43,065 nt of DNA from Magnetococcales bacterium (GTDB lineage Bacteria > Pseudomonadota > Magnetococcia > Magnetococcales > JADFWU01). The notes below the pieces were generated by a model. It was not told the origin of the DNA and did not search any database. It worked only from the letters and a program-made list of their open reading frames with translations. The stretch is taken from contig JADFWU010000023.1 in NCBI GenBank assembly GCA_015234045.1, positions 2,622 through 45,686 of the forward strand. The letters run 5' to 3'. Positions 1 through 43,065 of this stretch are shown here, piece by piece (positions within the stretch are counted from its first letter, which is position 1; the number at the start of each line of letters is the position of its first letter). A program made the position numbers and the translations under genes.

Positions 1-176
1 CTGATACGCTCAATAAGGCTGGCAATAGCGCTCAGGCTCAAGCTCTTTACGAACAGATTATCTCTCGCTGGCCTAACGACGTCGTCGCTCATAACGGACT
101 CGCTGATACGCTCAATAAGGCTGGCAATAGCGCTCAGGCTCAAGCTCTTTACGAACAGATTATCTCTCGCTGGCCT
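1..176 (+). repeat. Tandem 102-bp coding repeat (TPR units)
   Basis: The sequence starting at base 1 recurs at base 103. The period is 102 bp, or 34 codons. Copy two matches copy one base for base for about 74 bp and then diverges just after the RWP codons. Identity at the DNA level, including third codon positions, implies recent duplication or gene conversion. More copies probably lie left of the window. Confidence 0.9.
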
Positions 177-743
177 GATGACCAAGTTGCATTACATGGC
201 CTAGCCAATCTGCATCGTCAACAAGGCCGAATGGATGAAGCGCTTGCGCTACTCACTGAGCCAGAGACTGTCACCACCTTACAACAATGCTATGATCTTC
301 ATCTTATTGGCATGATTCGATTCGGCCAAAATAAATTAGATGAAGCAGAACGCATTTTCAATAAAGGCGCGGCTCTTGCTCCTATTCCAAAAGAACAAGC
401 TCTATTCCAAAAAGGACTTTCTTTAGTATTACTGAAAAAAGGGGATATTGAACAAGCTGAAGAACGTTTGATTGCGCTCCCTCCAGAATACGCTACTCAA
501 CCCGATGCCAGGGTGATCTGTATTTTCACTAGAGTCCGCTTGGAACAAGCTGATATAGCTCGAAAAGCCTATCAGAAGCTCATGAAGAACGTTGGCCAAA
601 TGAATCCACAAACAAAAGCAGCTTTGACAGTCATTGCTGAAAAATACCGCCTTGATCAACCAAATGCAGCCTTACCTAAACTGGATCAAGCCTCCAACGA
701 TGAAATTATTGCCAAGCTGGTTGAGATGGAGTTAGCTGCATAA
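1..743 (+). CDS. TPR-repeat protein, 3' part (start lies left of the window)
   Basis: The frame is open from the first full codon at base 3 to the TAA at 741-743, so about 246 C-terminal residues are visible. The first part consists of 34-residue units (ADTLNKAGNSAQAQALYEQI, then ISRWPNDVVAHNGL), the exact length and helix-turn-helix spacing of tetratricopeptide repeats. Further diverged units follow (MDEALALL, LDEAERIFNKGAALAPIP, IEQAEERL). TPR solenoids bind other proteins; no catalytic domain is visible. An internal ATG at 231 could start a shorter protein, but the identical repeat upstream is in the same frame, so I treat the gene as continuing left. It converges with the FAH-family gene on the opposite strand. 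The partner and cell location cannot be told from this fragment. Confidence 0.85.
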   Translation, partial: DTLNKAGNSAQAQALYEQIISRWPNDVVAHNGLADTLNKAGNSAQAQALYEQIISRWPDDQVALHGLANLHRQQGRMDEALALLTEPETVTTLQQCYDLHLIGMIRFGQNKLDEAERIFNKGAALAPIPKEQALFQKGLSLVLLKKGDIEQAEERLIALPPEYATQPDARVICIFTRVRLEQADIARKAYQKLMKNVGQMNPQTKAALTVIAEKYRLDQPNAALPKLDQASNDEIIAKLVEMELAA

Positions 744-764
744 TTTTAAGCTTTTCCGGCACTT

Positions 765-1439
765 TTACTTCATCTCTGTTTGCCAAACGATCCCATCTCC
801 ATTATCCAACACCGCCTGAAGCCTATCACCCGGCTCTAATGGCCCGACACCGTCTGGTGTTCCAGTCAATATTACATCGCCTGGCAGCACGGTGAATAGC
901 TGGGAAATATGCGCGATTAACGCACCAATGCCATACATCATCAGACGGGCATCGCCGTTTTGTTGTATCTTGCCATTGCGCTTTAGTGAAAAGGTCAGCT
1001 GTTGAGGATGTTCGACTTGATCGGCGGGGATGAAAGGTGTCATGGGACATGATCCGTCAAATGCTTTGGCGCGCTCCCAAGGCAAGCCTTTTTTCTTCAT
1101 TTTGGCCTGCACATCCCGTAAGGTGAGATCCAGCGCCAAACCGTATCCTGCCACACTTTCCAACGCCTTTTTCTCAGATACAGCACTGAGTTGTTCATTG
1201 ATCAATACGGCGATCTCAAGCTCATGATGGCAAGCACCCTGCCCGTGCGGAACAACGACTGGCTCGGTAAATGGTACCAAAGCAGTTGATGGTTTCATAA
1301 ACAGAACCGGCTCATCGGGTATGGGATTGGAAAGCTCCTGGATATGGGCCAGATAGTTGCGCCCAACGCAGACTATTTTTCCAATTGGCAAATCGATATC
1401 GGAACCGTTATTCCAACTGTGACGATAGGCGTTATCCAT
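765..1439 (-). CDS. Fumarylacetoacetate hydrolase (FAH) family protein
   Basis: This 224-residue protein has the hallmarks of the FAH superfamily: GKIVCVGRNY near residue 20, EPVLFMKP, the acidic metal-binding segment HHELEIAVLI, and a C-terminal GTPDGVGPLEPGD loop. The length fits the small single-domain members (YcgM/FAHD1 type), which are Mg-dependent acylpyruvases, fumarylpyruvate hydrolases or oxaloacetate decarboxylases acting in the cytoplasm. The substrate cannot be read from sequence. The ATG at 1439 lies 9 bp after the rlmD stop, so it is probably the last gene of a znuA-rlmD-FAH transcript. It converges with the TPR gene; no terminator is visible in the short gap between them. Confidence 0.85.
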   Translation of the reverse strand: MDNAYRHSWNNGSDIDLPIGKIVCVGRNYLAHIQELSNPIPDEPVLFMKPSTALVPFTEPVVVPHGQGACHHELEIAVLINEQLSAVSEKKALESVAGYGLALDLTLRDVQAKMKKKGLPWERAKAFDGSCPMTPFIPADQVEHPQQLTFSLKRNGKIQQNGDARLMMYGIGALIAHISQLFTVLPGDVILTGTPDGVGPLEPGDRLQAVLDNGDGIVWQTEMK

Positions 1440-1448
1440 GGTTTACAC

Positions 1449-2762
1449 TCATCTGGTAAACAGAGCCAGACTTTCCACATGCCATGCCATGGGAAACATA
1501 TCCAACGGCACGACCTCTTCCAATGTATAACCACCCTCTTGCAACACACCGGCATCCCTGGCCAATGTCGCCGGATCACACGAGACGTAGACGACGCGCT
1601 TGACCGGAGAATCAACCAGCGCTTTTGCCACAGCAACAGCCCCTTCACGCGGTGGATCTAATACCACGACATCCTGTTCAGACCACGCCAATTTAGCCAA
1701 CTGCGCCGCATCGGACAGATTCGCCATATGAAATGTGAGCGCATCCAACCCGTTAACACGACTGTTTTCAACAGCCCGTTGCACAGCTGGCCGATAGGAC
1801 TCTACCCCTGTCACGCTAGAAAAATTATCTGCCAAACTGAGTGAAAAATTACCCACACCACAAAAAAGATCCCAAACCCGCTCACCACTACCCGCCCGTT
1901 CCATTACCATAGAAACCAACTGACGATTTTGAGCACGGTTTACCTGGGTAAAATCGCCTGGCAAAAAAGAGAGCCGTTTGCCATCATCCAGCCCGTAGGA
2001 AAGCAATTTTTTCTGAATAATGGGACGCAATGTGCGTTTTTTTCCACGCTGTAACCAAAATTGATCAATAGCGTGCGTTTCGGCAAACGCCTTGAACAGT
2101 TGAAAATCTTTCTGCCTCGGTGCCACCATGGTGTGAATCACTAATCCGAAGGAATCATCACCACGAACCAAGTCAATTTCAGCCACCTGACGTGTAATCG
2201 TGAGTTTACTGATCAGTGTACGCAGTGGTGCAATCAACTGATTCAAGGCAGGTTCCATCACCGGACAGCTTTCAATATCGACAATCCGATGGCTGTTGGT
2301 CTCATAAAAGCCCATCAGCACATGCCCTTTGACCGCACGCACTTTCAAACCCGCCCGACTGCGATATTCACTGGACTGCGGAGAAGGAATCACTTCCCCA
2401 ACAGCGGTATCCACACCACCCAAGCGCTGCAACGCCTCTTCAACAAATCCCTGCTTGGCCTTCAATGCCTGCCCGCTGGATAGATGTTGAAGATGACAGC
2501 CACCACACCGACCAAAATGCGGACAAAGCGGCTCCTGACGCTCCGCCCCTGGCTCAATAATGGACTCAATCTCACCATGCACAAACCGCTTGCTGGTCTT
2601 GACAATCCGAACCTCGACAACATCTCCAGGCGCACCATACGGCACAAACACCGCCTGCCCGTCATAACGTCCCAGACTAAGACCACCGGTGATCATTTTT
2701 TCAATAGTCAGGGTGATTTTTTTGCCTTTTTGCTCTGAATGATGGCTCATTAAGTTACTCAC
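1449..2762 (-). CDS. rlmD: 23S rRNA (uracil-5-)-methyltransferase, RlmD/RumA family
   Basis: This 437-residue protein has the RumA layout. An N-terminal TRAM domain (about residues 14-70) is followed by the [4Fe-4S] cysteines C80, C86, C89 and C166, a SAM-binding segment near 293 (VWDLFCGVGNFSLSLA), and the catalytic cysteine C395 in YVSCDPATLARD. The family makes 5-methyluridine in 23S rRNA, using SAM and a covalent cysteine intermediate. U1939 is the E. coli RlmD target, but RlmC and RlmCD relatives cannot be excluded. The longest frame begins with GTG at 2762, overlapping the znuA stop; an ATG at 2750 (MSHHSEQ) is an equally good start. The overlap indicates translational coupling to znuA. 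Confidence 0.88.
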   Translation of the reverse strand: MSNLMSHHSEQKGKKITLTIEKMITGGLSLGRYDGQAVFVPYGAPGDVVEVRIVKTSKRFVHGEIESIIEPGAERQEPLCPHFGRCGGCHLQHLSSGQALKAKQGFVEEALQRLGGVDTAVGEVIPSPQSSEYRSRAGLKVRAVKGHVLMGFYETNSHRIVDIESCPVMEPALNQLIAPLRTLISKLTITRQVAEIDLVRGDDSFGLVIHTMVAPRQKDFQLFKAFAETHAIDQFWLQRGKKRTLRPIIQKKLLSYGLDDGKRLSFLPGDFTQVNRAQNRQLVSMVMERAGSGERVWDLFCGVGNFSLSLADNFSSVTGVESYRPAVQRAVENSRVNGLDALTFHMANLSDAAQLAKLAWSEQDVVVLDPPREGAVAVAKALVDSPVKRVVYVSCDPATLARDAGVLQEGGYTLEEVVPLDMFPMAWHVESLALFTR

Positions 2763-3738
2763 CTAAACAGTGGGCCAATGAATCACCCAACGCGTTCATA
2801 ATTTCAAAATAGGCATCAGGTCCCGGCTTAATCCCTGTGCCCAACGGGTCTAATACTGCGGACTTGATACCAGTATCACCGGCAATGGCAGTGACAATGC
2901 GTTCAGAAAATTGTGGCTCACTGAACAGGCAGTGCGTTGCGGATTGCTTAATGCGCTGTTGAATCTGATGCAAACGCTTTGCACCCGGCTTGCGATCTGG
3001 ACTCACCGCCACCGCACCCACCGGACTCAAACCATAACGCGCTTCAAAATGATGATACGCATCGTGGAATACCACATATGCGCGGGTACGCAGAGGTTTC
3101 ATTTTCCGCAACAATCCACGGTGCAAACGACTGATCCGCCCGAGCACATTGGTAGCATTCTGTTGATAAAGCGCAGCATTGTCTGGATCAAGCGCACTGA
3201 GCTTTCGACTGATCGCAGAGGTGATCGCCTTGGCATTCTGTGGATCCAGCCAGACATGCATATCAGTCAACATGCCCTCATGATCATGATGATGCGCCTC
3301 ATGACCATGTTCATCATGAACCGCCTCATCATGGTAATGATCATCATGCCCATGTTCCTCTTCCACATCCCCAAGCCACGCCCCCAAATCCCGATTAGGC
3401 TGAGGCTTGACCCCAGGCACGTTAAACAACATCATGGATTTCTCTTCACCCAACCCCTGAAGCGTCTTGGTCAAAAACGACTCAAGCGTCGGCCCAACCC
3501 AAAACACGATATGCGCGTTATTCAAAGCGCGTACATCAGAAGGTCGAAGATTATAGGTATGCGGAGACCCACTCCCCTTAACCAACAAATGCGGCTCACC
3601 TCGCCCCTGCATCACACCTGCAACCAATGAGTGAATCGGGCTGATCGTGGCAACAACTGAAATATTTTCAGCCTGAGCAAAAGAAAACGACCAGAAAAAA
3701 GAACAACAAACAACAAACCGAACCAAATTGATAAACAT
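2755..3738 (-). CDS. znuA: Zinc ABC transporter substrate-binding protein ZnuA
   Basis: This is a periplasmic cluster A-I metal-binding protein of 327 residues. A signal peptide ends near FAQA (residue 23). The expected zinc ligands are present: H60 in SPHTYNL, H161 in MHVWLD, H225 in VFHDAYHH, and an acidic residue near D297. A His/Asp/Glu-rich loop at about 126-153 is the mark of zinc rather than manganese members. C270 and C324 match the C-terminal disulfide pair known in ZnuA. An AAGG lies about 7 nt upstream of the ATG. The permease and ATPase genes (znuB, znuC) are not in this window, so the protein is an orphan here or works with a transporter encoded elsewhere. I could not identify a convincing Zur box in the AT-rich upstream region. 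Confidence 0.9.
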   Translation of the reverse strand: MFINLVRFVVCCSFFWSFSFAQAENISVVATISPIHSLVAGVMQGRGEPHLLVKGSGSPHTYNLRPSDVRALNNAHIVFWVGPTLESFLTKTLQGLGEEKSMMLFNVPGVKPQPNRDLGAWLGDVEEEHGHDDHYHDEAVHDEHGHEAHHHDHEGMLTDMHVWLDPQNAKAITSAISRKLSALDPDNAALYQQNATNVLGRISRLHRGLLRKMKPLRTRAYVVFHDAYHHFEARYGLSPVGAVAVSPDRKPGAKRLHQIQQRIKQSATHCLFSEPQFSERIVTAIAGDTGIKSAVLDPLGTGIKPGPDAYFEIMNALGDSLAHCLGE

Positions 3739-3943
3739 AGAAAAACCTTGACCAATCCTCTACAGCTTAACGAAAACAACTTGACAAGAAAACAACTCAT
3801 AAGCTAGAAACTTAAATATCTAAAAAAAATTAAGAATTGATTCTATGTGAAGATTAACATCCTACATAAAAAATTTTGAGTCGGTTGACACAACGCTAAA
3901 ATATAAAAATTGGATTAAACACAAGGGCAAGAAAACACACAAA

Positions 3944-6157
3944 ATGAAAAATAAAATAAAGTCCATACTAATAGCTCTATTTATTTTATTCCCTGCGATC
4001 ATATTATCGTCATGTATGGTAGAATATCCAGATATTTACAATTACCCTCAAAACATTAACAAACTAATCACTCCTGCATCACAACAGCCTGCTCCTGCAT
4101 CACAACAGCCTGCTCCTATTACAACTTCACAACCACCACCAATAGTAGTAAAGCCGACCATACAACAAATAAATGGATGCAAAGACAAGCCAACTCCAAT
4201 GCCACTACACTCAGGCATGAGTGAACCAATCCATTTTAATTGCTCTCCACAACAGTTCAACAATACCAAAGATGAAAATCAAGATAAAAAAGCACATCTA
4301 AATATTGATACATTAATAAAATTCACTAATCATATTTCAAAGTCCATAGAAAATTTATTTGTTAGTAAAACACATAAAGAATCTGAAAATAAAAAGCAAT
4401 CACCTGAAAAAGGGTATTACAGTATTGAAGTACTGTATAATTGGTTGGCTCAGTTTTTTGGGGAAAATATTTTTACAAAATCTATCATAATTTTCTCAAT
4501 TTATACAATACCATTGTTTTTCATTCCAAGTCTAGCAATATTTATAGTAAATAACACAGCAGCAAGCAATAAAAAAACAAGACATAGAGGATTCTATTTT
4601 GGCTTATACACACTAAAACTTACGCTAACTTTTTACCCTTTTATGTCTATCACTTATTTGTATATGGCATTAATGACATTTGGTGTTACAAACAATCAGT
4701 TGTATATGTATTCAATTTTTCTTTGGATAATAACCTTGCTTGCGTGGGGAAGAAATATAGTTGGAGTCCATTATATAAGACAAATACCAAGTTTATATCC
4801 TCATTTTTTGCACTCCGTTGAAAAAGACCTAGAAAATAAATTACTACCCTCGCGTAGAAAGATTTATAAATCAATCACACACTTAATAAATGATGATAGA
4901 AAAAATATAAATGACACACTATACCTCGGAGATGACAGAGGCTCAGGAAAATCATTTTTCATTGATATTCTCATTAAGAAAAATGACTCTATTGGCTTCA
5001 ATGCTCCTTGCATAATTCCTATTGATATTTGGTCTGAACAAAGTGAGCCCGATCTTCAGTTTGCTCTCCTTGACAAAGTACTATCTCATCCAGCTATAAT
5101 CATTGACAATTTTAGAAATTATCCGCTTTCAGTATTGCTAAATCATATTTCACGCTTCTTCGGGCGCTTCAAAGCAAAGATAAAAATGCCTGCTTTCCAT
5201 TTAGAAGCAAATTTCTCAGATAAAGGGGTAGAATTATTCTGGCAAAAAGTTCTTGAAAGAGTAACTTCAAGGAAGAGGATGGTTTATATTTTTGACGAGC
5301 TTGATCGCGCCTCAACTCCAAGCACTCAGAATGCTTTGTCACTTACACAACGTTCACTAAATAAATTCAACAATATTGTAATCATTATTGGCACTAGGGA
5401 ACAGATCAATACTAAAGCATTTAATCCATTACAAACCCTATATAATCCAGATTTGACAGACTCTGTCCATGCAACTCTTTTTGATCTATTCACAAAAGAA
5501 TATTCTGATTTAGATAAGTCCTCCCAGGCGACTTGGCCAAACTGGATACGAGAAACAATAAATGATTATACTTACCAACATTCCATACTGGAAAATCTTA
5601 ATAATGGGCAAACAGCTCCCAATTCAGAAAACAACACCTCATCTTCAGAACCTTCTACAAACTCTGCAAATCCTTCGATCACTCCTCAACATAGGCAATC
5701 AGGTTACCACAACTTCACCTTAAGGTATTTTTTGACAAAGTATGAAAAAAATCCGAATTTCATTAGAAAATTGTACGAACAATCTGGTGAAAGATATTTT
5801 AGCAACGAAATAGATTTCGACAACCTTTATCCTAATGATGTCATATTCTTAGCTGATACTGAGATTCCGGATTTTAATAAGCTACTAGAACTGACATATA
5901 ATGCTAAAAATCCGGGCTTAGAATATGATGTTTATCATGAAAAATGCCTAGAAATACTAACCAATTCAGTAGGTATTCTTTTTGTGTCTGACATTATTTC
6001 AGATCAAGGAATAAAAAGTCTCACACCCAGAATATTATTGGGACAACTAAGAAAGACCTTTTTGAATGCACGTAATACATTCGGGGAAAATATAGATTTG
6101 AGTGATATTAGTGTAGCTATCCAAATATCAATCCTTAATTCTGTCACTTTTGTTTAA
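3944..6157 (+). CDS. Lipobox-bearing, three-TM P-loop NTPase (KAP/STAND-like), first gene of AT-rich island
   Basis: I do not recognise a named family for this 737-residue protein. Residues 1-24 form a lipoprotein signal ending in LSSC (C24 the likely lipidated residue). A Pro/Gln-rich, low-complexity segment with two cysteines (C80, C100) follows. Three hydrophobic helices lie at about 179-203, 217-246 and 253-271. The loop between helices one and two is basic (NKKTRHR), so by the positive-inside rule the N-terminal part is periplasmic and everything after 275 cytoplasmic. There, GDDRGSGKS (329-337) looks like a P-loop and RMVYIFDELDRAS (445-457) like Walker B, recalling KAP or other STAND/AAA-type NTPases; IIIGTRE (480-486) may be sensor 1. 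A Ser/Asn/Thr/Pro-rich linker spans about 555-588, before a C-terminal domain of unknown type. The G+C content is visibly much lower than in flanking genes. The stop lies 16 bp before the next gene. A role as a membrane sensor, perhaps in phage defence, is inference. Confidence 0.75.
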   Translation: MKNKIKSILIALFILFPAIILSSCMVEYPDIYNYPQNINKLITPASQQPAPASQQPAPITTSQPPPIVVKPTIQQINGCKDKPTPMPLHSGMSEPIHFNCSPQQFNNTKDENQDKKAHLNIDTLIKFTNHISKSIENLFVSKTHKESENKKQSPEKGYYSIEVLYNWLAQFFGENIFTKSIIIFSIYTIPLFFIPSLAIFIVNNTAASNKKTRHRGFYFGLYTLKLTLTFYPFMSITYLYMALMTFGVTNNQLYMYSIFLWIITLLAWGRNIVGVHYIRQIPSLYPHFLHSVEKDLENKLLPSRRKIYKSITHLINDDRKNINDTLYLGDDRGSGKSFFIDILIKKNDSIGFNAPCIIPIDIWSEQSEPDLQFALLDKVLSHPAIIIDNFRNYPLSVLLNHISRFFGRFKAKIKMPAFHLEANFSDKGVELFWQKVLERVTSRKRMVYIFDELDRASTPSTQNALSLTQRSLNKFNNIVIIIGTREQINTKAFNPLQTLYNPDLTDSVHATLFDLFTKEYSDLDKSSQATWPNWIRETINDYTYQHSILENLNNGQTAPNSENNTSSSEPSTNSANPSITPQHRQSGYHNFTLRYFLTKYEKNPNFIRKLYEQSGERYFSNEIDFDNLYPNDVIFLADTEIPDFNKLLELTYNAKNPGLEYDVYHEKCLEILTNSVGILFVSDIISDQGIKSLTPRILLGQLRKTFLNARNTFGENIDLSDISVAIQISILNSVTFV
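4071..4112 (+). repeat. Two perfect 21-bp tandem repeats in the NTPase gene
   Basis: The 21-bp unit beginning ctcctgcatcacaacagcct occurs at 4071-4091 and again at 4092-4112, followed by a partial third start (ctcct). It encodes the repeated PASQQPA element in the predicted periplasmic, proline-rich stalk. In-frame units of this size can vary in number between strains. Confidence 0.9.
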
Positions 6158-6173
6158 TTAATGGTGAAATATT

Positions 6174-8465
6174 ATGCCTAAAATTGATCACAACGACACT
6201 TCAATAAACAATATAAAAGATGATGAACACACTGACAATAATATTAATGCGGAACAAATTACCAGTAATAGTTCTAACACTCCCATTCCTTTTACAAAGA
6301 ACGATGGAAAAGCACATGTACTTTATTATAGGTTAATACAGATATATAATCAATCAGTTGATTCAGTGAAAGAGGCACAAGAATTTAAATCCACAGAAAA
6401 ACACAGGGAAAATAACGAGCATTTATGGGAAAAAATCATTGAGAATTTTCAACATAAATTGAATCGCTTTTCCGAAATTGATGAACTTGCATTATTTAAT
6501 ATAGATTCATTTTCCTCTGATGCGCAAGAAGTAACAAGACAAGTTGATGAATTCATAAACAATGCTAGATCTAAAAATGAATTAATTTTGATTTTTCGTG
6601 TGCTTATTATTAGTTTATTTGAACAATGGGAATCTGAAGAAATACACACATCAACTCAACGCGTTGATTTTATGTTAAACATCATGAACAATCCAGAGAT
6701 CTTTATCTTTAGATGTGGCCTCTCATTTCGAAAGCTTATTACAGTACTAAGATCATTTTTATTTTATAAAATTGATCTTAGTACTGATTTTGAACATGTT
6801 ACGAATGACACTTTACTCACTTATCATGCATTAGCTCAGATTGCAAATCGTACCTCCTCGCCGTCTTGTCGTCGTTTAGCTATTTATTACTCTTTAGATA
6901 TCCTCATTACCACTGCCCGCCAAGTTAACAATACACTTTCTTTCAATCGTAAGGGTGACTTAGACAATAACCAATTTTACACTTTTGACGAAAAGCAGAT
7001 GAGAATGATTCACTCATTAACCTCTAATCTATCAGCTTTTTTTCTTCACATATACAATGAGAATCACCTTTCACAAATTACTAGCTCTGATAGTAATCCT
7101 TTGGAAGAGGTTGCTAAATTTGTTATTTTATCCATTAAATTCAGTACATCAGAAAAAAATCTAGATATTCCACCTTCCCCATCTGAAGAAATGACTGGCT
7201 TCAGTAATCTGTGGTTTACTGAGTCAGCTTCCTTAAATAAATTAAGTGGCCAAGTTTGGGCGGATATGTTCAAACGCTATATTAACTACATTGGATCGAC
7301 CACAACCGGCTCCCAAGCTTTAAAAGAATCTTTTCCTAGTTTGCTTGTTGATTATAATCAAAACAATATGGAACATTTAAAGGAGTATTTGATATTGGCG
7401 TTTCATTATCTTTCAGCTCTTTCCCGGGGGCTCTTTATCCAGAAAAAAGATTATGATGAAGTTTCTCAAGCTTTTTTCAATTCGAGTGTAAGTTATAGCC
7501 TTATTAAAGATTTATCAGGTTCTCATCCAAACCTGAATGAGACTTTTCTTTCTTTCTCAATGGTATTATCATCAGCATGTGGTTTTTGGTGGGCATTTAA
7601 TATGGCTGAAGACTTAGAACACGCTCTGAATAGCTATCATGGTACTAGTTGTGCTGTTAACTTACTTGGTGCCCTTAGCAACTTTGACCATTCAGGTACT
7701 GTCGGTGAGAAAAAATATAATGAAATATCTCAAGCTTACATTGATTTGGCTGTTTATTTAATTAATATTTTACCTGATCATTCTAATGATCACCGTAGAA
7801 TAATTTTGTCTTTGCAAAAACTTGGAACACAATTTTCTGAATCATCTGATTTTTCAGGAGATCTTGGGAAAATACTATTACGTCATCAATCTAACATAGT
7901 GAAGTATGTATCAGAAAATCGAGATGATAGGATAGCAACTGTTTTAGGGATATTTCATACCATAACTGGGTATTTTGAATACTCTTCTTATGAAAATTTT
8001 ACCAATTGCGACACATCAGAAGTAACTATTTCATCAATTTTAAAAAGCCCTTTGTCAGAATCAAACAAACAAGAACTTATTGGGTTGCTATCTGAATTTT
8101 TAAAATTTTATCTAGTTAAGTATAATAAAATAAATCACTATCCTTTTGGTTCTGATTTTTCACTACTGTCTTGTATTTCCACTATTTTAGATAAATTTGA
8201 TGAGTCATATAACGATCTTCCAAGATATTTTATCACAGCGTTAGAACGCTTTTTTTTCAAGAGTGATGATGGCAACGACATCAACAAAGATCTAAAACAT
8301 AATCCTTTCACAAAGCATCATCTTCTAACTGATGGAGAATGGGATTCATTATCAGAAAGCGCTGTTCCAGAATTTGAACCTCCGTTAAGTGATGAATTAA
8401 GAAATATTTTTTCTACAATCCAGAAAGATATTCTATTTTTTCGTGAAAGCGTTCATCAAGAATGA
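6174..8465 (+). CDS. Uncharacterised 763-residue protein, second gene of AT-rich island
   Basis: I recognise no family or catalytic motif. The first 45 residues are polar and acidic (Asp, Asn and Thr rich) and look disordered. The remainder reads as a long, mainly helical soluble protein with regularly spaced Leu, Phe and Tyr, such as FRKLITVLRSFLFYKIDL near 180-200. There is no signal peptide, convincing TM helix, P-loop or nuclease signature. It begins 16 bp after the NTPase stop with GGTGA about 7 nt upstream, so the two genes are almost certainly one transcript. Its base composition is as AT-rich as its partner, implying joint acquisition. An adaptor, helical-repeat sensor or effector partner of the membrane NTPase is a reasonable inference from the pairing only. 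A perfect 14-bp inverted repeat lies inside the gene at 6742-6786. Confidence 0.8.
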   Translation: MPKIDHNDTSINNIKDDEHTDNNINAEQITSNSSNTPIPFTKNDGKAHVLYYRLIQIYNQSVDSVKEAQEFKSTEKHRENNEHLWEKIIENFQHKLNRFSEIDELALFNIDSFSSDAQEVTRQVDEFINNARSKNELILIFRVLIISLFEQWESEEIHTSTQRVDFMLNIMNNPEIFIFRCGLSFRKLITVLRSFLFYKIDLSTDFEHVTNDTLLTYHALAQIANRTSSPSCRRLAIYYSLDILITTARQVNNTLSFNRKGDLDNNQFYTFDEKQMRMIHSLTSNLSAFFLHIYNENHLSQITSSDSNPLEEVAKFVILSIKFSTSEKNLDIPPSPSEEMTGFSNLWFTESASLNKLSGQVWADMFKRYINYIGSTTTGSQALKESFPSLLVDYNQNNMEHLKEYLILAFHYLSALSRGLFIQKKDYDEVSQAFFNSSVSYSLIKDLSGSHPNLNETFLSFSMVLSSACGFWWAFNMAEDLEHALNSYHGTSCAVNLLGALSNFDHSGTVGEKKYNEISQAYIDLAVYLINILPDHSNDHRRIILSLQKLGTQFSESSDFSGDLGKILLRHQSNIVKYVSENRDDRIATVLGIFHTITGYFEYSSYENFTNCDTSEVTISSILKSPLSESNKQELIGLLSEFLKFYLVKYNKINHYPFGSDFSLLSCISTILDKFDESYNDLPRYFITALERFFFKSDDGNDINKDLKHNPFTKHHLLTDGEWDSLSESAVPEFEPPLSDELRNIFSTIQKDILFFRESVHQE
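6742..6786. repeat. Perfect 14-bp inverted repeat inside the island's second gene
   Basis: The left arm cagtactaagatca (6742-6755) is matched exactly by the right arm tgatcttagtactg (6773-6786). The 17-nt AT-only spacer contains its own 12-bp palindrome (6761-6772). On RNA this would be a stable hairpin, yet both arms code for protein (VLRS and DLST). Whether it is regulatory, a binding site or chance cannot be told from sequence. Confidence 0.8.
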
Positions 8466-8505
8466 TAGCATAATTTATTGGCTTGTATTATTAAATGGGA
8501 TTCAA

Positions 8506-11316
8506 TCAAATATACTTTCCAGTCCAGGATCTTTTTTCTGCAACGATCTGTTTCTGAGTGCCTGCAATTATTAATTCTCCCCCTTGGTCCCCGCCTTCAG
8601 GGCCAAGGTCGATAATCCAATCCGCCGCCCGTATTACATCCAAATTATGCTCAATCACCACCACTGTATTACCACCATGCACCAGCCGTTGCAGCACATC
8701 CAACAACCGCCGGATATCATCAAAATGTAATCCCGTAGTAGGTTCATCCAGAATATAGAGCGTTTTTCCAGTTGCCCTTTTTGATAGTTCACGGGCGATT
8801 TTCACTCTCTGCGCTTCACCGCCCGATAGCGTGGTGGATGCCTGTCCCAATTTCAAATAGCCCAAACCGACATCCATCAGTGTTGACAGTCGTCCTCTGA
8901 TGGGTGGAATGGCGTTGAACAGCTCCAACGCCTTTTCAACTGTAAGATTCAACACATCGGCAATAGTCATACCCTTGTAATGAATTTCTACGGTTTCGCG
9001 GTTATAGCGTTTGCCCTGGCATACATCACACGGTACAAACACATCGGGCAGAAAGTGCATCTCAATTTTCAAAACACCATCACCCTTACACGCCTCACAG
9101 CGCCCGCCTTTGACATTGAAGCTGAACCGGCCTGACTTATAACCCCGTGCCTTAGCCTCGGTAGTCTCGGCAAACAACTCCCGAATCGGCGTAAACACGC
9201 CAGTATAGGTGGCCGGATTTGAACGCGGTGTCCGCCCAATGGGCGATTGATCAATATGAATCACCTTATCAAGATGATGCACACCATCAATCGCATCAAA
9301 CTGACCGGCAGGCTGTTGCGCCTTGTGTAACCGCTGTGCCAAAGCGGGATAAATCGTATCCAGAATCAAACTGGATTTTCCCGAACCAGAAACGCCAGTA
9401 ATACAGCTCAACAGTCCCAATGGAATCGAAACATCAACGCCCTTGAGATTATTTGTCGTCACATTATTCAATGTGAGTTGGCGCAGTTCATCTGGTTTAC
9501 GTCGATTTTTTGGCTGTGGAATGCTTTTTTTGCCAGACAAATACTGCCCGGTCATAGAACCAGGATCAGCCAGAATCTCTTCAGGCGTACCCGCTGAAAC
9601 AACCTCACCACCATGAATACCCGGCCCTGGCCCCATATCAATGATGTAATCCGCTGTACGCATGGCATCTTCATCATGTTCGACAATCACCACGGTATTG
9701 CCCAAATTACGCAACCGAATCAGCGTATCCAACAGGCGTTGATTATCCCGTTGATGCAGGCCAATACTTGGTTCATCCAGAATGTACAGAACACCCACCA
9801 AACCGGAACCAATTTGATTGGCAAGGCGAATCCGTTGGCTCTCGCCGCCAGACAATGTGCCAGCGGTTCTATCAAGGGTCAGATAGTCCACACCCACGGC
9901 AATGAGAAAATCCAGCCTGTCGTGCACCTCTTTTAAGATCCGCTCGGCAATGGCTTTCTCTTTGGCAGACATCTCCACCTGATCCAGATAATCACGTGTT
10001 TTAGCCAATGAGAGCGCCGTTAAATCAGAGATATTGTGTTCACCAATCCGTACATGCAGCGCCTCTTTACGCAGTCGCTTACTCTCACAAGCCGGACAAG
10101 GCGTAGCATTGCGAAAACGCCCTAGCTCTTCACGTATATCCTCTGATTCAGTTTCCAAATAGCGCCGTTCCAGATTATTGATCACGCCTTCCCAGGTGCG
10201 AAATGTCTTAAATGAGCCGCGCGGACCACGATATTGGAAGCGAATTTTTTCTTTACCAGAACCATACAACACAATTTGACGAAAGCCTTCCGGCAATTCA
10301 CGCCAAGGCACACTAATTTGAATGCCATAGTGCTCGGACAAGGTATACAACGACTCCCGCGCCAAACGCGCAGTAGACTTTGACCACGGCGCAATTACGC
10401 CGCCACGAATGGATAGATCCGGATTAGGCACAATCAATTCAGGATCAAAAAACTGTTTGGTGCCCAAACCATCACACTCAGGACAGGCTCCAAAGGGATT
10501 GTTAAATGAGAAAAGACGTGGCTCAATCTCAGGATAGGAGATATTACAATGAATACAGGCATGCCGGGTTGAGAACAGTTTTTCCTCTTTAGGATCAGCA
10601 AGAATCTCAATCCGCGCCACTCCATCAGACAACTCAATCGCGGTTTCCAAAGAGTCTGCCAAGCGCACTTCAATACCCGGTTTGACGATAAGTCGATCCA
10701 CCAACACATCAATGGAATGTTTAATATGGCGTTTCAGCGGTGGCACTTCATCAATTTCATAGATTTCTCCATCCACCATCACCCGCGTAAAGCCCTTTTT
10801 GGCCAGAGTGGCCAGTTCTTTAAGATATGTGCCTTTACGCCCACTGATCACCGGTGCCAACAGCTGTAACCGTGAACGCTCCGGTAACGCCATAATCGCA
10901 TCCACCATCTGACTGATTGTCTGACTTTCAATCGGCAGTCCACAGCCATGACAATAGGGACGACCCGCACGCGCATAGAGCAAACGCAGATAATCATAAA
11001 TCTCCGTCACCGTACCAACCGTTGATCTCGGATTGCGACCTGTGGTCTTCTGCTCAATGGAGATGGACGGCGACAAACCCTCTATGGAGTCCACATCCGG
11101 TTTATTCTGAAGACTCAGAAATTGCCGCGCATAGGCTGATAACGACTCTACATAGCGCCTCTGCCCCTCCGCAGAGAGTGTGTCAAACGCCAAAGATGAT
11201 TTACCAGAACCGGAAACACCGGTAATAACGGTTAACGCATCACGTGGAATATCGACATTGATACTCTTGAGGTTGTGTTCTCTGGCACCACGGATAATGA
11301 TCTTCTTATCGGACAT
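8506..11316 (-). CDS. uvrA: Excinuclease ABC subunit A
   Basis: This 936-residue protein is full length for UvrA, the DNA-damage recognition ATPase of nucleotide excision repair, which loads UvrB on lesions. It has two ABC modules: Walker [10 protein letters not shown] at 33-41, signature [12 protein letters not shown], then a second GVSGSGKSS and [12 protein letters not shown] with [13 protein letters not shown]. Zinc-finger cysteine pairs are visible: CHGC and CIHC in the first half, CEAC and CDVC (flanking the conserved [10 protein letters not shown] region) in the second. The ATG at 11316 is followed by the conserved [12 protein letters not shown]. It is divergent from the siroheme gene with a 53-bp spacer holding a 14-bp palindrome. 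Its 3' end converges with the AT-rich island; no terminator is evident there. Confidence 0.97.
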
Positions 11317-11317
11317 G

Positions 11318-11331
11318 AACGATCCATCGTT
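11318..11331. promoter_or_regulatory. 14-bp palindrome at the uvrA start, possible operator
   Basis: The sequence aacgatccatcgtt has perfect 6-bp arms around CC and ends 1 bp before the uvrA start codon, in the uvrA/siroheme-gene divergent spacer. It does not match the LexA consensus forms I know (CTGT-N8-ACAG or GTTC-N7-GTTC). A regulator site or a 5' leader hairpin is possible. Confidence 0.3.
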
Positions 11332-11369
11332 TTGAGAGTCTGTTTGAAAACTCGGAGAGACGCAGTAAA

Positions 11370-12056
11370 ATGAACCATTATATGGCAGAATTGAGTTTGA
11401 AGAACCGGTTGGTGTTGGTTTTTGGCGGTGGCGATGTCGCTAAACGCAAAATTCGCGGCCTTCTTCCCTGTCAACCACAACTTATCATCATCGCACCGAC
11501 CTTCGACTCATGGATTCTTGATAAAGCAAAAGAAGGCGTTTTGAACATCGAACAACACCCTTTCGAAGCCAAAATGCTGTCAAAAGAGCCACGCCCCACC
11601 CTGGTATTTTCCGCCACCAGTGAAGCAACACTCAATAAACAGATCGCAAACCAGTGTGAAGCATTGGGCATTCTGTGCAACTCTGCCGATGATCCAACGG
11701 TGAGTGGGTTTTTGGTGCCCGCAGTGGTACGACAACATCCTATCACACTGGCCGTGGCAACAGGCGGTCATAGCCCAGCTCTTTCACGACTCCTCAAAGA
11801 ACGGTTGACACACTGCTTGGAACCCGGGTGGCCTGCGTTGGTTAACCTATTTGGCATGATGAGAGGAGAAGTTAAAAACACCTTGACTCATGCGAAACAA
11901 CGTCACAAATTTTGGCGCCAACTGGCCTTGGATGTTGTACATGAGAAGCGCTATTTGTCCACAGATAATCAAGCTTGGTTTGACGAGAAACTCAGTCATT
12001 CCATTAAAGAATGGAATGAGCTGCGCACTAATAAAACAGCTGATAGTGACAAATGA
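11370..12056 (+). CDS. Precorrin-2 dehydrogenase / sirohydrochlorin ferrochelatase (Met8/CysG N-terminal type)
   Basis: At 228 residues this matches the bifunctional Met8p/SirC/CysG-N family, which oxidises precorrin-2 with NAD and may insert iron to give siroheme for sulfite and nitrite reductases. The nucleotide-binding segment is [16 protein letters not shown] (about 17-32). The conserved catalytic region reads [18 protein letters not shown], with the Asp pair expected for the acid/base residue, followed by [17 protein letters not shown]. The methyltransferase half of full-length CysG is absent, so uroporphyrinogen methylation must be encoded elsewhere. GGAGAG precedes the ATG by about 9 nt; ATG 11382 (MAELSLKNR) is an alternative. 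It is transcribed divergently from uvrA and ends at a bidirectional terminator shared with the mucR-like gene. Confidence 0.85.
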
Positions 12057-12066
12057 TCCTTTGATA

Positions 12067-12111
12067 CACAATAAAAAAAGGAGCTGCTAAAACAGCCCCT
12101 TCTTTATTGTG
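12067..12111. terminator. Bidirectional intrinsic terminator between the siroheme gene and mucR-like gene
   Basis: A long near-perfect inverted repeat, from acacaataaa to ttattgtg, has a GGAGCTG/CAGCCCC core and a 6-nt loop. Read on the minus strand, the one non-Watson-Crick pair is a G-U wobble and the stem ends in seven Ts, so it works best for the mucR-like gene. On the plus strand it is followed by TTCTTTATT and can serve the siroheme gene. Confidence 0.8.
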
Positions 12112-12133
12112 TTATTTATCCGTCAAAACACCC

Positions 12134-12643
12134 TCAAGAATCGGTATTTTTCTTCTTTTCACGTGCCTCACGCAATTTATCACCAAGCCCTGCATCAATA
12201 GCCAACTTCCGGCGCTTGGCTGAATACTCAGGAGAAACCATTGGGAAATTCTTTGGAAGATCAAAGGTATCTCTGTAAATATCCACGCTCATGGAATGTG
12301 AACGTGTGAGATGACCCTTTAGAGCGCTGCATGCCTTACCACATAAAAGACAGATCACAGAAGAGTGTGAGACCGCCTCATCCACAGGCACAAACGGTTT
12401 TGGTTTCACAGCTGCAACACTTTTAGATGCAACCGAAGATCCAGAGCTTTTTTCGGTCTTATCTGCGGCTTCAACAGCTGTCTCAGTAGATTCTTCAGAA
12501 ATGCTCACTGTTTGATCGGATAGATTTACCAATGTGCCATAAATATTGGACAGTAAACCCGTCACTTCCTGAGGTGGAACTTCATTATTTGAAACGTATG
12601 ACTCAACAATCATTGCGGCTTGCTTAACAAGATCCGAGGACAT
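12134..12643 (-). CDS. MucR/Ros-family zinc-finger transcriptional regulator
   Basis: This 169-residue protein has the MucR/Ros architecture. An N-terminal helical oligomerisation segment (about 1-45) is followed by a Ser/Lys/Ala-rich linker. The prokaryotic Cys2His2 finger uses C98, C101, H111 and H116 (CLLCGKACSALKGHLTRSH), followed by the conserved YRDTFDLPKNFPMV segment and a basic tail. Members are H-NS-like global regulators in Alphaproteobacteria that bind AT-rich DNA and often repress exopolysaccharide, motility and acquired genes. GGAGAGGG sits just upstream of the ATG. The 400-bp AT-rich upstream region would suit autoregulation, and the AT-rich island at 3944-8465 is a plausible target; both points are inference. 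Confidence 0.9.
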   Translation of the reverse strand: MSSDLVKQAAMIVESYVSNNEVPPQEVTGLLSNIYGTLVNLSDQTVSISEESTETAVEAADKTEKSSGSSVASKSVAAVKPKPFVPVDEAVSHSSVICLLCGKACSALKGHLTRSHSMSVDIYRDTFDLPKNFPMVSPEYSAKRRKLAIDAGLGDKLREAREKKKNTDS

Positions 12644-12856
12644 TTTCCCTCTCCAGTAGACATCAAAAAAAAAAAGATATAATGATGTTGTTTTATTATC
12701 TACTGACCTGCTATGTCAAGACGTTTTTTTCATAATCTTTCCCTCTTCCCTTCTAAATAAATCGATTTTTGGTTGTTTTTTTGATGAATTCGATTCTTGA
12801 TAACAACATGTCATGAAACAATCACAATTCTTGATTAGATTGATTTTTCTTTTATT

Positions 12857-12881
12857 ATCAAACAATTTAGAATTGTTTGAT
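12857..12881. repeat. Exact 11-bp palindrome, 3-nt loop
   Basis: The arms atcaaacaatt and aattgtttgat match perfectly around tag. There is no T tract on either side, so it is not an intrinsic terminator. An operator or the binding site of a dimeric regulator upstream of the mucR-like gene is possible. Confidence 0.6.
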
Positions 12882-12960
12882 TGAATAAGCACACAAATAT
12901 TAGCCTACTTTTCACATTGATTTGTGACTGAAGGAAAATTTACTTTTATATGCTTTGAAC

Positions 12961-13006
12961 CTGTTTAGAAATTCGAAAAACTACAGCATAATAAATTTCT
13001 AAACAG
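12961..13006. repeat. 13-bp inverted repeat ctgtttagaaatt, 20-nt spacer
   Basis: The arms ctgtttagaaatt (12961-12973) and aatttctaaacag (12994-13006) are exact inverses. It lies just beyond the aroC 3' end but lacks a T tract. The outer part, agagtctgttt read on the minus strand, recurs in opposite orientation at 11335-11345. It could be a remnant of a small mobile element or a repeat family. Confidence 0.65.
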
Positions 13007-13049
13007 ACTCTAAACTGAGGATAAATGATCTTTACGAAACTATGCTCTA

Positions 13050-14138
13050 TCAACGATTCACAGTTAATTGATCACTATTGGACCTTAATAGGAAATCAGC
13101 AAGCACCAATGACATCATGGCTTCTGCCACAGGAACCGCTCTGATACCAACACATGGATCATGACGACCATGGGTAACGATTTCCTTTGGATTCCCTTTG
13201 GTATCAATGGTCTTTCTCGGGATACGAATGGATGAAGTCGGTTTCACTGCAATTCGGACAACAATCTGCTGCCCCGAAGAAATCCCACCTAAAATACCCC
13301 CTGAATTATTTGCCATAAACTGAGGTTTTCCATCCGTACCAGGACGCATCTCATCAGCCATCTCAGACCCGCGACCACGTCCAGCAGACATACCCGCACC
13401 GATCTCAACCCCTTTGACCGCATTAATACACATCATCGCTTTGGCAATATCGGCATCCAGTCGATCAAATACAGGCTCCCCTAACCCGGCAGGTACACCA
13501 TCAACCACAATCTCCAATGTCGCACCAACTGAATCACCCGCCTCACGAATCTCATCCATCAGCGTAGTCAATCGCTCAACAGCTTTGGCATCTGGACAGA
13601 AAAACGGATTTTGCCCCACCTGCTGCCAATCCCAATTATTACGATCAATCTCTTCAGTGCCAATACCTACCAGAGCGCCACGCACACGCATTCCCTGCTG
13701 TTTGATCAACTTTCTGGCAATTGCACCCGCCGCAACACGCATAGCCGTTTCACGTGCTGATGAGCGCCCACCACCACGATAATCTCTCAAACCATATTTC
13801 GCCCAGTAGCTGTAATCCGCATGCCCCGGACGAAACAGATCCATAATCTCAGAATAGTCTCGGGAACGCTGGTCGGTATTTTCAATCAATAAACCAATGG
13901 AAGTGCCCGTGGTTTTCCCCTCGAACACACCGGAGAGAATACGCACTTGATCCGCTTCTTGCCGTTGTGTCGTGAACCGACTGGTGCCCGGCTTACGTCG
14001 ATCAAGGTCGGGCTGAATATCAGCCTCTGATAATGCCATGCCAGCCGGACAGCCATCCACAATAGCGCCCAGGGCTGGTCCGTGACTCTCGCCAAAAGTC
14101 GTTACCTGAAATATGCGCCCAAAGGTATTGCCACCCAT
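13050..14138 (-). CDS. aroC: Chorismate synthase
   Basis: This 362-residue enzyme catalyses the last shikimate step, from 5-enolpyruvylshikimate-3-phosphate to chorismate, using reduced FMN. The start [11 protein letters not shown] is conserved, followed by [26 protein letters not shown] and [21 protein letters not shown]. Near the C-terminus is [18 protein letters not shown] frame 25 codons longer exists (to 14213), but AGGAGAG lies 8 nt before the ATG at 14138 and the extension runs into the fabI terminators, so the short start is preferred. It is probably transcribed separately from fabI, because two terminators separate them. Confidence 0.96.
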
Positions 14139-14170
14139 CTGTTTGCTCTCCTGGATTGACAGATTACATA

Positions 14171-14201
14171 GAAAAAAACCTCTGACCAATGCCAGAGGTT
14201 T
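14171..14201 (-). terminator. Second intrinsic terminator after fabI
   Basis: On the minus strand, aaacctctg and cagaggttt pair around an 8-nt loop and run into seven Ts. It lies between the fabI stop and the aroC start and backs up the terminator at 14217-14238. Confidence 0.8.
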
Positions 14202-14216
14202 AATGTGTTTCATCTA

Positions 14217-14238
14217 TAAAAAAGAGCCTGTGGCTCTA
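14217..14238 (-). terminator. Intrinsic terminator overlapping the fabI stop codon
   Basis: On the minus strand, AGAGCC-ACA-GGCTCT is followed by six Ts. The fabI TAG stop (14238-14236) supplies the first bases of the stem. The stem is short, which may explain the second terminator 15 bp on. Confidence 0.75.
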
Positions 14239-15018
14239 CTCATCTACCGCACGCATGCCAACGATATGATATCCGCAATCCACATGCATCACCTCACCCG
14301 TTACACCACTTCCCATATCAGAAAGAAGAAATAGTGCAGACTCCCCAACCTCGGCAGTCGTAACATTACGACGCATGGGCGCATTATCACGATTCCAGTT
14401 AAGGATGTTCTTGAAATCCCCAATACCGGAAGCTGCCAGCGTTTTGATCGGTCCGGCAGAAATGGCATTGACCCGAATCCCACTGGGACCAAAATCAGCC
14501 GCCAAATAACGCACACTCGCCTCAAGAGCCGCTTTCGCAACGCCCATCACATTGTAATGCGGCATCACCCGTTCCGCACCGAGATAGGACAGCGAAATAA
14601 TCGAACCACCTTCTGGCATCAATGCAGCAGCACGGCCACACACCGCCGTCAAAGAATAGACCGATGTCTCCATTGCGATCCGAAAACCTTCACGACTGGT
14701 GCTATAATACTGCCCGGTCAACTCGTTACGCTTGGCAAATGCCACTGAATGAACAATAAAATCCACCCGACCCCACTGTTCTTCAATCTGCTTAAACAGT
14801 GCGTCAATTTCAGCATCTTCAGTGAGATTACACGGCATAACCAACGTCGAGCCAACCCGCTCTGCCAATGGTCGGACCCGTCGCTCCAATGCCTCCCCGA
14901 GATATGTAAATCCCAACTCCGCCCCTTCACGATGACACGCCTGAGCAATACCCCATGCAATGCTACGTTCATTGGCAACCCCAAGGATTAACCCCTTCTT
15001 TCCTTCCATCAGGCCCAT
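14236..15018 (-). CDS. fabI: Enoyl-[acyl-carrier-protein] reductase (NADH)
   Basis: This is a short-chain dehydrogenase of the FabI type, about 260 residues, catalysing the last reduction in each fatty-acid elongation cycle. GLILGVANERSIAWGIA is the FabI nucleotide-binding signature. The catalytic Tyr-x6-Lys pair is in YNVMGVAK, after SYLGAERVMPH. AISAGPIKTLAASGI is the mobile substrate loop, the region where triclosan binds in the family. The longest frame starts with GTG at 15030. The ATGs at 15021 and 15018 are closer to family starts (MGLMEGKKGLI), with GAGGG just upstream. It ends in two tandem terminators. The gene upstream (midA) is on the same strand with a 90-bp gap. Confidence 0.95.
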   Translation of the reverse strand: MGLMEGKKGLILGVANERSIAWGIAQACHREGAELGFTYLGEALERRVRPLAERVGSTLVMPCNLTEDAEIDALFKQIEEQWGRVDFIVHSVAFAKRNELTGQYYSTSREGFRIAMETSVYSLTAVCGRAAALMPEGGSIISLSYLGAERVMPHYNVMGVAKAALEASVRYLAADFGPSGIRVNAISAGPIKTLAASGIGDFKNILNWNRDNAPMRRNVTTAEVGESALFLLSDMGSGVTGEVMHVDCGYHIVGMRAVDE

Positions 15019-15107
15019 CATATCCCTCACATTTCCTGCCTAACCGTTGGATCACAAATGACCAACTTAGAGATACACTATCTAAATCCACCTATAACAC
15101 TTATACA

Positions 15108-16265
15108 CTAAAGACGCTTCTGCTGATCATTCAAACGAAATCCCGTTAATACTGCTCCCTCTGGCAAACCACGTCCCTGCGCTAATACCTTGAAACGTTC
15201 ACCCATACCATCCGGCATAGTTAAACGCATCACCGTTTGACGCACATGTTCACGATCTGACTCAGGAATCGTAGCAGATCGCATCACAGCATCCATACGT
15301 TCCAATAAACCCAGCCCCATGAGAAACCATGCCTGAGTGGTCCAACCAATGGTGGTCAACCCCTGTTGAACACCAGAACGAGCAATTGCAGAAAAATCCA
15401 CATGAGCTGTGAGATCCATCTCACCCGGCGTTTCCAATGGATTATTCACAGTTTGATGACCACGATGACCCATCAGCGTTCCCTGAGGCAGCGCATAATA
15501 ATCCTTGGCACAATAACCGTAGTCAATACTCAATATCAGACCACGATTGAGTTGATTAGCAGCCAAGGCCATCCACTGCTGACCAGCCAATCCCACCTCA
15601 GTTTGAAACCCTACGCTCAACGCACAATTCAAATGGTCAAAATAATCCGCAGACAAAGGCAACTCAGGAGGAATGCACGTAAAATCCCACCGCTCATCTT
15701 GCCAAACAACAGCCCGCTCTTGCAACCCGCTTTCGGTCATCTCTACCCAATGAACCGGCAATGCATCCAAAAACTCGTTGCTATAGATCACCCCTTCAAA
15801 GGAATCACATGCTGTAATATCGGTTTCCCAAACACAAACAGAAAGGCGCTTTGGATCTTCTGAGAGCCGATTTCTTTGCTGATTCTGAAAATCAGGACTC
15901 GTCTCAATCAGTACAAAAGAGAGCGCATCGTACAAAGGCTGAATACGTTGCAATACACCCAAAACATCCCACGCAAGCTTACCCGATCCGCCACCCATTT
16001 CAACAACAGTGAAAGAATCTGGACACCCCATGATCTCCCACACCTCAACAATCTGAACAGCGATCAACTCACCGAACATGGCTGTCATCTCAGGTGCCGT
16101 TACAAAATCACCACCGCGCCCAAGCTTTGGCCGCCCAGAGATATAATACCCCCATTGCGGATGGTAAAGCGCATGCGCCATGAAGCGAACAAAAGGAAGC
16201 ACCCCACCTGACGAATCAGCCTGAGCGCGTAGATAATCATTGAGAGAGTGACAGGCTGATACCAT
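15108..16265 (-). CDS. MidA/NDUFAF7-family SAM-dependent methyltransferase
   Basis: This 385-residue protein is a class I methyltransferase of the MidA (DUF185) family. GDFVTAPEM (52-60) and the SAM-binding VVEMGGGSGKLAWDVL (87-102) are diagnostic; YSNEFLDALPVHW and LSIDYGY further on are also conserved. The eukaryotic member NDUFAF7 dimethylates an arginine of the 49-kDa complex I subunit (the NuoD homologue) and is needed for complex I assembly. Here the gene directly follows nuoN, supporting a role in complex I maturation, although a strong terminator (16278-16313) lies between nuoN and its ATG, so it may rely on readthrough or its own promoter. Bacterial members are little characterised, so the target is inferred. 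Confidence 0.85.
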   Translation of the reverse strand: MVSACHSLNDYLRAQADSSGGVLPFVRFMAHALYHPQWGYYISGRPKLGRGGDFVTAPEMTAMFGELIAVQIVEVWEIMGCPDSFTVVEMGGGSGKLAWDVLGVLQRIQPLYDALSFVLIETSPDFQNQQRNRLSEDPKRLSVCVWETDITACDSFEGVIYSNEFLDALPVHWVEMTESGLQERAVVWQDERWDFTCIPPELPLSADYFDHLNCALSVGFQTEVGLAGQQWMALAANQLNRGLILSIDYGYCAKDYYALPQGTLMGHRGHQTVNNPLETPGEMDLTAHVDFSAIARSGVQQGLTTIGWTTQAWFLMGLGLLERMDAVMRSATIPESDREHVRQTVMRLTMPDGMGERFKVLAQGRGLPEGAVLTGFRLNDQQKRL

Positions 16266-16277
16266 TTCTAAAACTTC

Positions 16278-16313
16278 AAAAAAAATCGGCAGTCAGATTT
16301 CCCTGACTGCCGA
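16278..16313 (-). terminator. Intrinsic terminator of the nuo operon
   Basis: On the minus strand, TCGGCAGTCAG and CTGACTGCCGA form an 11-bp G+C-rich stem with a short loop and run into eight Ts. It starts about 38 bp after the nuoN stop and ends only 12 nt before the midA start codon. Confidence 0.92.
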
Positions 16314-16351
16314 CCTTGATTAGCACAATGGATGTAACCACAAACCCGATA

Positions 16352-17806
16352 TCAAGAGATAAACGGCTTGACAGAGATCGCAACCCACTCCAACAACGCA
16401 CCAGGAAAAATGCCAAACACAATGACTACTGCGCTGGTGATGGCAATCACTGCCTTCGATATCGGACTAACCGTCATGCCGAATTGAGATTCGGTAGTAT
16501 CAAAGTACATGAACTTAACAATACGCAGATAGTAGAACGCACCCACCGCAGAGAACAAGATACCAACAGCAGCCAGACCAATAAGATCAGCCTCAACAGC
16601 GGCCTTGAAGATCACCAACTTACCGATAAATCCGGCCAACGGCGGAATACCTGCCATTGAGAACATAAACAACGCCAAAACAAAAGCAAGAATTGGCCGC
16701 TGCGAGGACAACCCCTTATAGTCCTCAATCTCCTCACCAATACCATCCTGATTCAGCATAAGAACAAAGCAGAATACACCGATGTTCATGAATATATAGA
16801 TGGACAGATAAGTAATAACCGCTTCAAAGCCCGCTTGATTCCCAGCAGCCAAACCGATCAGCGCATACCCCACATGACCAATGGATGAGTAAGCCAGCAT
16901 CCGTTTGATATTGGTCTGGGCAATCGCCGCAAAGGCACCAACCGCCAATGAGAGCAATGCAAGAAGCTTAAGCACCATGCCCCATTCGTGAAACAACGGA
17001 ATGAAAGCATCCAGGAAAATTCGATAAATACCTGCAAAAGCCGCAATCTTGGGCATAGCACCCATAAACGCAGTCACAGAGGTAGGCGCACCCTGATACA
17101 CATCAGGTGACCACATGTGAAACGGTGCAGCAGCAATCTTAAACGCAAAACCAGACAGTATGAGAATGATACCCACACTCAAAGATTCACCAAGATGGGC
17201 ACCACTGGCTAAGTGAGCATGAATCTCAGAAAATGAAGTTGAACCGACATTACCATAGACCAGCGTAATACCATAAAGCAGAAGCCCAGAAGCCAACGAG
17301 CCGAGTATGAAGTATTTCAAACCCGCTTCATTGGAACGTACATCGTCACGGCGAAAAGCGGCCAGAACATATATGGAAAGTGACATCAACTCCAGGCCCA
17401 AATAAAGGGTCATGAAGTCACCAGACGATGCCATAATCATGCCGCCAAGCAGAGCAAACAGGCTCAACACCTGATACTCGCCCTTGTCGATACCATTCTT
17501 CACCAAATAGTCCCAGGACATGACCAAGGGAAACAGAGTGGAGATGAACAGAAGCAGCTTCATATAAACTGAGAAAGCATCATTGATGAACAGGCCATCA
17601 AAGGTGGTCTCAGTCATGGTACCAAAAGAGCCAAGCGTGATCACAGCAACGACAATAATGCCAATTGCACTGATCATCCGAACCAGTTTCTGCCCACCTG
17701 CATCGCTGCGCCACGCAGTCAACAGCAAAAGAGCCATAGCCAGAAGAGAGATTAAAATCTCTGGCACGAGCAGAGAAAGGTTAATATCCAGCGTTTGAGC
17801 ACTCAT
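16352..17806 (-). CDS. nuoN: NADH-quinone oxidoreductase subunit N
   Basis: This 484-residue antiporter-like membrane subunit of complex I has about 14 hydrophobic helices and contributes a proton channel. Family landmarks include MTLYLGLELMSLSIYVLAAF, with the conserved Glu in the fifth helix, the helix-seven lysine region FKIAAAPFHMWSPDVYQGAP, and KRMLAYSSIGHVGYALIGLA. It is the last gene of the operon, 81 bp after nuoM, and is followed by an intrinsic terminator. The start ATG at 17806 gives a normal family length. Confidence 0.96.
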   Translation of the reverse strand: MSAQTLDINLSLLVPEILISLLAMALLLLTAWRSDAGGQKLVRMISAIGIIVVAVITLGSFGTMTETTFDGLFINDAFSVYMKLLLFISTLFPLVMSWDYLVKNGIDKGEYQVLSLFALLGGMIMASSGDFMTLYLGLELMSLSIYVLAAFRRDDVRSNEAGLKYFILGSLASGLLLYGITLVYGNVGSTSFSEIHAHLASGAHLGESLSVGIILILSGFAFKIAAAPFHMWSPDVYQGAPTSVTAFMGAMPKIAAFAGIYRIFLDAFIPLFHEWGMVLKLLALLSLAVGAFAAIAQTNIKRMLAYSSIGHVGYALIGLAAGNQAGFEAVITYLSIYIFMNIGVFCFVLMLNQDGIGEEIEDYKGLSSQRPILAFVLALFMFSMAGIPPLAGFIGKLVIFKAAVEADLIGLAAVGILFSAVGAFYYLRIVKFMYFDTTESQFGMTVSPISKAVIAITSAVVIVFGIFPGALLEWVAISVKPFIS

Positions 17807-17887
17807 TACTTCCTATGCTCCCATTGAAGCCCAATTCAATACCCAGACAACCAACTTGGTTCTAGGCAACACCATTGCGCTGACGAA

Positions 17888-19378
17888 TTAATGTACAGCG
17901 GCAACAGCAGCTGTTCCGATAGTTTTTACAACCTGCGACTGCTCTACTAAATTCCCTACGGATGCACTCATCATCTCAAGGAAAGGCGCAGGATAGAAAC
18001 CGATCCAGAAAACCAACACGATGAGCGGTACAAAAAGCACAACCTCACGCGCTGTAATCTCTTTCAGGGCTTTAACATCTTCATTGTGGATCTCACCAAA
18101 CAGCACTTTCTTGAACATCCAAAGCATGTAGGCAGCACCAATCACAACACCCGTGGCAGCAAACAGTGCAACATACTTATTAGCCAGGAAAGCACCCAAC
18201 AAGATCAGAAACTCACCAACAAACCCATTGGTGCCAGGTAGACCAACTGAAGCCATGGTAAAGAGCATGAAGATAACCGCATAGATTGGCATACGCAGAG
18301 CAATACCGCCAAACTTAGCAATCTCACGTGTATGCATGCGATCGTAAATCACACCCACCAACAGGAACAGAGCACCAGAAACAATACCATGGTTGACCAT
18401 CTGGAGAATGCCGCCTTCCAACCCTTGTTGATTCAAGGCAAACAAACCAATGGTCACAAAGCCCATATGCGATACTGAACTATAGGCAATCAGCTTCTTC
18501 AAATCCTTCTGCATCAAAGCAACCAACGCGGTATAGATAATTGCAACGACAGAAAGCGTAAACACCATCGGTGCAAAAAAGCGTGCAGCATCCGGCAGAA
18601 TAGGAATGGAGAAGCGGATAAATCCATAGGCACCCATTTTAAGGAGGATGCCGGCAAGAATCACAGAACCCGCTGTTGGTGCTTCCACATGGGCATCAGG
18701 CAACCAGGTATGAACCGGCCACATGGGCACCTTTACCGCAAAGGCGATAAAGAAAGCCAAAAATGCCCAAATCTGGAACTGATAGCCAAACTGTGCATCC
18801 ATCAACTCTGGGATGGAAAATGTACCCGCTTTAAGACCAATCGCCAGTACAGCGATCAGCATCAGAACGGAACCAGCCAATGTGTACAGGAAGAACTTCA
18901 ATGCTGCGTAGACACGACGCGGCCCGCCCCAAACACCGATGATCAAAAACATCGGAATCAGCATCGCTTCCCAGAGAATATAAAACAGAATGAAATCCAG
19001 TGCGCAGAACACACCGATGACAAAGCTTTCCAAAGCCAGGAAAGCCATCATAAATTCCATTACCCGTTTATTGATACTCTTCCATGAAGAAAGAATACAC
19101 AGCGGAGTGAGCAACGCAGTTAGCAGGATAAAGGGAAGGCTGATGCCATCCACACCCATGGCGTAAGAGAGACCGAGTGCAGGTAACCAAGTTTTTGATT
19201 CAACCATCTGGAAACCAGCAATGGATGTATCAAAACCGGCATAGATCTGTAAACTGACCACCAAGGTGAGCAAGGATACGGTCAACGCAGCATAACGTGC
19301 CACATTGTCCCTGTTCCTTCCGATCAGAAAGATAACCAACGCACCGATTAACGGTAAAAATGTAACCAAACTCAGCAT
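17888..19378 (-). CDS. nuoM: NADH-quinone oxidoreductase subunit M
   Basis: This 496-residue antiporter-like subunit of complex I is related to Mrp sodium/proton antiporters and carries one of the proton pathways. Seen here are FILFYILWEAMLIPMFLIIG with the functional Glu, the segment VKVPMWPVHTWLPDAHVEAP with the conserved Lys, and KKLIAYSSVSHMGFVTIGL. The length is usual for NuoM. The gap after nuoL (19379-19529) is 151 bp, long for this operon, and can fold into a hairpin (19483-19513). Confidence 0.96.
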   Translation of the reverse strand: MLSLVTFLPLIGALVIFLIGRNRDNVARYAALTVSLLTLVVSLQIYAGFDTSIAGFQMVESKTWLPALGLSYAMGVDGISLPFILLTALLTPLCILSSWKSINKRVMEFMMAFLALESFVIGVFCALDFILFYILWEAMLIPMFLIIGVWGGPRRVYAALKFFLYTLAGSVLMLIAVLAIGLKAGTFSIPELMDAQFGYQFQIWAFLAFFIAFAVKVPMWPVHTWLPDAHVEAPTAGSVILAGILLKMGAYGFIRFSIPILPDAARFFAPMVFTLSVVAIIYTALVALMQKDLKKLIAYSSVSHMGFVTIGLFALNQQGLEGGILQMVNHGIVSGALFLLVGVIYDRMHTREIAKFGGIALRMPIYAVIFMLFTMASVGLPGTNGFVGEFLILLGAFLANKYVALFAATGVVIGAAYMLWMFKKVLFGEIHNEDVKALKEITAREVVLFVPLIVLVFWIGFYPAPFLEMMSASVGNLVEQSQVVKTIGTAAVAAVH

Positions 19379-19482
19379 AGCTGTTGCATCCCGCTGCGTT
19401 CTTTAAGAACCAGTCTGACAACCCGAAGTTGAAAACTGACTCTTAGATTCCATGGATGAAGTAACCAATCCTTCACCCTCGG

Positions 19483-19513
19483 ACCATGATCCCCGTCAGA
19501 CGGACCTCATGGT
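19483..19513. other. Intercistronic hairpin between nuoL and nuoM
   Basis: Arms accatga and tcatggt pair exactly around an inner ccgtc/gacgg element, giving an extended hairpin with one symmetric internal loop. There is no T tract, so it is not a terminator. An mRNA processing or stability element is one possibility. Confidence 0.45.
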
Positions 19514-19529
19514 AATTCGGAAACCACCC

Positions 19530-21449
19530 TCAGCTGTAGAAGGTGACCAGTACCAGCACACCAATCAACATGGCAAAGGCGTAGTGATAAACAAAACCTG
19601 TCTGGATTGCACCAAACTTTTTGGCAATCCGCTTTGCTGTAGCAGCTACACCATTCACACCATAACCATCAATGATTGTTTCATCACCGGTTTTCCAAAG
19701 CCCTTTACCAATGACTTTGGCCGGGTTGATAAACATACGCTCATACAGCTTGTCAAAGTACCAAGCGTTCAACAGAAAGTTATACGTGCCATTAAACCGA
19801 GCCGCCAACTGCTTGGGAATGCCAGTTGATTTCACATACATCAACCAGGCAAGCGCCAAACCAAGTAGGAACATACCAAAGGGAAGCACTTTGACCCATA
19901 ACGGAACATGATGGGCATGCGCCAATGCATCATGCCCTGGCATAAGAGGAATGGCCTCTTTAAACCAACCTTCACCAATCATAGGCAGGCCGACATAACC
20001 AGCAATCACAGCACCAACAGCCAGCACAAATAGAGGGAAGCGCATTGAGAACGGTGCCTCATGAGCATGATCCCAAGCTTTCTGACTCTCTGGCTTTCCG
20101 TGGAAGGTCATAAAGACCAGACGGAAGGAGTAAAACGTTGTCATCGCAGCGGCCAGAATACCCAGTGTAAAGGCGATCGTACCAACTGTGGTATGTGCGG
20201 CATAGGCAGACTCTAATATGGCATCTTTAGAGAAGAATCCGGCAAGAAACGGAAAGCCTGTCAACGCTAAAGTACCAATCATCATCAAAGCGTATGTAAT
20301 GGGGATTTTCTTAAACAATCCGCCCATCTTGCGCATATCCTGTTCATGATGCATGGCGTATATAACCGCACCTGCACAAAGGAACAACAACGCTTTGAAA
20401 AAAGCATGGGTCATCAGATGGAACATGGATGCCGCGTAAGCTGAAACACCAGCACCAAAGAACATATAACCAAGCTGCGAGCATGTAGAGTAAGCAATAA
20501 CCCGCTTGATATCGTTTTGAACCATTCCGACAGTTGCCGCAAAGAATGCTGTCGCAGCACCAAAGATGGTCACAACAGCCAAAGCTGTATCGGACAACTC
20601 AAACAGCGGTGAAGCACGACAGACCAGGAACACACCTGCGGTAACCATGGTAGCGGCATGGATCAAAGCTGAAACCGGTGTCGGGCCTTCCATGGCATCA
20701 GGCAGCCAAGTATGTAGACCCAACTGAGCTGACTTACCCATCGCTCCCATAAAGAGTAGCAGACAGATCAGGGTCATTGTGCTGACTTCACCAACAAAGG
20801 GGAAGTCAACTACGCCAGGATAACTACCAATGGCATGCGCCGCTTTAAACACTTCAGCATAATCAAGCGTACCAAAGATCAAGTAGATGACAAAGATGCC
20901 CAGGGCAAAGCCAAAATCACCAACGCGATTAACCAGAAATGCCTTCATGGCTGCATTACACGCTGACTGCTTTTTAAACCAGAAACCAATGAGCAGATAG
21001 GAGGCGAGACCAACACCTTCCCAGCCAAAGAAAAGCTGAAGGAAGTTATCGCCAGTCACCAGCATCAGCATGGCAAAGGTGAAGAAGGAGAGATAGCTGA
21101 AGAACCGCGGTTGATCAGGATCTTCATGCATATACCCAATTGAGTAGATATGCACCATGCTGGACACACCCATCACCACGATCAACATCGTAGCGGTCAG
21201 GCGATCCAGTAGGATACCAAACTGTACATAGAAATCGCCCGACACGATCCATTTAAAGATCGGTTCGTGAATCGCTGGAGCATCGCCCACAGCAATATCC
21301 ATGAAAGCCAAAATGGAGAGCAACAGGGAAAGCAACACACCTGTAATGGTCACCAACTGGCTCAGCCGATTACCAATCTTGCGGCCAAACAGGCCAGCGA
21401 TTAGCGATCCCATGAGCGGGAGAAGAATGATAAGAAGATTCTTGCTCAT
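19530..21449 (-). CDS. nuoL: NADH-quinone oxidoreductase subunit L
   Basis: This is the largest antiporter-like membrane subunit of complex I, 639 residues from ATG 21449. Landmarks are FFGWEGVGLASYLLIGFW with the conserved Glu, LGLHTWLPDAMEGPTPVSALIHAATMV, and KRVIAYSTCSQLGYM. A charged, His-rich stretch precedes the last helices, where the long lateral helix of this subunit lies. A frame 32 codons longer begins with GTG at 21545, but family members start close to MSKNLLIILLPL, so the short start is used. AGGG lies only about 3 nt before this ATG, a poor spacing. The 194-bp gap to nuoK is unusually long. Confidence 0.95.
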   Translation of the reverse strand: MSKNLLIILLPLMGSLIAGLFGRKIGNRLSQLVTITGVLLSLLLSILAFMDIAVGDAPAIHEPIFKWIVSGDFYVQFGILLDRLTATMLIVVMGVSSMVHIYSIGYMHEDPDQPRFFSYLSFFTFAMLMLVTGDNFLQLFFGWEGVGLASYLLIGFWFKKQSACNAAMKAFLVNRVGDFGFALGIFVIYLIFGTLDYAEVFKAAHAIGSYPGVVDFPFVGEVSTMTLICLLLFMGAMGKSAQLGLHTWLPDAMEGPTPVSALIHAATMVTAGVFLVCRASPLFELSDTALAVVTIFGAATAFFAATVGMVQNDIKRVIAYSTCSQLGYMFFGAGVSAYAASMFHLMTHAFFKALLFLCAGAVIYAMHHEQDMRKMGGLFKKIPITYALMMIGTLALTGFPFLAGFFSKDAILESAYAAHTTVGTIAFTLGILAAAMTTFYSFRLVFMTFHGKPESQKAWDHAHEAPFSMRFPLFVLAVGAVIAGYVGLPMIGEGWFKEAIPLMPGHDALAHAHHVPLWVKVLPFGMFLLGLALAWLMYVKSTGIPKQLAARFNGTYNFLLNAWYFDKLYERMFINPAKVIGKGLWKTGDETIIDGYGVNGVAATAKRIAKKFGAIQTGFVYHYAFAMLIGVLVLVTFYS

Positions 21450-21643
21450 TTCCCTAAAGCCAAATAAAGGTTCCCCGTTGTGTTTGATTAACCAAAAGGC
21501 ACCAATACCGCCTTGTTGGCAAACGGATGGAGAAGACAACGCCACCCTTTCAAACTCTGTCAGCTCAACACATCAAAATGCGCTAAACTGAATGTACCCG
21601 TTCACTTTGGACCGGCACTTTATTCCAAACTTCTACAACACTC

Positions 21644-21946
21644 TTAGCCCTTAAGGGTGTCGATATCTTCCACGTCAATGGTGTTTCGATTGCGGAAGAA
21701 ACTAACCAAAATGGCCAAACCAATTGCTGCTTCAGCGGCGGCCACAGTGATAACGAAAAAGGTGAAAATCTGCCCAGTCAAGTTACCAAGAAAGTGGGAA
21801 AAAGCCACAAAATTGAGATTGACTGAGAGAAGCATCAACTCAATGCTCATCAGTATGACGATGACATTTTTCCGATTAAGAAAAATTCCAAACACACCAA
21901 TGGTAAACAAAATAGCGCTGAGTACCAGATAATGATTGACTGTCAT
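21644..21946 (-). CDS. nuoK: NADH-quinone oxidoreductase subunit K
   Basis: This is the 100-residue, three-helix membrane subunit of complex I, homologous to ND4L and MrpC. The two buried glutamates of proton transfer fit [16 protein letters not shown] in helix two and [13 protein letters not shown] in helix three. It begins 5 bp after the nuoJ stop, so translation is likely coupled. Confidence 0.96.
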
Positions 21947-21951
21947 GGCAC

Positions 21952-22548
21952 TTATGCTCCCTCTCCTGAGGCGACCTTTTTCATCTCGACCGACTGTTCC
22001 CGAGTACGCGCCAACTGTTCTGAGATCACCTGACGCTTCAAGCCAGGACGCGGCTTACGCAAAGTCAAAACAACGGCACCAACCAGGGCGACCAGGAGAA
22101 CGATAGAAGCGATCTCGAAAGGAAAGAGATACTTGGTATAAAGAATCTTACCAATCGCCATGGTATTAGGTACCTGCTCTACCAGGGCCGGATTCACCTC
22201 TCCACTGAGATGAAGATTCATGGCCACAGCAGCAAGCTCAACCAGGATCACAATACCAACCGCAATGCCAAGCGGGAGATGATTGATTGCCCCTTTGCGC
22301 AATTGAGTAAAGTCTACATCAAGCATCATCACTACAAACAAGAACAGAATGGCTACCGCGCCCATGTAGACCATGATCAAAATGGCGGCAAGAAATTCTG
22401 CTCCAAGCAGGACGAAGATCCCCGACATAGAGAAGAATGTCAAAACCAGAAACAGCACTGAATGCACTGGGTTTCGGGCCGTAATAACGCGAAGTGCAGC
22501 CACTACGGCGACCAGCGCAAACAGGTAGAATGTTAATTGCTCCACCAT
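21952..22548 (-). CDS. nuoJ: NADH-quinone oxidoreductase subunit J
   Basis: This 198-residue, five-helix membrane subunit is homologous to ND6. The conserved stretch [23 protein letters not shown] carries the third helix with the pi-bulge region, followed by a short polar loop and two more helices. The last 35 residues are basic and cytoplasmic. Length and order (between nuoI and nuoK) are normal. Confidence 0.95.
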
Positions 22549-22577
22549 ATCGTGAACTCTCTACCTTTGCGGTAACG

Positions 22578-23066
22578 TCAGCGGTATTTTGCGTCCGCTT
22601 TTAGATTGGCGTCTATTTCAGTTTTCCACCGCTCACCGTTGGCAAGCAGCTTGTCTTTATCATACAGCAGTCCGGCGCGTGTCTCGGAGCAAAACTCAAC
22701 ATTTGGACCAAGGACGATAGCATCGACAGGACATGCTTCCTGACAGTAACCGCAATAGATGCATTTGCCATTGTCAATATCATAAACCCGAGTCAAGCGC
22801 TTTTCAGCAGTAGACTTGGTATCAATCTCAATATATATCGCTTGTGCAGGACAAGCAGCTTCACACAGCTTACACGCAACACAGCGCTCTTCACCTTGAT
22901 CATCCCTGCGAAGAACATGCTCACCACGAAACCGCGGAGAAACGGGAATACGCTCTTCAGGATATTGAACTGTGATATTCGGCTTAAACATATATTTCAA
23001 TGTCACGCTCAGGCCGGTTACCAGCTCCTTAAGAGCAAAACTTCCAATCAAATCTTTAATATTCAT
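22578..23066 (-). CDS. nuoI: NADH-quinone oxidoreductase subunit I
   Basis: This 162-residue 8Fe ferredoxin-like subunit (TYKY homologue) carries clusters N6a and N6b, which pass electrons to N2. Two cysteine motifs are seen: [12 protein letters not shown] and [12 protein letters not shown]. The frame extends back to 23114, but family proteins begin near [15 protein letters not shown] (23084-23080) lies 13 nt before this ATG and 7 nt before an in-frame GTG at 23072, so translation may begin two codons earlier. The ribosome binding site overlaps the nuoH stop. Confidence 0.95.
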
Positions 23067-23082
23067 ACCCACGGCCACGCTC

Positions 23083-24111
23083 CTATGCCAGTCCCGTGAG
23101 GTGCAACACTGCACCGGTCAGAAAGACCCAGAACAACGAGAAGGGAAGAAAGACCTTCCAGCCAAGCCGCATGAGTTGATCATAACGGTAACGGGGAAAT
23201 GTTGCTCGAATCCAGAGAAACACAAACAGTAGGAAGCAAATCTTGAGTGCCAACCAAATCAGCCCTGGAATAAAGCCCAGAATCTCAAGCGGCGGTAACC
23301 AACCACCCAGGAACATGATCGAACCCATGGCGGAAACCAGAATCAGGTTGGCATACTCTCCCATGAAGAACATACCAGAAGCCATGGCAGAATATTCGGT
23401 AATGAATCCCGCTACCAATTCCGCCTCTGCCTCAGGCAGATCGAACGGTGCGCGATTTGTCTCCGCAACAACTGAGATAAAGTAGATAATAAACATCGGG
23501 AACAGTGGAATCATATTCCACATGTCTTTCTGTGATTCTACGATATCACCCAGATTTAGACTACCAGCCAGCATGATCACCGGGATCAGCGTAAAGCCCA
23601 TTGAGACCTCATAAGAGACCATCTGAGCCGCTGAACGCATAGAGCCGAGAAATGCATACCGTGAGTTCGATGCCCATCCTGACATTAGAATGCCGTAAGC
23701 ACCCAATGATGAGATAGCCAGAATGAACAGCACACCTACGTTGATATCTGACAGAACCAATTCAGGTGAAAACGGAATCACTGCCCAGCAGACCAAGGCG
23801 GGTGCCATGGTCAGTACAGGTGCGATTAAAAACACTGGTCGATCGATTTTTGACGGCAACACTGTCTCTTTAAAAAACAGTTTAACCGCATCAGCCAAAG
23901 GCTGAAGCAAACCAAAGATACCGATTCGGTTAGGACCAACCCGTATCTGCATTGCGCCGATCACTCGCCGCTCTGCATAGGTTAGGTAGGTGACCCCAAA
24001 CATAACCGGTGCCAGCAGTATGCCGATCTTTACCACGGTCCATACAAGTGGCCATAATCCGCCAAACAGATCGCCACCAAAGCCGTGTATGAATTCCAGA
24101 AGTTCAGCCAT
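23083..24111 (-). CDS. nuoH: NADH-quinone oxidoreductase subunit H
   Basis: This 342-residue ND1 homologue is the membrane subunit that forms the quinone entry tunnel and links the peripheral arm to the first proton channel. Diagnostic loops are [21 protein letters not shown] near the N-terminus and the acidic funnel loop [17 protein letters not shown] followed by EYSAM. Eight hydrophobic helices can be traced. AGGAAAGAAGA precedes the ATG. The gene sits between nuoG and nuoI as usual. Confidence 0.97.
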
Positions 24112-24169
24112 TCTTCTTTCCTGATCCCTGGGTCTTGCTGAAGTCTACCAAACGATAACCATCTACTGG

Positions 24170-26572
24170 TTACAGGCCAGCTAGACTTACCGTGGGAAAG
24201 CCACCATCCCATTGACACAGATCCTGACTCGGACCTGGAGCATATCCACTATAGCTTATAATTGTGCCTTCAGGCACATGTTCATCTAACGTTGCTATAA
24301 CTTCTATCTTAGTTTCGCCCTGGATTACACGTACCTTCTGATCCTGGACAATACCTTGTACTTGTGCGTCTTTTGGATTTATCCGAAGACGATTACCCGC
24401 ATCCAATTTTGCCATTGTCGGAGAACGACGTGCAACGGGGTCACCGAAGTAGAAAGGCACTTCAACGATCATGCAAAGCCCTGCCCCACCCTCTGAACTA
24501 CCAACGCCGCTGAGATCCAATCCGGTTGTTACTGGACTATGATCACAGGCAACAGGCATTTCCTGCGGACTGAGTTTATCAAGATCATAACGATGATCAA
24601 CAGCGGCCATACTGGTACGCAATGCATCAATCGTATTGTATGAAAGTGATGTTGCAAACCGATCACTGAGTGCTCGAAGAATGCGCCAATCTTCTTTGGC
24701 CTCTCCTTCTGCCTTAACAGCGGCATTACTGCGCTGAACACGACCTTCAACATTGGTTAATGTTGCATCTTTCTCAGTAACCGTCATGCCTGGCAATACC
24801 ACATCCGCCTGCTTAACGGTCTCTGAATCAAAGGCACCCAGCCAAATGACCTTGGCTTTATCAATGGCCTGTTTGGCCAATTGGGTATCACCTGCTTCAG
24901 TCAGAAGATCATTACCAAGGATGAACAGAACTTTGACTTCACCTTCTGCGGCAGCCTTGAGAATTTTTTGTGCATGGTAGCCGGGATTATCCACCAGTTT
25001 ATAGCCTGGTCCACGATGTGGAATGACACCCATATCTTGAGCAGCGGCTGCATTACTGACGGTAGGAACTCTATTGTATCCGTTCCATTCACTGGTCAAT
25101 GCACCACATGCATCCATGACTGCAACACACTGACGACGAATCAACTCAGCCTGAGGATGATTGATTGCATGGTCACCGATAATGACTACCGGTCGCTGTG
25201 CACCTTTCAATGTCTCAGTCAGTTCTTTCACTTCTGTACTGGCTGTCGCACCAGTCAAACCTGCCAACAACGCTTTCAGAAAAACAGGTTCCTGACCAGG
25301 ACGACGCACGATATTTACCAAACCAGGCACGTTTGAATCCAATGCCCGTGGTCCGAGTGAAAATACCTTTGCACCATTACGCGCAGCCTTCCTGATTCTC
25401 AGGTTCATAATGGGTGTTTCGTACCGGCTGTCAGCACCCACTACTAGAATAGCATCAGCTTCCTGAAGTTTTTCCAGCGGTGTATTCATAAAGAGATCTG
25501 CACGTGTCAGGACACTCTCATCGGCTGAGTAATCCCGTTGACGTACACGAAAATCAATATGTCTTGTGCCAACCGTATTACGCAGAAAATCTTGGAATGC
25601 ATAGAGCTCTTCTGCACCTTGACGATCTGCTGCGGCAATACCTGCAACTTCTTCTGCTTTAACTGACTTCAGAAGTTCAGCGGCAGCATCAAGCGCTTCC
25701 TGCCACCCTACGTTGCTTATGCCATGACTACTATCTTTGCGAACCTGAGGCTGTTTTACGCGCTTCACAGTCAGACCATCAACTGCATAGCGTCCTTTAT
25801 CACACAACCAGGTTTCATTAATTGAATCGCAATGCGCCGCCTCAACCCGGATAACCTTATTCTCCAGGCGATCACGGCGTACTTGGCAACCAACAGAGCA
25901 ATGATTACACACACCAAAAGCGTGCTTCAACTCCCAACCACGCGCCTGAAAATGGAACGGCTTATGGTTCAAAGCGCCAACGGGGCATACCTCTGCCAGG
26001 TTTCCGGTCAGCTCTGAAGTCAGCGTCTTCTTAACAAAGGTGCCCACTTCCATATGGTCACCGCGCCACATTGCACCCATCTCTTCTGTTCCGGCGATTT
26101 CGCGGGAGAAGCGGATACAGCGTGTGCAGTGGATGCATCGATCCATCTCAGTTTCAATGAGAGGACCAAGCTCTTTGTTGTTTACATCGCGCTTGTCGTC
26201 ACCAAAGCGAGCCCGATCTGGACCATACTTCATGGCAAAGTCTTGAAGCCGACATTCACCGCCCTGGTCACAAACCGGACAGTCCAGTGGGTGATTGATG
26301 AGTAAAAACTCCATCACGCCACGACGGGCTTTCTTTACCATATCGCTTTCGGTGCGTACCACCATACCGTCGTTAACAGGCATAGCGCAGGCCACAACCG
26401 GCTTAGGCATCTTCTCCACTTCTACTAAACACATCCGACAGTTGCCATCAATAGGCAATTTTGGATGGTAGCAGAAATGGGGAATGAAAACGCCCAGCAT
26501 CTGAGCCGCTTCCATAATGGTGCTGCCCGGCTTGACGCTGATCTCCTTGCCGTCGATGATCAGAGTAGGCAT
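24170..26572 (-). CDS. nuoG: NADH-quinone oxidoreductase subunit G
   Basis: This is the 800-residue iron-sulfur subunit of the complex I peripheral arm (75-kDa homologue). From MPTLIIDGKE, ligands for N1b are C34, C45, C48 and C62; for N5, H94, C98, C101 and C107; for N4, C146, C149, C152 and C196. A further C222, C225, C229 and C257 has the exact C-x2-C-x3-C-x27-C spacing of cluster N7, which E. coli and Thermus keep but mitochondria and most Alphaproteobacteria lost. The remainder is the inactive molybdopterin-oxidoreductase-like domain. The frame is open to 26692, but the upstream 40 codons are unlike the family and overlap nuoF. GAGGAG lies 12 nt before the chosen ATG. Confidence 0.95.
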   Translation of the reverse strand: MPTLIIDGKEISVKPGSTIMEAAQMLGVFIPHFCYHPKLPIDGNCRMCLVEVEKMPKPVVACAMPVNDGMVVRTESDMVKKARRGVMEFLLINHPLDCPVCDQGGECRLQDFAMKYGPDRARFGDDKRDVNNKELGPLIETEMDRCIHCTRCIRFSREIAGTEEMGAMWRGDHMEVGTFVKKTLTSELTGNLAEVCPVGALNHKPFHFQARGWELKHAFGVCNHCSVGCQVRRDRLENKVIRVEAAHCDSINETWLCDKGRYAVDGLTVKRVKQPQVRKDSSHGISNVGWQEALDAAAELLKSVKAEEVAGIAAADRQGAEELYAFQDFLRNTVGTRHIDFRVRQRDYSADESVLTRADLFMNTPLEKLQEADAILVVGADSRYETPIMNLRIRKAARNGAKVFSLGPRALDSNVPGLVNIVRRPGQEPVFLKALLAGLTGATASTEVKELTETLKGAQRPVVIIGDHAINHPQAELIRRQCVAVMDACGALTSEWNGYNRVPTVSNAAAAQDMGVIPHRGPGYKLVDNPGYHAQKILKAAAEGEVKVLFILGNDLLTEAGDTQLAKQAIDKAKVIWLGAFDSETVKQADVVLPGMTVTEKDATLTNVEGRVQRSNAAVKAEGEAKEDWRILRALSDRFATSLSYNTIDALRTSMAAVDHRYDLDKLSPQEMPVACDHSPVTTGLDLSGVGSSEGGAGLCMIVEVPFYFGDPVARRSPTMAKLDAGNRLRINPKDAQVQGIVQDQKVRVIQGETKIEVIATLDEHVPEGTIISYSGYAPGPSQDLCQWDGGFPTVSLAGL

Positions 26573-26588
26573 GACGTCCGTTCGCTCC

Positions 26589-27869
26589 TCATCCCACCAT
26601 GCAGCGCCCGTGCTCCACGTGGTATTCGAACTCCTCTCGGAAGGCCTTGATAGCGCCAACAATGGGCATTGCGGCGGCGTCTCCGAGGGCACAAATTGTT
26701 TTACCTTGGATGTTACCAGAGATATCGAGCAACATATCGATATCCTTCATGGTCCCTTTCCCGGCCTCTAGGCGGCCCATAACTTGGGCCAGCCACCCGG
26801 TTCCTTCACGACACGGTGTACATTGTCCACACGATTCATGACGGTAAAACCGAGACAGTCGGGCAATGGCCCGAACGATACAAACTGATTTATCTACAAC
26901 AATCACTGAACCTGCACCCAGCATACTACCTGCTTTTGCCAGTGCATCGTAATCCATGGTGACTGTTTCACACTGGGAGGCGGTCAAAATGGGTGTAGAA
27001 GATCCACCGGGAATAACCCCTTTCAGATTCTCCCATCCACCGCGAACACCACCTGCATAGTCATTTAACAACGTCTTCAGCGGAATCCCAAGTTCTACTT
27101 CATAGTTACCTGGTTTATTGACATGTCCAGATACTGAGAAAAGCTTGGTTCCTGTGGAGTTTGCCACGCCGAGCCCTGAATACCAATCACCACCTTTAGT
27201 AATGATATCGGGCACGGATGTCAGTGTTTCCACATTGTTAACGACAGTTGGGCAATCATAAAGACCGATATTAGCAGGAAATGGTGGTTTCAGCCTAGGC
27301 TGCCCCTTCTTCCCTTCCAATGATTCGATCAACCCTGTCTCTTCACCGCATACGTAAGCACCTGCGCCACGATGAACGGCAAGATCAAAATGCATTCCAC
27401 GTCCTGCGACATTCTCTCCAAGCAGGCCTGCGGCATACGCTTCATCAATAGCCCCTTGCAGCACTTCTGCTTCCCGAACAAACTCGCCCCGGATGTAGAT
27501 ATATGCGCGTTGAGCATTGATTGCGTAGGCTGTGATGATCATCCCTTCAATCAGGAGATGGGGATCACCCCGAAGAATCTCACGGTCCTTACAGGTTCCG
27601 GGTTCACCTTCGTCAGCATTGCAAACCAGATACTTTGGCCGAGGATCGTCCTTAGGAATAAAGGACCATTTCAAGCCTGCTGGAAACCCAGCACCACCGC
27701 GTCCGCGTATGCCTGATTTTTTTACCTGGTCAATCACCTGAGCGGGTGTCATACCAAAGGCTTTTTCCATAGCCTGGTAGCCACCATTCGCTTTCGATAC
27801 AGCCAGAGTATGGCTGTTCTCCAGGTGGATATTCTTGTATACGACCTTGGTTCCGGATTGTCCGCTCAT
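26589..27869 (-). CDS. nuoF: NADH-quinone oxidoreductase subunit F
   Basis: This 426-residue subunit (51-kDa homologue) binds NADH, FMN and cluster N3, where electrons enter complex I. RGRGGAGFPAGLKWSF (about 55-70) is the nucleotide site and GAYVCGEETGLIESLEG the FMN-binding region. The N3 ligands are in ESCGQCTPCREGTGW plus a later Cys in KTICALGDAA. Its stop is 16 bp before the nuoG start and its ATG 36 bp after nuoE, consistent with the operon. Confidence 0.97.
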   Translation of the reverse strand: MSGQSGTKVVYKNIHLENSHTLAVSKANGGYQAMEKAFGMTPAQVIDQVKKSGIRGRGGAGFPAGLKWSFIPKDDPRPKYLVCNADEGEPGTCKDREILRGDPHLLIEGMIITAYAINAQRAYIYIRGEFVREAEVLQGAIDEAYAAGLLGENVAGRGMHFDLAVHRGAGAYVCGEETGLIESLEGKKGQPRLKPPFPANIGLYDCPTVVNNVETLTSVPDIITKGGDWYSGLGVANSTGTKLFSVSGHVNKPGNYEVELGIPLKTLLNDYAGGVRGGWENLKGVIPGGSSTPILTASQCETVTMDYDALAKAGSMLGAGSVIVVDKSVCIVRAIARLSRFYRHESCGQCTPCREGTGWLAQVMGRLEAGKGTMKDIDMLLDISGNIQGKTICALGDAAAMPIVGAIKAFREEFEYHVEHGRCMVG

Positions 27870-27905
27870 GTCCGGCTCTCTCGCTCCAGTTATCAGATTC
27901 TCAGG

Positions 27906-28412
27906 TCAGGGCAACCGATCGATCAGATCAGCTACCTTCTCCGGAGTCAGGTCTTCATAATAATCATCGTTGATCTGAAGCATGGGTGCATTGGCGCACG
28001 CACCAAGACATTCCACTTCTGTCAGGGTAAAGCGCCCATCATCTGAGCTATCCCCGATTTTCAGATCCAACTTGCCTGTCAGGGCATCCATGATGCCATC
28101 AGAGCCACACAACCAGCAGGAGATATTTGTACAGACCTGAACATGGTATTTTCCAACCGGTTTCAGATTGTACATTGTGTAGAAGGTTGCAACCTCATAC
28201 ACCCGGATCGGCGGAATTCCAATCACTTCCGCAACATAATCCAGCGCCTGCGGTGAGAGCCATCCGCCGAAGTCCCGTTGTGCCAAATGGAGCAACGGAA
28301 GCAGTGCTGACTGACGCTTATCCTCAGGGTAGCGTTTGAATATCCGCTCCGCTTCCTGCATCGCCTCGTTAGAGAAGCGCGGAGTTTCGGAGTTCTTCTG
28401 GAGAGCGCTCAT
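27906..28412 (-). CDS. nuoE: NADH-quinone oxidoreductase subunit E
   Basis: This 168-residue [2Fe-2S] thioredoxin-fold subunit (24-kDa homologue) carries cluster N1a. The ligands are in CTNISC and ECLGACANAP, the two typical pairs, C-x4-C and C-x3-C. A longer frame reaches 28505 and overlaps nuoD, but its extra 31 residues are not family-like, so MSALQKNSE is used. No good Shine-Dalgarno is seen before this ATG, so the exact start is uncertain. Confidence 0.93.
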   Translation of the reverse strand: MSALQKNSETPRFSNEAMQEAERIFKRYPEDKRQSALLPLLHLAQRDFGGWLSPQALDYVAEVIGIPPIRVYEVATFYTMYNLKPVGKYHVQVCTNISCWLCGSDGIMDALTGKLDLKIGDSSDDGRFTLTEVECLGACANAPMLQINDDYYEDLTPEKVADLIDRLP

Positions 28413-28470
28413 GGAACGACTGTCACCCCAATTTTTGTCCGTTCGACCATTTGGCGTTGTACCAATTGAC

Positions 28471-29652
28471 TTATCGGTCGATTTCACCAAACACAATATC
28501 CACACTGCCGACCAACGTTGTCACGTCGGCAATCATATGACCTTTAGCCATGTACTTTAATGCTTGCAGGTGATTGTACCCTGCTGCACGAATCCGTGCG
28601 CGGTAAGGCTTGTTAGTGCCATCGGATACGATATACACACCGAGCTCACCTTTGGGACTTTCCGTACCGACATACACCTCACCAGGAGGCGTGACTAAAC
28701 CTTCGGTGTAGAGCTTGAAGTGGTGGATTAACGACTCCATCCCTTCCTGCATTTCACCACGATACGGGGTGGAGACTTTAAAGTCTTCATGACGTACCGG
28801 ACCGGGTTTCATCTGGTCCAGACATTGACGAATAATCTTATTAGACTCACGCATCTCCTCCACACGAACCAGGTAGCGGTCGTAGGAATCACCCGTCACG
28901 CCTACGGGAATATCAAATTCCACTTTATCGTAAGCATCATAGGGTTCTGCTTTGCGAAGGTCATAAGCAACACCAGACCCTCTCAGCATCGGGCCGACAA
29001 AGCCCATGGAGAATGCATCTTCCTTGTTTACGATACCCACATTGACCAACCGCTGTTTCCAGATCCGGTTATTTGTCAGTAGAGTCTCGTATTCATCAAT
29101 TTTCGCTGGAAGATGATCAGTAAACGCTCTGATACGATCTTCCAATCCATCAGGCAGATCCTGGGACACACCACCGGGCCTAAAATAGGCTGCGTGCATA
29201 CGCGCACCGGAAGCGGCTTCATATATATCCATGATCTCTTCACGCTCACGAAAAGCATAAAGAAACATGGTCATAGCACCCACATCCAATCCGTGGGATG
29301 CCAAAAACAGCAGATGATTCAGCAACCGGGTCAGTTCCGCATAGATCACACGGATATACTGTGCCCGCTCAGGTGCTTCTATACCGAGCAACTTTTCAAC
29401 AGCCAGCACCCAGGGGTGCTCTTGAGCGATCATGGACATGTAGTCCAATCGATCAAAGTATGGCAATCCTTGAATATAGGTTTTATGCTCGAGAAGCTTT
29501 TCTGTGCCCCGATGCAGAAAACCGATATGGGGATCGGCCCGCTCAACGACTTCGCCGTCCAGTTCTAACAGGAGGCGCAGCACACCATGAGCCGCAGGAT
29601 GCTGCGGTCCAAAGTTGACCGTGTAGTTCTGGAATGTCGTGCTTTCAGCCAT
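28471..29652 (-). CDS. nuoD: NADH-quinone oxidoreductase subunit D
   Basis: This 393-residue subunit (49-kDa homologue) forms the quinone-binding pocket next to cluster N2. [20 protein letters not shown] near the N-terminus is the quinone-site loop, followed by [26 protein letters not shown] and [14 protein letters not shown]. It is separate from nuoC, unlike the fused NuoCD of E. coli. The frame extends to a TTG at 29667, but ATG 29652 (MAESTTFQN) has GGA 6 nt upstream and is preferred. NDUFAF7 methylates an arginine of the eukaryotic homologue, and a relative of that enzyme is encoded at 15108-16265. Confidence 0.96.
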
Positions 29653-29676
29653 CAGCGTTCCATCCAAGCGTCTGCA

Positions 29677-30222
29677 TCAACGTCCGTAGGTTTCGCGATC
29701 TTCGCGAGCCAAGTCAGTAGGTTCCTGAACAATACGGCCAGCCTCTGCATCATATCTAACTTCGGTCATCCCATTGAGAGGAAAATCTTTTCTCAGTGGA
29801 TAGCCTACAAAATCGTAGTCAGTCAGCAAGCGGCGCAAATCTTCATGACCACGGAACAGGATACCAAACATCTCATAGGCTTCCCGTTCGTACCAATCCG
29901 CACACTTCCAGACCCGTGTTATGGAGGGCATCATCTCACCCTCACCAAGAGCCACTTTAATTCGAAGCCTGTGGTTCTTGTAGACTGACAGCAATTGATA
30001 CACTACTTCAAGCGGCTTTTCCCGCTCTGGATAGTGAACACCCGTCAAGTCAATCATCAGTTTAAAATCCAGATCTGGATCATTCCGAAGCAACATCAAG
30101 CTTTCAACAACTTCTTCGGGAACCAGATGTAGAATGAGTGCATCACCCAGCCGCTCAACCTTATGGCCGGAAAACTTGGCACTGACCACTGCTTCCAGTT
30201 TTTCCAGTTTAGCCTGGGTCAT
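29677..30222 (-). CDS. nuoC: NADH-quinone oxidoreductase subunit C
   Basis: This is the 181-residue peripheral arm subunit (30-kDa homologue), with no cofactor. The family signature is present in [29 protein letters not shown], ending in the conserved [12 protein letters not shown]. The ATG overlaps the nuoB stop as ATGA, indicating translational coupling. Confidence 0.96.
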
Positions 30223-30728
30223 TTGCTTTCACCCCACCCTTCATAAAGGGTATTGGTCCGGTGAATCTTTTTCTGCAATTGCAGAATGCCATACAGCAAT
30301 GCTTCCGCTGTCGGAGGACAACCCGGGATATAGATATCCACAGGCACAACCCGATCGCAACCGCGAACCACAGGATAGGAGTAGTGATAATACCCACCGC
30401 CATTGGCGCATGCGCCCATGGAGATCACCCATCTTGGTTCTGCCATCTGATCATATAGCGTCCGCAGTGCGGGAGCCATTTTATTGGTAAGTGTTCCAGC
30501 AACCACCATCACGTCAGACTGACGCGGACTGGCACGGAAAACAATCCCAAACCGATCCAGATCATAGCGACTTGCGCCTGCTTGCATCATTTCAACTGCA
30601 CAGCAAGCCAGACCAAAAGTCATCGGCCACATTGACGAGGTTCTTGCCCAGTTAACGAGCTTATCAACACTCGTCAGGAGAAAACCACGATCACTCATCT
30701 CATTGCCGACTTCTTCGATCATTCCCAT
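30219..30728 (-). CDS. nuoB: NADH-quinone oxidoreductase subunit B
   Basis: This 169-residue PSST homologue carries cluster N2, the last iron-sulfur centre before quinone. The tandem cysteines C42 and C43 ([11 protein letters not shown]) are followed by a Cys in MGACANGGG and one in [14 protein letters not shown], the complete N2 ligand set. The ATG at 30728 overlaps the nuoA 3' end by 10 bp. An internal ATG at 30722 or 30698 could also serve. Confidence 0.97.
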
Positions 30729-31075
30729 TCTAGCGCCCCTTTCTTCCAGGCGTAGGCGTATCCTACAAGAAGAACAAGCAGGAACAGCATCATCTCAAGA
30801 AATCCGATAAAGCCGATTTCCTTGAAAGCAACGGCCCAAGGAAACATAAATGCTGCTTCTATATCAAATATGATAAACAGAATAGCGATCAGGTAAAACC
30901 GTACATCAAACTTCATCTGAACCCGACTTAACGGAGCAAAGCCGCACTCATATTGTGCGTTCTTTTCCGGATACGGATTCTTAGCGCCAACGATCATTGA
31001 GCCAACCAACATAAAGATGGCCATACCCAGCGCGATAAAGATAAATATCAGGATTGGAAAGTAGCTTTCCAGCAT
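30719..31075 (-). CDS. nuoA: NADH-quinone oxidoreductase subunit A
   Basis: This 118-residue, three-helix ND3 homologue is the first gene of the operon. The loop [12 protein letters not shown] contains the conserved Cys that lies near the quinone cavity and is exposed in the resting form of the enzyme. The frame reaches a TTG at 31087, but ATG 31075 (MLESYFPIL) with GGTGGA a few nucleotides upstream is preferred. A sigma-70-like promoter lies about 100 bp upstream. Confidence 0.95.
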
Positions 31076-31173
31076 CGCTTCCACCAACTCAAGCTGCGTT
31101 GAACGTGATAACTATGGCTCCGTGACCAGCACACATCCGGCTCACACACTGCCTTACTCTGCTACGGACTCGA

Positions 31174-31202
31174 AGCATACATTCCCCTTTTATCTCAGTC
31201 AA
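31174..31202 (-). promoter_or_regulatory. Candidate sigma-70-type promoter of the nuo operon
   Basis: On the minus strand, TTGACT (-35, 5 of 6 matches) is followed by a 17-bp spacer and TATGCT (-10, 4 of 6). It points at nuoA and would give a leader of about 90 nt. Identified by eye only. Confidence 0.45.
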
Positions 31203-31337
31203 TGGATTCAGCCTCTTTTTCAGTCCATTTTCTGTAACTTTCTCTACTAATTAATACTATTTTTTTCCTTTTCTCCATTTCTGACTAACAAAATTATTTT
31301 ATTAGAATATTCAAACATAGTTTATTTAACATAAATA

Positions 31338-31365
31338 AAGCCCATGGCGCATTTACCATGGGCTT
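31338..31365 (-). terminator. Intrinsic terminator after the pilus-like cluster
   Basis: On the minus strand, the 10-bp stem AAGCCCATGG/CCATGGGCTT with an 8-nt loop is followed by TTATTTATG. It lies about 250 bp after the prepilin stop, so it would end a long 3' UTR. The T tract is interrupted, so strength is uncertain. Confidence 0.6.
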
Positions 31366-31524
31366 AACACTGCTTTCATCTAATACTGCCTTCCATACAA
31401 TCCAGCCAACGTCTCGTATCAATGTTACTTAGTAACAGGCCTACTCATTACTTGATATTGACTAGTAGGCACGCAGTAGCCGGTTAAAAAGGCATCCAAT
31501 CATATACCCTCATTACCACGATTT

Positions 31525-31579
31525 CGGGAATCCAGGGGCACACAGAGAAGCAAACTGGATCCCCGTTTTAGCCGAAACG
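31525..31579. repeat. Dispersed-type palindromic repeat remnant
   Basis: cgggaatccag and ctggatccccg form an imperfect inverted repeat, followed by a second small palindrome, cgttttagccgaaacg. Similar 'gggaatccag' palindromes occur as dispersed intergenic elements in many proteobacterial genomes. Only one copy is seen in this window. Confidence 0.35.
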
Positions 31580-31615
31580 AAGGGCTCAACAATCATTCAA
31601 CCGCGCAACCCTATT

Positions 31616-32230
31616 TTAGAACGCATCCAAGCTGCGGCATATGTTTGTCTCATCTTCATCAGCATAAGCCTTCACATCTCCGGCTTCCTGAGTTGCATCA
31701 TCATTTGCACGGATATCACCTGTTGTGGGATCACCGTCATCAAACAGTGCGTCAAACTCAGCGGCCAGATCATCGCGGATATTGGACATACAGATCTCTA
31801 CACCACTTTGAAACCGCTTGGTTTCCATCCCCATCACGCCAGCCAGAGAGTTGTTTGGACGCGATTCATCACTCTCACCACCATTGATCAACTTGGCGTT
31901 ACGCATATGCAACCACGCGAACTGCGACTCACCGGCACCGGTTTTCCAGTTGTCATCAATTTCGCCGTTGTTATCGCCTTTCTTCTCTTTACCAACGGCA
32001 CTCCAACGACTGGCCCGGCTGTCGTCACCTGGCAGAGCCATATAACGGTCACGATAGCTATTGATAGCTGTTGCAATACCACTAAAATCTGTCCCAACCC
32101 GCTTCAGACGCGCGGTATCAATCAGGGCCTGGCCCTTAAGAACACCACCAACCAGTAGGCCGATGATAATCAGAACAATGGCAATTTCCACCAACGTGAA
32201 ACCGGCTTGTGCGCGTTTATTGATTCGCAT
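31616..32230 (-). CDS. Prepilin-type (class III signal) pilin/pseudopilin
   Basis: This 204-residue protein begins with a type IV prepilin leader, MRINKRAQAG, cut before F, then FTLVEIAIVLIIIGLLVGG with the Glu at position 5 of the mature protein. It resembles a prepilin group with a LPGDD segment, an Asn/Asp/Gly loop (KGDNNGEIDDNW) and an ES.FAWLHMRNAKLI motif. The tail is highly acidic (DDGDP, ADEDE) and may bind calcium, as known for GspG pseudopilins. The frame extends to 32266, but GGAGG lies 5 nt before the ATG at 32230. It is the last gene of the cluster and is 220 bp downstream of the gene before it, so it could have its own promoter. Confidence 0.85.
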   Translation of the reverse strand: MRINKRAQAGFTLVEIAIVLIIIGLLVGGVLKGQALIDTARLKRVGTDFSGIATAINSYRDRYMALPGDDSRASRWSAVGKEKKGDNNGEIDDNWKTGAGESQFAWLHMRNAKLINGGESDESRPNNSLAGVMGMETKRFQSGVEICMSNIRDDLAAEFDALFDDGDPTTGDIRANDDATQEAGDVKAYADEDETNICRSLDAF

Positions 32231-32450
32231 GTTAGCCTCCAATAGAGCGGCACTCTTGTTTAGCAACTATGCGTCACTATTAAGAGCTGTTATTAGTCAA
32301 TTAATTCAGGGCGTTGACTTATCCAAGCCAGACCCTTTGCAGTTATCTGTACTTCCCCCATGTAACCGCCATGACATCCCGCTTGCAGCCAGGAATTACG
32401 TTGACGTCACCATGATGTTTCTTAACATGTTTCCTCTATCATTTCCAGGT

Positions 32451-33173
32451 TCATTGGTTATTGTTATCGTTCTCCTGGAGCCAAATTAACCACTCATTGA
32501 GATATTTTATCTCTGCGGGATCAGTTACCAGTCCATCATTAATCATTGCGCCAACCAACATTTGAGCCTGTTGTAAATGGCCCATATCAGTTAGCAGTAG
32601 CGCCTCTAGCTGTCGTGCCCAGGGAGGCAATACATTCGGAGGTGTATTACGCACCAATGCATGTGCATATTTCTGCGCCAGAACCATATCATTGAGCCCA
32701 TGGCGGGCATTAACAGCTACATACGCCAACTCTGACCAGAATTTTTCCGGATTTTGTCGAAAACGTCGTTCTACGAACCCATACAATTGCTTTTGCTGGG
32801 TGGTATTGCCAAATCCCAACACGCGCCCAGCTAAAAAAAGTGGATAGCTGGAATCCGGGTTGAGTTCAGCAATCCCTTCCAACCATGCCAATAAGGCGGG
32901 CATTTCCTGGTTGGTCAACTCTGGCAAACTCTGAATCCAAATAGCCAGCAACCGTGCAACGGTTTGTTGTTCACCCAATGATGCATGCTCCAGAATCCAC
33001 TGTACTGGCGGGTAAGATATGGGCGCTCTTTTTTGCTCCCTTATTTCACGATAGCTCCCCAATAGGAGTTGCATCCCGAGAGCTAACCCAAAAAAAATCC
33101 AGCTCACTGTCACTCTATTGGATTGGCGGACCAACATGGCAGTTAAAGTGGCCTGCTTTTGAGGTCTACCCAT
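32451..33173 (-). CDS. Membrane-anchored helical-repeat (TPR-like) protein of the pilus-like cluster
   Basis: This 240-residue protein has one TM helix near residues 22-38 (VTVSWIFFGLALGMQLLLG) and a soluble part that reads as paired helices in TPR fashion, such as LLAWLEGIAELNPDSSYPLFLAGRVLG and MVLAQKYAHALVRNTPPN. With a basic N-terminus, the soluble part should be periplasmic. It starts inside the 3' end of the preceding membrane-protein gene (31-bp overlap), so the two are translationally coupled. I recognise no named family. A scaffold for the secretion/pilus machine is inferred from position. Confidence 0.65.
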   Translation of the reverse strand: MGRPQKQATLTAMLVRQSNRVTVSWIFFGLALGMQLLLGSYREIREQKRAPISYPPVQWILEHASLGEQQTVARLLAIWIQSLPELTNQEMPALLAWLEGIAELNPDSSYPLFLAGRVLGFGNTTQQKQLYGFVERRFRQNPEKFWSELAYVAVNARHGLNDMVLAQKYAHALVRNTPPNVLPPWARQLEALLLTDMGHLQQAQMLVGAMINDGLVTDPAEIKYLNEWLIWLQENDNNNQ

Positions 33174-33913
33174 CCTGCTGATATCAGAAGCAAGATGAAA
33201 ATTGCCGTTTCCAATCCTTGGTCAATCAGAGTGTCCAGCACTAAATTTGATTCCAACAACCAACCTGAAGGAGCAAATTGAGCCAATGTTGGCAATATCC
33301 AGGTCAAGCCATGCATGAAGAGATCAAAAACAGGGGTATCAGGTGAGATAAGACTATAAAGTGTCGGCATACTGATACATAACACCCACACAGCAACTGT
33401 GGCCATTAATGCAGGCAGCATACGCTTCAATGCCAGCGCAAACAGCACGCCCACAGCAGAAAGCACCATCAAAAACAGGCTTAAACTGATACTCCAGCCC
33501 ATGGCAGCACTGTTGCCCACCACGGCATAACCGACCAAACCCGCTACGACAGCTAAAAGCAGTGACAGCGCCATACCACTCAAAAACAGTCCGACCACCA
33601 TCTCCAACCGATTTAATGAAGAGGCCAGCATCATTTCGGCAACTCGATCTCGAAACAGCACAGCGGTTGCCTGAATCATCACAGTACTGATGAGCAATCC
33701 CAATGATAATTTTATTGCGCTACTATAGAACCCTGCCCGTGTTGATTCTGATTCGATCAATGCAACAGCATCAGAAAATGCAGCAATACCCGCACAAATC
33801 AGCAATAACACGATAACCACAGTCGGCAAGCCACTTCGGCGAAATCCGGTCAACTGCCAACTGAGTACAGCCGCTATTCTACGCCATGGATTCATAAGAT
33901 CATAACGCGCCAT
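33143..33913 (-). CDS. Polytopic membrane protein, ABC-2-permease-like
   Basis: This 256-residue protein has about six hydrophobic helices. Its N-terminal RRIAAVLSWQLTGFRRSGLPTV and the segment FRDRVAEMMLASSLNRLEMVVGLFLSG resemble ABC-2-type exporter permeases, in which a cytoplasmic amphipathic stretch follows helix two. No ATP-binding partner gene is adjacent. Such permease-like genes inside pilus clusters are recalled from other proteobacteria, but the function is unknown. The ATG at 33913 overlaps the prepilin gene by 14 bp; an ATG at 33895 would avoid overlap. The family assignment is tentative. Confidence 0.6.
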   Translation of the reverse strand: MARYDLMNPWRRIAAVLSWQLTGFRRSGLPTVVIVLLLICAGIAAFSDAVALIESESTRAGFYSSAIKLSLGLLISTVMIQATAVLFRDRVAEMMLASSLNRLEMVVGLFLSGMALSLLLAVVAGLVGYAVVGNSAAMGWSISLSLFLMVLSAVGVLFALALKRMLPALMATVAVWVLCISMPTLYSLISPDTPVFDLFMHGLTWILPTLAQFAPSGWLLESNLVLDTLIDQGLETAIFILLLISAGWVDLKSRPL

Positions 33914-34595
33914 GCAGCGGCCAACCCGCTTGTATCATGCGATATTTCAACAATGGTCCTGCCATCCAGAGTACCAAATCATCGCCACCATGTGCGTAGA
34001 TGGTATCGTGATCCAGGTTCAGACGCTCTTCAGCACTGATATCATCACCAATTGCCATTGTGGTATTGGCACGACTGACGGCACCATAACCATTATCTCC
34101 ATAAGAGACCAAAACCAATGGCACCTGATCCGCAAGCAGACCGTATTCTCCTTCATCGCGCACAGTAATATCACCGGTATCGTGACGACCAAATCCCGGC
34201 TTGCTTGCATCGGCAAATCGCTTACTGACGCGGTAGTGAATGCGATTTCCCCAGGAATCCACCGCGCCCACACCCAGGTCTACCCAGGGTACGACACCCA
34301 CGGTAGTGAGGCACTGACCCTGGCTATTCCTATCCTGACGGCCATCATTATGATGCTTTTTACTCAATGATTTACAACCGTCCTGATTGTCCACGCAATC
34401 GGGGCAAGGCAACATGCCATGCACCAATGCATGTCCTGTGATCGCTTCCAAACTCTGTTCCATAGTGGTACGTGTCTGCTTCATGCGTTGGATACGCATC
34501 TGCTCTGACATCGGCACGATAATCCCGCCCATGAGCAGGCCCAGGATAATCATCACCACAGCGACTTCTATTAAGGTGAACCCCTGGTTTTTCAT
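33900..34595 (-). CDS. Prepilin-type pseudopilin (LPCPD group)
   Basis: This 231-residue prepilin starts MKNQGFTLIEVAVVMIILGL, with a leader peptidase site after the Gly. The mature part has MLPCPDCVDNQDGCK, a second cysteine cluster (QGQCLTTVG), then VPWVDLGVGAVDSWGNRIHYRV, a pattern I recall from minor prepilins of other proteobacteria, where cysteines are likely paired. A frame 86 codons longer exists, but it only mirrors the preceding gene. The ATG at 34595 has GGAGA 7 nt upstream and overlaps the stop of the preceding prepilin. The role is probably a minor tip subunit of the pilus or pseudopilus. Confidence 0.85.
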   Translation of the reverse strand: MKNQGFTLIEVAVVMIILGLLMGGIIVPMSEQMRIQRMKQTRTTMEQSLEAITGHALVHGMLPCPDCVDNQDGCKSLSKKHHNDGRQDRNSQGQCLTTVGVVPWVDLGVGAVDSWGNRIHYRVSKRFADASKPGFGRHDTGDITVRDEGEYGLLADQVPLVLVSYGDNGYGAVSRANTTMAIGDDISAEERLNLDHDTIYAHGGDDLVLWMAGPLLKYRMIQAGWPLHGAL

Positions 34596-35173
34596 AGTCC
34601 GTTCTCCACACCAGCAACAAACTGACAGCCCGAGCCATTCTGCTGGCCGGTCTTGCTTTGATTGACCGTTTTCCCTGCTGCAATCAAGTGATTGAGCGTA
34701 ATGGTGCTGCTTTTTCGATAGGAGAACCGCTCCCCTGCCCCGGATGGATCTCCAGGCCATGTTATGGTTGCTACTGACTGAGATGTTCCTTCGGCATGAA
34801 GCGTATAGTGCAACGGTTGCATGTGCCGTCCATTGAGTTGAAGCGTGCGCCAAGGCAGCGCACCATCGACAGCTTCAGTAGAATCAGCCCCGAGACAGAC
34901 ACCCTTGTGACCATCCGGCAAACCATCACCATTTTGGTCTGGGCAAGGCAATCCGCCACGCTGTTGTACGCCATCCAAACAACTGAGTATTGAGAAGGCG
35001 ATCAATGACTGCCTGGCCTCCATCAGCTTATGGGCTTGTTTGACCTTCTGGTATACATGAAGTGGTGATTGGCTGAACCGTTCCAGCATCATACCCGCAC
35101 CCACCATCACTAATACCGCTGTCACGGTGATCAGAACGACACCAGATTGACTATGGTGATGATTCTGCATCAT
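34592..35173 (-). CDS. Pilin-like protein with putative calcium loop
   Basis: This 193-residue protein has a short basic/His-rich leader, SQSG, then VVLITVTAVLVMVGAGMML, a prepilin-like hydrophobic helix, though the usual Glu at mature position 5 is absent (as in GspK and PilX types). After it comes LPCPDQNGDGLPDG, matching the DxNxDGxxD calcium-binding loop, then GVCLG and ALPWRTLQL, which parallel the next gene's LPCPD prepilin. The ATG overlaps the gspF stop by 1 base; its own stop overlaps the next start. I infer a minor pseudopilin forming a pair with the downstream prepilin. Confidence 0.75.
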   Translation of the reverse strand: MMQNHHHSQSGVVLITVTAVLVMVGAGMMLERFSQSPLHVYQKVKQAHKLMEARQSLIAFSILSCLDGVQQRGGLPCPDQNGDGLPDGHKGVCLGADSTEAVDGALPWRTLQLNGRHMQPLHYTLHAEGTSQSVATITWPGDPSGAGERFSYRKSSTITLNHLIAAGKTVNQSKTGQQNGSGCQFVAGVENGL

Positions 35174-36390
35174 CAGTACTGCAAATTACTGATGGTGTCG
35201 TAGATTGGGCCAAATACCGACACAATCACCCAGACGAGAATCACGGCGATAATCAGGGTTAAAACCGGTTCAAGAATGGTCTGTAATTTTTCAATGGTCT
35301 CACGCACATTTCGGTTGAAATACTGGCTGACATTGTGTAATGCCAATCCTAAATTACCGGATTTTTCACCCGCTTCCAGCATGCTCAACACCAGAGGCGG
35401 CAACAAGGCGCTATTGCGAAAGCTATCGGTGATCGCCCCACCCTGAGAAACCTGTTCCCGTGCTTGTTTGATTGCATTGCCAATCTTGCGATTACCCGCC
35501 AAACGCTCCCCAACTTCTAGACATTCCAACACCGTAATGCCGGATTTATACATCAAGCCAAATGCATTGGTAAAACGGGCCAAGATCAATTTTTCCAGAA
35601 TCGGACCCACCAGCCAAAGTCGAAGCGTCACGGTATCCAGCATCAATCGCGCCCGTTCATTGGTGCGGACCATACTTTGAACGACAATCGTCAGACCAAT
35701 TGGCACCGACATGACCAACCACCACCATTCAACCATGAAATCAGACAGCCAAATCAATGCAATGGTATATCCAGGCAGCGTCTGCCCCATGGATTCGATC
35801 AATTGGGTCAACTGCGGCACCAAATAGATCATGAGGAAAAAGACCAGTGTAAACACCACAACACCGAGAAATATCGGATAAAGCACTGCTTTTTTTGTTT
35901 GCGCCGCCAACTCATCTTCCCAACGCAGCGTCTCACCCAACTCTTTGAGTACATCGGGCAATTTACCTGTCCGCTCACCCATCTGAATGAGATTAATAAA
36001 AACAGGATCAAACACCGAACTATGCGCTTGCATGGCTTGGGAAAGCTGCTTACCACCCTGCATATCCTCACCAATGCTGGTAAGAATTTCCCGAAAGCGT
36101 GGATTATCCATATTCTTGGCCAACGCTTCCAAACCGGACAGCAGTGACACACCCGCCCGGCTGAGCTGTTCCATATGAAAACAGAATAAAATCAGCTCGG
36201 AACGATTTACTGGACTGTTTTTTTTCCAGGGCAGTCGAGAGGTTGGTGTCTTGCTGGCATCCCGACATTGAATCAAGATCAGTCCAAGGCGCTCAAGACG
36301 CAGTTCCAGATCATCCACATTAGCGGCATCCATACTGCCTTGAGAAATACGCCCGGAGACTCCGGCTGCTTTGTAGAGGTAGCTCGGCAT
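35173..36390 (-). CDS. Type II secretion/type IV pilus inner-membrane platform protein (GspF/PilC family)
   Basis: This 405-residue polytopic protein forms the inner-membrane platform on which the assembly ATPase acts. There are two repeated cytoplasmic domains: LFCFHMEQLSRAGVSLLSGLEAL (about 67-89) and RFTNAFGLMYKSGITVLECLEV (about 271-292), each with the GspF-type helical pattern. Three TM segments are visible (about 170-195, 220-240 and 375-400). AGGAG lies about 7 nt before the ATG, which follows the gspE-like gene by 9 bp. Whether the machine secretes proteins or builds a pilus is not decided by this gene. Confidence 0.92.
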   Translation of the reverse strand: MPSYLYKAAGVSGRISQGSMDAANVDDLELRLERLGLILIQCRDASKTPTSRLPWKKNSPVNRSELILFCFHMEQLSRAGVSLLSGLEALAKNMDNPRFREILTSIGEDMQGGKQLSQAMQAHSSVFDPVFINLIQMGERTGKLPDVLKELGETLRWEDELAAQTKKAVLYPIFLGVVVFTLVFFLMIYLVPQLTQLIESMGQTLPGYTIALIWLSDFMVEWWWLVMSVPIGLTIVVQSMVRTNERARLMLDTVTLRLWLVGPILEKLILARFTNAFGLMYKSGITVLECLEVGERLAGNRKIGNAIKQAREQVSQGGAITDSFRNSALLPPLVLSMLEAGEKSGNLGLALHNVSQYFNRNVRETIEKLQTILEPVLTLIIAVILVWVIVSVFGPIYDTISNLQY

Positions 36391-36399
36391 AGTTGGCTC

Positions 36400-39120
36400 C
36401 TACTCCAAATGTGCAGAAAGATCCAGTACCCGGCCAATCTCCTCAAGGGAGGTAGCACCATCACTCACCCAACGCAAACCATCATCCAGCAGCGTTGTTA
36501 CGCCCTTCTTTTTGGCTAAACGTCGAAACTCCCCTTTTACCGCGCCTTTGGAAATAAGATCATCAAAATCATCATCAACGATCACCGCCTCCATCACCGC
36601 CAAACGCCCTTTATAGCCAATATCATCACAAGCCGGACATCCTGTGCGTTTATAAATGGCTGTGGGTTCACCCTCTTTTATGCCTAGGATCGCCCGTTCC
36701 CGTTCGTTGGGTTCATAAGGTTGTTTACACTTGGGACAGAGACGACGCACCAAACGCTGCGCCACAATACCGATAACATTACCCGCCAGCATATCCGGTC
36801 GCGCACCGACATCCAACAACCGCGCAAAAGCACCCAGCGCTGAATTGGCATGCAGGGTTGAATAGACTTGATGACCGGTCATGGCGGCTCGAAGTGCCAT
36901 TTCCGATGTTTCTTCATCACGAATTTCACCAACCAGGATGATATCGGGATCTTGCCGCAACATGGCCCGAACACCGGTAGCAAAAGTCAGATTGACCGCC
37001 TCATTGACCTCTGACTGTAGGATGGAGCGTAACGGATACTCAACCGGGTCTTCCAGGGTCATGATATTGATGGCTTCCGCATCCAGAGAACTCATCATGG
37101 CGTACAGTGTTGTTGTCTTACCACTGCCGGTTGGACCGGTCACCAGGATGATCCCTTCAGGACGCGCCATCATTCTGGAGAGGGATCGGCGCATGGGATC
37201 GCTGAGTCCCAGATAATCCAGCGTCAATACACCTTTGGAACGATCCAAAACGCGTAAAACCAGATTTTCACCAAATGTCGTGGGCTGTACTGAAACGCGG
37301 AAATCTACGATTTGACCGCCCGTAGTCAACGAGAGGCGACCATCTTGAGGCGCACGTGATTCCGCAATATTCATCCCAGCCATCACTTTTACACGCACAA
37401 CCAACCCAGCAAAAAATCGGCTGTGCAGACTGCGGACCTGACGGAGCACGCCATCAATACGGTAACGAATTCGGATAAAACCATCCAACGGACTGATATG
37501 AATATCCGATGCACTCCGCTTTACCGCATCCGCCAGCAATGCATTCACCAATCGAACCATGGGATGACTGAATTCACCTGATCCCGCCGTGGGCAAACTG
37601 ACTTGATCAACTTCTCCCGTCTCAATTTCTCGCAGGATGCCATCCAATGACAACTCAAAGCCATAGCTTTGATCAATCGCACGAGTGACTTCACTCTCAC
37701 TGGCCAGCAAGGTATGAATGGTGATGTCCGCACCGACGCGAGCCTGTAGTTTATCCAATACCGCCATGTCCAACGTATTGGCCATAGCCACGGTCAGCGT
37801 ATTATTCTGTGGATCCCACCGAGTAGGAAATACCAAATAGCGATTGGCAAATTCTCGCGGAAGTCGGCTGATAGCCTCTGGATCAACAGTGACGTTTTTT
37901 AGATCAATACTGTCTTGACTGAGCACCTCACCCAGCAAATCCCGCATGACTGATTCCGGGACAAAGCCCAAATGAACCAGCAACTCGCCCAATGGATTAC
38001 CGGTGCGTTTCTGCTCCGCCAAGGCGATTTCCAACTGATCTTGGGTGATCATGCCTTTATCAAGCAGAAAATCACCAACCCGAATCGGTGGCCGATCTCC
38101 ACTTACTTGCGAAGCCATAGACGATTTATCTGTTTCGGAATCTATGGGTAGGAGTGCAGGCTTCTTGTCTCTACTGAACAGGTTTTGCAGCCGCTGTTTC
38201 AATCCAACAACTTCAACTTCTTGCCAAGGGTAGTGGCTCTGCGGTGGTTTTTTAAGCAGAATCTGCCCAAATAGTGTATCCAGATAATGTGCGCCCGAAA
38301 GCCCGTCAAGCCCTACTTTTCCAGCAATTTTTTCGCCTTCCAGCAATGTGAGATGCGAGGCACCGATCTGGCTATCATGCACACGATCAGCAATTGATTT
38401 CCGAATCTCTGAACAGGCCACAACGGCAACATCCAACGGCTCTTCACGCCGAACCAGACGCAAGTTGCCCAGATAGAGCCGGGATTTGTCAATTTCCTTG
38501 ATCAGCGCCGCCGCAATAACATCGGCATCTCCTTCTGGCAGTGATGCCAGACGACTGACCTGAAGATTACTGTCCTGGAATAGACTGAGCCGTACACCTC
38601 CACTGCCCGGTGTCACCAGTAACGTCCGCTTACCCGTTACACCCAACAGTTTCAAGGATAATTCAGCAATCAACGGCATGGTCCAAATACCAGCCACAGT
38701 TGCATTGATACCCTGGAGCCGATCCAGCCATTGTGTCAGTTCTTTGGGCTGGTCCAGTGCGGAAAAAAGTACCTTCTCATGACTTTCCCGACCACGCACT
38801 CTGGCTTGACTGCCTACCCGACGAAAAGGCGTATGACGAAAAGTGCGCTGTAAGCGCCGATCAAGCATGCCCTGTCGGTTTCGACCGGAAAGCAGTGGCA
38901 GGTTCTCCTGAGTAAAACTCTCTTCTGTCACATCAACCAAGACAAAAAAAGGCTTACCTTGCGGTTTTAATGCGTCAATTTCGCCGGAAAAGCGCTCCAG
39001 ACCTGCTGCATCATCTGAAAAAACGAGTGGATCACCAAAGCGATTCCCGCGCCATGGATAGACCAGAACTGATTGATCCGTTAAATAAAGAATAAATTTG
39101 GACGGCGTAAAACCAGGCAT
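36400..39120 (-). CDS. GspE/PilB-family assembly ATPase with large N-terminal extension
   Basis: This 906-residue protein is far longer than the usual 500-600. The C-terminal half is a full secretion ATPase: an MshEN/GspE N-domain (about 345-490), Walker A GPTGSGKT (662-669), the Asp box LEDPVEYP, Walker B DPDIILVGEIRD (724-735), a His box and a zinc tetracysteine (C795, C798, C828, C831). The first 320 residues resemble no GspE. They look like an alternating beta-alpha domain (RTLLVTPGSGGVRLSLFQDS at 165-184; LDVAVVACSE at 229-238) and may be a GspL/PilM-like actin-fold domain fused to the ATPase, an inference. It is the first gene of the cluster, with a candidate promoter upstream. The cluster lacks a secretin gene in this window. 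Confidence 0.9.
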   Translation of the reverse strand: MPGFTPSKFILYLTDQSVLVYPWRGNRFGDPLVFSDDAAGLERFSGEIDALKPQGKPFFVLVDVTEESFTQENLPLLSGRNRQGMLDRRLQRTFRHTPFRRVGSQARVRGRESHEKVLFSALDQPKELTQWLDRLQGINATVAGIWTMPLIAELSLKLLGVTGKRTLLVTPGSGGVRLSLFQDSNLQVSRLASLPEGDADVIAAALIKEIDKSRLYLGNLRLVRREEPLDVAVVACSEIRKSIADRVHDSQIGASHLTLLEGEKIAGKVGLDGLSGAHYLDTLFGQILLKKPPQSHYPWQEVEVVGLKQRLQNLFSRDKKPALLPIDSETDKSSMASQVSGDRPPIRVGDFLLDKGMITQDQLEIALAEQKRTGNPLGELLVHLGFVPESVMRDLLGEVLSQDSIDLKNVTVDPEAISRLPREFANRYLVFPTRWDPQNNTLTVAMANTLDMAVLDKLQARVGADITIHTLLASESEVTRAIDQSYGFELSLDGILREIETGEVDQVSLPTAGSGEFSHPMVRLVNALLADAVKRSASDIHISPLDGFIRIRYRIDGVLRQVRSLHSRFFAGLVVRVKVMAGMNIAESRAPQDGRLSLTTGGQIVDFRVSVQPTTFGENLVLRVLDRSKGVLTLDYLGLSDPMRRSLSRMMARPEGIILVTGPTGSGKTTTLYAMMSSLDAEAINIMTLEDPVEYPLRSILQSEVNEAVNLTFATGVRAMLRQDPDIILVGEIRDEETSEMALRAAMTGHQVYSTLHANSALGAFARLLDVGARPDMLAGNVIGIVAQRLVRRLCPKCKQPYEPNERERAILGIKEGEPTAIYKRTGCPACDDIGYKGRLAVMEAVIVDDDFDDLISKGAVKGEFRRLAKKKGVTTLLDDGLRWVSDGATSLEEIGRVLDLSAHLE

Positions 39121-39206
39121 GATATCCGCTCATATATAAACAGAAAAAGTGTCCCGCAACATCTGAATTGCTCTGTCACATGGAGTACAGGAGATTCGCA
39201 TCATTG

Positions 39207-39235
39207 ATGATAGCTATTTAGTACGTGTTTACCAA
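39207..39235 (-). promoter_or_regulatory. Candidate promoter of the pilus-like cluster
   Basis: On the minus strand, TTGGTA (-35, 4 of 6), a 17-bp spacer and TATCAT (-10, 5 of 6) precede the gspE-like ATG by about 85 nt. A 12-bp palindrome, atcattgatgat, overlaps the -10 box and could be an operator. Read by eye only. Confidence 0.35.
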
Positions 39236-39259
39236 CCAATAGAGAAATTCTTTTCAAAT

Positions 39260-40534
39260 TTACTCAATACGAGTGATGCGTTCACTACACAATTTTGACG
39301 GCAACAAAGCGATCAGAACCACACCCAACACCAATCCATGCGTAACCAAAATGGTGGGCAGAGAGGTATTGATCATGGCATAGGAAGGAATTGCCAACAG
39401 CGGTACAACAATTCGCAAATCTTTTTTGTGGCTGAGATTATCCAAGAAAAAAAACAGCCCGTACAACATCACACAGACAATAATAAATCCAGAATAGCCC
39501 GCATTGGCAAAACCATCGGCAAAGATATTGGCATTGGCACTCACCTCACTACTGCCATAATAGTGTGCTCCGATCAGTTTTGGCGGTGTGTTTGAAAAGG
39601 GATAGGACAGAAACAAGCTGAATGGTAACCGGTCCGAAAAATAGATCAGACCATGCTCAGAAAAATATTCAAGATATTTATAGTACAGCGATCCCGGAAC
39701 AAGAAAAATCCGCCGTACTAAAAGAGAATATAACAGTTTTCCAGTATCAGGTAGCATTTGGAAATAGGCACTTATTCCCGCTATTCCCAACGTACACGTC
39801 AGCACGATACTGAGTGCAAAACGCTCTTTGAACCATGAAACCAGACCATACAAGCCGCCCACCAAGATCAATCCAAAAAAAATAGTTTTCAATCCCGTGG
39901 TATTAAATATCAGAATCTGTACCGCAATGGTCACTGCAACCAGCCACCACTGCTTACGATACAATGCCAAAACCAATAACATGGGATTAACCACCTTGGC
40001 CAACCAAGCGACCAAGTATCCCCAACCACGCGTACTCTGCATGGTGTGCATTTCACGAAGACCATATACATCCGCAAGATCCGGGAAGTTTAAATGCAAC
40101 CCAAAGTGCCCAATCATGGCCAGCGTCATCACAATGACCAAACTGATCAACAGAAATATCAGCGAAGGCCGGGTAAGTGGCATACCACCGCGCATGAATC
40201 CAATCCAACTGCCATCCATGCGTAACAAAATAGCAAATGCAATTGATATCGCTAACAGCCCAGGCAAAGTGGACTCATCTGCCAATGGATAGAGCGCCGT
40301 AATCGGCACATAGGAAAGGGAAAACAGTAATACGACAATATACTGGGAAGGTCGCCGACAGGAGAGTGGGACCAAAAATCCCAATGTCAGCAATACACCA
40401 TATGAAGTGAGCTGATCAATCACCGAAACAGAATGGAAATGAAAACCCGCCCAACCTGATTGCGCCACAACCAGATAGTTCTGCTCCAAACCGATGCGAT
40501 AAATCAACAGTACGCTCAGGTAGATATAACGCAA
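39260..40534 (-). CDS. Polytopic membrane protein, O-antigen/exopolysaccharide polymerase-like (Wzy type)
   Basis: This 424-residue protein has roughly ten to twelve hydrophobic helices and one larger periplasmic-type loop with aromatic and Gly residues (LIGAHYYGSSEVSANANIFADGFANAGYSG). That layout is typical of Wzy-like polymerases that join O-antigen or exopolysaccharide repeats, with the N-A-N-ADGFANAG loop as in oligosaccharide repeat-unit polymerases. Sequence similarity in this class is weak, so other polytopic families remain possible. No ATG, GTG or TTG lies upstream in frame before a stop; the only start is TTG 40534, which has GGAG 8 nt upstream. No glycosyltransferase genes are adjacent in the window. 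Confidence 0.65.
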   Translation of the reverse strand: MRYIYLSVLLIYRIGLEQNYLVVAQSGWAGFHFHSVSVIDQLTSYGVLLTLGFLVPLSCRRPSQYIVVLLFSLSYVPITALYPLADESTLPGLLAISIAFAILLRMDGSWIGFMRGGMPLTRPSLIFLLISLVIVMTLAMIGHFGLHLNFPDLADVYGLREMHTMQSTRGWGYLVAWLAKVVNPMLLVLALYRKQWWLVAVTIAVQILIFNTTGLKTIFFGLILVGGLYGLVSWFKERFALSIVLTCTLGIAGISAYFQMLPDTGKLLYSLLVRRIFLVPGSLYYKYLEYFSEHGLIYFSDRLPFSLFLSYPFSNTPPKLIGAHYYGSSEVSANANIFADGFANAGYSGFIIVCVMLYGLFFFLDNLSHKKDLRIVVPLLAIPSYAMINTSLPTILVTHGLVLGVVLIALLPSKLCSERITRIE

Positions 40535-40590
40535 AGACCACGCTCCAAACTGTATTGAGTTTCCAAGCGTATAGTACCGTTCATTCCGCC

Positions 40591-40623
40591 AAAAAAAAAG
40601 CCGGCCCCCAAGAAAGGACCGGC
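40591..40623 (-). terminator. Intrinsic terminator of the citrate-lyase-like gene
   Basis: On the minus strand, GCCGGTCC and GGGGCCGGC form a G+C-rich stem with one mismatch and run into nine Ts. It lies about 25 bp after the stop of the citrate-lyase-like gene. Confidence 0.9.
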
Positions 40624-40646
40624 AATTTCTTTAAACTATAACAAAC

Positions 40647-43065
40647 TTATCCTACATAGTAGCATTTTGAAGCAGCTGTCCGGGTATCCATGTTACGGCC
40701 CCGGTTGGTGTGATCATCAATCTCAGCAGCTGAGCCGATCATCCGACCGAACAGGAATGTGGTGAAAGCAGCGCTTTCCATATCCCGCTCAGAGAAGTCA
40801 CCAGATTTATAGGGTTTCCACAGCATCTTAAGCAGGATTACTGCGATCACCGCGTCAACATTCACGCAGTAGACATTGCGGGAAACACCCGTCTTGCACA
40901 GAGCATTGACCAACTCGTGGTAAAACTCTTGGAAGATGTTGTAATCTCCACGGCTTTTGAACAGATCGTGAACAAAAGTCTCGCGTGGATCATAATTGAC
41001 ATCTTTGCCCTTGAAAACAGGGTGATTGATGCAAGGAATCTTTGCGTAGTTGATGTTGCCGTCTGCTTTGGCTTTGGTCTTATAGGCCAAGTACTCTCTG
41101 CCATAGTCCATGGCCATGGCGGTAAGATCAAGCCCATGATCAGGGCTACCTGGATCTTGAAGATCCGCACTACGGAAACGCTCAAGCAAGAAAGCAATGG
41201 CTTCAAAGCCGTTACCACCATGCGCATAACCGGTGTGTGTCAAAAAGCCAAGATAGCCTTTGTTCACCTGAACACGACCTGGAACTTCAGGACCGTCAGC
41301 AGCAACCGCACCTTTTGCACCCTGTGCGGAGATGGTGCCCGGACCGTTGGTAATGATCAGACCAAGCACAACGGAGAAGCCATACAGCTCTTCTTCGCTG
41401 GGACGATGACCAAACAGCGCCATAAAGGCGGTCTCGCCGTAACCCCAAGAGGCCATCAGTTCAGTGACATCAACGCCGCAGAATTTACCAGAGGCTTGAC
41501 GATCAGCGGAGGCAGAAGCACCCACCAGCGCACCAAACACACGGAAATGCCAAGGCATATTTAGAATCGTCTGAACACTGATGCGCTTACGCATCAAAGC
41601 ACGCCACCCCAAATGGGTGGTGATGGCTGCCAGAACAACCTGACCACGTACATGACCACCAGTCTTCTTGGCCAATGCTTTCAGGAATTCAATGAACACC
41701 GACTTGGAGCCACGCGCCTCAATGGCATCAAGCATCAACTTGCCGCCAGCACGCTCTTCGTCATCGACAAACAGATCTTTCATACTGCTTGCAGCAGTTT
41801 CAACCTGTTTGGTGATATCAACACTGGTATCAGAGAGATCCACAATACCTGTCAAACCGAACAGATCAACCAGACCCTGTGCAGCGGCCTGACTGGTCTT
41901 GGCAGCGCCAGGACCCATAATGCCGAGGCCGGAAGCAAGAACCGTATTAGGGCTGTTGCCCATGGCACGGGATGCATCAGCAGCAGCCAAAATCACCGAT
42001 CCATGCTGGTTTACATAGGCATTCAAAGCGACAGAAGCCAAAGCAACGCCATTTTCATCGGCGTATTCTCGCGTCAGGGATTGAATCAAGTTCTCTTCGA
42101 AGGAGCGCGTGGAAGCCTCCAGAACCGAAGTGCCATGAATCTGGCTAACCTGGGTTTTGGGATCCATCCGGGAAGCACCGGAACAATCTTTCAAAGTCTG
42201 ACGTGGATGGATCGTGCCAACCTGTTTGCTCAGAGCTTTGATCTGATCGTTGTACGGTGCAATGGCTTCCACAACCTCAGGGCAGAGGTTATCAGGAATA
42301 TCAATACCCGCATCATTGGAGAACCAGCATTTGAGTGACAGGTCACCTTGAGGCTCAAAATCACGTTCGATGCCGTTAAGCTTCATTACCGCGTCAACAG
42401 CCGCCGGAATATGGGCGATATTGATAACAACGGCACCCTTCTTGGTGCAAACAGGATTCTCTGGAGTAAAGATGTCTTTACAGTCAAATTTATCCAGGAA
42501 CCATTGTTCTTTTTGCTGCGCTTTGTCGCCAGACCCGGCAACCGCACCAGCATGGCCGCAAGCACGTGTCAGGTTGGCTTTCCAGCGCCCAACGATACAT
42601 GCAACAACCGGTTTCTTGAACTCCAGATCCTTCTCATAGTATCCACCGGGCTCAATGTACATCACAGCCGCCTTAGTGCGGTCGTCATTGTGCATGGCAT
42701 AGGTGAATTCAGCTGCGGAGTAATGGATATACAGATCCTTACCCGAAGAGATGGAAATGGTGCTGCCCCAACCTGAAGTCAACAGGTAGGTGGCCATGGT
42801 GGTGGTGAAGTTACCTGAGTTGGAGAAGATTCCCAAGGAACCAGCCACCAACGATTCGGCTGGCGCGTTGCCACCCAACGCACCACCGATACGCACACGA
42901 TTGTGTGCATCGCCGATACCCAGGCAGTTGGCACCAAACACATCAACACCACGCCACTGACAGTACTGACGGATAATCCGAGAGTCACGGACAGGTACTT
43001 TTTCAGTAAGGATAACCACCTTGTTGAGGTCGGGATTCACCCGAACAGCCTCAATGACAGAATCC
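40647..43065 (-). CDS. ATP-citrate lyase-like protein (citryl-CoA ligase plus citrate-synthase-like regions), start outside window
   Basis: About 805 C-terminal residues are visible and the frame continues past the right edge (DSVIEAVRVNPDLNKVVILTE); the GTG at 43040 is not the start. The first part is a succinyl-CoA-synthetase-alpha-like CoA ligase: VFGANCLG, GIFSNSGNFTTTM, and GHAGAVAGSGDKAQ, whose His (codon at 42552-42554) matches the phosphohistidine of the family. The second part, from about residue 310 (for example HGSVILAAADASRAMGNSPN, GLGIMGPGAA, GYAHGGNGFEAIAF), corresponds to the citrate-synthase-like lyase domain of ATP-citrate lyase. The enzyme cleaves citrate with ATP and CoA to acetyl-CoA and oxaloacetate, the key step of the reductive TCA cycle. 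Divergence from canonical AclA/ACLY is clear, as in the enzyme recalled for Magnetococcus. A long insert between domains is seen. The gene ends at a strong terminator. Confidence 0.8.
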   Translation of the reverse strand, partial: DSVIEAVRVNPDLNKVVILTEKVPVRDSRIIRQYCQWRGVDVFGANCLGIGDAHNRVRIGGALGGNAPAESLVAGSLGIFSNSGNFTTTMATYLLTSGWGSTISISSGKDLYIHYSAAEFTYAMHNDDRTKAAVMYIEPGGYYEKDLEFKKPVVACIVGRWKANLTRACGHAGAVAGSGDKAQQKEQWFLDKFDCKDIFTPENPVCTKKGAVVINIAHIPAAVDAVMKLNGIERDFEPQGDLSLKCWFSNDAGIDIPDNLCPEVVEAIAPYNDQIKALSKQVGTIHPRQTLKDCSGASRMDPKTQVSQIHGTSVLEASTRSFEENLIQSLTREYADENGVALASVALNAYVNQHGSVILAAADASRAMGNSPNTVLASGLGIMGPGAAKTSQAAAQGLVDLFGLTGIVDLSDTSVDITKQVETAASSMKDLFVDDEERAGGKLMLDAIEARGSKSVFIEFLKALAKKTGGHVRGQVVLAAITTHLGWRALMRKRISVQTILNMPWHFRVFGALVGASASADRQASGKFCGVDVTELMASWGYGETAFMALFGHRPSEEELYGFSVVLGLIITNGPGTISAQGAKGAVAADGPEVPGRVQVNKGYLGFLTHTGYAHGGNGFEAIAFLLERFRSADLQDPGSPDHGLDLTAMAMDYGREYLAYKTKAKADGNINYAKIPCINHPVFKGKDVNYDPRETFVHDLFKSRGDYNIFQEFYHELVNALCKTGVSRNVYCVNVDAVIAVILLKMLWKPYKSGDFSERDMESAAFTTFLFGRMIGSAAEIDDHTNRGRNMDTRTAASKCYYVG

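Follow-up and report, generated by a model that had tools for sequence, protein, structure and literature searches.

KAP-family P-loop NTPases are also found outside defence, KIDINS220/ARMS in animals being one case, and an insert of transmembrane segments in the NTPase domain is not universal among them. It is this position, inside the NTPase domain and between Walker A and Walker B, that the title of the 2004 paper by Aravind et al. reportedly gives for the transmembrane segments of KAP proteins. In the available description of Tmn, a KAP-family NTPase with two unusual transmembrane domains protects against phage (PMC11846954). In the Qat system, the KAP protein turned out to be dispensable for defence against some phages (PMC13279940), which calls for caution against taking the KAP protein as the effector. 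Several antiphage systems that still lack a mechanistic explanation contain a KAP ATPase (Tmn, and Qat with its QatA). A KAP ATPase tied to a single conserved partner represents a minimal two-component form and makes the target of the ATPase directly searchable.

Gene Pair between znuA and uvrA

We analysed a 43,065-nt stretch of Magnetococcales DNA (hereafter, the window) from a draft genome of 3.65 Mb. The genes znuA (2755–3738) and uvrA (8506–11316), both on the minus strand, flank the pair upstream and downstream, respectively. The intergenic stretch between them covers exactly 3739–8505 and holds two intact open reading frames (ORFs) on the plus strand. The first (3944–6157, plus strand, ATG start) encodes a predicted membrane-anchored KAP-family NTPase of 737 aa, assigned with PF07693 of Pfam and a homologue profile, and the second (6174–8465, plus strand, ATG start) encodes its partner of 763 aa. 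They are separated by 16 nt (6158–6173, plus strand) with a Shine-Dalgarno-like GGTGA inside. These coordinates agree with the first-pass annotation, which had described two co-directional genes 16 bp apart on the strand opposite to their neighbours. Its further claim of a G+C content far below that of znuA and uvrA fits the measurement: the island has 32.6% vs. 48.1% (sd 1.3, minimum 45.5%) in segments of the same length downstream. At the third codon position, the G+C content is 25–27% in the island genes and 43–49% in five other genes of the window. Scans of the island edges for tRNA, Rfam RNA, and flanking repeats found none, in line with the first-pass annotation as regards tRNA, and promoter and terminator scans of the island gave scores no better than those of shuffles.

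Outside the island, the window has ordinary contents, among them a type II/IV secretion ATPase and the nuo cluster of complex I. A second, smaller low-G+C stretch (37%) lies at 12–13 kb, with a ROS/MucR-family zinc-finger regulator at 12134–12643, and a 424-aa ORF with a TTG start and no Pfam match is located at 39260–40534, where the local G+C content is about 42%.

KAP-Family NTPase

The first gene product had been read as a membrane protein of the STAND/KAP/AAA type with P-loop-like and Walker B motifs. The hydrophobic segments and both motifs are all present, and the type can now be narrowed: judged by its sequence, the product belongs to the KAP-family P-loop NTPases, and its hydrophobic segments precede the NTPase domain. 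Its own match to PF07693 (KAP_NTPase) is marginal, with E = 1.9e-4 and 21.2 bits at a gathering cut-off of 20, but the assignment is firm because PF07693 is matched by all six members of the NTPase family (best E = 1e-16). The window NTPase is also recovered by the leave-one-out profile of its homologues at E = 3e-48.

For the alignment of motifs, the six NTPases were set beside three canonical KAPs taken from other genomes; one of these KAPs belongs to a Qat-like operon. GK[ST] and DE[LIV]DR are present in 6/6 NTPases and align to Walker A and Walker B of the canonical KAPs, which show DD[LI]DR at the latter position. In the window protein, Walker A reads GDDRGSGKS (residues 329–337; 4928–4954, plus strand), with G333, G335, and K336 invariant in the six homologues, and Walker B reads VYIFDELDRA (residues 447–456; 5282–5311, plus strand), with D451, E452, D454, and R455 invariant. 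In the window Walker A, Asp stands where the strict GxxxxGKS has its first Gly; the first P-loop Gly is missing in both the window and the Phycisphaerales NTPases. The order of motifs is the same as in canonical KAPs (Walker A, F/IDxW strand, Walker B). After Walker B, the family shows Y-x-E-x-[IL]-x-x-K-x-F-N-P in place of the canonical [EK]K[IL]IQ...P, and the loop before it is shorter.

The N-terminal hydrophobic segment (3944–4015, plus strand; hydropathy at residues 3–29) ends in a lipobox-like LSSC and is possibly a lipoprotein signal or anchor. It is followed by a Pro/Gln-rich stretch, and the two features suggest that part of the window NTPase may be periplasmic. A 21-bp tandem repeat at 4074–4120 gives PASQQPA twice in this stretch. 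Another hydrophobic region (4469–4768, plus strand; hydropathy and reading by eye) lies directly upstream of the NTPase domain. It is read as two to three transmembrane helices, of which those beyond residues 176–195, the only part where the hydropathy threshold is exceeded, were read by eye. By hydropathy, every family member has hydrophobic segments ahead of its NTPase domain, the main ones preceding the P-loop; the protein of genome G015 is the only one with such a stretch between its Walker A and Walker B.

Partner Protein Family

The second gene product had been described as a large protein with no recognised domain, and this description has withstood the profile searches. The window partner has no convincing match in Pfam, PADLOC, or NCBIfam, its homologues have none in Pfam and PADLOC, and a six-sequence partner profile has none in the PDB. 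No toxin, nuclease, immunity, or secretion-tag domain and no catalytic or effector motif was found in the partner. Leave-one-out partner profiles retrieve each left-out member at 1.7e-29 to 8e-56 (1.7e-29 for the window copy), whereas the shuffled controls are all above 0.03; the partner therefore constitutes a real family. On these grounds, the product of gene 2 is assigned to a new protein family of about 650–760 residues, undescribed in the libraries searched. Its signature GTSCAVNLLGAL (residues 490–501; 7641–7676, plus strand) has the consensus GLDCAVNLLGAL, in which G490, C493, N496, and G499 are invariant across six partner sequences.

A hydropathy scan of the window partner revealed no hydrophobic segment and no predicted transmembrane helix. 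The AlphaFold model of the partner is all-helical, and we regard a helical structure only as a likely reading because the pLDDT of the model is very low (38). The window, L018, and L019 sequences served as the input (3–4 rows; pLDDT 38 and 40). Foldseek with this low-confidence model returned helical-repeat proteins only, with E of 0.055 or worse, and we give these matches no weight.

That the pair is a decaying or neutral insertion, currently functionless, appears highly improbable. The strongly atypical composition, the change from Gly to Asp in Walker A, and the long branches on which both window proteins stand in the trees would all be compatible with decay, but both reading frames run uninterrupted through 737 and 763 codons, respectively, and retain GK(S), DExDR, and the signature of the partner family.

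Conservation and Distribution of the Pair

The pair is a conserved two-gene unit, real but rare. Homologues of the two genes do co-occur, the partner lying immediately 3′ of the NTPase in five of the six NTPase loci. Genomes with this order, the NTPase and then the partner, number three in Magnetococcales and two in Phycisphaerae, and the gene contexts differ among them. Apart from the window, the pairs are those of G012 (L009 12026–8239, the genes overlapping by 4 nt), G015 (L010 7096–1291), a Phycisphaerales MAG (L018 7695–11254), and G516, which belongs to the class of that MAG (L038 5793–9646, again with a 4-nt overlap). A contig scan with a strict pattern missed G012 and G516; the number of pairs found is five. 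The two genes overlap by 4–8 nt in three of the homologous loci and are 5 nt apart in the fourth, vs. 16 nt in the window. In G015, the partner consists of two complete copies fused in frame; the gene (L010:1291–5250, minus strand) encodes a fusion of 1319 aa, each copy accounting for about 660 aa. Other KAP proteins in related genomes occur without this partner.

At the sixth NTPase locus, that of the Magnetococcales genome G001 (L011:869–4217), a 349-aa ORF occupies the place of the partner. The idea that this ORF is a shortened partner was rejected, being unsupported by HMMER and hhalign. An unrelated ORF in this place looks as if the downstream part were swappable, as might be the case in an interbacterial or other conflict system that is not antiphage proper (a toxin with its regulator, or an anti-plasmid or anti-conjugation system). 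The accessory distribution and the two-gene layout would fit such a system equally well. We nevertheless consider it unlikely, given a partner in which no toxin, nuclease, immunity, or secretion-tag domain is seen.

Among 48 Magnetococcales genomes, the NTPase is present in four and the partner in three. A 398-genome sample of Pseudomonadota gave no further strong match, with one marginal match to the partner profile (G277, E = 8e-4). Strong matches were obtained in two of 397 genomes of the Phycisphaerae, the class of the Phycisphaerales MAG, and in G516 only in a 392-genome sample of Planctomycetota. G516 and G398 are the sole carriers in their own families, among 27 and 28 genomes, respectively. 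The G015 NTPase gene has 41% G+C in a 65% context and is anomalous like the window pair; the Planctomycetota pairs have the same composition as their hosts. The six loci share no common neighbourhood. Searches of plasmids and phages (tblastn with both proteins) and of IMG/VR (four alignments) gave no match, hence no vehicle was seen. In their trees, the two proteins diverge too far for congruence, direction, or time of transfer to be read. The znuA gene was found in 45 of the 48 Magnetococcales genomes, and uvrA stands beside it in 0 of 29 loci of relatives inspected; the weak uvrA matches near znuA of the relatives are short and of the ABC-ATPase type, and we took them for zinc-transporter ATPases.

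These data agree with the view of the first-pass annotation that the island is an accessory AT-rich insert: its G+C content is foreign and its occurrence is patchy across two phyla. Far from being a core, vertically inherited trait of all relatives, the system is missing from 44 of 48 Magnetococcales genomes, a count in which the absence from any one genome is uncertain and contig mis-binning is possible, since several genomes are drafts or MAGs. The pair is accessory, not housekeeping. Because of the patchy distribution together with the anomalous composition at two loci, we conclude that it is very probably mobile and acquired by horizontal transfer.

Gene Neighbourhood and Possible Function

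The PADLOC comparison covered ten window proteins and a selection of the neighbours at five loci; no recognised complete defence system was found beside any of the six loci. One locus in six, that of G001, has a candidate system, the PADLOC pair PDC-M07A/B (an AAA_21 ATPase and a small protein; L011:13444–14990) about 10 kb from the NTPase, and a neighbour in G012 has a generic radical-SAM match to the pVip model. The neighbours are mostly ordinary and include an AI-2E transporter, radical SAM, MCP domain, kinase-FGE, MoxR, SpoVR, and uvrC. The Phycisphaerales pair has uvrC (L018:5439–7040) a short way upstream, and the window pair has uvrA directly downstream. This was judged a coincidence, and a connection with nucleotide excision repair was rejected, no uvr gene occurring among the genes examined at the other four loci.

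It is somewhat unlikely that the pair is an envelope or stress module, a dispensable niche trait in which the KAP ATPase and the partner remodel a membrane complex or answer envelope stress. The ordinary neighbours and the Pro/Gln-rich stretch past the lipobox-like signal, suggestive of a periplasmic part, are consistent with such a module; however, the pair is scattered very unevenly over families and two phyla, its loci share no neighbourhood, and the nearest relatives scored by PADLOC are defence KAPs.

In our opinion, the pair is best explained as an accessory system of two genes that arrived by horizontal transfer and most likely serves antiphage defence, a reading that we hold tentatively, with a little less than even confidence. 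Antiphage defence is favoured for three reasons: the nearest scored models describe KAPs from defence systems, protection against phage by KAP proteins with transmembrane segments is on record for Tmn (PMC11846954), and the patchy distribution fits. The first-pass annotation had suggested a possible new system for defence or envelope stress, with an NTPase and a large partner; the KAP NTPase and the co-conserved partner are there, whereas we can speak only of a putative defence role. Counted against defence are the lack of an adjoining complete defence system and of a vehicle, a window NTPase with no PADLOC match, a partner with no effector motif, and the existence of KAPs outside defence.

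More specifically, and with caution, we suggest that the pair may represent a membrane immune system of two genes that has not been described before, with a short-form KAP ATPase of the inner membrane controlling new large helical partners, exchanged between Magnetococcales and Planctomycetota. The KAP ATPase motifs, the hydrophobic segments, and the co-conserved partner are observed parts of this mechanism. The NTPase would sit on the inner membrane, its ATPase domain facing the cytoplasm, and would bind the helical partner as a physical complex. An invader might be sensed, e.g., through phage DNA entry or a phage-induced membrane change. ATP would then be used by the NTPase to assemble or release the partner, and the latter would block infection or stop the cell; either of the two proteins may be the sensor or the actor.

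Comparison with Known Systems

Between two and four of the six NTPases are matched by each of the PADLOC models PDC-S20, PifA, and QatA; the window NTPase has no match among the PADLOC models, these three included. The similarity to PDC-S20 (up to four of the six NTPases, best 2.2e-9) and to PifA (three of the six, best 1.7e-9) is weak and at the domain level. Neither model contains a partner, whereas the window system has one.

The pair resembles QatABCD, whose operon begins with a KAP NTPase (QatA) and includes a functionally uncharacterised protein. Some members of the NTPase family are matched by QatA models, at up to 2.4e-10, and a Qat-like operon is the best non-member match among Planctomycetota. 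However, QatB-, QatC/QueC-, and TatD-like genes are absent from the six loci, with one partner gene per locus, and the partner shows none of the corresponding domains. Furthermore, the Qat-like QatA starts almost at the P-loop, while the NTPases of the window family bear an N-terminal membrane region. A QatABCD-like operon (KAP NTPase, unknown, QueC-like, and TatD-like genes, as read from the sequence) is located at L073:450–5135 in a Planctomycetota genome; an OLD-like ATPase and a Fic-like ORF come after it.

Tmn was compared by description; no Tmn model is among the PADLOC matches of any member. Like the window NTPase, it is described as a transmembrane KAP-family NTPase encoded by an accessory gene (PMC11846954). 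Its two transmembrane domains may be set against the hydrophobic segments that lie N-terminal to the NTPase domain in the window protein. The available description of Tmn mentions no partner (PMC11846954), and Tmn is counted here as a stand-alone gene, whereas the window NTPase has a large conserved partner and the genes of its family come as a pair.

Follow-up and report, generated by a model that had tools for sequence, protein, structure and literature searches.

A KAP-type NTPase gene with a variable membrane anchor, and an adjacent gene for a predicted all-helical protein, in a Magnetococcales genome

Described KAP NTPases and the locus

KAP NTPases include scaffolds, such as the animal KAP protein Kidins220. 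In the KAP family (PF07693; Aravind et al. 2004), the transmembrane (TM) segments are described as inserted in the NTPase domain (PMC2577010, PMC11846954), an arrangement that is usual without being universal. Two members have been linked to phage resistance: Tmn, which has two TM domains and acts against phages (PMC11846954), and QatA, the KAP NTPase of the anti-phage system qatABCD (PMC13279940). The DNA analysed here, called the window throughout, is a stretch of 43,065 nucleotides from a Magnetococcales bacterium (assembly GCA_015234045.1, contig JADFWU010000023.1). It carries a two-gene island, designated A and B, with the following layout:

3739..8505, + strand: two-gene island of low GC, flanked by znuA and uvrA (GC of A 0.329, of B 0.323, of the neighbours 0.47-0.50)
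3944..6157, + strand: gene A, membrane-anchored KAP-type P-loop NTPase of 737 aa (open reading frame and Pfam KAP_NTPase)
6174..8465, + strand: gene B, partner of 763 aa predicted to be all-helical, starting 16 bases past A; at four further loci, a B relative immediately follows A

Gene A is present in one copy in the host genome. Over the P-loop domain, the window protein passes the curated Pfam KAP_NTPase (PF07693) cut-off marginally (21.2 bits, compared to a cut-off of 20), and those of its relatives that were run against the model are clearly KAP (46.6-61.5 bits). An alignment of six A sequences, the window protein and five relatives, delimits the core:

4847..5503, + strand: P-loop NTPase core, about residues 302-520 (six-sequence alignment, and strand/helix order in a low-confidence model)
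4928-4954, + strand: Walker A GDDRGSGKS, residues 329-337
around 5279-5308, + strand: Walker B FDELDR, residues 450-455 (six-sequence alignment)
5399-5428, + strand: family motif E-x4-K-x-FNP (invariant columns, six-sequence alignment)

A Walker A motif and an acidic Walker B motif of the KAP form (hhhhDExDR) are thus both found in this alignment. Residues G333, G335, K336, D451, E452, D454 and R455 are invariant across the six sequences, as are W363, downstream of Walker A, and the motifs Walker A, DE-x-DR and E-x4-K-x-FNP. The AlphaFold model of A, built from three or four sequences, is of low confidence (mean pLDDT 43.9). A sequence search of the PDB returned chance matches only, and weak Bt-toxin and gp41-like matches were likewise dismissed as chance.

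Gene A therefore shares with the KAP family the Walker A and B motifs, the similarity of the core and the association with the membrane. It differs from the family in that its TM helices precede the NTPase, the Walker A-B interval holding at most one moderately hydrophobic helix, and in that it has its own motif, E-x4-K-x-FNP, and a usual helical partner gene. Tmn is encoded by one gene, and its TM segments are inserted. Both Tmn and A are bacterial KAP NTPases with TM helices, but the cassette described here has two genes, and A has an exported N-terminal anchor ahead of the NTPase. The KAP NTPases QatA, of qatABCD, and PifA, of the F plasmid, are matched weakly by the A relatives over the NTPase core; for QatA, the best score is 26 bits, compared to an NCBIfam cut-off of 600, and no QatB, QatC or QatD gene was seen beside A. 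Neither A nor B of the window matched a PADLOC model. The P-loops of the A relatives gave weak PADLOC matches to PifA, QatA and PDC-S20 over short stretches of the NTPase core, and no full-length profile match to Tmn, QatA, PifA or PDC-S20 was obtained for the window proteins or the relatives. A precedent for a lipobox followed by TM helices is CyoA, a polytopic lipoprotein and respiratory subunit; no sequence relation to A is claimed.

Membrane module and predicted exported tail of A

Ahead of the NTPase core, gene A encodes the following elements, their topology as predicted from sequence:

3944..4015, + strand: residues 1-24, a signal peptide ending in the lipobox LSSC (Cys24, at 4013-4015, marks a possible SPase II site)
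4016..4474, + strand: exported Pro/Gln-rich segment, residues 25-177, with C79 (4178-4180) and C100 (4241-4243)
4071..4117, + strand: 21 bp in exact tandem duplication (2.2 copies), encoding PASQQPA repeats within the stalk
4475..4555, + strand: TM helix 1, about residues 178-204, peak hydropathy 2.24
4556..4597, + strand: basic cytoplasmic loop TAASNKKTRHRGFY of net charge +4, with basic counterparts in three relatives
4598..4681, + strand: TM helix 2, about residues 219-246, peak hydropathy 1.28, the weakest of the three
4703..4771, + strand: TM helix 3, about residues 254-276, peak hydropathy 1.59

The N-terminus of A, MKNKIKSILIALFILFPAIILSSC, consists of a basic n-region and a long hydrophobic run (peak hydropathy of the segment, 2.75), followed by LSSC. 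The lipobox, at residues 21-24 as in the original prediction, is preceded by KNKIK and a 16-residue hydrophobic run and fits PROSITE PS00013; among the 35 open reading frames of at least 160 aa in the window, A alone combines this pattern with a basic n-region. With its n-region, h-region and Cys at +1, the window protein has the elements of a predicted lipoprotein signal, and in the host genome the tail of A may additionally be lipidated.

Cysteines occur at positions 24, 79, 100, 356 and 668 of A. The Pro/Gln-rich stretch with two Cys that had been predicted is present and includes C100; the residue given there as C80 is C79. This exported segment (residues 25-177, 20% Pro/Gln-rich) received no confident structure from AlphaFold and is probably disordered. 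The duplication within it, apparently the result of recent slippage, is exact, which suggests that the stalk linker is length-tolerant.

Hydropathy and the Walker motifs agree with the predicted order of three hydrophobic helices, a basic loop between the first two, and then the NTPase. The hydrophobic segments extend over about residues 178-206, 219-248 and 254-276. In the window protein, the TM1-TM2 loop, NTAASNKKTRHRGFY, has a net charge of +4 and the TM2-TM3 loop is neutral; across the three-TM proteins, which make up four of the six A sequences, these loops carry +2 to +4 and 0 to +1, respectively. Since the basic first loop recurs in the three-TM proteins, an orientation with the N-terminus outside and the NTPase inside, as originally proposed, is supported independently of the lipobox. 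The placement of the TM helices before the NTPase, and not within it, is supported as well: no TM pair, the insertion typical of KAP proteins, was found in the Walker A-Walker B interval of the six A proteins. For the window protein, the 19-residue hydropathy in this interval peaks at 0.93; the peaks of the relatives lie at 0.22-1.89. Three of the six proteins have a single moderately hydrophobic helix there (peak 1.3-1.9), which may be vestigial or else amphipathic.

Relatives of A and the partner gene B

The searches yielded five relatives of A: three belong to Magnetococcales, and a Planctomycetes (Phycisphaerales) genome led to the other two. A pattern search of the contigs gave no matches when the A protein was the only query, but did with an alignment; the fifth relative was reached from the Phycisphaerales genome via gene B, its A protein matching the profile with an E value of 1e-27. 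The distribution is patchy: A is present in 4 of 48 Magnetococcales genomes, the window's genome included, and in none of the others among 398 genomes drawn evenly from the phylum. Searches of phage collections, plasmid collections and viral contigs for A relatives were empty.

The anchor varies between relatives, which are designated here by locus. Signal peptides of L006 and L007 are type-I-like and apparently cleavable. L005 has a short acidic N-tail, whose export would need no signal; L030 begins with a signal-anchor-like helix that lacks a clear cleavage site, followed by a Pro-rich linker and three helices; and L016 has only a two-helix hairpin and no exported part. The exported part is thus missing in L016 and reaches about 170 aa at its longest, and the lipobox, with its Cys, is absent from all five relatives. 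Because anchor and outward tail differ from genome to genome, the predicted lipid attachment site is a local variant, not the core of the system. This runs counter to the original proposal in two respects: absence of the lipobox Cys from homologues, which that proposal had itself named as refuting, speaks against lipidation as a defining feature, and the lipidated stalk cannot be a general envelope-signalling device, since its length varies so widely.

Exactly two exported Cys are found in all four Magnetococcales A proteins, and this is a post hoc pattern for which the chance of two or more exported Cys, taken as a product over the four proteins, is about 2e-5. The pairs are spaced by 8 to 27 and their positions do not align. 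A disulfide in the exported tail of the Magnetococcales proteins is plausible from these sequences.

The original prediction had missed gene B, directly downstream of A, which is the better clue to function. AlphaFold, again from three or four sequences, predicts B to be all-helical with low confidence (mean pLDDT 40.8), and comparison with Pfam, NCBIfam, PADLOC and PHROGs returned no convincing family and no known enzymatic domain. Relatives of A and B are adjacent at five loci (the window, L005, L006/L017, L016 and L030), and every B match sat at an A locus in draws of 198 and 387 Planctomycetes and 264 Pseudomonadota genomes. B is the usual but not universal gene after A, because at L007 an unrelated 349-aa open reading frame occupies its position (3168-4217, + strand); this frame was tested for homology to B and rejected, and it represents a possible partner exchange. 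At L006, in Magnetococcales DC0425bin3, the B protein (1291-5250, - strand; 1319 aa) consists of two tandem B copies fused, as if the partner worked as a dimer or in two-fold symmetry. Within window gene B, a 21-nt inverted repeat with a 3-nt loop (6742-6786, 95% complementary) could form a strong hairpin; the coding sequence around it is rich in AT.

Genomic setting and possible functions of the cassette

The composition of the cassette is foreign to its host genome, with a GC of 0.33, compared to about 0.49 for the neighbours, and a GC3 of 0.25-0.27 for A and B, and at L006 the GC of A is 0.41, compared to 0.67 in the surroundings. Neighbours differ at each A locus. Those of the window cassette are housekeeping genes, and no defence gene was found beside it. 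Flanking repeats that would mark an insertion were not found, the matches inside 3600-8700 being short and scattered, and the DNA around znuA in relatives is too diverged for an empty-site comparison. An Rfam scan revealed no RNA, and promoter and terminator scans gave no more than chance. A ROS/MucR-type transcriptional regulator gene (12134-12643, - strand) lies a few kb from the island. At L030, A adjoins a MoxR-type ATPase gene, and the L007 contig carries PADLOC candidate-defence matches to PDC-M32A (4454-5803, - strand; E 3e-126) and PDC-M07A (13444-14484, + strand; E 8e-137). Proteins with an FGE-sulfatase domain are encoded upstream of A, on the same strand, at L005 (9773-11830, - strand) and L006 (8373-9737, - strand), one of them fused to a protein kinase and one to MORN repeats; this is perhaps chance in Magnetococcales.

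The best explanation, which we hold tentatively, is that A and B move horizontally together, as a cassette of two genes that is most likely a conflict module directed against phages or mobile elements. It draws on the adjacency of A and B at five loci with patchy presence, foreign GC and changing neighbours, on the fact that the KAP NTPases Tmn and QatA belong to anti-phage systems, on the candidate-defence matches of the L007 contig and the weak matches of the relatives' P-loops to PifA, QatA and PDC-S20, and on the recurrence of basic TM1-TM2 loops and, in Magnetococcales, of two exported Cys. Against it stand the housekeeping neighbours, the lack of a PADLOC match to A and B of the window and of a known enzymatic domain in B, the open reading frame in the B position at L007, the empty searches of phages, plasmids and viral contigs, and the fact that the Cys count is post hoc and unaligned. 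In such a conflict module, the NTPase of A would be tethered at the inner membrane via its N-terminal helix module, N-terminus out and NTPase in, and B would be a large all-helical cytoplasmic partner, possibly in physical complex with A. The exported tail, in Magnetococcales probably disulfide-linked, would either serve as a passive anchor or sense disturbance of the envelope. Assembly of the A NTPase, dependent on nucleotide, would switch B, which would then act as adaptor or effector. That A and B constitute a hitherto undescribed anti-phage system of two genes, with an exported tail that bears a disulfide, is lipidated in this genome and enables the KAP NTPase to detect phages attacking the envelope and to activate a helical effector, seems to us quite improbable.

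The N-terminal module may instead merely localise the NTPase, through an uncleaved N-terminal signal anchor, four TM helices and an exported loop, the lipobox being incidental or an alternative anchor. The N-terminal helix of L030 and the hairpin of L016 fit such an arrangement, and so does the pattern among relatives, in which attachment of the NTPase to the membrane is conserved and the kind of attachment is not. However, the window protein has an exact lipobox, the only one in the window, the signal peptides of L006 and L007 look cleavable, and the two exported Cys recur, so that this reading appears somewhat doubtful. An envelope signal sensed by a lipidated exported stalk and relayed through the three TM helices to the NTPase would account for the clean lipobox, for an extended Pro-rich linker carrying two Cys, and for helices that agree with the positive-inside rule; the Met at +2 might even direct the lipid to the outer membrane, a linker of roughly 150 aa then tying both membranes. 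We consider this unlikely in view of the relatives, none of which has the lipobox and whose exported part may be missing altogether, of an exported part without evident folded sensor domain, and of the exact duplication, which suggests that stalk length is not tightly constrained. A KAP-type membrane complex of A and B that is unrelated to defence, a housekeeping scaffold or transport energiser comparable to Kidins220, is in keeping with the existence of KAP scaffolds, the housekeeping genes around the window cassette and the lack of copies in phage and plasmid collections. It is poorly compatible with the patchy occurrence of the cassette, its foreign GC and the change of neighbours from locus to locus, and it too is improbable.

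What recurs is a cassette of a KAP NTPase and a helical protein, in which the membrane anchor is exchangeable. Since neither lipidation nor the stalk itself is conserved, the view that a lipidated stalk serves as a signalling rod is a minority one. The cassette sets the essential part, an NTPase together with its partner at the membrane, apart from the decoration, the mode of tethering, in a family of NTPases that is common to bacteria and animals and present in several anti-phage systems.
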